Source of the DNA: Gammaproteobacteria bacterium RIFCSPHIGHO2_12_FULL_63_22
GTDB lineage: Bacteria; Pseudomonadota; Gammaproteobacteria; Xanthomonadales; Xanthomonadaceae
Assembly: GCA_001801685.1 (NCBI GenBank)
Contig: MGYJ01000094.1
Span: 1 to 64,000 of the forward strand
Direction: 5' to 3'
Length of the DNA: 64,000 nt
Made by a program: the position numbers and the translations under genes. This document shows positions 1 through 64,000 of the stretch, piece by piece; position 1 is the first letter of the stretch; every line of letters begins with the position of its first letter. Below the pieces are notes generated by a model. That model was not told the DNA's origin. It saw only the letters and a program-made list of their open reading frames with translations, and searched no databases.

Positions 1-24
1 TCCTGCGCGGTCTGGGTCTTCACG

Positions 25-261
25 GCAACACCCTGCTGTTCCGTCGCCAACGCAGGTCGCCCGCTGCCCCATTCGCAGGCTTGCTCGGTGGGGACCAGCG
101 GCCGATCCTGCGTTCTGTCCCCAGTACAACTTCCGGCGAGCGCAGCGAAGCCCACGCAATCTGCCTGCAGGCGCAGGATCGCCAGGCAGTCCTCACCAAG
201 CACGCAGTGCGACTGACGGCGCCGGGCGACCTGCGTTGGCCGCAGTACGGCAGGGTGTTGC
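25..261. repeat. Large imperfect inverted repeat in intergenic DNA
   Basis: Bases 25-112 reappear in inverted form at about 172-261. Both arms contain GCAACACCCTGC, CCAACGCAGGTCGCCC and GATCCTGCG in the same order and spacing, so the arms are diverged copies of one element about 88 bp long around a roughly 60 bp centre. A frame on the minus strand stays open from a GTG near 263 to base 1, but its product is Arg/Ala/Gln-rich and matches no family I recognise. I treat the region as repeat DNA rather than a gene. The left edge of the window may cut the element. Confidence 0.6.
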
Positions 262-292
262 ACTGAAGCTCAGTTGGTCACAGGTGCGCGTA

Positions 293-363
293 GGTGGTGG
301 CCGGGGATTATTTTGACCAAGCCGATCCCGTGTGGCGACTCAAAATGATCACCGGCCACCACC
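293..363. repeat. 24-bp-arm inverted repeat, possible IS-end remnant
   Basis: The arms are 293-316 and 340-363 and pair at 22 of 24 positions, with a 23-base loop. Each arm carries GGTGGTGGCCGG followed by an AT-rich ATTTTGA end. The repeat lies 38 bases downstream of the queE stop codon and could act as a strong hairpin in queE mRNA. The wording of the arms resembles subterminal repeats of IS21-type elements as I remember them. No transposase is present, so the IS origin is only a guess. Confidence 0.5.
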
Positions 364-401
364 CCACCCAGAACCATTGATCAAATACGCCCAGACCCGC
401 T

Positions 402-1094
402 CTACTTGCCCTGCGCATCGCCCCACAACTGCTTATGCAGCTGCATCTGGAACCGCACCGGCAACCTGTCTTCGAGAATCCACTCGGCCAATTCCCGCGC
501 CGGCAATTCACTGAAGCTCGGCGAAAACAACACCTCGCAGCGCGAGTCGAGTTCATGCTCGAGCAACATCGACTTCGCCCAGTCGTAATCGCCGCGATTG
601 CAGATCACGAATTTCACCTGGTCGTTCGGCGTCAGCAGCGGAATGTTCGACAGCAGGTTGCGATGCATCTCGCCGGAGGCCGGCGTCTTCAGGTCGAGTA
701 CGCGTGATACGCGCAGGTCCACGTCGCTGATGTCGATGGCGCCAGAGGTTTCCAGTGATACCGAATAGCCGGCATCACAGAGTTTCTTCAGCAGGCCGAT
801 GCAGCGCTTCTGCGAGAGCGGTTCGCCGCCGGTCACGCAGACGTGGCGGACGCCGTGTTTCGCCACTTCGGCGAGTATCGCGTCCATGTCCCACCATTGG
901 CCGCCGTGGAAGGCGTAGGCGGTGTCGCAATATTGGCAGCGCAAGGGGCAGCCGGTCAGGCGCACGAAAACGGTTGGCCAGCCGACGCTGCGGGCCTCGC
1001 CCTGCACGGACAGGAATATTTCAGTCAGGCGGAGTCGGTCGGGCGCGAGTGCGTCCAGCGGTTCGGCACCCACGTGCAGTGCATCGGTGCTCAT
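402..1094 (-). CDS. queE: 7-carboxy-7-deazaguanine synthase QueE
   Basis: Radical SAM enzyme that converts 6-carboxytetrahydropterin to 7-carboxy-7-deazaguanine in the cytosol, a step in preQ0/queuosine biosynthesis for tRNA modification. The 230 aa protein shows the radical-SAM cysteines in CPLRCQYCDTAYAF (about residues 50-63), the substrate-side motif LSVQGEARSVGWPTVF before it, and CVTGGEPL (SAM-binding GGE) near residue 90. It is the last gene of the tol-pal run, just after cpoB. The ATG at 1094 has a poor ribosome site. A duplicated copy of its first 12 codons precedes it behind a much better site, and the two overlap as ATGA, so translation may be coupled or begin upstream. Family assignment is firm; the translation start is open. 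Confidence 0.93.
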   Translation of the reverse strand: MSTDALHVGAEPLDALAPDRLRLTEIFLSVQGEARSVGWPTVFVRLTGCPLRCQYCDTAYAFHGGQWWDMDAILAEVAKHGVRHVCVTGGEPLSQKRCIGLLKKLCDAGYSVSLETSGAIDISDVDLRVSRVLDLKTPASGEMHRNLLSNIPLLTPNDQVKFVICNRGDYDWAKSMLLEHELDSRCEVLFSPSFSELPARELAEWILEDRLPVRFQMQLHKQLWGDAQGK

Positions 1095-1129
1095 GGCTCG
1101 GCGCCCACGTGCAACGCATCGGTACTCAC
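1060..1129 (-). repeat. 35-bp tandem duplication of the queE 5' end (12-codon leader ORF)
   Basis: On the minus strand, copy A (1129 to 1095) begins GTGAGTACCGATGCG and copy B (1094 to 1060) begins ATGAGCACCGATGCA. B is the true start of queE. The copies differ at 6 of 35 bases: five are synonymous codon changes (Ser, Ala, Leu, Gly, Glu) and one is GTG versus ATG at the start codon. Because 35 is not a multiple of three, copy A reads 12 codons and ends at a TGA that overlaps the queE ATG. An AGGCGG sequence sits about 8 bases before the GTG, whereas the queE ATG has no comparable site. Confidence 0.8.
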
Positions 1130-1145
1130 GCAGGTGCCGCCTGGA

Positions 1146-1967
1146 TCAGCGCGCGTCCAGGCTCAGTACGCGCAGCCGGCTGGTCGCCAGGCGTGCGGCA
1201 TCGCTGCCCGGGAATTCGTTGATGACACGATTCAGCGTCTGCCGTCCCGCGCCTGCATCGCCCATCTCGATCTGGCAGTAGCCCTTCTTCAACATCGCGT
1301 CAGGCGCTTTCGGCGAGTCGGGGAAGCTGGAAAGCAAGGTATCGAAACTGCGCAACGCAATCGGATAGTTCTGCGTGGCGTAATAACTCTCGCCCAGCCA
1401 GTACCAGGCATTCGCCGCCAGCGGTGCGTTGGGATAGTCCGCCAAAAAGGTCTGGAAGCTACGCGCCGATTCGACGTAATCACCCTGGCGCAAGGCGGAC
1501 AGGGCAATGTCATACGCGCCCTGTCCATTCAGTGCACGGGCATCCAGGTCCACGGCGTTTGGCGACGGCGGACGCGAACTCGTACCAGGCGCAGTGCGAG
1601 GCGGTGGATTGGCTGCAGACGGCGGCGGCAGCGGCGGCGTGGACCCACTTGCCGCACTACCCGCTTCCATGCGCTGCAAGCGGCTGTCCAGATCAATGTA
1701 TTGATCCTTCGCCTGCTGCTTGAGCTGCGCATTTTCGTTCTGCAATTGCTCAACCTGGTTGCGCAGTGCCTGCACTTCCGATTGCATCTGCGTCACGCGG
1801 TTGAGCAATTCCACATTTGCCTGGCCGGCCGAACTGGACTGCGACGCGTCCGCGGCTTCAAGCCGCGATACGCGTTCGGCCAGGCTCAGCTTCTGCGCGA
1901 AGGCGGGCGCTGCCAGCGACATCGCCAGCAACGCCACTCCGAGGGAACGCATCTTCAGGACGGCCAT
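1146..1967 (-). CDS. cpoB: Cell division coordinator CpoB (YbgF)
   Basis: Periplasmic partner of the Tol-Pal system that coordinates peptidoglycan synthesis with outer-membrane constriction. The 273 aa protein has an N-terminal signal peptide with a likely cut after APAFA (about residue 24), a coiled-coil stretch at about 27-105 rich in Leu/Glu/Gln heptads, a Pro-rich linker at about 110-135, and C-terminal TPR repeats at about 150-270 (for example YDIALSALRQGDYVESARSF and ALRSFDTLLSSFPDSPKA). This is the standard YbgF layout. It follows pal with only a few bases between them and precedes queE. Length is normal and no defect is seen. Confidence 0.93.
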   Translation of the reverse strand: MAVLKMRSLGVALLAMSLAAPAFAQKLSLAERVSRLEAADASQSSSAGQANVELLNRVTQMQSEVQALRNQVEQLQNENAQLKQQAKDQYIDLDSRLQRMEAGSAASGSTPPLPPPSAANPPPRTAPGTSSRPPSPNAVDLDARALNGQGAYDIALSALRQGDYVESARSFQTFLADYPNAPLAANAWYWLGESYYATQNYPIALRSFDTLLSSFPDSPKAPDAMLKKGYCQIEMGDAGAGRQTLNRVINEFPGSDAARLATSRLRVLSLDAR

Positions 1968-1970
1968 GTA

Positions 1971-2495
1971 TCAGCGCGTGGTGTAGACGATTTCGACACG
2001 ACGATTGCGCGACCAGCAATCTTCGCTGGAATCGGCGCAGGTCGGGCGCTCTTCGCCGTAGCTGATCACGCTGATCTGGTCGGCCGAACCGCCGTTGCCC
2101 TGGATGGCTGCCGACACCGCGTTGCCGCGACGCTCGCCCAGGCCCAGGTTGTATTCACGCGTGCCGCGCTCGTCGGCGTTGCCTTCGAGATTCATGCGCG
2201 CTTCGGGACGGTCACGCAGGTACTTCGCGTGGCAGGCGATGGCGGCCTGGAAATCCGGCTTCAGCGTGTCCTGGTCGAAATCGAAATAGACCACGCGCTG
2301 GCGAAGGCAGGAATCGGTGTCGAGGTCGGCCGGCGAGTACTTGCCCGGAGCAGTGTCGGTAATAGCGCCGGTGGTGGCGCCGGTGGTGGTTTCGCCGGCG
2401 GTGGTGTCGGCAGGAACTTCCTTCACCTTCTTGGTGCACGCGGCAAGGCTCATGGCGATGGCGGCGGCGATCATCAGGCGGGTGGTGTTGTTCAT
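1971..2495 (-). CDS. pal: Peptidoglycan-associated lipoprotein Pal
   Basis: Outer-membrane lipoprotein that binds peptidoglycan and TolB and anchors the envelope. The 174 aa precursor has a lipoprotein signal with lipobox LAAC (Cys about residue 20), a short Thr/Ala-rich linker, and an OmpA-like domain from about 65 to the end containing VYFDFDQDTLKP, NADERGTREYNLGLGERR (the diaminopimelate-binding loop) and NRRVEIVY at the C-terminus. The gene lies between tolB and cpoB, the usual order. The 63-base gap to tolB is the longest in this run and could hold a secondary promoter, but I see no clear one. Confidence 0.96.
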   Translation of the reverse strand: MNNTTRLMIAAAIAMSLAACTKKVKEVPADTTAGETTTGATTGAITDTAPGKYSPADLDTDSCLRQRVVYFDFDQDTLKPDFQAAIACHAKYLRDRPEARMNLEGNADERGTREYNLGLGERRGNAVSAAIQGNGGSADQISVISYGEERPTCADSSEDCWSRNRRVEIVYTTR

Positions 2496-2558
2496 GAAGT
2501 CTTCCTTGTTATCAGGGTATTGGGGGGAAGCAGTTCAGGTAGTTTGCTCGCGGCAATG

Positions 2559-3869
2559 TCAGCGTTGCCTGAACGGACCCCAGGCGGGCTCGCGGACGTC
2601 ACCGTTTTCGGTGCTGACGATGCGCAGCCGGACCCGGCCGTCGGCAGACACAGCATACAACACGCCACGCCGGCCTTCCTTCGTCGCATACAGCAACATG
2701 CTGGCATTGGGGGCGAAACTCGGCGATTCGTCGAGATTTCCCGGCGAAAGCGTCAGCCAGCGGGAACCGCCGCCGAAGCTCTTGTCCAGGATGGCGATGC
2801 GGTAGATGTTGCCCGAGCCCTGGGCCATGCCGATCTTCTTTCCATCGAATGAGACGGTGGCGCGGGCGTTGGATTCACCCTGGAAGCTGACTCGGGTCGG
2901 CTCGCCGCCCGTGGCCGCCACCGAATAGACCTGTGGCTTGCCGGCCCGGTCGGACGTGAACAACAGGGTCCGGCCGTCGGGCATCCAGGTCGCCTCGGTA
3001 TCGATGCCGTAGTGGCGGGTCACCTGGGTCAGCGACTTGCTGGCCAGGTCCATCACGTAGATTTCCGGATTGCCACCCTTCGACAGGGTCATCGCCAGAC
3101 GGCGCCCATCCGGCGAGAACGACGGCGCACCGTTGATGCCCTTGAAGCTGGCAACCACATCACGGCCGCCGGTGTTGAGGTCCTGCACGTAGATAGTGGA
3201 GTTGCCACGCTCGAAACTCACATACGCCAACTTGCGGCCATCGGGGCTCCAGGCCGGCGACAGCAGCGGCTCGGGCGAGCGCACGATCACTTGCTCGTTC
3301 ATGCCATCGGAATCGGCGACCTTCAGCATGTAGCGCGTGCCCGGGCCGAGGCCCGTGGCCGTTACATAGGCAACGCGAGTCCAGAACGCGCCACGCACGC
3401 CGAGGATTTTTTCGTAGATCTCGTCGGCGATCTGGTGGCCGACTTCACGCATGCTCTTTTCGCGACCGGGAATCGGCAGGCCCAGCAAGCGCGAGCGCTT
3501 GGCCACGTCATACAGGTCGTATTCCACCTGGTAGCCACCATCTGCCGTGTCGACGATTCGCCCGACCACGATGAAGTCCTGCTTGCGCAGGCGCCAGGCG
3601 TCGAAGTCGATTTCGCTGCCGCGGGTCGGTCGCGCGGGCGGCATATTGGCGACCGGCAGCGAGCGGAACTGGCCCGAGCGATTCAGGTCGTTGCGGATCA
3701 CTTCGGACACGTCGGTGCCCGGGGCCACGTTGCGGCCCTGGTAGGGCATCGGCACGACCGCGATGGGCAGGGATGCCTCGTTGCCGGATACCAATCCGAT
3801 ATCCAGGCCCTGGGCTTGCAAGCCGGATGCCGACAACAGCATCAGCACCATCAATAACAGTCGTTTCAT
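2559..3869 (-). CDS. tolB: Tol-Pal system protein TolB
   Basis: Periplasmic protein that links the inner-membrane TolQRA complex to Pal. The start at MKRLLLMVLM is preferred because it follows a signal-peptide pattern (cleavage after GLQAQ) and forms an ATGA overlap with the tolA stop; an upstream in-frame ATG would add nine unlikely residues. The mature protein has an N-terminal alpha/beta domain (about 25-160) and a beta-propeller of WD40-like repeats with SPAWSPDGRKLAYVSFE, APSFSPDGRRLAMTLSKGG and ATWMPDGRTLLFTSDRAG. The length of 436 aa is typical. Confidence 0.96.
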   Translation of the reverse strand: MKRLLLMVLMLLSASGLQAQGLDIGLVSGNEASLPIAVVPMPYQGRNVAPGTDVSEVIRNDLNRSGQFRSLPVANMPPARPTRGSEIDFDAWRLRKQDFIVVGRIVDTADGGYQVEYDLYDVAKRSRLLGLPIPGREKSMREVGHQIADEIYEKILGVRGAFWTRVAYVTATGLGPGTRYMLKVADSDGMNEQVIVRSPEPLLSPAWSPDGRKLAYVSFERGNSTIYVQDLNTGGRDVVASFKGINGAPSFSPDGRRLAMTLSKGGNPEIYVMDLASKSLTQVTRHYGIDTEATWMPDGRTLLFTSDRAGKPQVYSVAATGGEPTRVSFQGESNARATVSFDGKKIGMAQGSGNIYRIAILDKSFGGGSRWLTLSPGNLDESPSFAPNASMLLYATKEGRRGVLYAVSADGRVRLRIVSTENGDVREPAWGPFRQR

Positions 3870-4795
3870 CGGGTGCATTCCTCTCTGGGATAACAAAATG
3901 TCAGTTCGACCTTGCGCAGGAATACCTTCTCGAATCCCGAATAAGGCATCGGCGTCTTGCGCAATGCGCGGTCCACGAATTCCCGACCTTGTGAATCGTA
4001 CGGGCAGCTCATGAACTCCACATTGATGACCTCGCCGCCCGGGATCTGGGTGAAGCGAACCCTGCAGTGTGTGAGTTCCGGGGCGCCGATATGGTTCCAG
4101 TTCTGGTCGGCGGTCTGCAGCATCGCCGCCTTGTAGGCGGCCAGCAGGCCGGTATCGGCGCCGCGGTCGCCGGCTGGCGCCTCGGGGGCCACCGGGCCCG
4201 GGGTTGCCGCGGCGGCGCCCTTCAGGTCGGCCAGCTGCTGCAAACGCTGCTCTTCACGCCGGGTCCGCTTGGCGGCCTCTTCCCGCTCGCGCTGGATTTC
4301 TTCCAGCTGCTCGCGCATGCGCTGCCGGCGTTCGGCCGCCTGCTGGCGAAGGATGTCCTGGGTCAGGTCCACCTGTTCCTGGCGCACGCGTTCTTCCTGC
4401 TCACGCGCCAGGCGGTCGGCCTGTTCGGCTGCAACCCGCGCGATCCGTTCCTGGTCCACGGTATCGGGCTGGTCCTGCGGCGCCTGCGGCGTCGGTTGCA
4501 GCGGCACGTCGCTGGTCTGCGGAATCGGCTCGGGAAGCGGCTGTGGCTTGGCCGCGACCGGTTCGGGCTCGGGCTTCGGCTCGACCGGCGTCCTCTCCGA
4601 GGCATCGATGGCTGCCTGGACGCGCGCGAGGTCGGCCTTCGATGCCTGCAAGGTGGCCCGGATCGGTTCGCCGATCGCCGACTCCTCGGGCATCGTCAGC
4701 ATGTAGCGCGCACTCAGCCAGAACAGCCCGACCAGGGCGGCGTGGAAGAGCACCGACAATCCGAATGCGCGCAACTGGTCGGCCGTCGACTCCAT
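3866..4795 (-). CDS. tolA: Tol-Pal system protein TolA
   Basis: Inner-membrane protein spanning the periplasm; with TolQ and TolR it uses the proton gradient to act on TolB-Pal. In 309 aa it has one N-terminal membrane helix (about 12-33), a Pro/Glu-rich stretch (about 70-110), a long charged helical domain rich in Arg/Gln/Glu (about 115-205) and a C-terminal domain III (about 225-309) with two cysteine pairs (THCRVRF...MSCPYD and TFCYPREECTR). The stop overlaps the tolB start (ATGA), and tolR ends four bases upstream, as expected in a coupled operon. Confidence 0.93.
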   Translation of the reverse strand: MESTADQLRAFGLSVLFHAALVGLFWLSARYMLTMPEESAIGEPIRATLQASKADLARVQAAIDASERTPVEPKPEPEPVAAKPQPLPEPIPQTSDVPLQPTPQAPQDQPDTVDQERIARVAAEQADRLAREQEERVRQEQVDLTQDILRQQAAERRQRMREQLEEIQREREEAAKRTRREEQRLQQLADLKGAAAATPGPVAPEAPAGDRGADTGLLAAYKAAMLQTADQNWNHIGAPELTHCRVRFTQIPGGEVINVEFMSCPYDSQGREFVDRALRKTPMPYSGFEKVFLRKVELTFCYPREECTR

Positions 4796-4799
4796 GCGG

Positions 4800-5246
4800 T
4801 CAGCGCGCCTTTGCCTCGGGTGGCTTGCTCATCAGGCTCATTTTTTCGACGCCGGCTTTTTGAAGCAGCGTCATTACGTCATAGACCTGCTGGTAGCTGG
4901 TCTTCTTGTCGCCCGCCACGTACACCGCGATGTTGGGATTGGTCGCCACCAGGGAGCGCATCTCCGCATCCAGGTCAGCGAAGGTCACTTTCTTCAGGTT
5001 GGCGTCGGGCAACTTCAGCCCGTAGCCGCCCAGCGAATCCACGCTGACGATCACCGGCTCTTTGTCGCTGGTGATGCCGCGCGCCTGGGAATCGGGCATG
5101 TCGATGTCCACGCCCAGGTTCAGCAGCGGCGCCGTGATCATGAAGATGATCAGCAGCACCAGCATCACGTCGATATAGGGCACGACGTTGATTTCCGATT
5201 TCAGCTTGCGGGTGCGCAATCGGCGGGAAAAGGCGGAGGTGGTCAT
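4800..5246 (-). CDS. tolR: Tol-Pal system protein TolR (ExbD family)
   Basis: Membrane protein that forms the proton-driven TolQ-TolR motor with TolQ. The 148 aa sequence has a short cytoplasmic N-terminus, one membrane helix beginning INVVPYIDVMLVLLIIFMI with the conserved Asp of the proton path at the membrane face (residue about 27), and a periplasmic ExbD/TolR domain ending in a TSYQQVYDVMTLLQKAGVEK stretch. It sits between tolQ and tolA, 36 bases after tolQ. Length and motif order are normal for the family. Confidence 0.95.
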   Translation of the reverse strand: MTTSAFSRRLRTRKLKSEINVVPYIDVMLVLLIIFMITAPLLNLGVDIDMPDSQARGITSDKEPVIVSVDSLGGYGLKLPDANLKKVTFADLDAEMRSLVATNPNIAVYVAGDKKTSYQQVYDVMTLLQKAGVEKMSLMSKPPEAKAR

Positions 5247-5282
5247 GGCAGGTTCCTCAACGGTCGCGGGCGGCGAATGGGG

Positions 5283-6053
5283 TTAGCCCTGTTCATCCGT
5301 GTGCGATTGCCTTTGCAGGATCGAGGAAAATTCCTCGGCGAAACTTTCGTAGCGCACCGACAGGCGCTCGACCCGCGTCGCGAAGCGGTTGTAGGCCCAC
5401 ACTGCGGGAATGGCGGCAAAAAGACCCATTGCGGTGGCGATCAGTGCTTCCGAAATACCCGGCGCCACCGTGGCGATGGTCGCCTGTTTGTTGTTGGCCA
5501 GGCCGTGGAAGGAAATCATGATGCCAAACACGGTTCCGACCAGGCCCACGTACGGCGCCGTCGATCCAACATTCGCAAGCAGCTCGAGGTTGTGTTCCAG
5601 TCGGTCGATTTCGCGGGCGAGAGTCGCGCGCATGGCGCGTTGCGCGCCTTCCAGCTGGCTGCGCGCGTCAATGGTGCGGTGTTGCTGGCGCAGGCGGGTG
5701 AACTCGCGGAAGCCGGCTTCGAAAATCGCTTCGAGCCCCGTCACCACGCGATTTCGCTCGGTCGAGGTGCGGTACAGGGCATTCAATTCCGCGCCCGACC
5801 AGAACCGGCCCTCGAACTCCTCGGCCTCGCGATTGGCCTGGTTGAACACGCTGGTCTTGCGGAAGATCACGAACCAGCTCATCACCGAGGCGACCAGCAG
5901 CAGGATCATCACCACCAGAACCGGCCAGCTGGCATGCAGTATCAGGTCGAGGTAATCGAGCCCACCCTCTCCTACCGCCACGGCCTGCACGGCGACTTCC
6001 GGCGGTGCTGCGGTGGCGGCGGTGGCTGCCAGCATCATCAGGGCATCGATCAT
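5283..6053 (-). CDS. tolQ: Tol-Pal system protein TolQ (MotA/TolQ/ExbB channel)
   Basis: Inner-membrane proton-channel subunit of the Tol motor. Three membrane helices are visible: one near the N-terminus (about 30-52) and a pair around NVGSTAPYVGLVGTVFGIM and ISEALIATAMGLFAAIPAVW, with a large cytoplasmic loop between the first and second. The start at MIDALMML is chosen because its ATG overlaps the ybgC stop (ATGA). A longer reading frame upstream is just the end of ybgC in another frame. The product of 256 aa is slightly longer than the E. coli protein. Confidence 0.95.
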   Translation of the reverse strand: MIDALMMLAATAATAAPPEVAVQAVAVGEGGLDYLDLILHASWPVLVVMILLLVASVMSWFVIFRKTSVFNQANREAEEFEGRFWSGAELNALYRTSTERNRVVTGLEAIFEAGFREFTRLRQQHRTIDARSQLEGAQRAMRATLAREIDRLEHNLELLANVGSTAPYVGLVGTVFGIMISFHGLANNKQATIATVAPGISEALIATAMGLFAAIPAVWAYNRFATRVERLSVRYESFAEEFSSILQRQSHTDEQG

Positions 6054-6502
6054 CGGGGGGATTCTCCGGGAATGGGGTCGGCCAGCATCCACTTGGGCAG
6101 GGGACGCGGCTTGAAAGTGGAAGCACGCAGGCAGGCAATGCGCATCTGCGCACGCAGGAGACACTCGTCGTCGCGAAAAAGTTCCTGCGCGACGGTGAAA
6201 CTGGCCGATCGACGTTCGGTAAGCACTACGGTCACCTGCAGCAAATCATCCAGTCGCGCCGGTTTCAGGAATTCGATGTTCATGTCGCGCACCGCCAGCA
6301 CCAGGTCGTCGCTGTCGCGCAGCGATTGCTGGTGGATGCCCAAGGCGCGGACCCACTCGGTGCGGGCCCGTTCCAGGAAGCACAGGTACTGCGCGTGGTA
6401 AACCACGCCCCCGGCGTCCGTATCTTCCCAGTAGATCCTTATCGGATAGCTGAACGGCGCGGCGGGACTGGGCTCGGTCGCGGCGTCGGGGTCCTGGTTC
6501 AC
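6050..6502 (-). CDS. ybgC: Acyl-CoA thioesterase YbgC, Tol-Pal associated
   Basis: Hotdog-fold thioesterase acting on short/long-chain acyl-CoA, usually the first gene of the tol-pal operon. The 150 aa protein shows the family motif [19 protein letters not shown] with the catalytic Asp, followed by [13 protein letters not shown]. The start is a GTG that overlaps the ruvB stop (GTGA), and the stop overlaps the tolQ start, so ruvB, ybgC and tolQ are probably translated in a coupled way. N-terminal residues 1-17 are Ala/Pro-rich and precede the fold. Confidence 0.93.
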
Positions 6503-7542
6503 TCGAAGAGATCCGTTGCCTGCTGGTCCGGGCGACGCGGCGGCTTCAGGCCCAGGTGCGTATAGGCCTTGTTCGTGGCCATGCGGCCGCGCGCGCTGCG
6601 CACGATGTAGCCCTGCTGGATCAGGTAGGGCTCGATCACGTCTTCCAGGGTGCCGCGTTCCTCGCTAAGCGCTGCGGCCAGCGATTCCACGCCGACCGGG
6701 CCGCCTTCGAAATTGTTGATGATCATGCGCAGCAGGTTGCGATCAACCTCATCGAAGCCCTGGGCATCCACCTGCAGCATCTTCATCGCTGCGTCGGCTG
6801 CGGCCTTGTCGATATGGCCCTCGGCCCGCACCTGGGCGAAATCGCGGGCGCGGCGCAACAGGCGGTTAGCGATGCGCGGCGTGCCGCGCGAGCGCGTGGC
6901 GATTTCCCCGGCGCCTTCGGGCGCGCAGGCGATGTCCAGGATGGAGGCCGAGCGGCGCACGATGCGGGTCAGTTCTTCCGGTGAATAGAACTGCAGGCGC
7001 TGCACGATGCCGAACCGGTCGCGCAGGGGGCCGGTCAGCAGGCCGGCGCGCGTGGTGGCGCCAACCAGGGTGAAGGGCGGCAGGTCCAGCTTGATCGAGC
7101 GTGCGGCCGGGCCCTCGCCGATCATGATGTCGATCTGGAAATCTTCCATCGCCGGATACAGCACTTCTTCCACCACCGGCGACAGCCGATGGATCTCGTC
7201 GATGAAGAGCACGTCGTGCGGCTGCAGGTTGGTCAGCAGGGCGGCCAGGTCGCCAGCGCGCTCGATTACCGGGCCGGAAGTCTGGCGCAGGTTGACGCCC
7301 ATCTCGTGGGCGATCACGTGGGCCAACGTGGTCTTGCCCAAGCCGGGCGGGCCGAATATCAGCACGTGGTCCAGCGCTTCGCTGCGGCGGCGGGCCGCTT
7401 CGATATAGATCTTCAGCTGCTCGCGGACGGTTTCCTGGCCGAGGTATTCATCCAGCCGCTTGGGCCGGATGCTGGCCTCGACCGCCTCGTCTTCGCGGGT
7501 AACGGAACTGCCCAGGACGCGCGTTTCTTCCATGCCGGGCAT
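6499..7542 (-). CDS. ruvB: Holliday junction branch-migration helicase RuvB
   Basis: AAA+ motor that drives RuvA-bound Holliday junctions in recombination and repair. The 347 aa protein has Walker [10 protein letters not shown], Walker [11 protein letters not shown], the sensor-1 segment [19 protein letters not shown] and the C-terminal winged helix with [18 protein letters not shown]. Gene order is ruvC, ruvA, kup, ruvB, so the ruv genes are split by a potassium transporter. The kup stop lies upstream across a 27-base gap. Confidence 0.97.
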
Positions 7543-7569
7543 TATGGCTTAGTTCGTTACGCGAGTGGC

Positions 7570-9456
7570 CTAGATGGTTACCTGCGTACCCAGCTCCACC
7601 AGCCTGTTGCCTGGAATGGAAAAGAACTCCGTGGCCGGCGTAGCGTTGCGCGACATCACCAGGAAAAGCTTGTCCCGCCACAGGGCCATGCCCTCGCCGG
7701 CAATCGCGGTCAGCGACTCGCGGCTGGCGAAAAAGGTCGTGTCCATCGCGTCGAAGGCCGGTCCCGGAATCTTCCAGTTCTTCAACGCGGCCGGCACGTC
7801 CGGATTCTCCATGTAGCCAAAACGCAGGCTCAGCCGCTGGAAGCCATGCCCCAGCTCGCTGTAGGCGATGCGCTCGCCCTCGTCGGCGCGCGGCACGTTC
7901 AAGGTTTCCACGCTCAGCAACACATTCCGTTCGTGCAATACCTTGTTGTGCTTGAGGTTGTGCAGCAACGCCGGCGGCATGTATTCGTTGGATGGCGTCA
8001 TGAAGACAGCCGTGCCCGACACCCGCGCCGGCGGGTCCACCATGATCGATTCGACGAAATGTTCGATGCGCAGGCTGTCGCGATTCACGTGCTCGCGCAC
8101 CAGGTCGCGGCCGTGTCGCCAGGTGCGCATCACGGTAAAGGCCACGATGCCCAGGGCCACCGGGAACCAGGCGCCTTCCATGAACTTCACCGCGTTCGCC
8201 GACAACAGGGCAATGTCCACCGTCAGGAACAGGATCGCCATCGGCCAGATGATGCGCGGTGATATCCGCCACTTCTGCGAGGCCAGGATGATCAGCAGGA
8301 TGGTGTCGATCAGCATGCTGCCGGTCACCGACACGCCGTAGGCCGAGGCCAGGTTGCTCGATGTCTGGAAGGTCAGCACCAGTATCATCACCAGCACCAG
8401 CAGGATGCGATTGACCCAGGGCAGGTAAACCTGGCCGATCGTTTCCGCCGAGGTATGCACCAGCACCAGGCGTGGCAGGTAGCCCAGCGATATGGCCTGG
8501 CGGGCCAACGAGAATGCGCCGGAAATCACCGCCTGCGAAGCAATGACCGTCGCCAGCGTGGCCAGCCCGATCATCGGGAACAAACCCCAGGTCGGCACCA
8601 GCGAATAGAAGGGGTTGTGCGCGGTTTCCGGGTCCGCCAGCACCATCGCGCCCTGGCCGAAATAATTCAGCAGCAAGGCCGGCAACGCGACGAAGATCCA
8701 TGCCTTCTTGATCGGTATCCGGCCGAAGTGGCCCATGTCCGCATACAGCGCTTCGCCACCGGTCACTGCCAGCACCACCGCGCCCAACGCCAACCAGGCG
8801 TGCACGCCATGATGGATGAAGAACTTGATGGCATAGACGGGATTCACCGCATACAGCACTTCGGGATTGCGCAGCACCTGCGCCCCACCCAGCAGCGCGA
8901 GGGTTACGAACCAGACCAGCATCACCGGCCCGAATATCTTGCCGACGCGGTCGGTGCCGTGGCGCTGGAAGGCGAACAACACCAGCAAGACGGCAATGGT
9001 CACGGGCACGATGTAGCGGTCCAGACCGGGCGCAGCCACCTTCAGGCCCTCCACGGCCGACAGCACCGAAATCGCCGGTGTAATCACGCTGTCGCCGAAA
9101 AAAAGCGCCGTGCCGAAGATGCCCAGCAGGCCGATGCCGTAAGTGAGTGGCGACGCAATCGGCAGGCTGCGCTGCACCACCGCCATCAGCGCCAGGATGC
9201 CGCCTTCGCCGCGGTTGTCGGCGCGCAGGATCACCATCACGTATTTCAGCGTCACCACCAGCATCATCGCCCAGAACACCAGCGACAGGATGCCGAGCAC
9301 GTTGGCGGGATCAGGTTGCAGGCCGTACTTCTCGCCGAAGGCTTCCTTCAGCGTGTACAGCGGGCTGGTGCCGATGTCGCCGAACACCACGCCGATGGCG
9401 CCCAGCACCAGCGGCCATGATTTGGGCGGCGACGTTCCCTGCGCTTGTTGGGACAT
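7570..9456 (-). CDS. kup: Low-affinity potassium transporter Kup
   Basis: Inner-membrane K+/H+ symporter of the KUP/HAK/KT family. The 628 aa protein begins with the conserved [20 protein letters not shown] segment of the first helix, followed by about twelve membrane helices with [19 protein letters not shown] and [12 protein letters not shown]. The C-terminal cytosolic part of about 170 aa contains [17 protein letters not shown]. It lies between ruvA and ruvB on the same strand, 21 bases after the ruvA stop. Transport has no known tie to recombination, so the position is probably a lineage trait. Confidence 0.95.
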
Positions 9457-9477
9457 GGGTGCGGCTTCCTGCCGGCG

Positions 9478-10071
9478 TCAGCCGTTGCGGAGCATGGATT
9501 TTAGCGCTTTCCGGATGATGTCTTCGGCACTGTCGCCGGCGGCACCTTCTTTCAGCATCCTGGTGATTTCAGCAGGCTTGTAGCCCAGTTGCTGCAAGGC
9601 GACGCTCGCTTCGGCCACCGGGTCGTTGGGTACGCCCTTGCCGACGATGCTCGCCGGGCCACCGGTGAAGTCGGCAGCGCGGTCGCGCAACTCGACCACG
9701 ATGCGCTCGGCCGTCTTCTTGCCGATGCCGGGGATGCGCGTCAGCGCGACCACGTCGCCGGTCTGCACCAGTCGCGCAAAATCATCCACGCTGGCGCCGG
9801 ACAGGATGGCCAGCGCAATCTTCGCGCCTATACCCGTCACCTTCTGCACATCGCGGAACAACCTGCGTTCGATCTCGCGCATGAATCCGTACAGCGCGAC
9901 CGAGTCTTCCTTCACCGCGTGATGGGTGAACAACACCACCTCGCGACCGATCTCGGGCAGGTCGTAGAAGGTGGACATGGGCGCTTCGAGTTCATAGCCG
10001 ACGCCACCGACATCGATCATCAGCCAGGGCGGCTGCTTGTGCACCAGGATGCCTTTCAGGCGGCCGATCAT
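9478..10071 (-). CDS. ruvA: Holliday junction DNA-binding protein RuvA
   Basis: Tetrameric protein that binds four-way junctions and recruits RuvB. The start at [12 protein letters not shown] is set by family convention and by the ATGA overlap with the ruvC stop; the open frame upstream is a shadow of ruvC. The 197 aa product shows an N-terminal OB fold (1-63), two helix-hairpin-helix motifs ([15 protein letters not shown] and [19 protein letters not shown]), a flexible linker, and the C-terminal RuvB-binding domain [16 protein letters not shown]. Confidence 0.96.
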
Positions 10072-10589
10072 TTGCGGCTCCAGACTTCGCGGGCGGACAC
10101 GCCCATGCGTTTTGCCGTGGCGCGCACATGCGCGTGGGTAATCGCGACCGCCAGGGCATCGGCGGCGTCGGCCTGGATCTTGCCGTGCAGGTTCAACATG
10201 ACGCCGATCATATGCTGGACTTGCACCTTGTCGGCGCTGCCCTTGCCCACCACCGCCAGCTTGATCTCCTTGGCCGCGTATTCGTGCACCGGCAGGTCGC
10301 GCATCACCGCCGCGCACATCGCCGCGCCGCGGGCCTGGCCCAGCTTCAAGGCCGAATCGGGATTGCGCGCCATGAAGACCTTCTCGATCGCCACTTCGGC
10401 CGGCTGGTACTTTTCAATGATTTCGCCCAGGCCGTCCAGCAGCAGCTTCAGGCGCAGCGGAAAACTCTCGGCGTCCAGCAACTTCAGCGGCGCATGGAAG
10501 ACATGCGTCACCCGGCCACCGGCATCGCAATCGATGATGCCGACACCCGTGCGCTGCGACCCAGGATCGATCCCGAGGATTCTCGTCAT
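10068..10589 (-). CDS. ruvC: Crossover junction endodeoxyribonuclease RuvC
   Basis: Holliday junction resolvase of the RNase H-like fold. In 173 aa the acidic active-site residues are visible: Asp in [14 protein letters not shown] (about residue 8), Glu in [11 protein letters not shown] (about 69), and the pair in [15 protein letters not shown] near residue 140. It starts the ruv block, 33 bases after the yebC stop, and its stop codon overlaps ruvA. Length is typical. Confidence 0.96.
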
Positions 10590-10622
10590 TTTGGGATCGG
10601 CCTCAGCCGGGCAGACCGCGTG

Positions 10623-11354
10623 TCACTGATACGCTTCCTGCGGAAGCTCGGCGTTGTGATACACGTTTTGCACGTCGTCCAGGTCCTCGAGCATGTCGAG
10701 CATCTTCACCACGTGCTCGGCGGTTTCGCCGGTCACGGCAATGTCATTCTCGGCGCGCATGGTCACTGCCGCCTGCTCGGGAATGAAACCACCCTTCTCC
10801 ATCGCGTCCTTCACTGCCTGGAACTGGTCCGGCGAGGTGATCACGTCGATGGCGCCGTCTTCGGGATACACCACGATGTCGTCGGCGCCGGCGTCAATCG
10901 CGGCTTCGGTGATGGCGTCTTCATTGGCGTCGGCCGGGAAACTCAGCACGCCGACCTTCTTGAACATGAAAGCGACGGAGCCATCGGTGCCGAGGTTGCC
11001 GCCGTGCTTGCTGAAGGCATGGCGCACGTCGGCCACGGTGCGCACCTTGTTCTCGGTCATGCATTCGACGATGACGGCGATGCCACCGGGGGCGTAGCCC
11101 TCGTAGCGGATTTCTTCGTAGTCCACGCCTTCCAGGCCGCCGGTGGCTTTCTTCACGGCGCGGTCGATCACGTCGCGCGACATATTCACGCCCAGCGCCT
11201 TGTCCATCGCCAGTCGCAGTCGCGGGTTGGCCTTCGGGTCGCCGCCGCCGGCGCGCGCCGCCACCGAAATTTCGCGGATCACCTTGGTAAACACCTTGCC
11301 GCGCTTGGCGTCCTGCGCGCCCTTGTGCCCGGCAATCTTCATCAACCTGCCCAT
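10623..11354 (-). CDS. yebC: YebC/TACO1-family translation or transcription regulator
   Basis: Cytosolic protein of the YebC/TACO1 family, which has been tied both to DNA-binding regulation (including RuvC promoters in some bacteria) and to relief of ribosome stalling. The 243 aa protein carries [57 protein letters not shown] and [13 protein letters not shown]. The N-terminus is unusual: where most members have AGHSKWANIKHRKGAQ, this one has [19 protein letters not shown], lacking the SKWANIKHR block. Xanthomonads have a comparably altered 'MGR' start, so this looks like a lineage trait rather than damage. It sits directly upstream of ruvC. Confidence 0.93.
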
Positions 11355-11382
11355 GCATCACCCGCCTTGTGTCGTGGCGCAA

Positions 11383-12009
11383 TTATAGCCGGGCCGGCTC
11401 GAAGCTACCGGTAGCGAGGTATCGGGCCGCCAGTTCTGCCGCCTCGGCCGACACGATCAGGCCCGAATGGCTGGCGTGGATGACGACGTGCGCCTCCAGG
11501 CCCGGCAGCCGGGTCTCGCCCACGGCCACCGTGCCATCGTTGTCTTCGTTGAAACGGCCGAAAAACCGGCCCAGGCCCATCGAACGGCTACCCGCGATCA
11601 TTCCCACGGGGCGGTCCGGGGGCAATTGCCGGATGCCGGCCCGCAACAGGGGGCCGCTGCGGCCGGAGGCGAAGCCGGCGCCGTGTTCCACCAGGCCGCG
11701 CGCCGCCGCACTGCCGGCGATGGGCGAGCCGAGACAGACAATGCGCGCCTTCGGCAGGTCGGAATTGCGCTTCAGGGCTTCCAGCGCGATCAAGCCACCC
11801 AGGCTGTGGGCCAGCACATTCACGGGCTGGTCGCCATGCGCGCGCAGGCGATCACCCAGGTGCACGATCGCCTCTTCCGGGTCGCGCCACAACGTGGAGT
11901 AGGCAAACAACTCCGGCGCAAATCCACGCTTGCGCAAGCGCAAGGCCATCGGCACCAGCGCCGGCCGGCGCATCATCAATCCGTGCAGGAGGATGACCGC
12001 GGCGGCCAT
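11383..12009 (-). CDS. Alpha/beta hydrolase (PGAP1-like or triacylglycerol lipase-like)
   Basis: Small cytosolic serine hydrolase of unknown substrate. The 208 aa protein opens with the beta-strand and oxyanion segment AAAVILLHGLMMRR and has the nucleophile elbow AHSLGGLIALEALKR (Ser about residue 68). Candidate acid and His residues are in NEDNDGTVAVGET and VIHASHSGL. The short length and lack of a cap domain fit the PGAP1-like/lipase-class families. It follows aspS by six bases and is therefore probably co-transcribed with it. Function is unassigned. Confidence 0.75.
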   Translation of the reverse strand: MAAAVILLHGLMMRRPALVPMALRLRKRGFAPELFAYSTLWRDPEEAIVHLGDRLRAHGDQPVNVLAHSLGGLIALEALKRNSDLPKARIVCLGSPIAGSAAARGLVEHGAGFASGRSGPLLRAGIRQLPPDRPVGMIAGSRSMGLGRFFGRFNEDNDGTVAVGETRLPGLEAHVVIHASHSGLIVSAEAAELAARYLATGSFEPARL

Positions 12010-12015
12010 GGCCGA

Positions 12016-13776
12016 TCAGCCCGGGTCGCGAACCTTTACGTGCAGCTCTGCCAGTTGCTTGTCTGGCACCGCCGACGGCGCAGAAGTCAGCAGGCACTGC
12101 GCGGATGCCGTCTTCGGGAACGCGATCACGTCGCGGATCGAATCGGTGCCGGCCATCAAGGCCGCGATGCGGTCGATACCGAAGGCGATGCCACCGTGCG
12201 GCGGCGCGCCATAGCGCAGGGCTTCCAGCAGGAAGCCGAACTTGGCCTGCGCCTCCTCGCGGCTGATGCCCAGTAGATCGAACACCGTGCTCTGCATGTC
12301 GGAACGATGGATACGCACCGAGCCACCACCGATCTCGTTGCCGTTCAACACCATGTCGTAGCCGCGGCTGACCGCGGTGCGCGCATTGGCGGAAAGGTCC
12401 GCCACGTCGTCCACCTTGGGCGCGGTGAAGGGGTGATGCAGCGCGACGAAGCGATGCTCCTCCTCGTCGTATTCGAACATCGGGAAATCGGTGACCCACA
12501 GCGGCGCCCATCCGGTCGCGACCAGCCCGGCGTCCTTCGCCACCTTCAATCGCAGCGCACCCATGAAGTCGGAAACCGACTTCCACGGACCGGCGCCGAA
12601 AAACAGCAAGTCGCCAGTCTGCGCGTCAGTTGCCTTCAGCAGTGAAGCCAGCGTCGCATCGTCAAGGAACTTCGCGATCGGCGAGTTGACGCCCTCACGA
12701 CCCTTCGAAAGGTCTTCCACTTTCAGCCACGCCAGGCCCTTGGCGCCGTGCTTCGCCGCGTGCGCGGCGTTGTCGTCGATCTGCTTGCGGCTCAACACGG
12801 AACCACCGGGCAAGCGCAACGCAGCCACGCGGCCGTCAGGCACGTTGGCCCAATCGGTGAACACCTTGAACTCGCAAGCCTTCACCAACTCGGCCACGTC
12901 CACCAGCTCCAGCGTTATGCGCAGGTCCGGCTTGTCCGAACCAAAACGACGCATCGCCTCGGCGTAGGTCAGGCGCGGGAACGGATTGGCAAGATCCACC
13001 CCTTGCACTTCGCGGAACACATCGCGGATAAGCGTTTCGACATAGTCCTGGATATCACGCTCGGTAACGAAGGCGAACTCCATGTCGAGCTGGGTGAATT
13101 CCGGCTGGCGATCGGCGCGCAAGTCCTCGTCGCGGAAGCAGCGCGCGATCTGGTAGTAGCGGTCCATGCCGGCCATCATCAGCAACTGCTTGAACAACTG
13201 CGGCGACTGCGGCAGGGCGAAGAACTGCCCCGCATGCACGCGCGACGGCACCAGGTAATCGCGCGCGCCTTCCGGCGTGGCCTTGGTAAGGATCGGCGTC
13301 TCGATGTCCTGGAAGCCGGCGGCATCCAGGTGGCGACGCAATGCCTGCACCAGCGCGATGCGCTTGCGCATGTTCTTCTGCATGGTCGGGCTGCGCAGGT
13401 CGAGGTAGCGATATTTCAGGCGCACGTCCTCGCCAGGGTTCTCGTGCGAATAGAACGGCAGCTTGTCGGCGCGATTGAGTATCTCGATATTCGTGGCGAT
13501 TACTTCCACCTTGCCGGTGGCGATCTTGTCGTTCACGCTGTGCCGCGCGCGCACCGTGCCGGTGACGCGCAGGCAGTATTCGTAGCCGACATCCGCAGCG
13601 ACGGCAAACACGTCCGGGCTATCGGGATTGGCCACCACCTGCACGATGCCTTCGTGGTCGCGCAGGTCGATGAAGCACACACCGCCCAGGTTGCGGGCGA
13701 CGTCGGCCCAGCCACAAAGGGTGACGGTTTCGCCGACCAGGGCTTCAGTCACAAGGCCGCAAAAATGGGTACGCAT
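12016..13776 (-). CDS. aspS: Aspartyl-tRNA synthetase
   Basis: Class IIb aminoacyl-tRNA synthetase charging tRNA-Asp. The 586 aa protein has an N-terminal OB anticodon-binding domain ([20 protein letters not shown]), motif 2 around [20 protein letters not shown] and [10 protein letters not shown], the bacterial GAD insertion in the middle, and motif 3 [15 protein letters not shown] near the C-terminus. This is the long bacterial type. Whether it is discriminating cannot be told by eye. The gene is divergent from the DUF3011 pair, separated by about 180 bases. Confidence 0.97.
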
Positions 13777-13850
13777 GGGGGTCTCCGGGCCGCTTGGGCC
13801 AAATCAGCCTTCTATTTTGCCAGAAACCGGCCGGGCATTAGGCATCCGTA

Positions 13851-13860
13851 CACCTAGGTG
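13851..13860. promoter_or_regulatory. Perfect 10-bp palindrome in the aspS/DUF3011 divergent gap
   Basis: CACCTAGGTG is a perfect palindrome placed between aspS (starts 13776) and the first DUF3011 gene (starts 13958). It could be an operator half-site or chance. No convincing -35/-10 pair was found around it. The gap of about 180 bases holds no other gene. Confidence 0.2.
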
Positions 13861-13957
13861 ACGGCCCGTTTAACAGGGTTTCGGCCAGTGGGTCGCCGTA
13901 CAGGCTGCCGTGCCTAGGGTGTCTCACGCATGTCCAACACTGCTCAGGAGCTTCACC

Positions 13958-14884
13958 ATGAAAAGGAATCTTCTCGCCTGCCTGCTTGTACTAGGCACCC
14001 TGCTAGGGGCCAGTCAGGTCCAGGCCCAATCCAGTACGCGCGACCAGATCAGGATGATCGAGAGCGAATACGCCCGTATCAACAATGGCCGCATCATCAG
14101 TGATGACCAGCTCGAGTTTTACCTCGACCGGTCCAACGCCGGCTGGAGCATGAACCAGATCAGCCGCGACATGACCTTGTCGCGACAGGCTTATGCCAAC
14201 CGCGCCTGGCGTCCGGCCACCGGCTGGACCGCACGCGAAGTGATCTGCTCCAGCGTGGACAATCGCTATCGCGAATGCGCCGTGCCCTTCCGCGGCACCG
14301 CCGTCATCACCCAGCAGATCTCGCAATCAGCCTGTATCGAAGGCCGCAGCTGGGGCCAGAAGCCCGGCGCCGTGTGGGTTCGCAACGGATGTCGCGCCCG
14401 CTTCGGCATCGTGCGCACCGGCAACACCGGTCCGCAGCCGGGCAACAATCGCATGGTCGTCTGCGCAAGCAACCAGGGCGCCTATCGTGAATGCAACACC
14501 GGTTTCCGTGGTCGCGTCGAGCTGGTCAATCGCTTGAACAACAGCCAGGCCTGCATCGAGGGTCGCAGCTGGGGCCAGCGTGAAGGCGTGGTATGGGTTC
14601 GCAATGGTTGCCGTGCGCAGTTCCAGTCCGTCGGCCGTCGTGGCCCGCGTGACGACTATGCCGACAACCGTAGCGACTGGCGCCGTGACGCCAACTACGG
14701 CGTTACCTGTTCCAGCATCGACAACCGTCGCCAGCTCTGCACCTGGGATCCGCGCTACGGCACGCCTCGCATCGTGCAGCGCCTGTCCTCCAACAACTGC
14801 GTCGAAGGTCGCGACTGGGGTTATGACAACCGCGGCCAGCTGTGGGTGGACGCCGGTTGCCGCGCCCGCTTCGGTTTCCGTTGA
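13958..14884 (+). CDS. Secreted DUF3011 repeat protein, copy 1
   Basis: Exported protein with three DUF3011 modules; no biochemical role is known for the family. The ATG at 13958 follows a good CAGGAG ribosome site and begins a signal peptide (MKRNLLACLLVLGTLLG, cleavage near VQAQ). A helical N-terminal part (about 28-90) precedes modules at about 94-148, 165-220 and 248-305. Each module repeats a pattern of cysteines and GRSWGQ/GRDWGY followed by W(V)xxGCRARF. Four cysteines per module suggest disulfides in the periplasm or outside. It is followed by a paralogue with the same layout. Confidence 0.85.
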   Translation: MKRNLLACLLVLGTLLGASQVQAQSSTRDQIRMIESEYARINNGRIISDDQLEFYLDRSNAGWSMNQISRDMTLSRQAYANRAWRPATGWTAREVICSSVDNRYRECAVPFRGTAVITQQISQSACIEGRSWGQKPGAVWVRNGCRARFGIVRTGNTGPQPGNNRMVVCASNQGAYRECNTGFRGRVELVNRLNNSQACIEGRSWGQREGVVWVRNGCRAQFQSVGRRGPRDDYADNRSDWRRDANYGVTCSSIDNRRQLCTWDPRYGTPRIVQRLSSNNCVEGRDWGYDNRGQLWVDAGCRARFGFR

Positions 14885-15048
14885 TCGAAATCAAGTTCGC
14901 GTCATCGTGATGTGAAGACAATGCCTTGGTACGCCGGGGCATTCTCTTTGCTGGCCTCGCAGGCCTTGAATTGGCGTATCTTCCGGAAGACGCCGGCATC
15001 GGGCCAGTCAATGGCCGACCCCAGCGTCCACAACCAAGGGGGTCACCG

Positions 15049-15987
15049 ATGTTCAAGTTCCTCGCCACTTCATTACTACTCGCCGGCTTGCTCGCGACCA
15101 GTCCGTCGCAAGCACAGGTCGGCGCCCGCGCTTACGCGCCGGAAAACATCAGCCAACTGTCAACGTCGGACCAGGTCCGCGTCATCGAAAACGAATATCG
15201 CGACCAGTCGCGCGGGCGCTCCATTCCCGACGACCAGCTCGATTTCTACCTCGACCAGGTCCGCTATTCGCGCTGGACCTTCAGCCGTATCCAGACCGAT
15301 ATCGCGACGTCATTGCGCGGCAACAGCAACTGGCGCCCGCCGGGCAGCGGCTGGAACCAACGCGAGGTCATCTGCACCAGCGTCAATCGCCAATATCGCG
15401 AATGCCGCACACCCTACAACGGTCCCGCGCGCATCACCCAGCAGATTTCGTCCACGCGCTGCGTGGAAGGCCGCAACTGGGGTTCGCGTCCGGGCCTGAT
15501 CTGGGTGGACCAGGGTTGCCGCGCGCGCTTCGCCGAAAGCAGCACGGGCTGGCCGGGCTGGGGAAGTGGCAGCGGCCAGCGCGAGGTCACCTGCGAAAGC
15601 AAGGACGAGCGCTATCGCCAGTGCAACACCGGCTTCCGCGGCCAGGCCAGACTGGTGCGCCAGCTGTCCAAGCATGCCTGCATCGAAGGCCGTAGCTGGG
15701 GCCAGGCACAGGGCATGGTGTGGGTGTCGCGCGGTTGCCGCGCACGCTTCGAAGACACCGGCTGGGCCGGTGGCAACGATGGCTATCCGGGCAATTCGGG
15801 GCAGATGGTTACCTGCGAAAGCAACGACGACCGTCGCCGCCAGTGCCCGTGGAATGAACGCTGGGGCCGTCCGCGCCTGATCCAGCAGATTTCCAAGACT
15901 GCGTGCATTGAAGGCCGCACCTGGGGCTATTCCTACAACACCCTGTGGGTGGACAACGGTTGCCGCGGCCGCTTCGGCGCCCGCTAA
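15049..15987 (+). CDS. Secreted DUF3011 repeat protein, copy 2
   Basis: Paralogue of the preceding gene: a 312 aa precursor with a signal peptide (MFKFLATSLLLAGLLATSPS, cut near SQAQ), a helical segment containing SDQVRVIENEYRDQSRGRSI, and three DUF3011 modules with GRNWGSRPGLIWVDQGCRAR, GRSWGQAQGMVWVSRGCRAR and GRTWGYSYNTLWVDNGCRGR. The start is the ATG at 15049 behind AAGGGGGT; the frame is open further upstream but lacks a signal there. The 164-base gap from copy 1 has a weak hairpin at 14920-14945, so each copy may have its own transcript. Confidence 0.85.
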   Translation: MFKFLATSLLLAGLLATSPSQAQVGARAYAPENISQLSTSDQVRVIENEYRDQSRGRSIPDDQLDFYLDQVRYSRWTFSRIQTDIATSLRGNSNWRPPGSGWNQREVICTSVNRQYRECRTPYNGPARITQQISSTRCVEGRNWGSRPGLIWVDQGCRARFAESSTGWPGWGSGSGQREVTCESKDERYRQCNTGFRGQARLVRQLSKHACIEGRSWGQAQGMVWVSRGCRARFEDTGWAGGNDGYPGNSGQMVTCESNDDRRRQCPWNERWGRPRLIQQISKTACIEGRTWGYSYNTLWVDNGCRGRFGAR

Positions 15988-15999
15988 CGCACCAATCCG

Positions 16000-16016
16000 C
16001 TAGCCGACTCGGCTAG
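16000..16016. terminator. Hairpin between convergent genes
   Basis: CTAGCCG at 16000-16006 and CGGCTAG at 16010-16016 form a 7-bp stem with a 3-base loop. It lies between the convergent DUF3011 and FmdB-type genes, and the latter's stop codon falls in the right arm. The downstream T tract on the plus strand is weak (GATGATTTTG), so termination efficiency is uncertain. Confidence 0.4.
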
Positions 16017-16348
16017 TCGGATGATTTTGCCGCAGGCTTCGATTCCGGTTTCGCCGGGGTCGCAGCCTTCGGTTCCGGCTTCGATTCAACTTTCGATTCG
16101 GTTTTTGCAGGCGCGCTGGCAGCAGGCGAATCCGCCTTGTCCACCAGGTTGCGCTTCTTGTCGCCGTCTTTCTTGAAGTCGGTCTCGTACCAACCTGCAC
16201 CGGCCAGGCGGAAACTCGGCGCGGTCAGCTGGCGGCGCACTTGCTCGGCGCCACATTCCGGACACACGGTCGGGTCGGCGTCGGACAGGCGCTGCAAGCG
16301 GTCGAACTGATGGCCGCAGCTGTCGCATTCAAAGGCATAGATCGGCAT
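16013..16348 (-). CDS. FmdB-family zinc-ribbon protein
   Basis: Small regulatory-type protein with a single zinc ribbon: MPIYAFECDSCGHQFDRLQ and CPECGAEQVRRQL supply two CxxC pairs (residues about 8-11 and 29-32). The ribbon is followed by a short conserved piece (FRLAGAGWYETDF) and a low-complexity tail of about 45 residues made of Ala, Lys, Pro, Ser and Glu. The tail length probably varies between strains. Total 111 aa. The family takes its name from a gene beside formamide use genes, but the role in this setting is unknown. It runs toward the DUF3011 pair. Confidence 0.8.
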   Translation of the reverse strand: MPIYAFECDSCGHQFDRLQRLSDADPTVCPECGAEQVRRQLTAPSFRLAGAGWYETDFKKDGDKKRNLVDKADSPAASAPAKTESKVESKPEPKAATPAKPESKPAAKSSD

Positions 16349-16368
16349 CGTGATTCCTCAAATCGGCG

Positions 16369-18303
16369 TCAAGCCGTTTCCTGCTGTTCCAGAAGCACCA
16401 GCCACTCGGATTCCAGCGCTTCGCGTTCGGCATTCAACTGGCCCTGGCGCTGCGCCAGGCGCACCATCGCGCCACCGCCATCGCTGTTGTACATGGACGG
16501 ATCGGCGAGCTCGTCCTCGATGTGCTTGGATTCCGATTGCAGCGTGGCGATCCGCGCTTCAATGGCCTTGATGCGTTTGTCCGCGGCGTCGATCGCCTGC
16601 TTCGAACGCACCGGCTTCGGCGCGGCCACGGGCACTGCCATCACGGGCGCGGCCTTGTCAGCCTTGTCGGTCTTGCCACCGCGCGATCGCAGCCACGCCG
16701 CGTATTCGTCCAGGTCGCCGTTGAATTCTTCCACATGCCCATCGGCCACGCGCCAGAAGGTTTCGCAGACCAGGCCGATCAAATGGCGGTCATGCGACAC
16801 CAGCACGATGGCGCCGGGGAAATCACTCAGGGCCTCGGCCAGCGCTTCGCGCATGTCCAGGTCCAGATGGTTGGTCGGTTCGTCCAGCAGCAATACATTT
16901 GGCTTGAGGTAGGCAATCAGCGCCAGCGCCAGTCGCGCGCGTTCTCCGCCGGAGAATCCGTCCACCGATTCGAAGGCGCGGTCGCCGACGAAATTCCACT
17001 GCCCCAGGAAGTTGCGCAGCTGCTGCTCGCCGGCATTGGGATCGATCTCGCGCAGATGCCACAGCGGCGTCTGCCCTTCGTGCAGGCTTTCCACCGTGTG
17101 CTGCGCGAAGTAACCCAGCTTCAGGTCCGGATGCGCCACGCGCTCGCCGTTGATCAGCGCGAGTTCGCCCACCAGCGTCTTCACCAGCGTCGATTTACCC
17201 GCGCCATTGGGGCCGAGCAAGCCAACACGATCACCGGCCTCCAGGCCAAACCCGACATCATGAAGAATCACTGTGGGAGCGGCCTTGGCCGCGATGCTCT
17301 TCGGAATCGCGGCCAAGGCCGCTCCCACATCCGCGGGATAGCCGGCATCCACGTGGTTCAGGCGGATCAGCGAATGCGGCAGGCGCGTCGGCTCGGCGAA
17401 GTTGATGTGGAACGCGCGCTCGGCGCGCACCGCCTCGGTGCCGGCCAGTTTCGCCAGGCGCTTCACGCGTGACTGCGCCTGCTTGGCCTTGCTGGCCTTG
17501 GCCTTGAAGCGATCGATGAAGCTTTGCAGGTGGGCGCGTTCGGCCTGCATCTTTTCGTGGGTAATCTGCTGCAGGCGCAGGTGCTCGGCGCGTTGGCGCT
17601 CGAAGCTGGTGTAGTCGCCGGTGTAGAGCTTGGCCTTGCCTTCGTGCAGGTGCAGCGTGTGCGTGGACACGCCGTCCAGGAATTCGCGGTCATGCGAAAT
17701 CAGCATCAGCGTGCCGGGATATTTCAGCAGCCATTGCTCGAGCCAAAGCACCGCATCCAGGTCGAGATGGTTGGTGGGTTCGTCCAGCAGCAACAGGTCC
17801 GACGGCTTCATCAGCGCGCGCGCCAGGTTCAGGCGCACGCGCCAGCCACCCGAGAACGACGACACCGGACGCGAATGCGTTTCCGCCGGAAAGCCCAGGC
17901 CATGCAGCAATCGACCGGCGCGCGCGCTGGCGTCGTAGCCATTCAATTCATCGAGCTTGTGGTGAGCTTCAGCCACCGCGTCGTAGTCTTCCGCGTCCAT
18001 CGCCGCGGCTTCGGCGCGAATCACTTCATACACATCGGCATCGCCGCTGAGCACGAAGTCGATCGCCGGATCGGGCAATGACGGTGTCTCCTGCGCTACG
18101 CTGGCGATGCGCAGGCGGCTCGGCATGTCGAGATTGCCCACGTCGGATTCGATCTCGCCCATAATGGTGGCGAACAGGCTCGATTTTCCGCAGCCGTTGC
18201 GACCGATCACGCCCACCCGCCATCCGGCGTGCAGGGTCAGGTCCACGTTGGACAAAAGCAGGCGTTCGCCCCGGCGCAGCGCGAAATTCTTGAAGGCGAT
18301 CAT
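16369..18303 (-). CDS. ABC-F family ATPase (YheS/Uup type)
   Basis: Soluble ribosome-associated ATPase with two ABC domains and no membrane part. The start at MIAFKNFALRRGERLLL is the family start; upstream codons in the frame are not conserved in type. In 644 aa: first Walker A GRNGCGKSS, signature FSGGWRVRLNLARAL, Walker B LLLLDEPTNHLD; a charged linker (about 235-300); second Walker A GPNGAGKST, signature FSGGERARLALAL, Walker B DEPTNHLD; and a C-terminal helical extension. A REP palindrome is read in frame at about residues 325-344, directly before the second ATPase domain. The gene is divergent from ybaL with only 34 bases between starts. Confidence 0.92.
   Translation of the reverse strand: MIAFKNFALRRGERLLLSNVDLTLHAGWRVGVIGRNGCGKSSLFATIMGEIESDVGNLDMPSRLRIASVAQETPSLPDPAIDFVLSGDADVYEVIRAEAAAMDAEDYDAVAEAHHKLDELNGYDASARAGRLLHGLGFPAETHSRPVSSFSGGWRVRLNLARALMKPSDLLLLDEPTNHLDLDAVLWLEQWLLKYPGTLMLISHDREFLDGVSTHTLHLHEGKAKLYTGDYTSFERQRAEHLRLQQITHEKMQAERAHLQSFIDRFKAKASKAKQAQSRVKRLAKLAGTEAVRAERAFHINFAEPTRLPHSLIRLNHVDAGYPADVGAALAAIPKSIAAKAAPTVILHDVGFGLEAGDRVGLLGPNGAGKSTLVKTLVGELALINGERVAHPDLKLGYFAQHTVESLHEGQTPLWHLREIDPNAGEQQLRNFLGQWNFVGDRAFESVDGFSGGERARLALALIAYLKPNVLLLDEPTNHLDLDMREALAEALSDFPGAIVLVSHDRHLIGLVCETFWRVADGHVEEFNGDLDEYAAWLRSRGGKTDKADKAAPVMAVPVAAPKPVRSKQAIDAADKRIKAIEARIATLQSESKHIEDELADPSMYNSDGGGAMVRLAQRQGQLNAEREALESEWLVLLEQQETA
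17272..17329. repeat. Perfect REP palindrome inside the ABC-F coding sequence
   Basis: Bases 17272-17295 and 17306-17329 are exact reverse complements (24 bp) around a 10-base loop. The arms carry the core GTGGGAGCGGCCTTGGCCGC, the wording of REP elements common in Pseudomonas and xanthomonads. In the ABC-F frame the element adds about 19-20 residues rich in Ala ([18 protein letters not shown]) and keeps the gene open. A half copy of the same core lies at 31037-31060. Confidence 0.9.
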
Positions 18304-18337
18304 AGCCCCGTAGTTTAACAGGTCACCAGGAGATCGA

Positions 18338-20026
18338 ATGCCCCACGAAACGCCGCTAATCGCCCTGTTGGCCGGAGGACTGGTCGCCGCGTTCCTGCTG
18401 GGGGCGCTGGCGCATCGCTTCAAGCTGTCACCCCTGGTCGGCTACCTGGTCGCCGGCATGCTGGTCGGCCCCTACACGCCCGGCTTCGTCGCCGACGCCA
18501 GCATGGCGTCGGAGCTCGCCGAAATCGGCGTGGTCCTGCTGATGTTCGGCGTCGGCCTGCATTTTTCGATCGACGACCTGCGCGCCGTGCGCAAGATCGC
18601 CTTCCCGTATGCGCTCGCGCCCATCGCCTTCGCCACCTTGCTTGGCTGGGGCCTGGGCCATGGCGTGTTGGGCTGGACAAATTGGCAGGGCGTGGTCTAC
18701 GGCCTGGCGCTGTCCGTGGCCAGTACCGTCGTCTTGCTGAAGGCACTTGAGGAAAACCGGCTCGTCGATTCCGAACGAGGCAAATCCGCCATTGGCTGGC
18801 TGATCGTCGAGGACATCATCGTCATCCTGGTGCTGGTGCTGCTGCCGGTACTGTCGCGCTCGCTGGGCAAGGGCGAGGGCGAATTCGACCTGGGCGCCGT
18901 CATCAAGTCGTTGCTGTTCACGCTGGGGAAATTGGCGGTATTCATCACCGTGATCGTGGTGGTCGGCCGGCGCCTCATCCCTGCCCTGCTGCGCCGCGTC
19001 GCCGGCACCGGCTCGCGCGAATTGTTCACGCTGGGCGTACTGGCGATCGCACTGGGCATGGCCTTCGGCGCCGCCGAGCTGTTCGGCGTGTCCATCGCGC
19101 TGGGCGCCTTCTTCGCCGGCATGCTGTTGAACGAATCCGAACTCAGCCACAAGGCCGCCGCCGATTCGCTGCCGATGCGCGACGCATTCTCGGTGTTGTT
19201 CTTCGTCTCCATCGGCATGTTGTTCAACCCCAATATCGTGGTCGAACAACCGCTGCTGGTGCTGGCGACCTTCTTCATCATCACCATCGGCAAACCTGCG
19301 GCCGCTTTCCTGATACTGAAACTGGCAAATCGATCCAACACCACCGCCTTCACCATCGCCGCCAGCATTTCCCAGATCGGTGAATTCAGCTTCATCCTCG
19401 CCGGCCTGGCCGTGGGCCTGAAGATCCTGCCGCCGGAGGCGCGCGACCTGGTGCTGGCCGCTGCCTTGCTGTCCATCATCGCCAACCCACTGGCCTTCAA
19501 GCTGCTGACCAACTGGCAGCGCCGCGAGAAAGTCGCGCAAGCCGCCGACAAGTCAGCCAGCAAGAGTGTCGTGGAAGAAAACGACGAAGACACCGGCCCA
19601 GCCTTGCCGCAAACCGGCCACACCCTGCTGGTCGGCTACGGCCGCGTCGGCCGGCAACTGGCCGAACTTCTGCGCGAACGCAACGTGCCCCTGTCGGTCA
19701 TCGACAACGACCCCGACCTGGTGCAGCAAGCCCGCAACGACGGCCTCGCGGCCACCCGCGGCAACGCCGCCTCGGCAAACCGCATGGCCGAACTTTTCCC
19801 GGAGGCCGCCACGCACGCGCTGGTCGCCATCCCCAACGCCTTCGAAGCCGGCGAGATCATCGCCCGCCTGCGCAAGTCGAACCCCGCCATGATCATCCTC
19901 GCCCGCGCCCACAGCGACGCGGAATCACGCCACCTCATCTCGCAAGGCGCCGATGGTGCGGTGCTGGCCGAACGCGAGCTCGCCTATTCGATGGCCGAGA
20001 TGGTTCTCGCTGCGCCCAAGCAGTGA
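18338..20026 (+). CDS. ybaL: Kef-type cation:proton antiporter YbaL
   Basis: Inner-membrane monovalent cation/H+ antiporter of the CPA2 family with a C-terminal NAD-binding regulatory domain. The 562 aa protein has about twelve membrane helices starting with LIALLAGGLVAAFLLGALAH and LVGYLVAGMLVGPYTPGF. It includes SLGYL-type CPA2 segments such as AFFAGMLLNESELSHKAAAD, then a cytosolic linker and a TrkA-N/RCK domain (from about 430) with GYGRVGRQLAELL. YbaL is favoured over KefB/C because the TrkA-N domain is short and a TrkA-C domain is absent. It shares a 34-base divergent region with the ABC-F gene. Confidence 0.85.
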   Translation: MPHETPLIALLAGGLVAAFLLGALAHRFKLSPLVGYLVAGMLVGPYTPGFVADASMASELAEIGVVLLMFGVGLHFSIDDLRAVRKIAFPYALAPIAFATLLGWGLGHGVLGWTNWQGVVYGLALSVASTVVLLKALEENRLVDSERGKSAIGWLIVEDIIVILVLVLLPVLSRSLGKGEGEFDLGAVIKSLLFTLGKLAVFITVIVVVGRRLIPALLRRVAGTGSRELFTLGVLAIALGMAFGAAELFGVSIALGAFFAGMLLNESELSHKAAADSLPMRDAFSVLFFVSIGMLFNPNIVVEQPLLVLATFFIITIGKPAAAFLILKLANRSNTTAFTIAASISQIGEFSFILAGLAVGLKILPPEARDLVLAAALLSIIANPLAFKLLTNWQRREKVAQAADKSASKSVVEENDEDTGPALPQTGHTLLVGYGRVGRQLAELLRERNVPLSVIDNDPDLVQQARNDGLAATRGNAASANRMAELFPEAATHALVAIPNAFEAGEIIARLRKSNPAMIILARAHSDAESRHLISQGADGAVLAERELAYSMAEMVLAAPKQ

Positions 20027-20145
20027 GCGTTACGGCGAGGCAGGGGTCGGTATTCACTTCGAGTCGCTGCACTCGCGCCTGTCGGCGCTCGCGCGACTTG
20101 GTCGAAGCAAACACCGCCCCCCGCTCCCAGACGTAATCCGTACTT

Positions 20146-20429
20146 CTATCCTGCTGTCCTCACGACCAAGTACCGATACAAGGCTTCCACTTCGTCTCGG
20201 CGAATGGCAGGGTCAGAGAGGTAATAGACGGGTTCACCGTCATCGTTCTTATTCTGTCGAAGCGCTGCTTGTCACGTGGTGGAGCCACGTGTGCACTTCC
20301 CTTGATATTTCTGGCTTCGAATTGGAGGCGCGGCGTCGGCTTTGCCCCTCGCTTCGGACGTGGTTGGACCACGTCTGCTTCTTCCCGGCTTATCGTGTTG
20401 GTGATTGGGTCGACGTCGGGGCAGGGCAT
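20146..20429 (-). pseudogene. Possible frameshifted small protein gene
   Basis: On the minus strand a frame starting at MPCPDVDPITNTISREE reaches RDKQRFDRI. If the reading shifts by one base near 20250, the text continues KNDDGEPVYYLSDPAIRRDE and VEALYRYLVVRTAG to a stop at 20146. This second part has the composition of a real protein, whereas the unshifted frame ends in low-quality sequence. I do not recognise a family. The hairpins embedded in the region argue against coding, so this is a weak call: a small broken gene or a repeat-borne ORF. Confidence 0.2.
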
Positions 20430-20518
20430 GTTCGTCCGAGTGGTGCAGGACGCAAAGAACGGCGGCTTGTAAAAAACAGGACGTTTTTTCCAAGACGCGG
20501 ACGAACATGCCCTGACCC
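20418..20518. repeat. Inverted repeat with inner A/T hairpin, downstream of clpB
   Basis: The outer arms (GCAGGGCATGTTCGTCCG on the left) pair at 20 of 21 positions across a 59-base centre. The centre holds a 7-bp AAAAAAC/GTTTTTT hairpin. On the minus strand it begins about 20 bases past the clpB stop and could serve as a terminator or mRNA-protecting structure. The arm sequence looks like a dispersed genomic repeat, but no second copy is in the window. Confidence 0.5.
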
Positions 20519-20537
20519 GGCGCCGCGCGCCATTTCG

Positions 20538-23141
<2,604 letters not shown>

Positions 23142-23191
23142 GGCAGGGGATCCTTGGGTATAGGGGCGGCCCGAAGCCGCGATACCAGCAA

Positions 23192-23219
23192 AGATGCGGT
23201 CGGTACCGGGCGATTCAAG
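23192..23219 (-). promoter_or_regulatory. Sigma-32-like heat-shock promoter for clpB
   Basis: Reading on the minus strand, CTTGAA (23219-23214) is followed after 14 bases by CCGCATCT (23199-23192). The sigma-32 pattern is CTTGAAA and CCCCATNT with a spacer of about 13-15. One base of the -10 block differs from the consensus. The distance to the clpB start leaves a leader of about 45 bases. Confidence 0.55.
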
Positions 23220-23255
23220 ACTGCGCGCCGCAAGCCCTTCAGGTCTTGCGCTGGA

Positions 23256-24047
23256 TCAAGAACCGAACCAGATCACAGTCGCCATGCGGCCGGTGCGCTG
23301 GTCACGACGGTGGGAATAGAAGCGCGCCGGGTCCGAAATGGTGCACAGGTCACCGCCGAAAACGCGCGAGACCCCGGCATCAAGCAATCGTCGCCGGGCC
23401 AGCGCATACAGATCGACCTTCCAGTGCCCGGGCCGCGTGGCGACGAAGGCCGTTGCGTCCGCAGGATGGGCGCTGACGAAGGCATCGCGCACTTCGGCGC
23501 CGATCTCATAGGCCTGCGGCCCCGCTGCGGGCCCCAACCAGGCCAACAGTGTCGGCGGCGAAGAGCGCATTTCCCGGACCGTGGCCTCGAGCACCCCGCC
23601 GGCCAGCCCGCGCCATCCGGCATGCGCGGCGGCAACCTCGGTGCCGTCCGCATTGCAGAACAGCACCGGCAAACAATCGGCCGTCAGGATCGCCAACACC
23701 ACCCCGGCCTGCGACGTCACGCTCGCATCGGCGATGGGCTCGAAAACGGGGTCGGAGTGCCTTTGCGCCGAACCCGAACCGCCCTCTGACTCCATTCTTG
23801 CCACGCCTGCGCCATGGACCTGGTTCAACCAGCGCGGCTCGCCGGGCAGGCCGAGTTCGCGGCGCAAAATGCGGCGGTTCTCCAGCGCATTGGCCGGGTC
23901 ATCACCGCTGCGCAAACCAAAATTGAAACGATCGAAAGGCGGCGGCGAAACTCCCGGCCCCGTACGCAGCGTGGTGAACGCACGAACGTGGGCAGGCGCC
24001 GGCCAGTCGGCTTCGAGGCGCGATGTGGGTTTGTCCATGCGCGTCAT
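23256..24047 (-). CDS. pgeF: Purine nucleoside phosphorylase/peptidoglycan editing factor PgeF
   Basis: Member of the YfiH/LACC1 family, a cytosolic enzyme with reported purine-nucleoside phosphorylase activity and a role in keeping wrong residues out of peptidoglycan. The metal/active-site signatures are NQVHGAGV (His), LTADCLPVLF (Cys) and AAAHAGWRGLAGGV (His). The ATG at 24047 or the one three codons later (24038) is the likely start; the upstream frame is the antisense of the kinase gene. The product is about 263 aa. The neighbour downstream on the strand is clpB; rluD, its usual partner, is 3.8 kb away beyond the kinase. Confidence 0.9.
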   Translation of the reverse strand: MTRMDKPTSRLEADWPAPAHVRAFTTLRTGPGVSPPPFDRFNFGLRSGDDPANALENRRILRRELGLPGEPRWLNQVHGAGVARMESEGGSGSAQRHSDPVFEPIADASVTSQAGVVLAILTADCLPVLFCNADGTEVAAAHAGWRGLAGGVLEATVREMRSSPPTLLAWLGPAAGPQAYEIGAEVRDAFVSAHPADATAFVATRPGHWKVDLYALARRRLLDAGVSRVFGGDLCTISDPARFYSHRRDQRTGRMATVIWFGS

Positions 24048-24114
24048 GTTAGTCCAGGCAGCTCGTCCACGCGCAGGACGTGCAGGCGCGCCAGCGGGGA
24101 GTATGCTGCCGGGA

Positions 24115-26871
24115 ATGTCCATCCCGGCCGACCAGCCCGTACCCGGATACCGCATCGTGCGGCTGTTGGGTCGTGGCGGAATGGCAACTGTGTATCTGGC
24201 CGTGCAGGAGTCGCTGGGTCGCGACGTCGCGTTGAAGTTGCTGGCCCCGGAACTCGCCGACGACCCGATTGCGGCCGAGCGCTTCATCCGCGAGGCGCGT
24301 ACGGCAGCCCATCTTCAACACCGGCATATCGTCGGCGTGCACGATGTCGGCAAGCACGAAGGCCAGCCATACCTCAGCATGGAGTACATGCCCCGCGACA
24401 GCATCGCCGGCGGCGCCATGCCGCCCGCCGAGGCATTGCAGGTCATTCGCGAAATTGCATTGGCCCTCGACCACGCGCACCAGCAAGGCGTCGTGCATCG
24501 CGACGTGAAGCCGGAGAACATCCTGCGCCGCAACGATGGTTCGTGTGCGTTGTCCGATTTCGGCATCGCACGCACGACGGAACCCGGCTTGTCGCTGACC
24601 GCCGATGGAATGACCGTCGGCACCCCGCATTACATGAGTCCCGAACAGGTGCAGGGCCAGCCGCTCGATGGCAGGTCCGACCTGTACAGCCTCGGTGTCG
24701 TTCTTTACCAGCTGCTCACCGGTGAACTTCCCTATAGCGGCACCGATGGCTGGAACATCGGCATGCAACACATCAGCGCGCCCCGGCCGAGCCTGCCGCC
24801 GCCGCTGCAACGATTCCAACCGCTTGTCGATGCACTGATGGCCAAGGACCCGGCGGACAGGCCGCAAAGCGGAGCAGATGTCGCCCGCAGGATCGATGAC
24901 ACGCTGGCGGCCATGACGCCGTCCCGACCTACGTCGGCCACTCCCACGCCGGCAGCCTCGCCATCGTCCGTGCCGGCGTCGCCCGCACCAGCCCGCCGAA
25001 ATCTTGCCTTTGTTGCGATAGCGGCACTCGCCTTGCTGTCAGCGGTCGCGTGGTATCTGTCGCAACGCGCGCAGCCGGCCGCGACGCCGCTGCAAGACAC
25101 GGCCGCTGTAGCACAAGCCCAGCGAAGCATCGCCGTCCTGCCCTTGGTAAACCTCAGCGGCAATCCCGACAACGAATACTTTTCCGATGGCCTCGCCGAA
25201 ACCCTGCTGGACATGCTCGCGCAGGTGCCCGACCTGACCGTCATCGCGCGCACGTCCTCGTTCGCCTTCAAGGGCAAGCCCGACGACGTGCGCAAGATCG
25301 GCAAGGCGCTCGATACCACGCATTTGCTCGAAGGCAGCGTGCAGCAATCGGGACAGCGCCTGCGCATCACCGTGCAGCTGATCCGCACCAGCGATGGCGC
25401 GCACCTGTGGTCGCAACGCTACGACCGCAAGATGGCCGATGTGTTCGACGTGCAGGACGAGGTGGCCGCCGAAATCGTCAAGGCGATGGAACTCGCGCTG
25501 CCGGCTGCCACCGCGGGGCCGATGCGTGCCGGCCGCACTACAAACCTGGCGGCCTACCAGGAATATTTGCGCGGCACCGCACGGTTGCCATTGCGCACCG
25601 TCGAGGACTTGCAGGCAGCGATAGTCCACTTCGAGCGAGCCATCGAGCTCGATCCAGGCTATGCCATGGCTTACGCGGTGTGCGCCAACACCTACACGAT
25701 GCTCAACGCGATGGCCCGCCTGTCGCCGGCGCAAGCGACTCGTCGCGAACAGTACATTCGCAAAGCACTGGAGTTGGACCCCAATTCCGGCGAAGCCCAT
25801 ATCGGGCGCGCCGCCATGTTGCGACGCAGCGATCCCGTCGCCGCCGAACGCGACTTCAAACGCGGGCTGGCCCTCGCGCCAAGCTACACGACGGGCTACG
25901 CGTGGTACGCCGGATGGCTGGCCGGCTTTCTCGGGCGGCCCACCGATGCGATACCGTTACTCCAGCGGGCAATCGTGATCGATCCGCTGGATCCCTCGCT
26001 CAGGCTCAGCCTGGCCCAGATGTTGCTCGCCCTTGGCCGCATCGAAGAAGCCGAAGCAATCGGCAACACCTTGGTGGCCAATCACCCCAAGTTTCCGCAC
26101 GGTTTCAACCTGCAAGCGTCCCTGCGCCGGGCGCGTGGAGACCTGGTTGGCGAGCTTCGCTTCCTTCAACGCCTCGTTGATGCCGACCCCCTGTCGGCGT
26201 CTGCCAAGCTGGCTCGCTGCGACACGATGGCGCGCGCCGGACTTCTCGAACTGGCGCGATCCTGTCCGCGCGAATTCAGCAAGCTGGGCGGCGCCGCGCA
26301 TGCGATTCCGGAGATGGAATGGGTCGCGGCCGTCTGGGCAGGCGATTGGAACGCATTGCCGACGGCACAGGCACGGATGGACAATCCGGACACGATCATT
26401 CGATCTTATACGGCCAGATTGAACGGTAAGCCCACCGAAGCCCTTGCCATCTACCGCCAGGCTTGGCCCGAGTGGTTCAAGGATCCGATCGGGAATCCCA
26501 ACCTCGACAACGAGCATCAATTCATCGACGTCGCCTACGCCTTGATCGCGACTGGCGACACGGAGCGGGCCCAACGCGTGCTGCAGATCGGGCTGGACAT
26601 GGCGGCCAAGCGGCACCCCGGCTCGGGCATCGGCGGCGGCAAGGGCTGGACGGAAGTGCTTGGCCTGGCCCTGCTGGGCCAGAACAGGAAAGCTTGCGGG
26701 TCCATGGCCGCGGCCGCCGATGTCGGCATGTACGAAATGCACATGGAATTGGCCGTCGAACCCTTGCTGGCGGACTTTCGCGCGGATCCCTGCTTCGCAC
26801 CGGCATACGCCAGGGTTCAGGCGCTGGCGCAGTCGCAGATCGCCGCCGCTGAAAAGGCCGGGCTTCTCTAG
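24115..26871 (+). CDS. Membrane Ser/Thr protein kinase with TolB-like and TPR domains
   Basis: Large eukaryotic-type kinase fused to a periplasmic sensor-like half. With the start at MSIPADQPVPGYR (918 aa), the kinase domain runs about 12-265: glycine loop LGRGGMATVYLA, Lys41, Glu60, HRDVKPEN (Asp130), DFGIART (Asp148) and GTPHYMSPEQ. All key catalytic residues are present. After a Pro/Ala/Thr-rich linker comes one membrane helix (NLAFVAIAALALLSAVAWYL), then a TolB-like domain opening SIAVLPLVNLSGNPDNEYFS and ending near VFDVQDEVAAEIVKAM, then TPR repeats to the C-terminus. An ATG at 24103 is an alternative start. The substrate is unknown, and no phosphatase gene is adjacent. Confidence 0.85.
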   Translation: MSIPADQPVPGYRIVRLLGRGGMATVYLAVQESLGRDVALKLLAPELADDPIAAERFIREARTAAHLQHRHIVGVHDVGKHEGQPYLSMEYMPRDSIAGGAMPPAEALQVIREIALALDHAHQQGVVHRDVKPENILRRNDGSCALSDFGIARTTEPGLSLTADGMTVGTPHYMSPEQVQGQPLDGRSDLYSLGVVLYQLLTGELPYSGTDGWNIGMQHISAPRPSLPPPLQRFQPLVDALMAKDPADRPQSGADVARRIDDTLAAMTPSRPTSATPTPAASPSSVPASPAPARRNLAFVAIAALALLSAVAWYLSQRAQPAATPLQDTAAVAQAQRSIAVLPLVNLSGNPDNEYFSDGLAETLLDMLAQVPDLTVIARTSSFAFKGKPDDVRKIGKALDTTHLLEGSVQQSGQRLRITVQLIRTSDGAHLWSQRYDRKMADVFDVQDEVAAEIVKAMELALPAATAGPMRAGRTTNLAAYQEYLRGTARLPLRTVEDLQAAIVHFERAIELDPGYAMAYAVCANTYTMLNAMARLSPAQATRREQYIRKALELDPNSGEAHIGRAAMLRRSDPVAAERDFKRGLALAPSYTTGYAWYAGWLAGFLGRPTDAIPLLQRAIVIDPLDPSLRLSLAQMLLALGRIEEAEAIGNTLVANHPKFPHGFNLQASLRRARGDLVGELRFLQRLVDADPLSASAKLARCDTMARAGLLELARSCPREFSKLGGAAHAIPEMEWVAAVWAGDWNALPTAQARMDNPDTIIRSYTARLNGKPTEALAIYRQAWPEWFKDPIGNPNLDNEHQFIDVAYALIATGDTERAQRVLQIGLDMAAKRHPGSGIGGGKGWTEVLGLALLGQNRKACGSMAAAADVGMYEMHMELAVEPLLADFRADPCFAPAYARVQALAQSQIAAAEKAGLL

Positions 26872-26883
26872 CGACAGGCCGCC

Positions 26884-27891
26884 TTACGGTTTGTAGACAG
26901 CCGTATCCGCGCGCAGCGTCGCGATCAAGGCCTGCATGTCCGCCGGAATCGGCGCTTCGGTGCTGATCTTTTCGCCTGACACCGGATGCACGAATTCGAG
27001 TTTTTCCGCGTGCAATGCCTGGCGCTTGAAGCTGCGCAGCATCTCCACCAGTTCCGGCGTTGCGGCCTTGGGTAGCTTGAAGGAACCGCCGTACAGCGGG
27101 TCGCCGATCAGCGGGTGCTTGGCGTAGGCCATGTGCACGCGAATCTGGTGGGTGCGGCCCGTTTCCAGGCGGCATTCCAATACCGTATGCGCGCGGAAGC
27201 GTTCGCGCACGCGGTAGTGCGTGATGGCCTCGCGGCCCTGCCCTTCCTTCACCACGGCCTGGCGCACGCGGTCGGTCGCGTGGCGGCCGATCGGCGCATT
27301 CACCGTGCCGCCGGCGATCATCGGGCCCACGACCACGGCCACGTACTGGCGATGCACTTCGCGCTCGGACAATTGCTCGACCAGCGCCGAATGCGATCGC
27401 AGGGACCGGGCGACCACCATCAGGCCGGAGGTGTCCTTGTCCAGGCGATGCACGATGCCGGCGCGCGGCAGCTCGTTCATGCGCGGGTCGAAGTGCAGCA
27501 GGGCGTTGACCAGGGTGCCGCGGGGGTTGCCGGCACCGGGGTGCACGACCAGCCCGGCGGGCTTGTTCACCACCAGCACGTCGGCGTCCTGGTAGACGAT
27601 CTCGAACGGGATGTCCTCGGCCAGGGCCGTGGTTTCCACTTCGGTGCGCACGTTCAGGGCCACGGTTTCGCCGCCACGCACGGGCGCGCGGGGCCGGGCG
27701 GGCTGGCCGTCCAGCAGGGCGTCGCCGGACTTTATCCATTCAGTCAGGCGGCTGCGGGAGAAATCGGGGAACATCTCGGCCAGGGCCTGGTCGAAGCGCT
27801 TGCCCGCCAACGACAGGGGCACGGCGGCCTCCTGCAGCTCGAATTCGGCGTCATCGCCTTCGGGGATGTCTGGGGTGTTTGCTGGGTTCAT
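26884..27891 (-). CDS. rluD: 23S rRNA pseudouridine synthase RluD
   Basis: Makes the pseudouridines of helix 69 (positions 1911, 1915 and 1917 in E. coli numbering) in 23S rRNA. The 335 aa protein has an N-terminal S4 RNA-binding domain ([20 protein letters not shown]), the catalytic motif [16 protein letters not shown] with the nucleophilic Asp, and [19 protein letters not shown]. It is divergent from bamD, sharing about 50 bases. This is the common bamD-rluD arrangement; pgeF, usually next, is displaced by the kinase gene. Confidence 0.95.
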
Positions 27892-27941
27892 GCGTTATTA
27901 TCCCCCACTATCGTCCTACCCGCCCAGGCAGAAGCCCGCTG

Positions 27942-28790
27942 ATGATGCGTCCAACCGGTTTTATCCGTCTTTCCCTCGTCCTCGTGCTCGTATTCGCACT
28001 GCCCGGCTGCAAGACGGTCGGGGGATGGTTTGGCAAGGACGGCAAGGAAGAAAAGACGGAAACCCTGCCCGTCGAGACCCTCTACGCCGAGGCCCTCGAG
28101 AACATGCGTGACGGCGACTACAGCGACGCCAGCCGGTATTACACCCGCCTGGTCGCGCGCTTCCCGTTCGGCCCGTACAGCGAGCAGTCCCAATTGGAGC
28201 TGGCCTATGTCCAGTACAAGCTGGGCAAGCCCGAAGATGCGACCTCCAGCATCGACCGCTTCATCCGCACCTATCCGCGCCATCCGCACATCGACTACGC
28301 GCATTACCTGAAGGCGGTCATCAACTTCGACCGCAACATCAGCTTCTTCACGCGGATCGCCCGCACCGACGTCTCGTCGCGCGACCTCAACGGCCCGCAG
28401 CAGAGCCTGAACGACTTCAACGAAGTCATCCGCCGCTACCCCAACAGCATCTACGCCGCCGACTCGCGCCAGCGCATGGTGTACCTGCGCAACCAGCTGG
28501 CCCGGCACGAGCGCAACGTCGGCCTGTACTACCTGCGCGTGGGCGCGTACGTGGCCGCCGCCAATCGCGGCAAGTACCTGATCGAAACCTATCCGCGGTC
28601 GGAATACCAGGGCGATGCCGTGGCCACCATGGTGGTCGCCTACACCGCGCTGGGCCAGAAGCAGTTGGCCGACGATGCCACCGCCGTGCTGAAGCTCAAC
28701 GACCCGAGCCATGCTTATTTCAGCGGTGACTTCCCGCCGAAGAAGGGTGTGTTCCGCCGCTTGAACCCGTTCAAGGGCGAGTTGAAGTAA
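27942..28790 (+). CDS. bamD: Outer-membrane assembly factor BamD
   Basis: Essential lipoprotein of the BAM complex that folds outer-membrane proteins. The start at MMRPTGFIRLS gives a lipoprotein signal with lipobox LPGC (Cys about residue 21); the longer upstream frame lies in the rluD leader. The 282 aa protein has five TPR-like repeats (ETLYAEALENMRDGDYSDAS, FPFGPYSEQSQLELAYVQYK, YPRHPHIDYAHYLKAVINFD and others) and a C-terminal GVFRRLNPFKGE tail. Length is typical of xanthomonads. Confidence 0.95.
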   Translation: MMRPTGFIRLSLVLVLVFALPGCKTVGGWFGKDGKEEKTETLPVETLYAEALENMRDGDYSDASRYYTRLVARFPFGPYSEQSQLELAYVQYKLGKPEDATSSIDRFIRTYPRHPHIDYAHYLKAVINFDRNISFFTRIARTDVSSRDLNGPQQSLNDFNEVIRRYPNSIYAADSRQRMVYLRNQLARHERNVGLYYLRVGAYVAAANRGKYLIETYPRSEYQGDAVATMVVAYTALGQKQLADDATAVLKLNDPSHAYFSGDFPPKKGVFRRLNPFKGELK

Positions 28791-28838
28791 TAACCGATTC
28801 GCGGCGCGCTGGTTTATCCACGGCGCGCTGCAACTACC

Positions 28839-28858
28839 CGCCCCTTAATCGAGGGGCG
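28839..28858. terminator. Hairpin between bamD and the lipocalin gene
   Basis: CGCCCCT and AGGGGCG pair across a 6-base loop (TAATCG). The stop codon of the minus-strand lipocalin gene lies in the loop. The hairpin sits between two convergent genes and could end transcription from either side, although no long T run follows. A direct repeat, CGGCGCGCTG, occurs twice just upstream (28802-28831). Confidence 0.4.
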
Positions 28859-29366
28859 CGGCCATCACCAGCTTCTCCACCGGATAGCCGCGCTTTTTCG
28901 CGTCGGCCTTGATGCGCTCGAATTGCTCGCGCTTCATTGTCGGCGTGCGCGACAGGATCCACAGGTATTTCTGGCTCGGTCCACCAACCACGGCCCACTT
29001 GTAGTCAGGGTCTTTCACGATGACCCAGTAGTCGGCCCACACCATCGGCAGCCACGACAGCCAGCCGGGCGCGAAGCGCACCTTCAGTGCACCAGGCTGG
29101 CCAGGCACGGTCTTGGCCGCGCCGATCGAGCGATCGATCGTGCCTTCCTTGTTGCGGCAGGCGTTGTCCACCTTGATGGTGCCATCGGGCAGCTTGGTAT
29201 AGGTCGCGGTGACATCGTTGATGCAATTGCGCTGGAAATACATCGGCAAATGCGCGATCTCGTGCCATTTGCCCGTGTAGCGGGCCAGGTCGAGTTCGGA
29301 GACGGGGGTGTTGCCAACGGCGGGCGTCGAGCCGGCCATGGCCATGGCGAGAATGAGAGTTTTCAT
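28845..29366 (-). CDS. Blc-type lipocalin
   Basis: Bacterial lipocalin that binds lipids, like E. coli Blc. The 173 aa protein has the lipocalin signature DLARYTGKWHEIAHLPMYFQ with the conserved Gly-x-Trp, then VTATYTKLPDGTIKVDNACR, a WLPMVWADYWVI strand, and KYLWILSRTPTM near the end. The N-terminus (MKTLILAMAMAGSTPAVG) resembles a weak signal peptide without a lipobox Cys, so it is probably periplasmic rather than lipidated. It converges with bamD. Confidence 0.88.
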   Translation of the reverse strand: MKTLILAMAMAGSTPAVGNTPVSELDLARYTGKWHEIAHLPMYFQRNCINDVTATYTKLPDGTIKVDNACRNKEGTIDRSIGAAKTVPGQPGALKVRFAPGWLSWLPMVWADYWVIVKDPDYKWAVVGGPSQKYLWILSRTPTMKREQFERIKADAKKRGYPVEKLVMAAPLD

Positions 29367-29401
29367 CGCCTCAGTATCGGCCCGGGCGTGTGAACGTCAG
29401 G

Positions 29402-31033
29402 TCAGTCCGCGTAACCAGAAGTAATCGGGTATCGACGCTCGCGGCCAAACGCGCGTCGCGACAGCTTCGGCCCCGGTGCAGACTGCCGCCGCTTCCACTC
29501 ACTGAATTTCACTAGACGCAGAATTCGCTTAACAGTCGCAGGATCGAAACCGTCGGCAATAATTTCTGCGGGCGAGCGTTCCTGGTCCACGTAGCGGGAA
29601 AGGATGCCGTCCAGTATTTCGTAGGGCGGCAAGGAATCCTGATCGGTCTGGTTCTCACGCAACTCGGCGGATGGCGCACGGGTGATCACGCCTTCCGGAA
29701 TCACCGGACCACCCGGTTGCTTGTTGCGCCAGACGCAGAGGTCGTAAACCTCCGTCTTGTACAGGTCCTTGATCGGCGCGAAGCCGCCGCACATGTCGCC
29801 GTATATCGTTGCGTAACCGACGGCGTATTCGCTCTTGTTGCCGGTGGTCAGCAGCAGGCCGCCGAACTTGTTCGACAGCGCCATCAGCAAGGCGCCGCGG
29901 GTGCGGGACTGCAGGTTCTCTTCGGCCACATCAGAGGGCCTGTCAGCGAACAATGGCGACAGCGCGGAAAGAAAACCTTCGAAGGGTTTCGCGATCGGAA
30001 TCGTCTCGATCCGAACGCCCAGCGCGCGCGCCTGCTCATCAGCCAGGTCGTTGCTGATATCGGCGGTATAGCGTGACGGCAATCGGATGGCAGTTACATT
30101 CGACGGACCCAGCGCTTCGGCAGCCAAGGCCATCACCAGCGCCGAATCCACGCCGCCCGATGCACCCAGCCACGCCGTCTTGAAGCCATTCTTGCCGCAG
30201 TAATCGCGGATGCCGCGCACGATGGCGTGCCAGGCCAAGGCCTCGTGGCATTCGTCGTCGCGGGTCGGCCACTGCAGGCGAGAAAATTTACGCGTCTCGG
30301 CGTTGTAATCGGCCACCAACATCGCATCGGCAAACGCAGCCGCTGCGGGATGCACGAAACCATCACCATCGGCCAGGTCCGACGCGCCATCGAATACCAG
30401 CTCGTCCTGCCCGCCCACCACATTCAAATAGGCGATACCCAGGCCGGACTCACGCACGCGGTCGGCCAGCAGCGCATCGCGCTGCGCGGACTTGTCTCGC
30501 TCGAAGGGGGACGCATTGGGCACGATCAGCAATTGCGCGCCCAGCGCCACCGTGGAAGCGATCGGCTCGGCGAACCAGAGGTCTTCGCAAATCACCAGGC
30601 CAACCGTCACGTCCTTCACCCGGAAGGTGCAGGGATCGGTGTCGGCGGAAAAATAACGGCGCTCGTCGAAGACGGCGTAATTGGGCAATTCGCGCTTGTG
30701 GTAGGTCTGCTCGATCGCGCCGTCGCGCAATACGCTGGCCGCATTGAAGACAACCGGACCGACCGGGCGTGGCCAGCCGACCACGGCGACAATGCCGTGC
30801 ACTCGCGAGGCGACAGAAGCAATTGCCGCTTCGCAATCAGCCAGGAACGCAGGCCGCAATAACAAATCTTCCGGCGGATATCCCGAAACCGTCAGCTCCG
30901 GAAACAACACCAGGTCCGCGCCATGCACATCACGCGCTTCCGATAGAAGCGCAACAATCCGCTCCGCATTGCCCGCCACGTCCCCGACCGGAAAGTCGAA
31001 CTGGGCCAGCGCAATGCGGATCGAATCGGTCAT
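29402..31033 (-). CDS. nadE: Glutamine-dependent NAD+ synthetase
   Basis: Last step of NAD synthesis, converting nicotinate adenine dinucleotide to NAD using glutamine and ATP. The 543 aa protein has an N-terminal nitrilase-type amidase domain with the Glu-Lys-Cys triad in LFPELTVSGYPPEDLL, YHKRELPNYAVFDE and LVICEDLWF. It continues with a C-terminal NAD-synthase ATP-pyrophosphatase domain with AWLGASGGVDSALVMALA and NKSEYAVGYATIYGDM. It lies downstream of sucCD on the same strand; a half REP lies in the 22-base gap. Confidence 0.96.
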   Translation of the reverse strand: MTDSIRIALAQFDFPVGDVAGNAERIVALLSEARDVHGADLVLFPELTVSGYPPEDLLLRPAFLADCEAAIASVASRVHGIVAVVGWPRPVGPVVFNAASVLRDGAIEQTYHKRELPNYAVFDERRYFSADTDPCTFRVKDVTVGLVICEDLWFAEPIASTVALGAQLLIVPNASPFERDKSAQRDALLADRVRESGLGIAYLNVVGGQDELVFDGASDLADGDGFVHPAAAAFADAMLVADYNAETRKFSRLQWPTRDDECHEALAWHAIVRGIRDYCGKNGFKTAWLGASGGVDSALVMALAAEALGPSNVTAIRLPSRYTADISNDLADEQARALGVRIETIPIAKPFEGFLSALSPLFADRPSDVAEENLQSRTRGALLMALSNKFGGLLLTTGNKSEYAVGYATIYGDMCGGFAPIKDLYKTEVYDLCVWRNKQPGGPVIPEGVITRAPSAELRENQTDQDSLPPYEILDGILSRYVDQERSPAEIIADGFDPATVKRILRLVKFSEWKRRQSAPGPKLSRRAFGRERRYPITSGYAD

Positions 31034-31036
31034 GCA

Positions 31037-31060
31037 ATCGCGGCCAAGGCCGCTCCTACA
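31037..31060. repeat. Half REP element overlapping the sucD stop codon
   Basis: ATCGCGGCCAAGGCCGCTCC is the same core as each arm of the palindrome in the ABC-F gene, with one late difference (TACA rather than CACA). It fills the space between sucD and nadE. On the minus strand the sucD TAG (31058-31056) is the TGTAGGAGC part of the element, so the element supplies the sucD stop codon. Confidence 0.75.
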
Positions 31061-31934
31061 GGGCTTTCAGGCGGGCCGCGATGGCCTTGCCCAGGTCGCC
31101 CGGCGAACGCACCGTGGTGACGCCGGCCGCTTCCAGCGCCGCAAACTTGCCCTTGGCCGTGCCCTTGCCGCCGGATGCGATGGCGCCGGCGTGGCCCATG
31201 CGCTTGCCTTCCGGGGCGCTGGCGCCGGCGATGAAGCCGACCACGGGTTTGGTCACGTATTCGGAGATGAACTCGGCCGCTTCTTCTTCGGCCGTGCCGC
31301 CGATTTCGCCGACCATGATGATGCCTTCGGTCTGCTCGTCGTCCTGGAACAAACGCAGGCAATCGATGAAGTTCATGCCCTGCATCGGGTCGCCGCCAAT
31401 ACCAATCACCGTGCTCTGGCCAAGGCCGGCGTCGGTGGTCTGCTTCACGGCTTCATAGGTCAGCGTGCCCGACCGCGACACGATCGCGATCTTGCCCGGC
31501 ATGTGGATGTGGCCCGGCATGATGCCGATCTTGCACTCGCCGGGGGTGATGATGCCCGGGCAGTTGGGACCGATCAGCACCACGTCCTCGTAGGACTTCA
31601 GCGCATTCTTCACGCGCAGCATGTCCAGCACCGGAATGCCCTCGGTGATGCAGACGATGACCCGGATGCCGGCATCGGCTGCTTCCAGGATGGCGTCGGC
31701 CGCATACGGCGGCGGCACGTAGATAACGGAGGCATCGGCGCCGGTTTCATCCACGGCATCGGCCACGGTGTTGAACACCGGCAGGCCCAGGTGCTTGCTG
31801 CCACCCTTGCCCGGGGTTACGCCGCCAACCACCTTGGTGCCGTAGTCCAGCATCTGTTCGGCGTGGAAGGTGCCCTGCGTGCCGGTGAAACCTTGCACGA
31901 TGACCTTCGTATTCTTGTTGACCAGAACGCTCAT
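31056..31934 (-). CDS. sucD: Succinyl-CoA synthetase, alpha subunit
   Basis: CoA-binding, catalytic-histidine subunit of the TCA-cycle enzyme. The 292 aa protein has [20 protein letters not shown] at the N-terminus, GVTPGKGG, the phospho-His region [20 protein letters not shown], and ends in [14 protein letters not shown]. Its ATG overlaps the sucC stop (ATGA). The stop codon is formed by a REP half-site, so the last residues may differ from homologues in related strains. Confidence 0.96.
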
Positions 31935-33100
31935 GCGGCTTCCTTTGCGGCGGCGACGGCTTTCTGCGCGCCGTCATTGATATCGTCCGCGGCGATGATG
32001 GCAAGGCCGCTGTTGCGCAGGATCTCCTTGCCCTTCTCCACGTTGGTGCCTTCCAGGCGCACCACCACCGGCACTTTCACGTCCACTTCCTTCACCGCCT
32101 CGATGATGCCTTCGGCAATCATGTCGCAGCGAACGATGCCGCCGAAGATGTTGACGAAAATCGCCTTCACCTTGTCGGACGACAGGATCAGCTTGAAGGC
32201 TTCGCTTACGCGTTCCTTGGTTGCGCCGCCGCCCACGTCCAGGAAGTTCGCCGGCGAACCACCGCTCAGCGAGATCACGTCCATCGTCGCCATGGCCAGA
32301 CCAGCGCCATTCACCATGCAGCCGATGTCGCCATCCATGGTCACGTAGTTCAGGTCGTACTTGCTGGCCAGCACTTCGGTGTGGTCTTCCTGCGCAATGT
32401 CGCGCATCGCCTGCAGGCGCGGCTGGCGGAAGGCGGCGTTGTCGTCGGAGTTCAACTTGCCGTCCAGCGCCATCAGGTCGCCGGTGGACACCAGCGCCAG
32501 CGGATTGAGCTCGATCAGCGACATGTCGAAATCGTTGAACAGCTTGAACATGCCCAGCATGATCTTGGTCAGCTGGTTGACGTTTTTCGGCGAAAGGCCC
32601 ATCGCGAATCCGACCTGGCGGCACTGGTAGGGCTGCAGGCCCTGCACGTAGTCCACGTTTACCTGGTGGATGGCGTCGGGATTGGTCTCGGCGGTCTTTT
32701 CAATTTCGACGCCGCCTTCGGCGGAGCAGATGAAGGTGATGGTCTTGGTGGCGCGGTCCACGAGCATCGAGATATAGAGCTCCTTCACGATGTCGGTGGC
32801 TTCGGTCACCAGCACCGAGTCCACCGGCAGGGCGCGGCCGGCCGACTGGTAGGTCTCCATGCCGGTGCCCAGCATCGCCTTGGCGGCGTCGCGCACCGCG
32901 TCCACGGTCTTCACCAGCTTCACGCCGCCGGCCTTGCCGCGGCCGCCCGCGTGGATCTGCGCCTTCACTACCCAATGGTGGCCGCCGATGGCCTTGGCCG
33001 CCTCGGCCGCTTCGCTGGGGGTGCGGGCAACGCGCCCGGCCGGCACGGGAATGCCAACCTCGGCGAACAGTTGTTTGGCCTGGTACTCGTGGAAGTTCAT
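31931..33100 (-). CDS. sucC: Succinyl-CoA synthetase, beta subunit
   Basis: ATP-grasp subunit of succinyl-CoA synthetase. The start [19 protein letters not shown] is the family start; upstream codons come from the pilS promoter region. The 389 aa protein contains the ATP-grasp Lys segment [51 protein letters not shown] and the C-terminal [16 protein letters not shown]. It forms an operon with sucD and is divergent from pilS with about 99 bases between the starts. Confidence 0.97.
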
Positions 33101-33199
33101 GCAGCCACCTTCGTCTAGGGGGCCGCATTTTCTCACATGTGGCAGGATGGCGGGGCCAGACCCTTGCCTTTGCCCGACCACCCCCCAGCCGAGCACCGC

Positions 33200-34819
33200 A
33201 TGCCGATCCGACAGCCCGACCTAGTAACCCCCCAGCACCGGGAGCTTTACTTCTTTGCCCTGTTCCGGGTGCTGGAGGCCGGGATATTGGGAATCGTGGC
33301 GTTTACGCCGCTGGGCCAGACCATGGCCGATATCCGCGAGCCGGTGCTGCTGAAGATTCTGACCGCAGGTTACTTCCTGGGCGCCCTGTTCCTTCTGTTC
33401 ACCAGTCGCGAGCCCGACTACGGATTGCGCCGACAGGCCGCCATCGGTCTGCTGATGGACCTGCTGATTTGGGGCGCCGCCCTGCTGGCCATGGATGGCG
33501 GCGAGTCGGGTCTGGCGATGTTCATGGTTTTCAATATCGGCGCGGCGGCGCTGATCCTGACACCCGCCGCCAGCTTCGGATTTGCCGCCACCGCCGGATT
33601 GATCCTGCTGGGCGAATACTTCTTCAACCGGATCATGGCTCACGGCGAGGCGCGCACTGCCGCTGAAGCGACCATGTTCTCGGTGACTTACCTCGGCACC
33701 GCCCTTCTCTGCCAGCAGTTGCGACGCCAGATCAGCGCCAGCGAAGCGCTGGCCAGCCGGCGCGGCGAGGAGTTGGCCAACCTCAGCGAATTGAATGAAC
33801 TGGTGATCCGGCGCATGCGCACCGGCGTGCTGGTGGTGGACGGCTCGCACCGGATCCGGCTGTCGAATGAAGCCGCCTGGGCCCTGCTGGGAAGCGCGAC
33901 CCACCAGAGCAAGGACCTGCTGGAAATATCGCCCGACCTGCAGAAGGCGCTCTGGGATTGGCGGCAAGGGAAGTTCGAGGCACCCAAGGCGATGACCTTC
34001 TTTGAAGGCGGCGCGGAAGTGCTGCCGCGCTTCGTGGCGCTCAGCCTCACCGACAAACTGTTCCTGATCTTTCTGGATGACACCCGCATCTATTCGGGCC
34101 GCGCGGAAGAGCTGACCCTGTTCACCCTGGGCCGCCTGTCGGCCAGCATCGCCCACGAGGTGCGCAATCCCCTCGCGGCAATCAGTTACTCCACCCAGCT
34201 ATTGGAAGAATCGAAGGACCTGAAGGACACCGACCGTCGACTGTTGGAGATCATCCACAGCCAATGCACGCGCATGAACGGCATCGTGCAGAACATCCTG
34301 GGTTTGGCCCGGCAGGAACGGTCGCAGACCGAAAGCCTGGAACTGGTGGCGTTTACGCAAAGCTTCGTGCGGGACTACGCCGAGAGTCATCCTCTTGAAA
34401 CGGATGTCTTGAATGCGACGGATCCCGGCACCCGGGTGTTCGCGCTGGTGGACTCGCAACAACTGCACCAGGTATTGACCATCCTGGTCCAAAACGCACT
34501 GACCTACGGCCGCAAGCCTGGCGAGCCCGCCAAGGTCACTGTCTCCGTGCGCAGGGAACCTACCAATGGCAATCCCATCGTGGAGGTGATCGACCGCGGC
34601 CCGGGAATACCCACCAAGGTAGCAGAACAGATCTTCACTGCGTTCTTCACCACGAGTAGCCACGGCACAGGGCTCGGCCTCTATATCGCCCGACAGCTGT
34701 GCGAAGCCAACCAGAGCGTTCTCACTTACGAGCCCGTGCCCGGCACGGGAAGTTGTTTCCGGATCGTCATGCCCAGCTCCCAGGGACTGTGGGAGGGACT
34801 GAGGCCCGCCATCGCTTAG
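33200..34819 (+). CDS. pilS: Two-component sensor kinase PilS
   Basis: Inner-membrane histidine kinase that controls type IV pilin expression with PilR. With the start at [19 protein letters not shown], the 539 aa protein has six membrane helices in the first 185 residues, a PAS-like region (about 200-300), the HisKA box [20 protein letters not shown] (phospho-His) and an HATPase with NALTYGR, DRGPGIP and [19 protein letters not shown]-type N, G1 and G2 boxes. The length and six-helix layout match PilS of Pseudomonas and Xanthomonas. pilR follows after 80 bases. Confidence 0.93.
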
Positions 34820-34899
34820 CGAAGGCTTGCCACCACATAGGGCATAGGTACTATGCTGCAACCTGCTAAAGTTACCCCGCCCCCCGACTCCGGCAGCAC

Positions 34900-36267
34900 A
34901 TGGCCACCGTACGAAGCGCCCTGGTTGTAGACGACGAACGCGATATTCGCGAACTCCTGGTGCTTACCCTGGGCCGCATGGGTATCCGGGTGGATACCGC
35001 GGCCGATGTGGCTGCGGCCCGCGCCCAACTGGCCGCCGAGAAGTACGACCTCTGCCTAACCGACATGCGGCTGCCCGATGGCAGCGGCCTGGACTTGATC
35101 AACCACATCAGCCAGCGCTTCCCGGAAACTCCCGTCGCCATGATCACCGCCTACGGCAATGTTGAAGCGGCCGTGGATGCGCTGAAAGCCGGCGCCTTTG
35201 ACTTCGTCACCAAGCCTGTGGACCTGGCCGTGTTGCGCCGCCTCGTGCAGAACGCGTTGGACCTGGGCGAGCAACGCCGAGTCAGCCAGCCCGCCACCAA
35301 CCGCCTGGTCGGCGACTCGGCACGCATGCAGCAGTTGCGCGCCACCATCACCAAGCTGGCCCGCAGCCAGGCGCCTGTGTACATCGCCGGCGAATCGGGC
35401 GTGGGCAAGGAACTGGTGGCCCGGCTGATCCACGAGCAGGGTCCGCGCAGCAACGGCCCTTTCATTCCGGTCAACTGTGGCGCAATCCCGTCGGAGCTGA
35501 TGGAAAGCGAACTCTTTGGGCACAAGAAAGGCAGCTTTACGGGTGCGCATGCCGACAAGGAAGGGCTGTTCCAGACTGCGAATGGCGGAACGCTTTTTCT
35601 CGATGAAGTGGCCGAACTGCCATTACACCTGCAGGTCAAGCTGTTGCGCGTCATCCAGGAAAAGAATGTTCGCCCGGTGGGCGCGTCCATCGAAGTGCCG
35701 TTGGATGTACGAATCTTGTCAGCCACGCACAAGAATCTCGCGAAGCTTGTTGAAGATGGCAAGTTTCGACACGATTTGTACTACCGGATCAATGTGATCG
35801 GGCTGCCGGTTCCCGCGCTACGAGAGCGAAGCGAAGATATCCCGCAGATCGCTGATGCCATATTGAAGCGGCTGGCCGGCGAGATTGGTGAAGCTCTTCC
35901 ACCGCTGTCGGAAGGCGCATTGAACGCCCTGATGAAATACCCATTCCCGGGCAATGTGCGCGAACTGGAAAATATCCTGGAACGCGCTGTTGCACTTTGC
36001 GATGGCGCCGAGATCGAAGTAAGCGACCTGGCGTTGCCCAGCGTTGCTGCTGAAACGGATGTGCCCACTCGATCGAGCGGCGTTTCCGCGGGACTGCCAA
36101 ATGGCCGCATCGAGTCAGCGCTACCTGACGCACTCGAACAGATTGAACGACAGTCTATCCAGCAAGCACTGGAAGCGTGTCGTTACAACAAGACCAAGGC
36201 GGCGGCGCAACTGGGAATCACGTTTCGCGCCTTGCGCTACAAGCTCAAGAAACTTGAGATGGAATAG
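34900..36267 (+). CDS. pilR: Sigma-54 response regulator PilR
   Basis: NtrC-type activator of the pilA promoter. The 455 aa protein has a receiver domain with the phospho-Asp in LCLTDMRLPDGSGLDLI (about residue 53) and a Lys in DFVTKPVDLAVL. The AAA+ domain has Walker A GESGVGKELV, the sigma-54 contact loop GSFTGA, and GGTLFLDEVAELPL. A Fis-type helix-turn-helix at the end (YNKTKAAAQLGITFRALRYK) binds DNA. The GSFTGA loop is an accepted GAFTGA variant. Its last codons overlap the convergent fcl gene by 23 bases. The likely target promoter lies 4.7 kb downstream. Confidence 0.95.
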   Translation: MATVRSALVVDDERDIRELLVLTLGRMGIRVDTAADVAAARAQLAAEKYDLCLTDMRLPDGSGLDLINHISQRFPETPVAMITAYGNVEAAVDALKAGAFDFVTKPVDLAVLRRLVQNALDLGEQRRVSQPATNRLVGDSARMQQLRATITKLARSQAPVYIAGESGVGKELVARLIHEQGPRSNGPFIPVNCGAIPSELMESELFGHKKGSFTGAHADKEGLFQTANGGTLFLDEVAELPLHLQVKLLRVIQEKNVRPVGASIEVPLDVRILSATHKNLAKLVEDGKFRHDLYYRINVIGLPVPALRERSEDIPQIADAILKRLAGEIGEALPPLSEGALNALMKYPFPGNVRELENILERAVALCDGAEIEVSDLALPSVAAETDVPTRSSGVSAGLPNGRIESALPDALEQIERQSIQQALEACRYNKTKAAAQLGITFRALRYKLKKLEME

Positions 36268-37216
36268 GCGCTTCCGTCGCTCCGGCGGTGCCTCGTTCCT
36301 GCAGGTATGACCGATACGTTTTCTCGATTCCAGACGCCAGCGAGGTCGCCGCAGCCCAGCCCAAGGCACGGATTCGACTGACATCCAGCAATTTCCTCGG
36401 CGTCCCGTCCGGCTTTGAGGGATCCGTCGTGATTTCACCAGGGTAGCCAACCACCCTCGCGACCAACTGCGCCAACTCCAGGATGCTGATGTCTTCGCCG
36501 ACGCCGACGTTGATAATCTGCTCGGACGAATATTCGTCCATCAACATCACTACAGCTTCCGCGAGATCGTCCACGAACAGGAACTCTCGACGCGGTGCGC
36601 CCGTACCCCAGATAGACACGCTGGGCAGTCCAGCCACCTTTGCCTCGTGGAATTTATTGATCAGCGCTGGCAGGACATGGGAGTTGCCGGCATCGAAGTT
36701 GTCCCCGGGCCCGTACAGGTTGGTCGGCATGGCGCTGATGGCATCGAAGCCATATTGCTTCCGATAGGCCTGGCACATCTTCAGCCCCGCGATCTTGGCG
36801 ATCGCATACCACTCGTTGGTCGGTTCCAGCGGCCCCGACAACAAATACTCTTCCTTGATTGGTTGCGGACAATCGCGCGGGTAAATGCATGACGACCCTA
36901 GAAACAACAGCTTTCGGGTTCCGTTCTTCCAGGCCGAATGGATCACGTTGGTCTGGATAGCCAGGTTGTCCTGGATGAACTGCGCGGGATAGGTGCTGTT
37001 GGCGTGAATCCCCCCGACCATCGCCGCTGCAAGAAAGACGTATTCCGGCTTTTCCCGAGCAAAGAAGGCTTCGACGGCCCCCTGGTCGGCGAGGTCGAGT
37101 TGCTCCCTCCCGACCAACATCAGGTTGTTCGCGCCCAGCGCGCGCAGCCGACGGACGATGGCCGAACCGACCAATCCCCGGTGCCCCGCTACAAGGATGC
37201 GCGCCTGGAGGTCCAA
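36245..37216 (-). CDS. fcl: GDP-L-fucose synthase
   Basis: Extended SDR that epimerises and reduces GDP-4-keto-6-deoxymannose to GDP-L-fucose for surface polysaccharide. The 323 aa protein has the NADP-binding start LVAGHRGLVGSAIVRRL, catalytic LFLGSSCIYPRDCPQP and NEWYAIAKIAGLKMCQAYR (Tyr-x-x-x-Lys), and the family segment MPTNLYGPGDNF. It is directly downstream of gmd (3-base gap), so the pair forms a GDP-fucose operon. Its 3' end overlaps pilR by 23 bases on the opposite strand. Confidence 0.96.
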   Translation of the reverse strand: MDLQARILVAGHRGLVGSAIVRRLRALGANNLMLVGREQLDLADQGAVEAFFAREKPEYVFLAAAMVGGIHANSTYPAQFIQDNLAIQTNVIHSAWKNGTRKLLFLGSSCIYPRDCPQPIKEEYLLSGPLEPTNEWYAIAKIAGLKMCQAYRKQYGFDAISAMPTNLYGPGDNFDAGNSHVLPALINKFHEAKVAGLPSVSIWGTGAPRREFLFVDDLAEAVVMLMDEYSSEQIINVGVGEDISILELAQLVARVVGYPGEITTDPSKPDGTPRKLLDVSRIRALGWAAATSLASGIEKTYRSYLQERGTAGATEAPIPSQVS

Positions 37217-37219
37217 GGC

Positions 37220-38332
37220 TTACTGCCCGGAACGAACCTGGGAAGTGAAGCCTGCCTGGGCGACGAAGGCATCGCGTTGAGCTTCCGACAAGTCGGCGGC
37301 CATCATTTCAGCCACGAGTTGCGGGAACGAAATCTTGGGCTTCCATCCCAGCTTGGCTTCGGCCTTGCTTGCGTCGCCCAGCAGGGTCTCCACTTCGGCA
37401 AGCCTGAAATAGCGTGGATCGACGGCCGTAATGCACTGGCCGACTTTGGCCGACGATCCCTCGGGCGCCGATGCAACGAAGCCACGTTCGTCCTGGCCAG
37501 TGCCCTCCCAGCGGATGGCTATTCCGAGTTCGCCCGCAGCGAGAGTCACGAAGTCCCGCACCGAGTGCTGCGTGCCCGTCGCGATCACGAAATCTTCGGG
37601 CTCATCCTGCTGCAGGATCAGCCACTGCGCCTCGATGAAGTCGCGGGCATGGCCCCAATCGCGTCGCGCGTCCAAGTTGCCCAGGTATAGACAATCCTGC
37701 TGGCCCAAGTGGATTCTGGCCAAGGCGCGCGTGATCTTGCGGGTCACGAAAGTTTCGCCACGCAACGGCGACTCGTGGTTGAACAGGATTCCGTTGCAGG
37801 CGTACATGCCATAGGCCTCGCGGTAGTTCACCACGATCCAGTAGGCATACAACTTGGCAACGCCATAAGGGGACCGCGGGTAGAACGGCGTGGTCTCTCG
37901 CTGCGGAATTTCCTGCACCTTGCCGAACAACTCGGAAGTCGACGCCTGGTAGAAGCGCGTGGTCTTTTCCAAGCCAAGGATGCGAATCGCCTCCAGCATG
38001 CGCAAGGTGCCCAAGGCGTCGGAGTTGGCGGTGTACTCGGGTGTTTCGAAGGACACCTGCACATGGCTCTGCGCGCCGAGGTTGTATACCTCGTCGGGCT
38101 TTACCTGCTGCAAGATACGGATGAGGTTCGTAGCATCGGTCAGGTCGCCGTAGTGCAATACGAAACGGCCATCGGAGATGTGCGGATCCTGGTAAAGATG
38201 GTCCACGCGGCCAGTATTGAACGAAGAGGCACGACGCTTGATTCCGTGGACTTCGTAACCCTTGGCAAGCAGGAACTCCGCTAGGTAAGCGCCATCCTGT
38301 CCGGTAACACCTGTGATCAAAGCCTTCTTCAT
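37220..38332 (-). CDS. gmd: GDP-mannose 4,6-dehydratase
   Basis: Makes GDP-4-keto-6-deoxymannose from GDP-mannose, the first step to GDP-fucose and related sugars. The 370 aa protein shows [37 protein letters not shown], the triad region [15 protein letters not shown] and [20 protein letters not shown], and [20 protein letters not shown]. All hallmark residues are intact. It precedes fcl and follows a second GMD-family gene across a 34-base gap. Confidence 0.97.
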
Positions 38333-38366
38333 TTCTGCCTTTCCATTCCTGTCTGGTACTTGAGAT

Positions 38367-39359
38367 TCATTGCTTGCTACGCTCAGCCTCGACCATCAGG
38401 CGGGCGACTTCAGGCATGTGGGTCTGCGCGCGCCAACCGAGTTGTTCGGCCGCTCTCGACGTGTCAGCCCGACTGATGCGGATATCGGTCGGCCGCATCA
38501 GCGATTTGTCATGATCCACGTGTTCGTGCCAATCCAGACCTGCGGCTGCGAATACGTGCTGCACGAATTCAGCCAGGCTGTGTGTTTCGCCCGTGGCGAT
38601 CACAAAGTCCCGCGCCGTCTCTTGCTGCATCATCCGCCACATCGCCTCGACGTATTCAGGCGCCCAGCCCCAGTCTCGCTGGATGTCCATGTTACCCAAG
38701 GCGAGGCGCTGATGGCTGCCCGCGGCGATGCGGCAGGCGGCCCGAACGATTTTCTGGGTGACGAAGCGCTCCGGCCGGAGTGGAGATTCGTGGTTGAACA
38801 GAATTCCGGAACAGGCGAACAAGCCGTACGCCTCGCGGTAGTTGGCCACTTCCCAGAAGGCGGCCGCCTTGGCCACGGCATAGGGACTACGTGGCCGGAA
38901 GGGTGTGTCCTCGCCAGCAGGCAGGCCGTCAGTGTCACCAAAGCACTCGCTGGAACCGGCGTTATACAGCCGGACATCGGGATTCAGGAACCGAATGCCC
39001 TCAAGGATATTCAGGGTGCCGACGCTTATGCTCTCGAGGGTTTCCACGGGCTGTTCGAAGGACAGGCCGACCGAGCTCTGCCCCGCCAGGTTATAGACCT
39101 CGTCCGGCTTGAAACGGGCCATCACCTGCAGGACGCTCCGAAAGTCGTTGATCGCCATGGAGGCCAATTCGACGCGGTCGCGAATACCCAGGCGGTCGAG
39201 GTTGCGGAAACCGCTCATCTGCTCGTCGCGGGACGTGCCGGCAACGCGATAGCCACGATCAAGGAGCAGCCGCGCAAGGTAGGCGCCGTCCTGGCCGGAG
39301 ATGCCACAAATAAGGGCGGTGCGGGTCACTTTTGGAACCGGGTCATGTCGAATTGCCAT
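38367..39359 (-). CDS. GDP-mannose 4,6-dehydratase-family protein (second copy)
   Basis: Shorter GMD relative (330 aa) with [53 protein letters not shown] (catalytic Tyr and Lys present) and [20 protein letters not shown]. It lacks the RRASSFNT segment of the canonical enzyme and has [11 protein letters not shown] in its place. It may act on GDP-mannose or a related GDP-sugar, perhaps toward GDP-rhamnose or perosamine. No Rmd-type reductase is obvious here. The start is uncertain: the ATG at 39359 or a GTG ten codons later. It heads the run ending in fcl and is divergent from a GT-C gene. Confidence 0.8.
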
Positions 39360-39466
39360 CCATTGCCGCCCCCTCGCTCCAAACTGATAAAGTCCGGCGG
39401 GCTGGCCGATATGTTAACCCAGCAGCCATAGACCGGGCATTCCGGGTCCTGAACAACGGGGAAAAC

Positions 39467-40834
39467 ATGGGAATCGCCTACTCAGCCGATGGTGCCGCAG
39501 CCACCACCCCTCCGGTAAACCTGGTGCCACGCCTGCTCCTGATCCTGATCCTGGCGATCTCTGCCTTCATCCAGTTCACCGTAGTGTCGAAGACGATCGT
39601 GGATGATCCCCTGCGGGCGGACGCCGGTGAGTATTTTTCGTATGCCTACAATCTGCACCACTACGAGACATTCTCCCTTGCCAGAACCTGGGTAGGCGCG
39701 CCGCCGGAAAATGCGCCTGCGCCGGACAGCATCCGGTCGCCTGGCTATCCGCTTTTCCTGCTGATGGCTGGGACGCCGCGCCCGATCGCCATGTATGGCT
39801 TGAGGGTGACGTACCTGCAGGCGGCCCTGGGGGTGCTGTCGGTGTGGATGATCTACCTGATCGCCGTGCCTTTGCTTGGCCAAGGCCTTGCGTTGCTGGC
39901 GGCACTGCTGACGGCCACCGCCCCCCAGCTCGCAACAATCAGCACGTATCTCTTGACCGAATCGCTCTTCCTGTTCTTGCTGATCGCCAGCGTGCTTTCG
40001 CTGATAACTGCGTTGAGAACTGAACGGCGCGCATTCTTCGTCGTTACCGGGTTGCTGTGGGGCTTGTGCAGCCTGGTCAGGCCGACTGCAGAGTTCTTTC
40101 CAGTGCTTGGTCTGCTGGCCGTCTTGCTGGTACCCCGTCTGCGCGGCTACAGGGCAAATGCACTACTGGGTTTTGCCTGTTTCGTGGCAGTGCTGTCTCC
40201 TTGGCTTATCAGGAACCAGGTCTCCGAGCTGCGCAATCCCGGCTCGAGCCTGATGGTCAACACGCTAGCCCATGGCTCCTACCCCGGATTCATGTACGAA
40301 GGTCGGCCAGAGACATTTGCGTTTCCCTACCGCTTCGACCCCAACCTGCCGGAAATAACGAAGGATGTGCCGAGCGTGCTTAAGGACATCGGCAGACGCT
40401 TCACCGAGCAGCCCGGCACCTATGCCAGTTGGTATTTGCTCGGCAAGCCGTACTTCTTCCTTTCCCTGAGAGACGTGCAGTCCGCCGACATCATGATCTA
40501 TCCGGTATCGCAGACGCCGTTCTATCAGGACTTGAAGTTCGCCGTTATTCGACGCATCAGCCTGGAAATGCACTGGCCCTTGATGATTCTCGGGCTGGTC
40601 GGAATGGCAACACTTGCATTGCGTCCGCGCTGGCTGGTGATCGAAAGACCCGCTGCAATCGCAGCTTCCGTGCTTGCTTTGGTGATCGCCTATGCCATTG
40701 CTTTTCACATGGTGGTGGCGCCCTTTCCCAGATACGCCATTCCATTCCGACCACTGATCTTCGTACTCGCCTTACTGCCGCTGGGAGCCCTGTGGACGGT
40801 CGTGCGGCGTCGTAAGTTGCCGGCGAATGGGTGA
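39467..40834 (+). CDS. GT-C family membrane glycosyltransferase (PMT/ArnT-like)
   Basis: Polytopic protein of the GT39/ArnT type that moves sugars from lipid carriers in the periplasm. The start ATG at 39467 follows GGGGAAAAC. The 455 aa protein has a first membrane helix (LLLILILAISAFIQF), then the luminal loop with Asp in VDDPLRADAGEYFSYAYNLH and SIRSPGYPLFLLMAG, a common feature of the family, and about ten more helices. It lies directly upstream of pilA, and its stop codon is inside the pilA regulatory region. A role in pilin or surface-glycan glycosylation is inferred from position only. Confidence 0.75.
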   Translation: MGIAYSADGAAATTPPVNLVPRLLLILILAISAFIQFTVVSKTIVDDPLRADAGEYFSYAYNLHHYETFSLARTWVGAPPENAPAPDSIRSPGYPLFLLMAGTPRPIAMYGLRVTYLQAALGVLSVWMIYLIAVPLLGQGLALLAALLTATAPQLATISTYLLTESLFLFLLIASVLSLITALRTERRAFFVVTGLLWGLCSLVRPTAEFFPVLGLLAVLLVPRLRGYRANALLGFACFVAVLSPWLIRNQVSELRNPGSSLMVNTLAHGSYPGFMYEGRPETFAFPYRFDPNLPEITKDVPSVLKDIGRRFTEQPGTYASWYLLGKPYFFLSLRDVQSADIMIYPVSQTPFYQDLKFAVIRRISLEMHWPLMILGLVGMATLALRPRWLVIERPAAIAASVLALVIAYAIAFHMVVAPFPRYAIPFRPLIFVLALLPLGALWTVVRRRKLPANG

Positions 40835-40855
40835 CACCATTTGTCACTTTGTGAC
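40832..40855 (+). promoter_or_regulatory. Candidate PilR-binding site upstream of pilA
   Basis: TGACACCATTTGTCA (40832-40846) has TGACA/TGTCA inverted arms and is followed by another TGAC at 40852. PilR sites in Pseudomonas contain TGTC cores. The site is about 115 bases upstream of the sigma-54 promoter, a normal distance for an enhancer. The stop codon of the upstream gene lies inside it. Confidence 0.4.
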
Positions 40856-40958
40856 GTTCACTGGCCGCCATGGCCTCCCGAAATCGAAGCACCGGGCTGC
40901 AATCGAAACTAATGCCCCGTTCTGTGACCCATTTCTCCGGCTGTAGTACTAGATTTGT

Positions 40959-40974
40959 TGGCATGGATAGTGCA
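40959..40974 (+). promoter_or_regulatory. Sigma-54 (-24/-12) promoter of pilA
   Basis: TGGCATGGATAGTGCA has GG at the -24 element and GC at -12 exactly 12 bases apart, matching TGGCACG-N4-TTGC with few changes. Transcription should start near 40985, giving a leader of roughly 80 bases before pilA. This is the expected target of PilS-PilR, encoded in the same window. Confidence 0.8.
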
Positions 40975-41067
40975 ATGCTACTACCGCACGTTCAAGGCAG
41001 TCGGAATACCGAAGGACTGGAACGCTGTTGCCGCTGAACGTGAAACCAACAACCCTAGGGGATACAC

Positions 41068-41529
41068 ATGAAGAACCAGCAAGGCTTTACCCTCATCGAA
41101 CTGATGATCGTCGTCGCGATCATCGCGATCCTCGCCGCCATCGCCATCAGCCAGTACCAGGACTATGTGATTCGTTCGCAGGTCTCGGAAGGCTCCTCGT
41201 TGGCTGACGGCGTCAAGACCGCCATCGGCGAGTTCTACAACAACTACGGCCGCTTCCCGAATGGCACCGGCAGTGACAATGCTTCGCTCGGCCTGGCTCA
41301 GCCCGAGTCGATCATCGGCACCTACGTGGGCAGCGTTGGCGTGCACAACGGCACCGTGTTTGCCTGGTACAGCGATGCGCTCGTCGCCGGCCATCAGTTC
41401 AAGGCCAATACCGCCATCGTTGGCGCGCGTCTCCAGTTCGCCCCGACCCCGAATGCGGGCTCGATGTCCTGGATCTGCAGCAACGGTGCAGGCCTGCAGG
41501 ACAAGTGGCTGCCGGCCAGCTGCCGCTAA
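41068..41529 (+). CDS. pilA: Major type IV pilin PilA
   Basis: Subunit of the type IVa pilus. The 153 aa prepilin has a short leader MKNQQG cut before Phe by PilD, then the hydrophobic helix [20 protein letters not shown] with Glu at mature position 5, and a globular domain ending in a disulfide loop between Cys in SWICSNGAG and the near-terminal Cys (PASCR). The start ATG at 41068 follows a GGGGATACAC ribosome site and sits behind the sigma-54 promoter. A strong terminator follows. Flanking GT-C genes suggest possible glycosylation. Confidence 0.97.
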
Positions 41530-41552
41530 GCTTAAGTTAGTGCAAACTGAAG

Positions 41553-41580
41553 GGGCCGCCTAGTGCGGCCCTTTCTTTTT
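41553..41580 (+). terminator. Rho-independent terminator after pilA
   Basis: GGGCCGC (41553-41559) and GCGGCCC (41565-41571) form a 7-bp GC stem with a 5-base loop, followed by TTTCTTTTT. It begins 24 bases after the pilA stop codon and should make pilA mainly monocistronic. Confidence 0.85.
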
Positions 41581-41611
41581 GTGGGCATCCGTTAATCGCA
41601 ACCAAGCCCTG

Positions 41612-43555
41612 ATGACCCCGACTTCCAGATTCGCAAAATTCGCCTTGTTGCTCCTTACCCTGCTGGTGATGCTCGCCTACTGGCCGGGACTGGGTGGCGG
41701 TTTCATCTTTGATGACCGGCCAAACATTTACGCGAACACGGCGCTTCACGTCAGCTCGTTGAAATGGGCTGAATGGGTTGCCGCAACCCTCTCTTCGCCG
41801 GCAGCCAATTTCCCGCGGCCCTTGGCCATGTTCACCTTCGCCGTGAACCACTACTTCACCGGCCTCGATGCGTGGCCGATGAAGCTCACAAATGTTGCGA
41901 TCCATCTGCTGAATACCTATCTGGTATTCCGGCTGGCTCTTTCCCTGATCCGGTGTGCAACTCCAGGTTTTTCGGAATCATCGGCCAAGCGATCGGAGCA
42001 AGCGGCACTCTTCGTCGCTGCAGCCTGGGCGTTGAACCCCATCAACCTGATGGCGGTTCTATACGTCGTGCAGCGGATGGAAAGCTTGTGTCACGTATTC
42101 GTTTTCGCAGGCCTTCTGGCCTACCTGCGGGGCCGAGAACTGACGATGCGCGGCCAAGGCGGCTGGTGGTTGGTTGCAGGCAGCCTCCCCGTCTTTGGCG
42201 TCCTCGGCGCCCTCTCCAAGGAGTCCGCGCTTCTGTTGCCTGTTTACGGCCTCTGCCTCGAGCTGTGCATTTTCAGGTTCCGCGGCGCGCATTCCAAATC
42301 CCGCCTCTGGTTCTTTTTGCTGTATCTGACGATCCTGGTCGTGCCAGCGATTCTCGCCCTGAGTCGACTGCTCCCGCCTGTCCTGGGGCCGGATCCATTC
42401 CCCGGGCGCGACTTCAATCTAGTTGAACGCCTCCTTACCGAGCCAAGAGTGGTTCTCGACTACTTGCGCTGGACGATATACCCAAGCATCCAGGAAATGA
42501 GCATCTACCAGGATGACTATGTCATCTCGCGCTCCTTGTTCGATCCACTTTCCACTGCAATTGCCATCGTGCTCTTGTTAGGGCTTGGACTATTCGCCAT
42601 ATGGGTGCGCACCCGACGCCCGCTTATGGCGTTGGGCGTGCTCTGGTTCCTATCCGCGCAGTTGATGACCGCGACTATTATTCCGCTGGAGCTGGTCTTC
42701 GAGCATCGTAATTATTTCGCCTCCTTTGGCGTCTGCCTGGCATTGGCGGATTTGCTGCTGCTTCTTGCGGACAACGCAACCTGGCGGAAGGCAGGGACCG
42801 GTATCGCCGTTCTCTTCGTGCTGATCCTGGGCCTGGCAACGACATTGCGCGCATGGGAGTGGCGCGACCCACTTAGCTTTGCCATTTCCGAGGCGGGCAA
42901 GCATCCCGACTCACCGCGAGCCGTCTATTCTCTTGGCGTGGCATTGGCGAATATTCCGGACCTACAGCCCGATTCGCCCATCGTGGCCGCTGCTTTCGAG
43001 CGCTTTGATCACGCGCGACAATTGCCGAAGAGCAATATCCTGCCCGACCAGGCCGCGCTTGTGCTTGCGGCCCGGCTGAATTTGCCGCTCGAGGATGAGT
43101 GGTGGGTTCATATGCAGACCCGGCTGCGGGATCGACCGCTGGGCCCGCAGGAACTCGCGGCCCTGGGGGGGTTGACCACTTGCGCCAGTGAGCGTCGTTG
43201 CGACTTCCCCGTGGACCAGATGATGGCGACATTCCAGGCAGCTCTCAGCCATGGCCCGAATCCCGAAGTGGAGAGTGTCCTGGGCGGCTATTTCCTGAAT
43301 GTGCTTCGCCAGCCGGACATGGCGCTCTTTCTTTGGCACGGCGCCACTGAGCGCAACCCTCGGGAGCCGCAGTACCGGATCAGCGTGATAAAGCTGCTTA
43401 TCGCCCTGCGCCGGTACGACGAAGCGAGGGACGAACTGCTTCAGCTGCGCCAGAGCGGGAAAATGGGACAGTACGAGAGCGTTGCCGAACAGTTGGCGGT
43501 CCGTTTGTCCCGGGCGGAAGAGACGTTCCCAGTCCCTCGGTCAAATCCCCGCTGA
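41612..43555 (+). CDS. TPR-containing GT-C membrane protein (TfpW/TMTC-like)
   Basis: Large polytopic protein of 647 aa next to pilA. The ATG at 41612 is chosen because the first helix follows directly (FALLLLTLLVMLAYWPGL). The loop after it, GGGFIFDDRPNIYAN, has the paired acidic residues of GT-C sugar transferases such as TMTC proteins. About ten helices follow up to residue 430, then a soluble TPR-like tail (from about 445: SPRAVYSLGVALANIPDL and YDEARDELLQLRQ). In Pseudomonas, TfpW beside pilA adds sugars to pilin, so a pilin glycosyltransferase role is likely but not proven. Confidence 0.7.
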   Translation: MTPTSRFAKFALLLLTLLVMLAYWPGLGGGFIFDDRPNIYANTALHVSSLKWAEWVAATLSSPAANFPRPLAMFTFAVNHYFTGLDAWPMKLTNVAIHLLNTYLVFRLALSLIRCATPGFSESSAKRSEQAALFVAAAWALNPINLMAVLYVVQRMESLCHVFVFAGLLAYLRGRELTMRGQGGWWLVAGSLPVFGVLGALSKESALLLPVYGLCLELCIFRFRGAHSKSRLWFFLLYLTILVVPAILALSRLLPPVLGPDPFPGRDFNLVERLLTEPRVVLDYLRWTIYPSIQEMSIYQDDYVISRSLFDPLSTAIAIVLLLGLGLFAIWVRTRRPLMALGVLWFLSAQLMTATIIPLELVFEHRNYFASFGVCLALADLLLLLADNATWRKAGTGIAVLFVLILGLATTLRAWEWRDPLSFAISEAGKHPDSPRAVYSLGVALANIPDLQPDSPIVAAAFERFDHARQLPKSNILPDQAALVLAARLNLPLEDEWWVHMQTRLRDRPLGPQELAALGGLTTCASERRCDFPVDQMMATFQAALSHGPNPEVESVLGGYFLNVLRQPDMALFLWHGATERNPREPQYRISVIKLLIALRRYDEARDELLQLRQSGKMGQYESVAEQLAVRLSRAEETFPVPRSNPR

Positions 43556-43663
43556 ATGTGTGACCGACAACAGAATCGCGCCTGGATTTGCCGTGAAGGG
43601 CTTGCGGCCACATGAACAAGCCCGTAAGTTTGAGACGATATCTGCATCAGCGGTAGGCGAATC

Positions 43664-44698
43664 ATGTTTGAGGGCCAGTCAATTCTTATCACGGGGGGCA
43701 CCGGGTCGTTCGGGCGGAAGTTCGTCGATGTCCTGTTGTCCCAGTATCCGGGAATCAAGCGGATCGTGGTCTACTCCCGGGACGAGCTGAAGCAGTTCGA
43801 CATGGCGCAGCAGTTTCCGGTGGAGCGCTTTCCCCAGATGCGCTATTTCATTGGCGATGTTCGCGACCGGGACAGGCTGGTGCGCGCGATGGAAGGCATC
43901 GACATCGTGGTGCACGCGGCCGCACTGAAGCAGGTGCCGGCGGCCGAATACAATCCCTTCGAATTCATTAAGACCAACGTCCTCGGTGCACAGAACGTAA
44001 TCGATGCTTGCCTGTCCAGCTCAGTTCGCCGAGTGGTCGCGCTAAGCACGGACAAAGCCGCTGCGCCGATCAATTTGTACGGGGCGACCAAGCTTTGTTC
44101 GGACAAGCTATTCGTCGCGGCAAATAACATGACGGGACACCGGGACCTCAAGTTCTCGGTGGTCCGCTATGGAAACGTGATGGGAAGCCGCGGAAGCGTG
44201 ATTCCTTTTTTCCTTTCGCGCAGGAGCTCAGGCACCCTACCTCTCACCGACGAGAGAATGACCCGCTTCAACATCTCGCTCGATGAGGGAGTTCAACTCG
44301 TACTCGGAGCGCTCGACAAGATGTGGGGCGGTGAAATCTTCGTCCCCAAACTTCCAAGTTACCGGATTACCGATGTGGCGCTCGCCATCGCTCCGGATTG
44401 CCGCCATGAAGTGGTTGGCATCCGGCCTGGCGAGAAGCTGCACGAGGAAATGGTTACGGAAACGGACGCGCTGAACAGCCTTGAGTTCGATGACTATTTC
44501 GTTATCCTGCCCTCGCTCGTCCAGTGGGATGTGGACGAGTATGCAAGCCAATTCCGTGGAAAGCGCTGCGAGGCCGGTTTCAGTTATAACAGTGGCACCA
44601 ATTCGCACTGGCTTGGCGTTGACGAAATTCGCATGCTCGTGCGCAGGCATGTGGACGATTCCTTCAGCCACGTGCCGGTGACTACCGGCGCCACATAA
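43664..44698 (+). CDS. pseB: UDP-GlcNAc 4,6-dehydratase (inverting) PseB
   Basis: First enzyme of pseudaminic acid synthesis, converting UDP-GlcNAc to the 4-keto-6-deoxy-L-altro sugar. The 344 aa SDR begins MFEGQSILITGGTGSFGRKF and carries VVYSRDELKQFDMAQQF, HAAALKQVPAAEYNPFEFIK, the Asp/Lys region ALSTDKAAAPINLYGATKLC, YGNVMGSRGSVIPFF and GIRPGEKLHEEMVTE. These agree closely with PseB rather than CapE/WbjB. It stands 17 kb from pseI-pseH-pseG and on the other strand, leading the plus-strand glycan run. Confidence 0.9.
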   Translation: MFEGQSILITGGTGSFGRKFVDVLLSQYPGIKRIVVYSRDELKQFDMAQQFPVERFPQMRYFIGDVRDRDRLVRAMEGIDIVVHAAALKQVPAAEYNPFEFIKTNVLGAQNVIDACLSSSVRRVVALSTDKAAAPINLYGATKLCSDKLFVAANNMTGHRDLKFSVVRYGNVMGSRGSVIPFFLSRRSSGTLPLTDERMTRFNISLDEGVQLVLGALDKMWGGEIFVPKLPSYRITDVALAIAPDCRHEVVGIRPGEKLHEEMVTETDALNSLEFDDYFVILPSLVQWDVDEYASQFRGKRCEAGFSYNSGTNSHWLGVDEIRMLVRRHVDDSFSHVPVTTGAT

Positions 44699-44701
44699 GC
44701 C

Positions 44702-45637
44702 ATGAACTGCGCCGTTCTACTATTGGTTTTCAACCGCCCCGACAAGACCGCAGAGGTATTCGAGTCGGTTCGCGCCGCCCGACCACCAAGGCTATATGTC
44801 TCCGCGGACGGGCCGCGCAGCGATCGCCCCGGCGAATCTGAAAGGTGCGTAGCCGTCCGCGAGATCGTGAGCAAAGTAGACTGGCCATGCGAACTCAGCA
44901 CGCTGTTCCGGGAACATAATCTCGGGTGCAAGTTGGGCGTTTCATCCGGAATCGGCTGGTTCTTCGAACACGAGAGTGAGGGGATCATCCTGGAAGACGA
45001 CGTACTTCCAGAGCCGGGGTTCTTCAAATACTGCGATGAACTTCTTGAGCGATACCGGGACGATGATCGTGTCGGCGCTATCAGTGGCTGCAATTTTCTC
45101 TCGGGCCGCCTCAGTATGCCCGAGAGCTATTTCTTTTCCCGGTATTGCCACATTTGGGGCTGGGCAACCTGGCGACGCAACTGGAAGGACTATGACGCGG
45201 CCCTTCCTGATTGGCCCGCTTGGGACAGGGCGGGTGGATTGGAACGAATTTTCGCCGACCCGGCAGCGGCCTCCTACTGGCGACGCGCATTTGGCGCGGT
45301 GCATCGCGGTGAGATCGACACCTGGGACTACCAGTGGCAATTCAACCTTTGGAGAAGCGGGTCCCTCTGCGCAGTCCCTGCCCGAAACCAGACCAGCAAC
45401 CTCGGTTTCGACGGAGATGCCACGCATACGGTCAGCGACATGCCCGCGTTCGCGCTGAACTCTCCCGCGGGGCCGCTCTCATTTCCGTTGGTTCACCCCG
45501 ACAGCGTAGATCGCTCAGAACAAGCGGATCAACTGAATGACAGACACGTCTACGGTTTTTCCACCACGAGAAAACTCAAGGCTGAGGTCATGCGTCTCGC
45601 CCGCCGGATTTTCCCGGGAACGAAGGCCGCAGGATGA
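44702..45637 (+). CDS. Glycosyltransferase family 2-like (HlpA-like) protein
   Basis: Nucleotide-sugar glycosyltransferase of the GT-A fold. The 311 aa protein starts MNCAVLLLVFNRPDKTAEVF, has RLYVSADGPRSDRPGE, and shows a DXD-like metal site in GIILEDDVLPEPGFF (about residue 98). SRYCHIWGWATWRRNW and TWDYQWQFNLW match the family often named hemolytic protein HlpA-like. It begins four bases after pseB and its stop overlaps the next gene (ATGA). Donor and acceptor are unknown. Confidence 0.75.
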   Translation: MNCAVLLLVFNRPDKTAEVFESVRAARPPRLYVSADGPRSDRPGESERCVAVREIVSKVDWPCELSTLFREHNLGCKLGVSSGIGWFFEHESEGIILEDDVLPEPGFFKYCDELLERYRDDDRVGAISGCNFLSGRLSMPESYFFSRYCHIWGWATWRRNWKDYDAALPDWPAWDRAGGLERIFADPAAASYWRRAFGAVHRGEIDTWDYQWQFNLWRSGSLCAVPARNQTSNLGFDGDATHTVSDMPAFALNSPAGPLSFPLVHPDSVDRSEQADQLNDRHVYGFSTTRKLKAEVMRLARRIFPGTKAAG

Positions 45638-46428
45638 AAGACACAATGCGGTGCAGGATTTGTTCGAACGCTGCCGATCATGCGTTCAATGCGCTCTTGC
45701 TTTTCAAGTATGAAGCCGAATTTTTCTATTGCGAAACCTGCGGCTTCTTGCAGACTGCAGAACCACACTGGCTGGATGAGGCCTATGAGGACGCGGTAGT
45801 GGCCGCCGACACCGGCGTTCTGCAGCGGAACCAGAGCCTGGCAACCATGAGCGCCATACTTCTGTATGCCCTCTTCCCCTCCAGGTCCAAGTTCCTCGAC
45901 TATGCAGGCGGCTACGGCCTTTTCGTCAGATTAATGCGGGACGTTGGTTTTGACTTCTATTGGTCTGACAAGTATTGCGAGAACGTCTTCGCCCAAGGCT
46001 TCGAAAGCAAGCCAGGCGAAACATTTGAACTGGTTACGACGTTTGAAGTCCTCGAGCATGTATCAGATCCCCTGGAATTCATTCGCGACGTGCTAGCCAA
46101 GTCGAGCGCCACCTCGCTCCTGTTTTCCACAGAACTATTTTCGGGAAGACCGCCCGATCCCAACCAGTGGTGGTACTACTGTTTCGAGGCGGGGCAACAT
46201 ATCTCGTTCTTCCAGCGTAGGACTCTGGAGGCGCTGGCAGCGCAATTGGGCCGAAAGCTTTATTCACATGGCTCCGTACACCTGATCACAAGTCGGTCCA
46301 TTCCTCCAATTCTTTTCCGGATACTCACAAGCCGATTCCTGGCGAGGGCACTGTCGTTTATTCCCCGCCTCGGGATGAGGTCGCGCACGATGGCTGATCA
46401 CGAACGCCTGATCAAGCAGCGTCGATAG
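45634..46428 (+). CDS. Class I SAM-dependent methyltransferase
   Basis: Putative sugar methyltransferase of 264 aa. The N-terminus has two CxxC pairs (CRICSNAAD and FYCETCGFLQ) like the zinc-binding head of sugar C-methyltransferases. A Rossmann region follows (FLDYAGGYGLFVRLMRDVGF) and an acidic-loop step (LVTTFEVLEHVSDPLEFI). The C-terminus is shorter than in the NovU/TylC3 family, which has a second domain, so it may be an O- or N-methyltransferase. It overlaps the previous gene by four bases. Confidence 0.75.
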   Translation: MKDTMRCRICSNAADHAFNALLLFKYEAEFFYCETCGFLQTAEPHWLDEAYEDAVVAADTGVLQRNQSLATMSAILLYALFPSRSKFLDYAGGYGLFVRLMRDVGFDFYWSDKYCENVFAQGFESKPGETFELVTTFEVLEHVSDPLEFIRDVLAKSSATSLLFSTELFSGRPPDPNQWWYYCFEAGQHISFFQRRTLEALAAQLGRKLYSHGSVHLITSRSIPPILFRILTSRFLARALSFIPRLGMRSRTMADHERLIKQRR

Positions 46429-46441
46429 GAACGAAAGCACC

Positions 46442-47065
46442 ATGCGAATGGTCATCGCCTTGCTTCGAAAGCTCTTCTACAATCCGAGAAGACATGCCGG
46501 CCGCCTTGCTTTCATTGAACTGGGCAAAGGTGCGGTCCTGACACGCGGTGCTCGCTTCGAATTTCAGACGGGAAGTAAAGGCTTTCTTGGAAGGATAAGG
46601 ATTGGTGACCAAGCCATCGTTGGTTGTGAATTTGTTTTCGAAGGCGATCAGGGTTCAATCAGCATCGGGAATCGCACCTTTATCAACTCCGGAACCCGCC
46701 TGATCAGCCGAGAGTCCATCCAGATCGGATCAAACGTCACGATTGCCTGGGGGTGCACAATCTACGATCACAACTCGCACTCCCTGGACTGGCGGGATCG
46801 TGCTCGCGACCACGAGCGCCTCGTTGAAAACGTTGCTTCGGGGCGTCCCCTCATTCATGGAAAAGAGTGGCGCACTGTGAAATCCAGACCCATTGTCATC
46901 GAAGACAAAGTCTGGCTGGGATTCGACGTCATCATCCTCGGCGGAGTATGCATTGGCGAGGGCGCAATTGTCGCCGCCGGTAGCGTGGTTCGAAATGATG
47001 TGCCAGCGTGGACACTCGTCGCAGGCAATCCTGCTACCTGGGTAAAGGACCTGCGAAGGGAATGA
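46442..47065 (+). CDS. Left-handed beta-helix acyltransferase
   Basis: Hexapeptide-repeat acetyltransferase for surface sugars. The 207 aa protein has repeats from about residue 45 (RIRIGDQAIVGCEFVFEG, SISIGNRTFINSGTRLIS, IQIGSNVTIAWGCTIYDHN), a catalytic-loop His in the CTIYDHNSHSLDW segment, and the closing coil VIIGGVCIGEGAIVAAGSVV-type turn with AGNPATWVKDL. It fits the maltose O-acetyltransferase/WbbJ type. Its stop overlaps the next start (ATGA). Confidence 0.8.
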   Translation: MRMVIALLRKLFYNPRRHAGRLAFIELGKGAVLTRGARFEFQTGSKGFLGRIRIGDQAIVGCEFVFEGDQGSISIGNRTFINSGTRLISRESIQIGSNVTIAWGCTIYDHNSHSLDWRDRARDHERLVENVASGRPLIHGKEWRTVKSRPIVIEDKVWLGFDVIILGGVCIGEGAIVAAGSVVRNDVPAWTLVAGNPATWVKDLRRE

Positions 47066-48003
47066 TTGGCAGAGTCTCTTCCCGTTCCGGCTCCGATCAA
47101 CGCCGCGCCCTCGTGCTGGGAAACGCTGGTTTCATCGGGCGCCATCTCACCGACGCAATAAGCAGATCCGAGAGCTTCAACTATATCGAAGTGGCGGGAT
47201 TCCATGCATCCAACGCCCCCATTCCCTCATTCGCCCGGGCGCTGGAAGGTAGGGTAGACAGTCAACTCCTGGGAAAATGCTCACGCCCGGACGTCATTTT
47301 CTGGGCAATTGGCGGTGCCTCGGTAGGCGACTCAGTTCGCAATCCCGAGCACGACAGGCAATTGTCTATTCCGCCACTGAATGACCTGCTTGAATTGATG
47401 GCAAACCAATGGCGCGGATCGCATCTGGTATTTCTATCGAGCGCCGCAGTGTATGGCGCCTCGGGTTCGGAAGAGACCCGCACCGACTCCCCTCTGCTCG
47501 CGGTGTCGCCGTATGGCGAGAGCAAGGTGGCGTCTGAACGCATGATCGGCGAGAGCCTGGAAGACTCCGAGTACACGCTTGTCCGACCGTTTTCAGTCTA
47601 TGGTCCGGGACTACGGCGTCAACTTATCTGGGAAGCGCTGGCCAAGCTAGCTTCCGGAGACCTGGTCTTCTTCGGCACTGGCGACGAGATGCGTGACTGG
47701 GTCCATGTCAATGATCTGGTCCAGCTTCTGGTCCAGATCGGCGTCCGTACAGATGGTTTTCCGCGCATACTTAACGCCGGAACTGGCCTCGGAACCTCAG
47801 TTCGCGATGTGCTCGGACTCCTGTTCCAGATAGCTGGATCTAGCTCACAGCCGACATTCGCTGGAACAAAGCGAATCGGCGATCCGGACCGACTGGTCGC
47901 CTGTCCCCGGGAGCAAGCGCCTCTCACCGGATACTTGAAGACCACCCTCAATGCCGGCCTTCGCGACTACGTTCGTTGGCATGCGTCACTTCACAGACCA
48001 TGA
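47062..48003 (+). CDS. NAD-dependent sugar epimerase/dehydratase
   Basis: Extended SDR of 313 aa. The start ATG at 47062 overlaps the acyltransferase stop. NAD-binding RALVLGNAGFIGRHL and the catalytic LVFLSSAAVYGASGSEE, VSPYGESKVASERMIG (Tyr-x-x-x-Lys) and YTLVRPFSVYGPG are present. Late markers are FGTGDEMRDWVHVNDLV and LNAGTGLGTSVRDVLG. The sugar substrate is not obvious; UDP-hexose 4-epimerase or dTDP-sugar reductase are options. Coupled to the next gene by ATGA. Confidence 0.8.
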   Translation: MIGRVSSRSGSDQRRALVLGNAGFIGRHLTDAISRSESFNYIEVAGFHASNAPIPSFARALEGRVDSQLLGKCSRPDVIFWAIGGASVGDSVRNPEHDRQLSIPPLNDLLELMANQWRGSHLVFLSSAAVYGASGSEETRTDSPLLAVSPYGESKVASERMIGESLEDSEYTLVRPFSVYGPGLRRQLIWEALAKLASGDLVFFGTGDEMRDWVHVNDLVQLLVQIGVRTDGFPRILNAGTGLGTSVRDVLGLLFQIAGSSSQPTFAGTKRIGDPDRLVACPREQAPLTGYLKTTLNAGLRDYVRWHASLHRP

Positions 48004-49154
48004 AAATATTGCTGCCCGTTCGATTCCAATCCAGCAACTGGCTCGGAGGAGCGAACTATTTCCTGAGCTTGGTTTCGGCTATCGGAAAGCGAGCCGCCGA
48101 TGACGTGCGTGTATTCGTGGCGACCAATCGCCCCGAAGCCTTCAACGACATGCGCAATGCTGGCGTGACGATTGTTGAAGCGCCCTGGCTCGATCCTGAC
48201 GCCCAATGGGACTACAAGGCGAATGCGGTCCTTGCTGCGCTGACATCGGTCGATATCCGCCTCTACTCGCTCGCCCGTCAGTTGGGAGCGAGCGTGATCT
48301 CCCACGTCGTTCCCGGCCGACTCTCCCCTTGCCCGGCTTTGTTTTGGATGCCCGATTTCCAGCACTGCCACTACCCGGAGTTCTTCTCCGAACGAGAACG
48401 CTGGAGTCGAGATCGGAACATCACTGCGAGTAAGCGGTCGGGACACCTCTTGGTTAGTAGCCAAAGCGCCGCTCGCGACTTTCGGCGTTTTTTCCCGCAT
48501 CTGTCCGCAGTGGATGTCCATGTGGTTCCGTTTTCTCCCTTACTGGACCCAGGGAATCAACCCGCAACTCGGGAGGTCCTTGAAGCGCTGGGGATCCAGG
48601 GTAAGTTTTTCTTCCTTCCGAATCAGTTCTGGCGCCACAAGAATCATTCCGTTGTCGTGGAGGCACTGCGTCAACTGCCTGAATCGTTTCAAGTTATTTC
48701 GTCGGGCGCCATCAGCGACTATCGGGGCGATGGCCATATTCATGAGCTGCTCAAACGAATCACGTCCTATGACCTCACTGATCGGTTTCGACTTCTTGGC
48801 GTCTTGCCGCGCAACCAGATGATGGCATTGATGACCGCCTCTGTTGCGGTTATCAATCCTTCCCTTTTCGAGGGCTGGAGTTCAACGGTCGAGGAAGGAA
48901 AGGCTCAGGGCAAGCGATTGATACTTTCGGACATTGATGTCCACAGGGAACAGGCTGCAGTAGGTGCCATCTATTTCGATCCGAAGGATCCGGCGGATTT
49001 AGCTGCCGCAATGGCACGCGCACTGGCGGAGTTTGATCCAGCCACCGAGCAAGAAAGGGCCGCCCTTGCGCCCGCAAGGTACGCTGGTGCCGTAAAGGTA
49101 TTCGCGGAAAGGTACATCGACGCCGTAAGAATCGTGGCGCGACATACGAAATGA
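48000..49154 (+). CDS. Glycosyltransferase, GT-B fold (GT4-like)
   Basis: Sugar transferase of 384 aa in the GT1/GT4 superfamily. The ATG at 48000 overlaps the stop of the epimerase. Features are the N-terminal MKILLPVRFQSSNWLGGANY, HVVPGRLSPCPALFWMPDFQ, a middle KFFFLPNQFWRHKNHSVVVE, and the C-terminal donor-binding EX7E-like stretch NPSLFEGWSSTVEEGKAQGK. It is the last gene of the plus-strand run. Thirty-five bases separate it from a convergent ABC transporter. Confidence 0.82.
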   Translation: MKILLPVRFQSSNWLGGANYFLSLVSAIGKRAADDVRVFVATNRPEAFNDMRNAGVTIVEAPWLDPDAQWDYKANAVLAALTSVDIRLYSLARQLGASVISHVVPGRLSPCPALFWMPDFQHCHYPEFFSERERWSRDRNITASKRSGHLLVSSQSAARDFRRFFPHLSAVDVHVVPFSPLLDPGNQPATREVLEALGIQGKFFFLPNQFWRHKNHSVVVEALRQLPESFQVISSGAISDYRGDGHIHELLKRITSYDLTDRFRLLGVLPRNQMMALMTASVAVINPSLFEGWSSTVEEGKAQGKRLILSDIDVHREQAAVGAIYFDPKDPADLAAAMARALAEFDPATEQERAALAPARYAGAVKVFAERYIDAVRIVARHTK

Positions 49155-49189
49155 TCATCTGATTAGCTCAGAATTATTCCATTCGCCCC

Positions 49190-50977
49190 TCAAGACTGGC
49201 CTGCATAGAGCTTCCGATAGGTCTCCGACGCGCGCAACAGTTCATCGTGCTTTCCGCTCGCTTCGAGCCTTCCATTGGACAGCACGTAAATCCGGTCACA
49301 CGCTATGACGGTCGACAGGCGATGCGCCACGATCACAATGCTCACCTGCCCTCGGAGCTTCTCGATCTCGGAGATGAGTTCGGCTTCCGAAATAGTGTCA
49401 AGGGAACTCGTCGCCTCGTCGAAGACCAGGATTTCCGGAGAACGATACAAGGCCCTTGCAATGCCAATGCGCTGCCGTTGTCCGCCCGAACAACGCAGCC
49501 CGTTCTCCCCCAAACGCGTCTCCACGCCTCCTGGCAGTGCGTCGATCATAGCCATCAGGTTTGCGGCCTTCAACGCGCCGATCACGCGATCCAGGTCAGG
49601 ATGCTCTTCGAACGAAACATTGAATGCGATGGATTCGTCGAGCAGCGTGATCGCCTGCGGCACATAGCCGACCAGACCTTGCATTGCATGGCTGGTGAAG
49701 GGATCGAACTGGACGCCATCGCAGGTAAATACCCCAGACGTCGACTTCTGCAGGCCGGTGAATATGTCCAGCAACGTCGTCTTTCCTGCCCCGGAAGATC
49801 CCACGATTCCGATAGACTCGCTTCGACCCAACTTGAGATCGATGTCGGCCAGGATCTCTTTGTCTCCGTATCGAAATCCGACACCGCGCAGTTCGATCAT
49901 GCGAGTGAACTCAAGCTTGTCGTGCTGCCGAGGCACGGCCTCTCCAGCGAGTTTTTCGCGGATATCCATAAGCATCCGAACATACTGTCCGGAACCGGCA
50001 AAGACGTTGAGCGAACCCATCAGCCGTGAGAACGACGGGATGGCGCGCATCGTCGCGATGACGATTAGTCCCAACAGCGGACCTGCCTCAGCCAGCGGCA
50101 TCTTCAACAGCACGACGGCCAACGAGAGGGTTACGATTGCAACAAGAGCAAAAAACTCGATGAGCATTCTCGGCAACGTGTGCAGTACATTGAGCTGAGC
50201 GCCCAGCTGTGCATGTCCGAGAGATACGCGACTACTACGCTGCTCGAAGAGGCTCTCGAGACCCATGATCTTGATGTCCCGGATCGCACTTGCGATTGAA
50301 TACAGAAGCCTGTACCTGACGATATCCACCTGCCGGAGCGTTGATGCCACACGTACCGAACGGCGAACCACCAGCCAATAGACGACAAGAGCCGCGCCCC
50401 CGCCGAACAGTAGCGCGCTGAGCGCGAATGTTGGCTGGATCCAGAGGAAGCCGATGAACATCAGAACGAGCAGGAGGAGATCGTTTGCTGCCTGCATAAT
50501 CGCGGCAATCGCTGCAGACGCGTGCGGAGTTACCGAGATAGTCCCGGCGATCTCGGAAGCAGCGGTTTGTTGAAATGTCGCGTACCTCGCATTAAGAACT
50601 TTCGAGGTCAGGTCATCCGTCAGCCTCGCCGTGCAACGGGAAAGTATCCGGACCTGCGTCCGTATCAGGAGTATCTGGACCAGCGTCTTGAGGACGTAGA
50701 AGACGACGAGGCACATGCCGAGAATCAATACGAAGGTCGAGTGCGGCATGTTGGCAAGGTTCGAGTCTAGCCCTACCCTCAAGAGCAAGGGCCTCACGAG
50801 CGTCGGATCAGTCAACAGCTTCAGAAAGGGGAATACGATGGCGATTCCGACAAGGTCCAGGAGGGAAACCAAGCCAAGGTTGGCGAATAGTGTCGCCGCG
50901 TTTCGCCTCCCTATTTCACGGAGCAGGAAGCGAAGCATTGGACTGCTCGGCATGAGGTTCGAGAGTCTGGAGTTCAT
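49190..50977 (-). CDS. ABC transporter, membrane-ATPase fusion (MsbA/PglK-like)
   Basis: Type IV ABC exporter half-transporter of 595 aa that probably moves a lipid-linked glycan across the inner membrane. Six helices lie in the first 320 residues (for example LVSLLDLVGIAIVFPFLKLL), then the ATPase with Walker A GIVGSSGAGKTTLLDIF, signature LRCSGGQRQRIGIARALYRS, Walker B LVFDEATSSLD and the H-loop IVAHRLSTVI. In Campylobacter the related PglK flips the undecaprenyl-linked glycan. No Wzx or Wzy is seen in the window, so this may be the flippase. Its start overlaps the stop of the next gene upstream (ATGA). Confidence 0.85.
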   Translation of the reverse strand: MNSRLSNLMPSSPMLRFLLREIGRRNAATLFANLGLVSLLDLVGIAIVFPFLKLLTDPTLVRPLLLRVGLDSNLANMPHSTFVLILGMCLVVFYVLKTLVQILLIRTQVRILSRCTARLTDDLTSKVLNARYATFQQTAASEIAGTISVTPHASAAIAAIMQAANDLLLLVLMFIGFLWIQPTFALSALLFGGGAALVVYWLVVRRSVRVASTLRQVDIVRYRLLYSIASAIRDIKIMGLESLFEQRSSRVSLGHAQLGAQLNVLHTLPRMLIEFFALVAIVTLSLAVVLLKMPLAEAGPLLGLIVIATMRAIPSFSRLMGSLNVFAGSGQYVRMLMDIREKLAGEAVPRQHDKLEFTRMIELRGVGFRYGDKEILADIDLKLGRSESIGIVGSSGAGKTTLLDIFTGLQKSTSGVFTCDGVQFDPFTSHAMQGLVGYVPQAITLLDESIAFNVSFEEHPDLDRVIGALKAANLMAMIDALPGGVETRLGENGLRCSGGQRQRIGIARALYRSPEILVFDEATSSLDTISEAELISEIEKLRGQVSIVIVAHRLSTVIACDRIYVLSNGRLEASGKHDELLRASETYRKLYAGQS

Positions 50978-51852
50978 TCTTTACCCATCATCATTTCAAC
51001 CAGTCCCTGCATGCCTACCGTTGGTTTCCAACCCAGGCTTCGTATCAGGGTCGGCTTGCTGACCAAGACATCGTATTCCGCCACGAATCCCTCCGGCACC
51101 ACGAGGTGGTCATCCAGGTTGAGTCCCACCAGGGAAAAGCAAAGCTCGGCCCATTCCCGAATGGTGTGTGTCTCTCCGCAGCCGATGACAGCCTCGTACA
51201 CCTTGTCCTGCTGGACCAGCGCCCAAGCGGCATCGACGATGTCCCCGGCAAAATTGAACTCCTTGCGCACGCTGGCGTTTCCGATGGTAACTACCTCGTC
51301 GCTCCCGGCGGCTATCCTCGATGCAGCGGCAGCGATCGCCTGGTTGACATGCGACTCCGACCTCATTGGACTGTCGTGGTTGAAGAAGTACCCGACGAAA
51401 ACATGCAAGCCGAAAGCTGCACGATAATATCTTCCGGCGTAGGTCGAGTGGATTCGGGCGAGGGCGTATGCACTGCTCGCCTCAAACTCGCAATCCTCGT
51501 CGATGGGCAACCCTTGATTTCGGAACTGCAAGGCGCTTCCCGAAAGAAACACTCTGGCCGACGAACAACTCCGGTAAACATTTTCGAGGATGTTAAGTGT
51601 TCCGGTGCTGATGGACTGGTGGTTCTCGAAGAGGAATGAGTGTCGCGCGCTCGACGTGGCGGCAAGATGAAACACGAAATCGGGGTGATGTCGCTTGATC
51701 ACGGACTCGACGAATCCGAAATCAGAAACGTCACCCGCGTGCTCTCCATCCTTTCGCGACGTTCCGACGACCTGCACTCCGTGTGAACGAAGAAGACGAG
51801 ATAGGTAATGGCCATCCTGGCCAGATGCACCAAAGATCACTGCGGTTCCCAT
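50974..51852 (-). CDS. GDP-mannose dehydratase-like SDR with altered active site
   Basis: SDR of the GMD branch, 292 aa, starting MGTAVIFGASGQDGHYLSRL at the ATG at 51852 (the upstream frame belongs to the neighbour). It has FHLAATSSARHSF, SGSALQFRNQG and YFFNHDSPMRSES, as in GMD. The catalytic pair reads SSAYALARIHSTY: Tyr129-x-x-x-Arg133, with an Arg codon (CGA) where Lys is required in almost all SDRs. It could therefore be a changed enzyme or a non-catalytic protein. It is also shorter than GMD. It overlaps the ABC gene by four bases and follows two FkbM-type genes. Confidence 0.75.
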   Translation of the reverse strand: MGTAVIFGASGQDGHYLSRLLRSHGVQVVGTSRKDGEHAGDVSDFGFVESVIKRHHPDFVFHLAATSSARHSFLFENHQSISTGTLNILENVYRSCSSARVFLSGSALQFRNQGLPIDEDCEFEASSAYALARIHSTYAGRYYRAAFGLHVFVGYFFNHDSPMRSESHVNQAIAAAASRIAAGSDEVVTIGNASVRKEFNFAGDIVDAAWALVQQDKVYEAVIGCGETHTIREWAELCFSLVGLNLDDHLVVPEGFVAEYDVLVSKPTLIRSLGWKPTVGMQGLVEMMMGKE

Positions 51853-51868
51853 CAGTGACGCTTCTCGG

Positions 51869-52819
51869 CTAACACAGCAGGATGTCCGTCGAATCACCGG
51901 CCTGACCCAGCCGTTCGAACAGGTCATCGATCTGAGCTACCGGAATGGCCGAAGGCGCAGGGTCAGCCAAGTCGTAAAAATGGTTGTACTTCGCCACTGC
52001 ACGCTTGAACGAATCCACTGCATCAGCCCGGATCAGGCCATACGGCCATACCTCGGTAACCAAGAAGACCCTGGCATCCGTGACCGCCTCGGCTCCAGCG
52101 AGCACATGGCCTTCGTAGCCTTGGACATCCATCCAGACCAGGGAAGACTCCCGGTCAATCTTTCCGATCAGACGGTCGAACCTGGTGGAAGGTACCTCGA
52201 TCGACTTTCTGCGCCCCTCTCCAAACGCGCCTGGGCCGGACGCGACCCGGACACGGTGATCTCCGTAGTTGGTCTCGGCCAGTTCGAAGCAAAGCGTCTG
52301 GTCATCCTGCGATCCCAGGGCCAGATTATGGTGCTCAATCTGAGCCTGAAGCCCGTTCAAGTAGATATTCGCGACCAACAGCTCATAATTCCTGGGCTCA
52401 GGTTCGATCGCAACTGCACGCTTGGCGATACCCCGCTTCACCGCGGGGATACAGATGACTCCGATATTCGCCCCGATGTCATACACGGTCTCTAACTTGA
52501 AGCCTTCAGGTAACAGCGCGACCGTCGCTTCAAACTTTTCGAAGTCGAAGCCACCGGTCTTCCTGACGGTTGCGCCTATCGTCATGTCAGCCAGGCTGAC
52601 GACGTACACTTCGCCACCTTGCTGAGCCAATACCAGCGGAGTGACTTCCGATTGCCAATCGTTGATGTACAGCAAGTTGTTTCGCTTGCAGAACCGGACA
52701 AGGCCAACCACCTGACCCTGGAAGGGGCGCAGCAGGGTGGTGATCGCGGATAAGGTTGCGATTGCAAAACCCCTGCGCCATCTCGAAAACAGGCCTTCTG
52801 CCTTAGTCGTGGAAGTCAT
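51869..52819 (-). CDS. FkbM-family methyltransferase
   Basis: SAM-dependent O-methyltransferase of the FkbM type, 316 aa. The start MTSTTKAEGLFSRW at 52819 overlaps the stop of the next gene upstream (ATGA). SAM site: TVYDIGANIGVICIPAVKRG with AVAIEPEPRNYELLVANIYL. Later marks are SLVWMDVQGYEGHVLAGAEA and FLVTEVWPYGLI. The family methylates sugar or polyketide hydroxyls, so it probably decorates the glycan here. The N-terminal 90 residues before the fold are an extension of unknown use. Confidence 0.82.
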   Translation of the reverse strand: MTSTTKAEGLFSRWRRGFAIATLSAITTLLRPFQGQVVGLVRFCKRNNLLYINDWQSEVTPLVLAQQGGEVYVVSLADMTIGATVRKTGGFDFEKFEATVALLPEGFKLETVYDIGANIGVICIPAVKRGIAKRAVAIEPEPRNYELLVANIYLNGLQAQIEHHNLALGSQDDQTLCFELAETNYGDHRVRVASGPGAFGEGRRKSIEVPSTRFDRLIGKIDRESSLVWMDVQGYEGHVLAGAEAVTDARVFLVTEVWPYGLIRADAVDSFKRAVAKYNHFYDLADPAPSAIPVAQIDDLFERLGQAGDSTDILLC

Positions 52820-53619
52820 GGGCCCATTCCCTCGCTTGTTCTCGCACCCGCGCCTGGCTGGGGAGAACGAAACCATCGTGACAACACAAATATTGTATTG
52901 ATGTAGGTGTCGGCATAAATCTCATAGCCTTTCGACAGCAGGAAGTCCGCAATGGAATGGTCCTTGTCGCGGACGTGGTTCTCGGAATAATGGCAAGTTT
53001 CAACGCAAATGACCGGAATCGGGAATGAATCGAAATCAAGCGCTTTCAACACTCGAAGATCCAGTGTCTCAATGTCAATCGAAAGCAACGTGGGAAACGC
53101 GTCGAACTCGGCCTTGATCAGCGAATTGATGTGGACCATCGGCACCGTGACGACGTCCGTGACGCACGCGGTGCCAGATTGAACACGCTTGTCCGCCTCC
53201 TCCCGGTTAAACGTACTGCCTCCGCCTTCCATGAAATAGAGAGATGACGCCGGCTCGGCGCTATCGGTGACGCCGACGTTCAGCACCTTGTCGCGTGGCC
53301 TCATCTGCCGGTACAGCTCAATAAAAGTGCGGTCGGCATCGACGCATACCCCCCGTGCCCCACTAAGGTAAAGCAGGCATGTATTGCTGCCCGCCGTGGG
53401 GTGCCGGGAGCCAATATCGAGATAGGAAACCTGGTCCAGACTGATCTTGCAGTCAAGAAACAGGAAGCGGAGGACGCAGTCCTCGCCTGCCTGGGAGAAC
53501 GACTGATGGCCAAACCGGAAGAAAGGTGCGCCAAGCAAGGCGAACAGCTTTTGTCTGAGAAAACTCCGGCTCGAACCTGGAACCAGTCCCTTCATCCAAC
53601 TCAGCGTCGACTCGCCCAT
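52816..53619 (-). CDS. FkbM-like methyltransferase
   Basis: Second FkbM-type protein, 267 aa. I chose the ATG at 53619 because GAGGA stands at the right distance; a GTG at 53673 would add 18 residues. SAM-fold parts are VSYLDIGSRHPTAGSNTCLL, GVCVDADRTFIELYRQMRP, a PTLLSIDIETLDLRVLKALD step and PIPVICVETCHY. The glycine motif DIGSRHPTAGSN differs from the usual DIGANxG. Overlaps its downstream neighbour by four bases. Substrate unknown. Confidence 0.78.
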   Translation of the reverse strand: MGESTLSWMKGLVPGSSRSFLRQKLFALLGAPFFRFGHQSFSQAGEDCVLRFLFLDCKISLDQVSYLDIGSRHPTAGSNTCLLYLSGARGVCVDADRTFIELYRQMRPRDKVLNVGVTDSAEPASSLYFMEGGGSTFNREEADKRVQSGTACVTDVVTVPMVHINSLIKAEFDAFPTLLSIDIETLDLRVLKALDFDSFPIPVICVETCHYSENHVRDKDHSIADFLLSKGYEIYADTYINTIFVLSRWFRSPQPGAGARTSEGMGP

Positions 53620-53679
53620 CACATTCCTCGGCAACCTGGCGGCATCGATTCCCGAAGCGGAACGCGACCCCACATGTGT

Positions 53680-54909
53680 CTAGATTATTTCAATTTCCGG
53701 TAGCGGAAAAATGAACTTCCCGCCTCGCTCGGAGAATTCCCGTTCGCGCTCAAGGATTCCGTGCTTGAAGTGCCACGGGAAGACCAGGAAGTAATCTGGC
53801 TGCATGGCTCGGGCGTCCCGCTCCGAAACAATGGGAATGTGGGTCCCTGGAGTGAAAGCCCCGAACTTGTCCTGGTTGACCTCGGCAATGCACTTGATAA
53901 GCTCCGGACCCAGGCCGCAGAACTGCAGCAGCACGTTGCCTTTGGTGCTAGCACCGTATCCCACGATCGTCTTGCCATCTGCCACCAGGGCTTCGACCAA
54001 CGCCTTCAGGTTTTTTCGATGCCTGAAGACACGGGAGGCGAACTCCTCGTAGGGCTTCAGGGAGGTGAGCTCCATCTCGTCTTCCTGCCTCAACAGCCAG
54101 TCGATCACAGCCGAGTTCGACTTGTACGATGCTGCGTCCTTGCATGCGGTCACTGCAAAACTTCCACCATTGACGGCGTTCATCTGCACATCGATGATGC
54201 GCATCCCGCACCGCCCGAGGATATCCTTGACCACTCGCAGCGAATAGAACTCAAGGTGTTCGTGACAAATCGTGTCATAGGAATTCGTGCGCAACATCGA
54301 GGGCATGTAGCTCTGCTCGAAATGCCAGATTCCGTCGTCCGCCAGGATGCTTTCAAGGTCAGCTACGAAATCCAGGGGCGCCGCCAGATCGTAGAACATT
54401 GCAATCGAGGTGATGATGCGTGCCTTTCGACCCGGGAACGACGCCCGGATGGCTGCAGCAGAGAAAAAGTCGGTAATAAGCGAGATGTCATCGTCGTAGA
54501 ATTCACGGAACTTCTGGCCCGTTGGATCGATGCCCACGCGCTGGTACTGCCCTTCATATGCCTTGAGCAAAGTCGCGTCATTGCTGCCGATATCGATGAC
54601 CAGCGAGCCTGGCTCAGGATTGACCAACCTCTCGATCGACCGAATCTTCTGCTGGAGATGGCGAACCATCGAAGCGTTTAGCCCGGAGCGATAGCCATAG
54701 TTGTCGCCGTACATTTCGCCTGGATCGTATGAGTGCCGCATCTGCAGAAGTCCGCAGCCGCCGCAGAACGCGATATCCAGGGGGCCCTTCGTAACAACGT
54801 CTTCGACCGATCGGGGGAACACCCCAGTCAGGTGTTGCTCTCCCAGCGAAAGCACGGTATTCAGATCGCCGCTTCCGCAAACCCGGCACTTCTTGATTTC
54901 AGTGTACAT
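53680..54909 (-). CDS. Sugar C-methyltransferase (NovU/TylC3 type)
   Basis: Methyltransferase of 409 aa with three parts: a zinc-binding head (KKCRVCGSGDLNTV and IAFCGGCGLLQ), the SAM domain (SLVIDIGSNDATLLKAYEGQ), and a C-terminal domain with GYGASTKGNVLLQFCGL. The motif ICHEHLEFYSLRVVKDIL marks the family that adds methyl to C3 of keto-deoxy sugars. It probably makes a branched sugar for the glycan, perhaps from a GDP-keto sugar of the GMD-like enzymes. It heads the minus-strand run and is divergent from the next gene. Confidence 0.85.
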   Translation of the reverse strand: MYTEIKKCRVCGSGDLNTVLSLGEQHLTGVFPRSVEDVVTKGPLDIAFCGGCGLLQMRHSYDPGEMYGDNYGYRSGLNASMVRHLQQKIRSIERLVNPEPGSLVIDIGSNDATLLKAYEGQYQRVGIDPTGQKFREFYDDDISLITDFFSAAAIRASFPGRKARIITSIAMFYDLAAPLDFVADLESILADDGIWHFEQSYMPSMLRTNSYDTICHEHLEFYSLRVVKDILGRCGMRIIDVQMNAVNGGSFAVTACKDAASYKSNSAVIDWLLRQEDEMELTSLKPYEEFASRVFRHRKNLKALVEALVADGKTIVGYGASTKGNVLLQFCGLGPELIKCIAEVNQDKFGAFTPGTHIPIVSERDARAMQPDYFLVFPWHFKHGILEREREFSERGGKFIFPLPEIEII

Positions 54910-54969
54910 GTCGCCCGCCTGGCCTCACTGGTTCTGCAACAAATCCCGACCCGACTGGACCGACCGGAT

Positions 54970-54987
54970 CAAGGGGCTGGCCCCTTG
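54970..54987. promoter_or_regulatory. 18-base palindrome in the divergent gap
   Basis: CAAGGGGCTGGCCCCTTG has 8-bp arms and a 2-base centre. It lies in the 176-base gap between the divergent C-methyltransferase (54909) and the hypothetical gene at 55086. It could be an operator or a hairpin in a leader. No promoter pair was identified with certainty around it. Confidence 0.3.
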
Positions 54988-55085
54988 GAAGGCTTCCAGA
55001 TTCAGCTGTTGATGATTCATTGCAATGCCCGCGAAGTCAATTGAATACCTTCGTCTTTTCCGCTCCATCGCGCCATAATGCGCAC

Positions 55086-56663
55086 ATGCACGAACCGACC
55101 CTTGACATGCCATCGCGCCCGAATTCTGGCTCCGGACCAGCAAAACCGTCCGCCGAAACCGGCAAGACTGGCGCCGGCTCGGTACTGGTCGCATTCGCGC
55201 CTTTCGCCCTGTGGTCCCCGCACTTCGAAACGGACCTTGAGCTAGTCAAGAACCACGTCGATGCAGGCGGTTCCGCCATCGTACTGTCGTGCAATGGGCA
55301 ACTCTTGACCTGCGAGCCGAATCCCGAGCACAGGCGACTGGCGTGCCTGACCTGCCAGAGCCGCTTCCGTAGTGGAATGCGCTGGCTGAAAGACCCGGCC
55401 ATCCTGCACGAAACGTTCTATGAGCTTACCGAGGACGAAGCGCTGCAAGTGGAGCAGTTGCGGCAAAGGAAGTGGCGAGATCTCGAGGAGGTTCGAAACT
55501 TCAGGCTCAATGGGGCGGATGTCGGACTCGCGGCGGTTAGCTCACTCGTCAGCTGGTGCAGGGAGCCAAGTCCAGATGTAACAGTGTTCGCGCGCGAGAT
55601 CGGAGCTCATGTCGCCTCGGCGGCAATGGTCTATTTTTCCATTGCGCGAAAACTTCCCCGCCTGAACGCTGATCTTATGACTTTGTTCAATGGTCGGCTG
55701 GCAGCCCTGCGTCCAGCGCTTCGCGCGGCACAGCAGCTTGCCGTTACGACTTATGTTCACGAGCGAGCAGGTTATCGTGAGCGGTACGGACTGACCATGG
55801 ATACCTACCCACACGATCTGGCGCCTATCAAACGCGAGATCGAGGAGCTGTATTCACGTGCTGAGCTGAGCACCAAGGAGCGTGATCAGGCGCTCGATTG
55901 GTATCGGGAAAGGCGTGACGGCATTGCGCAAGGCTGGGTTTCTTTCGTCGGCGGACAGCGGCGCGACGAGTTGCCAGTCGGGATCGGCGAGGCACCCGTG
56001 GACGTAGCTATCTTCGTCTCCTCAGAGGATGAATTCGTTGCCATCGAGGAATGGAACAACCCCTTTTACCGAAACCAGAATGATGCAATTCTCCAACTTT
56101 TGTCTGACTTCGAGGACGAGCCCCGCCTGCGATTCTTCTTGCGGCTGCACCCGAACATGGCCGGGCTTGAGAACTCGCAACTACTAGGCGTCCAGGCGCT
56201 GGCTGCTAGGTTTCCGAACCTTGTTGTCATTGGCGCGAGCTCGCGTGTGTCCTCTTACGCGCTCATCGACGCCGTGGACCTGGTAATAAGCTACGGGTCC
56301 ACCATTGGCATAGAAGCTGCATTCGCTGGCAAGCCCTCGGTCCTGATGGGAAGGGCCATGTACGAAGACCTTGGGGCCTGCCTGCGACCGGAATCCCACC
56401 AGGCACTGGTATCGCTGCTGGCTGACCTGGTTGTCGGCCGCCGCCCGGAGCTACCTGCTGGACTGGATGAAGGACTGGTCAAGTTCGGCCACTACAATCG
56501 CGTCGGCGGAAGAGCCTATAGTCACCTGGTGCCCCATGGCCTGTTCGACGCGCGCATGCGGGAAGAAGAGGGCTTGACTGCGATCAAGGCCGGGCGGCTG
56601 CTCCGAACGGCGTTCAAGTTGTCACGTTTCGCACACTCACTACGACGACGGTTTTCTCCGTGA
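55086..56663 (+). CDS. Hypothetical glycan-locus protein upstream of hisH
   Basis: Protein of about 525 aa that I cannot place in a named family. The start could be the ATG at 55086 or at 55107. The first 60 residues are polar, then VLVAFAPFALWSPHFETDLE opens the fold. A cysteine pair occurs in RLACLTCQSRFR. The last third resembles capsule-synthesis or GT-B proteins: FFLRLHPNMAGLENSQLLG and VDLVISYGSTIGIEAAFAGK with GKPSVLMGRAMYEDLG. It precedes hisH by 31 bases and may transfer or process the amidino sugar. Confidence 0.6.
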   Translation: MHEPTLDMPSRPNSGSGPAKPSAETGKTGAGSVLVAFAPFALWSPHFETDLELVKNHVDAGGSAIVLSCNGQLLTCEPNPEHRRLACLTCQSRFRSGMRWLKDPAILHETFYELTEDEALQVEQLRQRKWRDLEEVRNFRLNGADVGLAAVSSLVSWCREPSPDVTVFAREIGAHVASAAMVYFSIARKLPRLNADLMTLFNGRLAALRPALRAAQQLAVTTYVHERAGYRERYGLTMDTYPHDLAPIKREIEELYSRAELSTKERDQALDWYRERRDGIAQGWVSFVGGQRRDELPVGIGEAPVDVAIFVSSEDEFVAIEEWNNPFYRNQNDAILQLLSDFEDEPRLRFFLRLHPNMAGLENSQLLGVQALAARFPNLVVIGASSRVSSYALIDAVDLVISYGSTIGIEAAFAGKPSVLMGRAMYEDLGACLRPESHQALVSLLADLVVGRRPELPAGLDEGLVKFGHYNRVGGRAYSHLVPHGLFDARMREEEGLTAIKAGRLLRTAFKLSRFAHSLRRRFSP

Positions 56664-56694
56664 ACCTATTCTGCAGCCCAGAGGAGATTGCGCT

Positions 56695-57303
56695 GTGATC
56701 TCGATCCTGGATTATGGCATCGGCAATCTGGCATCCGTTCGGAATGCGCTCAAATACCTTGGCTTGCCCAACCAAACAATTTCCAGTCCGGCGCAAGTCA
56801 AGGCCAGCGGTCATCTCTTGCTTCCTGGAGTTGGCGCTTTTGCGGCTGCCATGGACGCGTTGGTGCAAAACGGCCTGGTTGACGCCTTGCGCGAACATGC
56901 AACTGCGAAACAACGCCCGCTGCTCGGCATCTGCCTTGGCATGCAACTTCTGATGGATGAAGGCAGGGAAGCCGGTCGACATGCCGGCCTGGGCCTGATC
57001 AAGGGGATCGTCGAGCCACTTCCGGTCGACGCCGGCCTCGTCATTCCCCATATGGGCTGGAACGACGTGCGTCCGACGCGGCCGTCAAGATTGCGGGAAG
57101 ATCCGGCAGGCACCCATTCCTTCTACTTCGTCCACGGCTATTTCTGCAATGCCTCCGATCCAATGGACGTCACGGCAATGACGGAATACGGCATCGAATT
57201 CCCCTCGATGATAGAACGGGACAATGTATTCGGATGCCAGTTCCATCCAGAGAAGAGCCAGCGCCACGGCCTTTCCATCCTGAGTCAGTTCTTCAAGGTC
57301 TGA
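56695..57303 (+). CDS. HisH-like glutaminase for glycan amidation
   Basis: Class I glutamine amidotransferase of 202 aa that releases ammonia. GTG start at 56695 behind GAGGAGATTG. Motifs: DYGIGNLASVRNALKYLG, LLPGVGAFAAAM, nucleophile GICLGMQLL (Cys80) and GCQFHPEKSQ (His and Glu of the triad). A dedicated histidine-pathway HisH is expected in the his operon elsewhere. Placement with an altered HisF and a PseA/WbpG-type protein shows the glycan type (HisH2). Confidence 0.9.
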   Translation: MISILDYGIGNLASVRNALKYLGLPNQTISSPAQVKASGHLLLPGVGAFAAAMDALVQNGLVDALREHATAKQRPLLGICLGMQLLMDEGREAGRHAGLGLIKGIVEPLPVDAGLVIPHMGWNDVRPTRPSRLREDPAGTHSFYFVHGYFCNASDPMDVTAMTEYGIEFPSMIERDNVFGCQFHPEKSQRHGLSILSQFFKV

Positions 57304-57304
57304 C

Positions 57305-58093
57305 ATGGTCAAGGTCCGGCTGATTCCCGTGTTGTATATCCTCAACGGACTAATCGTCCGAAGCGAGGGATTCCATGTGCACCAGAACATCGGCAACATC
57401 GTCAACCAGGCGCAGCGGTACAACGAATGGGACGTGGATGAACTGATTTATATCGACATCACGCGCCAAGGCAGCTACAACCTGGGTAGGGACGATCATC
57501 GCATCGAGTCGTACTCGAACATGGGCGAGATCATAAGTCGGATTGGCGCAGTGTGCTTCATGCCCCTGACTTTCGGCGGCGGCATCCGTACCGTTGAGGA
57601 TGCCGAGTTCCGCATTCGACTGGGCGCCGACAAGATCACGATGAATACTGCGGCGATCAAGACGCCACAGCTCGTGCAGCAGGTCGCCAACCGTTTCGGC
57701 TCGCAGGCGGTGGTGGCATCCATCGACTATCGGGTTGTTGATGGCGAGGCCGTCGTACACACGGATTTTGGCTGCACCAACAGCGGCGTCTCCGTCTCTG
57801 AGATGGTTCGTCGGTGCATCGATACCGGGGCCGGAGAAATATTGTTGACCTGCATCGACCGCGATGGCATGGCCAGCGGCTACGACCTGCGGACGACGGC
57901 TTCAGTGGTATCCATGTCCAAGGTACCGGTCGTCGCCTGTGGTGGCGCCGGCGACTTCCATGACTTCGTTGAACTGGCTCGCGAAACCGGCGTTTCAGGC
58001 ATTGCCGCTGGCAACATCTTTCACTTCACCGAGCGCAGCTATCCACGTGCCAAGCAACTGCTGGCCAGGGAGGGAATCAATGTCCGGATCTAA
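57305..58093 (+). CDS. HisF-like barrel subunit for glycan amidation
   Basis: TIM-barrel partner of the HisH-like glutaminase (262 aa). It keeps the phosphate-site FGGGIRTVEDAE and DRDGMASGYDLRTT and the second acidic position (ASIDYRV, Asp141). The start of strand 1 reads LIPVLYILNGLIV, with Tyr11 where HisF has its catalytic Asp (CLDV). It should therefore not make imidazole glycerol phosphate. As in Pseudomonas HisF2 it would pass ammonia to the amidotransferase. It follows hisH by one base and overlaps the next gene by 14 bases. Confidence 0.9.
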   Translation: MVKVRLIPVLYILNGLIVRSEGFHVHQNIGNIVNQAQRYNEWDVDELIYIDITRQGSYNLGRDDHRIESYSNMGEIISRIGAVCFMPLTFGGGIRTVEDAEFRIRLGADKITMNTAAIKTPQLVQQVANRFGSQAVVASIDYRVVDGEAVVHTDFGCTNSGVSVSEMVRRCIDTGAGEILLTCIDRDGMASGYDLRTTASVVSMSKVPVVACGGAGDFHDFVELARETGVSGIAAGNIFHFTERSYPRAKQLLAREGINVRI

Positions 58094-59312
58094 CATAAAA
58101 AGCTCGTCACAGCCTGCAGTCCGCTTCTGTGCCAGATGTGTGTATCCAACGAGTTCAGCTGCACCCCTAGCGCTGGACGCGGCCGGACTTTGCACCGGTT
58201 GTCGAGTGGCCGGCCAGCGCGAGACAGTCGACTGGGCTCGCCGGGAAACGATGTTCCGCCGCCTCCTGGATGAATACAGGAGCGTTGACGGCTCGAACTA
58301 CGACTGCATCATTCCCGTAAGCGGCGGCAAGGACAGCTATTACCAGGTGCACCTGGTAAAAGCAATCTGCGGAATGAACCCATTGCTGGTCACCTACCAT
58401 GGCAACAACTACTCCCCTGCCGGCATGCGAAACCTGGTGCGAATGCGGGAGGTATTCGCGGTGGACCATATTTTCTTCACCCCGAGCATCGATGTTCTGA
58501 AGGCGATGAATCGCCTGGGAATGGTGATGATGGGCGACATGAACTGGCACGCCCATGCCGGCATCTTCACCTATCCGATCCGCGAGGCCGTCCAGCACCG
58601 GGTTCCGCTGATGATTTGGGGCGAACATGGTTTCATGGACCTGGGCGGAATGCACTCCTACAACGATTTCGTGGAATTCACCTACAGGTTCCGCCACGAA
58701 CATGCGCTTCGTGGTTACGAGTGGCCTGACTTCCTGGCCGCCGCTGCAGCGCGCGGGGAAACGCTCGAGCGACGCAATCTGATTCCATGGGTGTATCCGA
58801 CAGACGAGGAGGTGGAAGCCGTCGGGGTTCGCGGGGTTTACGTCTCGAACTATTTTCGTTGGGATGCCAACGACCATGGCAACCTGATGGTCGAGAAATA
58901 CGGCTTCGAGCCGACCGACGAGCCGTTCGAGCGAACCTACCGCACCATGTCGAATCTGGATGACATGCACGAGAATGGCATCCACGACTATATGAAATTC
59001 GTCAAGTTCGGCTATGGACGAGCCACCGACCATGTCTGCAAGGACATCCGTGCCGGCATCCTGTCGCGAGCCGAAGGGATCGAACTCGTCCAGCGAATGG
59101 ATCCGATAAAGTCTCGTGACCTGCAGCGCTGGCTGGCGTATGTCGGCTGGACAGAGGCGCGATTCGACGCAGAGGCAGACAGGTTCCGTGACCCAAGGGT
59201 CTGGGCGATCAGGGACAACCAATGGGTGAAGAAGGACATCGATGACGTCTGGCGTGGTTATGGCCCTGTGCACCTGACCTCAACCGATCGGGAGCGCTTC
59301 TTTCACTTCTAA
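58080..59312 (+). CDS. N-acetyl sugar amidotransferase (PseA/WbpG family)
   Basis: ATP-pyrophosphatase-type enzyme that turns an N-acetyl group into an acetamidino group with ammonia from the HisH/HisF pair. The start ATG at 58080 follows GGGAGGGAATCA and overlaps the hisF end. The 410 aa protein has a zinc head (FCARCVYPTSS, LCTGCRVAGQ), the PP-loop IPVSGGKDSYYQVHLVKAIC and MIWGEHGFMDLGG. WbpG needs HisH2 and HisF2, while Campylobacter PseA makes the 7-acetamidino form of pseudaminic acid. Given the pse genes nearby, an acetamidino-Pse product is likely. Confidence 0.88.
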   Translation: MSGSNIKSSSQPAVRFCARCVYPTSSAAPLALDAAGLCTGCRVAGQRETVDWARRETMFRRLLDEYRSVDGSNYDCIIPVSGGKDSYYQVHLVKAICGMNPLLVTYHGNNYSPAGMRNLVRMREVFAVDHIFFTPSIDVLKAMNRLGMVMMGDMNWHAHAGIFTYPIREAVQHRVPLMIWGEHGFMDLGGMHSYNDFVEFTYRFRHEHALRGYEWPDFLAAAAARGETLERRNLIPWVYPTDEEVEAVGVRGVYVSNYFRWDANDHGNLMVEKYGFEPTDEPFERTYRTMSNLDDMHENGIHDYMKFVKFGYGRATDHVCKDIRAGILSRAEGIELVQRMDPIKSRDLQRWLAYVGWTEARFDAEADRFRDPRVWAIRDNQWVKKDIDDVWRGYGPVHLTSTDRERFFHF

Positions 59313-59360
59313 GCCCCATCGACGACACATTCCTCCCGCTTCGAGACAATTGACTGAGTC

Positions 59361-60653
59361 TCAGACAAGACTCTGTCGAAGCTGCTCGGTCGAGGTTTCC
59401 ATGCCGTACTCAGCGCGACGCCGCAGGATGTTCCGCCGATACTGCACAGCGTCTTCCTGGAATTTCCCGTAGTCCTGGATGATCATCACGAGGTTGTTTA
59501 CGAATTCGTCGGTGGATTCCGCCCGCAATCCAATAGGAGAGTCCGGCTTGTTGAATTCGTTGACACATTCGTTCTCCATGTGCAGCACAGGCTTCATGTA
59601 CGATAATGCCTCGAAGATGCTCCCGCTGCAGCTGAGCCTGTATCGCTCGCTTGTGTAAAAGATCATGAAGGCGTCGATGTCACCGGCTTGTGCTTCCATC
59701 TCTTCACGGCTCATCGGCCTGCCCGGCGAGGGCGTCGTGACCTTGTGGAATCCGCTGACGCCCCGGTCATCCATTCCGATTATGCGAATCTCATACGGCA
59801 AATCCGCCGCCGCGCTGACAGACAATCCTTTAAGGACCTGATGCAGCATCGCCGAATCGCCGTAGCCGAAAACGGCGAATTTTGGATGCGGATTCCGAGG
59901 CATGGGCGATGCATCGGCGAAAACGATCGGCATGGCGACGACGCTCATGTTCAACCACTCGACGTCCAGGTACTTTCGGGCATTCACGAGTATGTGCGGG
60001 GACAACGCGATGTACCTGAAATCCGGCGAGTGCCGCCATTCGAGCATCCGCTTCAGCGGGAAAAGACGGAGAACAACCGCCTGCAGTCCCGCCTTCAAGC
60101 TTCCCTGGAGCCTCCTCCAGGCATACCGGACTGCCATCCCTGGGAGTTTCCAGAGGCTTGCATTCCTGATTCGATTTGCGACCGGTACTTGAGGCAACGG
60201 TGGTGTCAGGGAAGGGAGCCTGTCATCGGCGATGTCTTCGAAGTCGCCATGGAGAACGAGCGTAAATGCCATGCGCCGAAGCTGCCGACTCCACTTGAGC
60301 GACTTGAGCAGGAACAGGATGACCGAATTGAAGGAAAGGAAAAATACTCTATCGACCCCCGCAGCGCGGGACTCCCGGCAGACGCGTCCAAGCATTCGTC
60401 GATACCGGAACAGGTCCAGTGGCCGGTAACTTATTCCGAACTGGATCGGTCGGAATTCCAGATTATCGATAGCCTTCTTGTCGTTCTCCAGTATGCGATT
60501 CAGCGCGATGATATGACTCTCGTCGGCATATACTCGAATCGCCTCCGCCGGAAACGCAAGCCGTAATGCGAGCAGGAATCCGCTGTTTACCTTTTCATGG
60601 CTGAAAGCCTTGCAGATTGGCTCGCAGACGACGATCACGGAGAGGGTTCCCAA
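59361..60653 (-). CDS. Probable glycosyltransferase, GT-B-like
   Basis: Protein of up to 430 aa with weak GT-B features: N-terminal SVIVVCEPICKAFSHEKVNS, a stretch of basic residues in the middle, and a C-terminal donor-type region CSGSIFEALSYMKPVLHMEN. The start is uncertain: TTG at 60653 or GTG at 60638, with no strong ribosome site. Codon choice is less GC-rich than in the flanking core genes. It converges with the amidotransferase gene and is downstream of the Pse genes. Confidence 0.6.
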   Translation of the reverse strand: MGTLSVIVVCEPICKAFSHEKVNSGFLLALRLAFPAEAIRVYADESHIIALNRILENDKKAIDNLEFRPIQFGISYRPLDLFRYRRMLGRVCRESRAAGVDRVFFLSFNSVILFLLKSLKWSRQLRRMAFTLVLHGDFEDIADDRLPSLTPPLPQVPVANRIRNASLWKLPGMAVRYAWRRLQGSLKAGLQAVVLRLFPLKRMLEWRHSPDFRYIALSPHILVNARKYLDVEWLNMSVVAMPIVFADASPMPRNPHPKFAVFGYGDSAMLHQVLKGLSVSAAADLPYEIRIIGMDDRGVSGFHKVTTPSPGRPMSREEMEAQAGDIDAFMIFYTSERYRLSCSGSIFEALSYMKPVLHMENECVNEFNKPDSPIGLRAESTDEFVNNLVMIIQDYGKFQEDAVQYRRNILRRRAEYGMETSTEQLRQSLV

Positions 60654-60709
60654 CCAATTACCACAAAATCGTTCGGATTCGTCACGCGACTATTTCCTCC
60701 GGACCGAGG

Positions 60710-61342
60710 TCACTTCTTCTCAGGGGCTTTTTCCATGAGGAACCAACTGATGTCGTCCTGCGGGAAGCTTGGGTCACGTCGATATGCGAAACCATAGTCT
60801 GCCAATCGCAAATCCGGAAACCGATCAAGCATTTCACCGCAAAAATCACGCTTGAACAATCGATCGGAATGACCTCGATAACTGATGCTAACGGGCGTCG
60901 GGTTGTAATACTCGCAAACAAGGACGTAGCGACTGGCTGCGCGATATAGCGCGTCATACACATCAAGGAGTATTTCCGGGTTTATATGGATCAATACACC
61001 CTTGATAAGCACTAGGTCCCAAGTGCGTACAGCAGAGAATTCCAGGATCGATCCGGCGAAAATGTTCTGTTGCGGAATGACCTCTTCCAACCGCACCGCT
61101 GCTTGCGGATTTATTTCAATTGCATGCATATCGAGCTTCGGATAGAGCAACTTCAGAGCGCGCAGATTCATTCCGATGTTTGCACCAAATTCCACGCAAC
61201 TTGAAATACCGTGCGCATTCCGAAGGGCGATCGAAAAAAAGTGCAAATTGGACGCGAGAAGCTCGCTTCCCTGGTTCCGCCCGATGTAGTCGGCACCAAA
61301 CGCGCCCGCCCAGAACTCCTCTTGTTCAGTCTTGAATGCCAT
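60710..61342 (-). CDS. Pseudaminic acid biosynthesis-associated methylase
   Basis: Methyltransferase of 210 aa matching the family that sits in pse operons. Start MAFKTEQEEFWAGAFGADYI at 61342; the TEQE-x-FWAG opening is the family hallmark. SAM site: SSCVEFGANIGMNLRALKLL and HAIEINPQAAVRLEE; then LVLIKGVLIHINPEILLDVY and CEYYNPTPVSISYRGHSDRL. It probably methylates the sugar or its precursor. It follows pseI by 88 bases, and codon use is noticeably AT-richer. Confidence 0.85.
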   Translation of the reverse strand: MAFKTEQEEFWAGAFGADYIGRNQGSELLASNLHFFSIALRNAHGISSCVEFGANIGMNLRALKLLYPKLDMHAIEINPQAAVRLEEVIPQQNIFAGSILEFSAVRTWDLVLIKGVLIHINPEILLDVYDALYRAASRYVLVCEYYNPTPVSISYRGHSDRLFKRDFCGEMLDRFPDLRLADYGFAYRRDPSFPQDDISWFLMEKAPEKK

Positions 61343-61430
61343 TGTCTTCAACGATCCATGGTGCCTTTGGCTCAGGTTACCGCATCTGTCCGATGAACTC
61401 CCCGTGGTGGCAGGGAACGCCGTCCGACTC

Positions 61431-62486
61431 TTACTCGACCATATCCCAGTCCAAGGGCGTAGCAAAGGGCAGAGCTCTCGTGAATGTCATGCCCAGCACC
61501 TGGTCAAGATGCTTGCAGGGAAGGCCAAATCCGGGCCGTACGGATCTCACGTTGTCCGGGCTGACCCTTTCGCCTGCCCGAACCTGCCTCGACACGTAAA
61601 GCGACCGCCTGAACTTCAGGTTCCCCCGCTCACCAGACTTCAGGCCGTAGTCCACCCGCCCCAACGACTGCCAAGCGGTGCGCGACTGCGTGCACAAGTC
61701 GGCGAGCTCCTGCGGCTCGAGCGAGAAACTATCATCCGGCCCACCTCCGCTCCTATCGAGCGTGAAGTGTTTTTCAATGATCGCAGCACCCAGCGCGACG
61801 CTGGCGATGGCAGTAGTGTTGTCCAGAGTGTGATCGGACAGGCCCGTCACCACGTCGAATCTCTGGATCATGTCTGGCAGCGTTCGCAAGTTGTAGTCGC
61901 TGGCAAGGGCAGGATATGAGCTGACGCAATGCAGGACTGCAACTTGCGAGCCTCCTGCGGAGCGGGCCGCCTCAATTGCCTCTCCGATTTCATCGGCGTC
62001 GGCCAGCCCGGTGGAAATGATGACCGGTTTGCCCGTGGCGGCAACGCGTCGAATCAGGGACCAGTCAACGGCCTCGAACGATGCAATCTTGTATGCGGGA
62101 GCATCCAGGCTCTCCAGCAAATCCACGGCTGTGCCGTCGAAGGGAGAGCTGAAGATCGTGATTCCGACCTGTCGCGCATGCGCAAACAATGGCGCATGCC
62201 ACTCCCAGGGCATGTGCGCCTCCTGGTAGAGATCGTATAGGGTCCTGCCCGCCCAGAGCCCGTCGTCAATCCTGAAACCTTCCGCGTCCGAGTGCAGCGT
62301 AATCGTGTCCGGCGTGTAAGTTTGCAGCTTGACGGCGTCCGCGCCAGCGGCCTTTGCGGCTTCGATCAGGCGCATCGCCGTCTCGATGCTCCCGTTATGG
62401 TTCGCCGATATCTCAGCGATTACATACGGCGCGTCATCCGTCGAAATGCGACGGCCTGCGATGTACATTTCCGGTGTCTTTTTCAC
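61431..62486 (-). CDS. pseI: Pseudaminic acid synthase PseI
   Basis: Condenses 2,4-diacetamido-2,4,6-trideoxy-L-altrose with phosphoenolpyruvate to give pseudaminic acid. GTG start at 62486 in the overlap TAGTG with pseH; the upstream frame belongs to pseH. The 351 aa protein begins VKKTPEMYIAGRRIS and has YVIAEISANHNGSIETAMRL, KLQTYTPDTITL, GITIFSSPFDGTAVDLL, and a C-terminal SAF domain (SLYVSRQVRAGERVSPDN). It is closer to PseI than NeuB by length and motif wording, but NeuB-type relatives share the fold. Confidence 0.9.
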   Translation of the reverse strand: MKKTPEMYIAGRRISTDDAPYVIAEISANHNGSIETAMRLIEAAKAAGADAVKLQTYTPDTITLHSDAEGFRIDDGLWAGRTLYDLYQEAHMPWEWHAPLFAHARQVGITIFSSPFDGTAVDLLESLDAPAYKIASFEAVDWSLIRRVAATGKPVIISTGLADADEIGEAIEAARSAGGSQVAVLHCVSSYPALASDYNLRTLPDMIQRFDVVTGLSDHTLDNTTAIASVALGAAIIEKHFTLDRSGGGPDDSFSLEPQELADLCTQSRTAWQSLGRVDYGLKSGERGNLKFRRSLYVSRQVRAGERVSPDNVRSVRPGFGLPCKHLDQVLGMTFTRALPFATPLDWDMVE

Positions 62487-63004
62487 TACTCTCGAGCCTT
62501 CCTGAAGTCTTCTTTCGTCAGCCAGAACTGTACTATTTCTGCCGTCTGGCCATCCCCAAGCGATCGTATGGCGTGCTGGTCGAGTTGGTGGAATCCCAAG
62601 CCGAGATGGAATCTTATCGAAGCTTGATTCGACAAGACCACTTCCCCACATATCCGCTCGATACCGGCGAGGTCAAAAGCATAATGCAGGGCGGTCTCTC
62701 CAAGCAGCCTTCCGGTGCCCTTGGGCGCGCCCGGCGCCGTATAGAAACCCCAGCGTGACGTGCCCGCTGAATCGCACGGGGCCAGGTTCACGAATCCCAC
62801 TGGTACGCCCATCACTTCGAAGATCAACAAGTGACGTCCCGGCTCGGCTTCGGTTTGCTCAAACCACTGCCTATGCTCTTCCACTCCAATCGGGGCTGAG
62901 GAGAACATGTTCATCCGAACGGATTCATCATTTCGCCATGTCAGAACCATTCCGAGATCCTGGCGTGACATCTTGCGCACACGAGTGCCCGGCTGGGGGC
63001 TCAT
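62486..63004 (-). CDS. pseH: UDP-4-amino-4,6-dideoxy-altrose N-acetyltransferase PseH
   Basis: GNAT acetyltransferase adding the N4 acetyl group in pseudaminic acid synthesis. The 172 aa protein has the GNAT marks LTWRNDESVRMNMFSS, EVMGVPVGFVNL, GFYTAPGAPKGTGRLLGETA (acetyl-CoA loop) and LSNQASIRFHLGLGFH. Its ATG overlaps the pseG stop (ATGA) and its stop overlaps the pseI start, so the three genes are translationally linked. Confidence 0.88.
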   Translation of the reverse strand: MSPQPGTRVRKMSRQDLGMVLTWRNDESVRMNMFSSAPIGVEEHRQWFEQTEAEPGRHLLIFEVMGVPVGFVNLAPCDSAGTSRWGFYTAPGAPKGTGRLLGETALHYAFDLAGIERICGEVVLSNQASIRFHLGLGFHQLDQHAIRSLGDGQTAEIVQFWLTKEDFRKARE

Positions 63005-64000
63005 TGGTTGAAGCCCAATGCATCCAGGACGCGATCGACGCCGCGGCCGTCGACCAACTTGGCGGCGGCCGCCGATGCGGCAGAACGACGCTCAGGGCAA
63101 TCGAGTGACGCTAACTTGCGCGGAAGCGCGACCTCGATCTCATCCAGGGACTCAATCAATTCGGCTACGCCGGCAGCATGTAGGGCCAATGCACCCGGGC
63201 GCTGGTTCTCCGCCAACACCACTAGCACCGAAGGAAGGCCAACGCAGCACCGCTCCAGCGCAGCCACGCCGGCCGAGCCGATGGCGATGTCGCTTGAAGC
63301 GGCAAGGCTTGCCATGTCTTGCACGTCGACCATCACCTGGCAGGGAAGCGCGGATTGCCCAGCAAGCCCTACCACCTCGGAAAGCCAGGGGGCATTCAAC
63401 CCCAAGACGACCGAAATTTGGCAATCCGACGACAGCCCGCAATTCCTGAGCGCGCGTAAAACCATCGAGGTGGCATTGACGTGGTCAACGCCACCCATGT
63501 TCACAAGCACGCTCAGAATCCTTGGCTTGCACGCCCGCCCAAGCCTTTCGCCTCGCGCGGCAAGGAATTCCGGCCGAAGCAGGGCGAATTCCGGCCCTGC
63601 CAGGCAGATCGCCTGCCCGGGCAGAAAGCGGGTGTAGTCCGCTGCCACTCGACCCGCATTGTGGTCAAGCAGAAAATCACAGGAATGCGATCGGTTGGCC
63701 AAGTCGTCTATCGCCAATAGAGTCTGGGTGTTCGGCTTCAATGCCGATTCCCACTTTCCATCGAGTGCGTAGTGGTCCACCACGAGCAATGCCGTCATGT
63801 CCGTACCAAGGACTGCCCGTGTCTGTTCGGCATCAACCTGCCATGTGCCGCCGAGCCACGACTGGTAGTCGTCGTTGACGGAACCGGGCCCACCCTTCGA
63901 GGAATGATCCAGCGGCAGCAGAGTCAGACGATGGCCTTCGGCCTCAATCCTGGCGCCAATGTGACCTGCGTGCGCGCGGCAAATGAAATGGCAGGGATTG
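63001..64000 (-). CDS. pseG: UDP-sugar hydrolase PseG (5' end cut by window edge)
   Basis: Removes UDP from UDP-2,4-diacetamido-2,4,6-trideoxy-L-altrose. The open frame continues to base 64000 with CHFICRAHAGHIGARIEAEG, which is normal near the PseG N-terminus, so the first about 30 residues are missing. Visible parts are VDHYALDGKWE, IDDLANRSHSCDFLLDHNAG, LVNMGGVDHVNATSMVLRAL and the donor-site SAGVAALERCCVGLPSVLVV. It overlaps pseH. pseC and pseF were not found and probably lie upstream of this gene beyond the window. Confidence 0.88.
   Translation of the reverse strand, partial: NPCHFICRAHAGHIGARIEAEGHRLTLLPLDHSSKGGPGSVNDDYQSWLGGTWQVDAEQTRAVLGTDMTALLVVDHYALDGKWESALKPNTQTLLAIDDLANRSHSCDFLLDHNAGRVAADYTRFLPGQAICLAGPEFALLRPEFLAARGERLGRACKPRILSVLVNMGGVDHVNATSMVLRALRNCGLSSDCQISVVLGLNAPWLSEVVGLAGQSALPCQVMVDVQDMASLAASSDIAIGSAGVAALERCCVGLPSVLVVLAENQRPGALALHAAGVAELIESLDEIEVALPRKLASLDCPERRSAASAAAAKLVDGRGVDRVLDALGFNQ

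Follow-up and report, generated by a model that had tools for sequence, protein, structure and literature searches.

The window, i.e., the whole stretch of DNA analyzed here, comprises positions 1-64000 (64,000 bases) of a contig of 74,034 bases. Close to its start, the minus strand encodes two genes. The first, cpoB (ybgF; 1146..1967 in the open reading frame list), specifies a tol-pal system protein that matches TIGR02795 (E 1e-35) and the Pfam domains TolA_bind_tri and TPR_6. The second, queE (402..1094), encodes a 7-carboxy-7-deazaguanine synthase of 230 aa, which scores 365.6 bits against TIGR04349 (cut-off 300) over residues 21-230, the profile beginning at residue 21. This profile has a single queE match in the whole genome.

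The junction between both genes contains two units of 35 bases, again on the minus strand. Copy A (1095..1129) starts with GTG, and copy B (1060..1094) consists of the first codons of queE, starting with its ATG. The units form a direct repeat without any gap between them and are identical at 29 of the 35 positions. Copy A is the body of a leader ORF of 12 codons (1091..1129; VSTDALHVGAEP) with a TGA stop, which translates as V-S-T-D-A-L-H-V-G-A-E-P-stop and starts 16 bases after the cpoB stop. Six bases ahead of the GTG lies a Shine-Dalgarno (SD)-like sequence, CAGGCGGC (1136..1143), found as an anti-SD duplex and with its AGGCGG core at 1142-1137. The leader stop (TGA, 1093-1091) and the queE start (ATG, 1094-1092) overlap in an ATGA (1091..1094).

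The copies differ at unit positions 1, 6, 15, 16, 27, and 33, and all six differences are transitions. The differing codons (copy A/copy B) are GTG/ATG, AGT/AGC, GCG/GCA, TTG/CTG, GGC/GGT, and GAG/GAA, of which the last five pairs are synonymous and the first are the start codons. The original prediction is borne out in its description of the locus: the alignment of the copies confirms a tandem queE start (1129-1095 and 1094-1060) with five synonymous differences plus GTG versus ATG, and sequence and translation confirm a GTG behind AGGCGG and a TGA overlapping the queE ATG.

At the other end of queE, a palindromic multi-copy repeat (window 1-377) has its end about 24 bases beyond the queE stop codon, and the contig break falls within the repeat. 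It has 34 matches in its own genome on both strands (the window's own counted), including five other copies that are near full length with 87-92% identity. Positions 1-420 hold three inverted-arm pairs, and about 450 bases are common to two other copies. The repeat is MITE-like and has no Rfam match in 1-3000 at E-values up to 1.

Reality and distribution of the duplication

With a score of 23.8, copies A and B are the top adjacent unit pair of the window at periods of 20-80 bases. Since the highest score in 40 order-4 Markov simulations of 64 kb was 13.3, the pair is a real duplication and not a chance resemblance. A degenerate pattern allowing up to three mismatches matched copies A and B only. 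One other DNA match in the genome (C67:1114-1147, 89%, E 2.5e-4) was considered as a source from which the unit might have been copied; it lies at the junction of two permease-like genes, has the sequence GAGCCATGAGCACC in common, and was rejected as chance.

Short tandem duplications are a common type of mutation, not a rare one. In a census of adjacent pairs of 24-120 bases scoring above 20, the own genome (the window plus 20 other stretches, 409,788 bases) has nine pairs, with the A/B pair counted and two pairs stemming from one repeat region. The relative G004 has ten in 400,000 bases, and the other queE loci have ten in 375,307 bases, several of these loci having a repeat in common. The period is divisible by three in 7 of 9, 4 of 10, and 5 of 10 pairs, respectively.

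The gene queE itself is widespread: it was found in 59 of the 61 genomes searched as relatives and in 26 of the 27 genomes of the genus (own genome counted in both). For the comparison of loci, 46 queE loci were drawn from titled genome records, and 76 locus rows carried the queE motif. Three of these rows are the window itself, and some genomes occur twice among the other 73. None of these 73 rows contains a comparable tandem pair (next best score 13.3). With the variable QueE tail left aside, amino acid identity reaches up to about 82% (38 rows, five of which repeat genomes already present), and the nearest comparable queE belongs to another species. Over the stretches compared by eye, several same-genus loci seem identical to named Arenimonas or Lysobacteraceae records (L004 and L034, L003 and L032, L002 and L031), which makes an Arenimonas relative the probable host. 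Among these rows, which are at most about 82% identical to the window queE, the duplication is seen in one genome, and it is most likely lineage-specific. A scan of viral contigs for the leader peptide pattern gave no match. Neither a duplicated queE start nor a queE leader appeared in the titles and abstract openings of the open-licence literature among the matches listed.

The same loci show other repeats. In many relatives of the same genus (e.g., L002-L005, L011, L013, L014, and L020), the interval from the cpoB stop to the queE start holds, by eye, a short GC-rich inverted repeat with arms of the CCGGC...GCCGG type. Locus L053 (Aquimonas voraii) has another small duplication, an adjacent repeat of 14 bases (13/14) in the queE tail region. 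Several relatives have longer adjacent repeats, of about 90-105 bases, in the queE neighborhood: L054, L059, L078, and L079 (period 93), L051 and L077 (91), L010 (95), L066 (104), and L069 (105).

Start signals and RNA structure

The best anti-SD duplex amounts to -5.8 kcal/mol ahead of copy A versus -2.6 kcal/mol ahead of copy B. Copy A thus holds the sole good SD match, and the queE ATG has none. In the predicted fold, the queE ATG is paired with copy A (probability 0.97-0.99). The SD and GTG of copy A are in turn paired with copy B, with a probability of 0.87-1.0 at six of the seven positions reported and 0.54 at 1140. One arm of this fold (1127..1139, minus strand) spans part of the SD and the GTG and pairs with 1064-1076.

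The computed opening energy of the copy A start, for naked RNA, is 24.7 kcal/mol, i.e., strongly closed; in a sample of the genome, values of at least 24.7 occur at 3 of 227 approximate ORF starts and, among inner coding positions, at 9 of 227. The queE ATG is ordinary in this respect (16.4 kcal/mol, a value reached by 67 of the 227 starts), and a single-copy arrangement would give 18.6 kcal/mol. When the RNA upstream of the queE start is held open, the value drops from 16.4 to only 15.0 kcal/mol. Unfolding by a ribosome on the leader would therefore help little, and any coupling of leader and queE would have to be carried by reinitiation.

Folds of the whole region are no more stable than those of shuffled sequences (z -0.76, 42/200; z -0.60, 44/200). 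Selection on RNA structure as the cause of the six differences was rejected: among the 64 possible ways of distributing these bases over the copies (the real one counted), the copy A start is equally or more closed in 8 and the copy B start equally or more open in 35.

Two mechanisms raised by the original prediction are not supported at this locus. One of them, a transcription attenuator, was rejected, as a terminator or antiterminator after the leader, a fold signal (z -0.76 and -0.60), and a codon run are all absent. The sole terminator-like site in 300-2000 is located inside queE (546-534; one found versus a shuffle mean of 1.4), a search of 1-3000 against Rfam gave no match, and the 12 leader codons include one GAT and one CAC but no regulatory run. 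The other, a frameshift into queE, lacks a slippery site, the end of copy A reading, by eye, GCC GAG CCA TGA without an X-XXY-YYZ heptamer.

Synonymous divergence and its possible histories

If copy A diverged freely and only copy B was constrained, six synonymous or start-preserving differences out of six have a probability of 0.0025-0.011 (kappa 1-8). With the start codon set aside, five of five synonymous changes have a probability of 0.007-0.023. Changes in copy B are expected to be synonymous because copy B is itself coding. Codon counts from six genes of the window place the rarer member of a pair in copy A for AGT and TTG and in copy B for GCA and GGT, with GAG/GAA about even. From this split, perhaps two or three changes fell in copy A.

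The QueE tail ahead of the RLRLTE block varies between species in both length and sequence. Five pairs of 18-codon tails, compared gap-free and not mutually independent, have synonymous to nonsynonymous changes of 4:3, 3:3, 1:0, 5:12, and 4:16; the other tail pairs listed (7-codon) have 0-4 synonymous and 0-3 nonsynonymous changes. Judged by these comparisons, long QueE tails are not strongly constrained, which weakens all models based on coding selection, rivals included. As long tails show many nonsynonymous changes and short ones few changes of either kind, these models do not strongly predict a ratio of five to none either.

We do not read the pattern as a demonstration of selection. At a single locus chosen post hoc, the synonymous-only divergence is suggestive but weakly supported evidence for selection on the peptide. 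The synonymous pattern described in the original prediction is confirmed, whereas the coding selection on the leader that it considered possible is not established (probability 0.0025-0.011 with copy A free). The locus is a caution that a gene and its partial copy may diverge only synonymously without selection on the copy. The leader peptide is probably functionless.

We consider it most plausible, with a probability of roughly 0.55, that a 35-bp tandem duplication created a coupled leader ORF that feeds queE by termination-reinitiation and whose peptide probably has no function. Three other histories were weighed against this reading.

The best placed of them, although unlikely, is an in-frame duplication of 36 bases (12 codons, copy A ending in GAG CCN), from which one junction base was later lost or is missing from the assembly. 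QueE would at first have carried a duplicated N-terminal tail encoded by both copies, and both would have diverged synonymously only. Copy A would have become a leader ORF when the junction Pro codon lost its third base. Such a history would explain the synonymous-only change without any special function of the peptide, and copy B indeed reads GAA CCG where copy A has GAG CC before the ATG. It also agrees with the variable length and sequence of the QueE tails ahead of the conserved domain and with the adjacent repeats of the own genome, 7 of 9 of which have a period divisible by three (coding status aside), but this share is just 4/10 in G004 and 5/10 at the other queE loci. Moreover, the lost base must sit exactly on the unit border, because the 35-base copies align without gaps, and the junction site is, by eye, no homopolymer run. 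Frequent indel errors were not seen either: a high error rate of the assembly was rejected, since the 2 candidate frameshifts in 25 gene pairs turned out on inspection to be wrong-frame reference ORFs.

In a second history, which we regard as improbable, copy A is the resident queE start and copy B came in with the queE of a related strain; recombination, or else a mis-assembly mixing two strains, would have brought them together. The differences would then have arisen while both were normal queE starts, and divergence of the coding type would be expected in both copies. The window has different neighbors in the two gene trees (L007 for cpoB, 96/89; L019 for queE, 94/81), yet this difference falls short of significance (p-AU 0.33 and 0.32 with the queE data, 0.068 with the cpoB data). 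The rows in this test are distant, giving it little power for a close donor; the trees left out L031-L035 (genomes already present) and, for cpoB, L002 (frame below 150 aa). The genome has a single queE, and by eye no shared junction sequence is available to guide the joining. A xenologous origin of queE was rejected on the same non-significant tree tests.

The third and least favored history ascribes the pattern to selection on the peptide, the leader exerting nascent-peptide or attenuator-type control over queE. The divergence is synonymous only, and the leader has its own SD and a start/stop overlap. Against it, the duplication is seen in one genome (0 of 73 other queE locus rows), there is no nearby terminator, no Rfam match, and no fold better than shuffles, just two of the 12 codons are read by Q-modified tRNAs, and the actual assignment of bases to copies gives no unusual start accessibility (8/64 equal or more closed). 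We hold this to be very unlikely. Marginally less probable still is its specific form, in which a leader copied from the QueE N-terminus is selected at the amino acid level and its peptide controls or meters queE reinitiation in cis. Should the peptide matter after all, it would represent a route to new regulatory leaders.

Termination-reinitiation and known systems

In the preferred reading, that of a coupled leader with a probably functionless peptide, the 5' end of queE would have been duplicated in tandem (35 bp) within the lineage of this genome; the repeat itself is visible and we infer its timing. The original ribosome-binding site would have stayed ahead of copy A and turned it into the 12-codon leader ORF. 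The leader TGA overlaps the queE ATG because 35 equals 3n+2 and queE begins with ATGA. An NTGA results from any 3n+2 duplication of a start codon that has A as its next base, so that selection is not required for the stop overlap. Ribosomes would initiate at the copy A GTG, possibly arriving from cpoB 16 bases upstream, terminate at the leader TGA, and start anew at the queE ATG, which lacks a good SD of its own. Copy A would persist as an intact reading frame from start to stop codon. Its synonymous-only divergence would be mildly unlikely for six changes, part of which fell in the constrained copy B.

The gapless units, the SD values (-5.8 versus -2.6 kcal/mol), the ATGA overlap, and the pairing of the queE ATG with copy A all agree with this course, as do the lack of a comparable pair in the 73 other rows and the frequency of short tandem duplications in the sampled DNA of this genome. 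The probability of 0.0025-0.011 for the synonymous pattern, the closed copy A start (24.7 kcal/mol), the small gain from opening the upstream RNA (16.4 to 15.0 kcal/mol), and the lack of a strong ribosome-binding site (RBS) before the queE ATG speak against it. The leader probably feeds queE by termination-reinitiation. The coupling put forward in the original prediction is supported by the anatomy of the junction (SD ahead of copy A, ATGA overlap), and its support is limited to that anatomy. The locus would clearly illustrate how a single event can create a coupled leader ORF: when a gene start reading ATGA is duplicated in tandem by 3n+2 bases, the resulting leader immediately has the former ribosome-binding site and an NTGA overlap.

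Three known systems invite comparison. The HisL attenuator leader, as described in passages of PMC12345169, is likewise a short leader upstream of a biosynthetic gene. It carries seven His codons in a row together with a stem-loop, whereas the leader studied here has no regulatory codon run and no terminator and lies behind cpoB. Closer are the synthetic nfORFs (passages of PMC13255528), in which short upstream ORFs boosted translation. As at queE, these are frame-shifted short ORFs of more than 8-10 codons that end beside the target AUG; they needed a strong RBS about 4 nt before that AUG, whereas the best site here reaches -2.6 kcal/mol.

The closest likeness is to the coupled ORF pairs with NTGA (-4 nt) spacing. 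According to passages of a review (PMC12548453), NTGA is by far the commonest spacing of neighboring ORFs, coupling works best at -4 to +3 nt, and the second gene benefits from an SD without requiring one. The queE leader shares with such pairs the ATGA stop/start overlap (1094-1091) and the better SD on the upstream ORF, having its own initiation signal CAGGCGGC, though its start is strongly closed. It differs from the pairs described there in its short upstream ORF of 12 codons, which duplicates the start of the downstream gene itself. In a coupled pair of this kind, translation of queE would depend on that of the leader.
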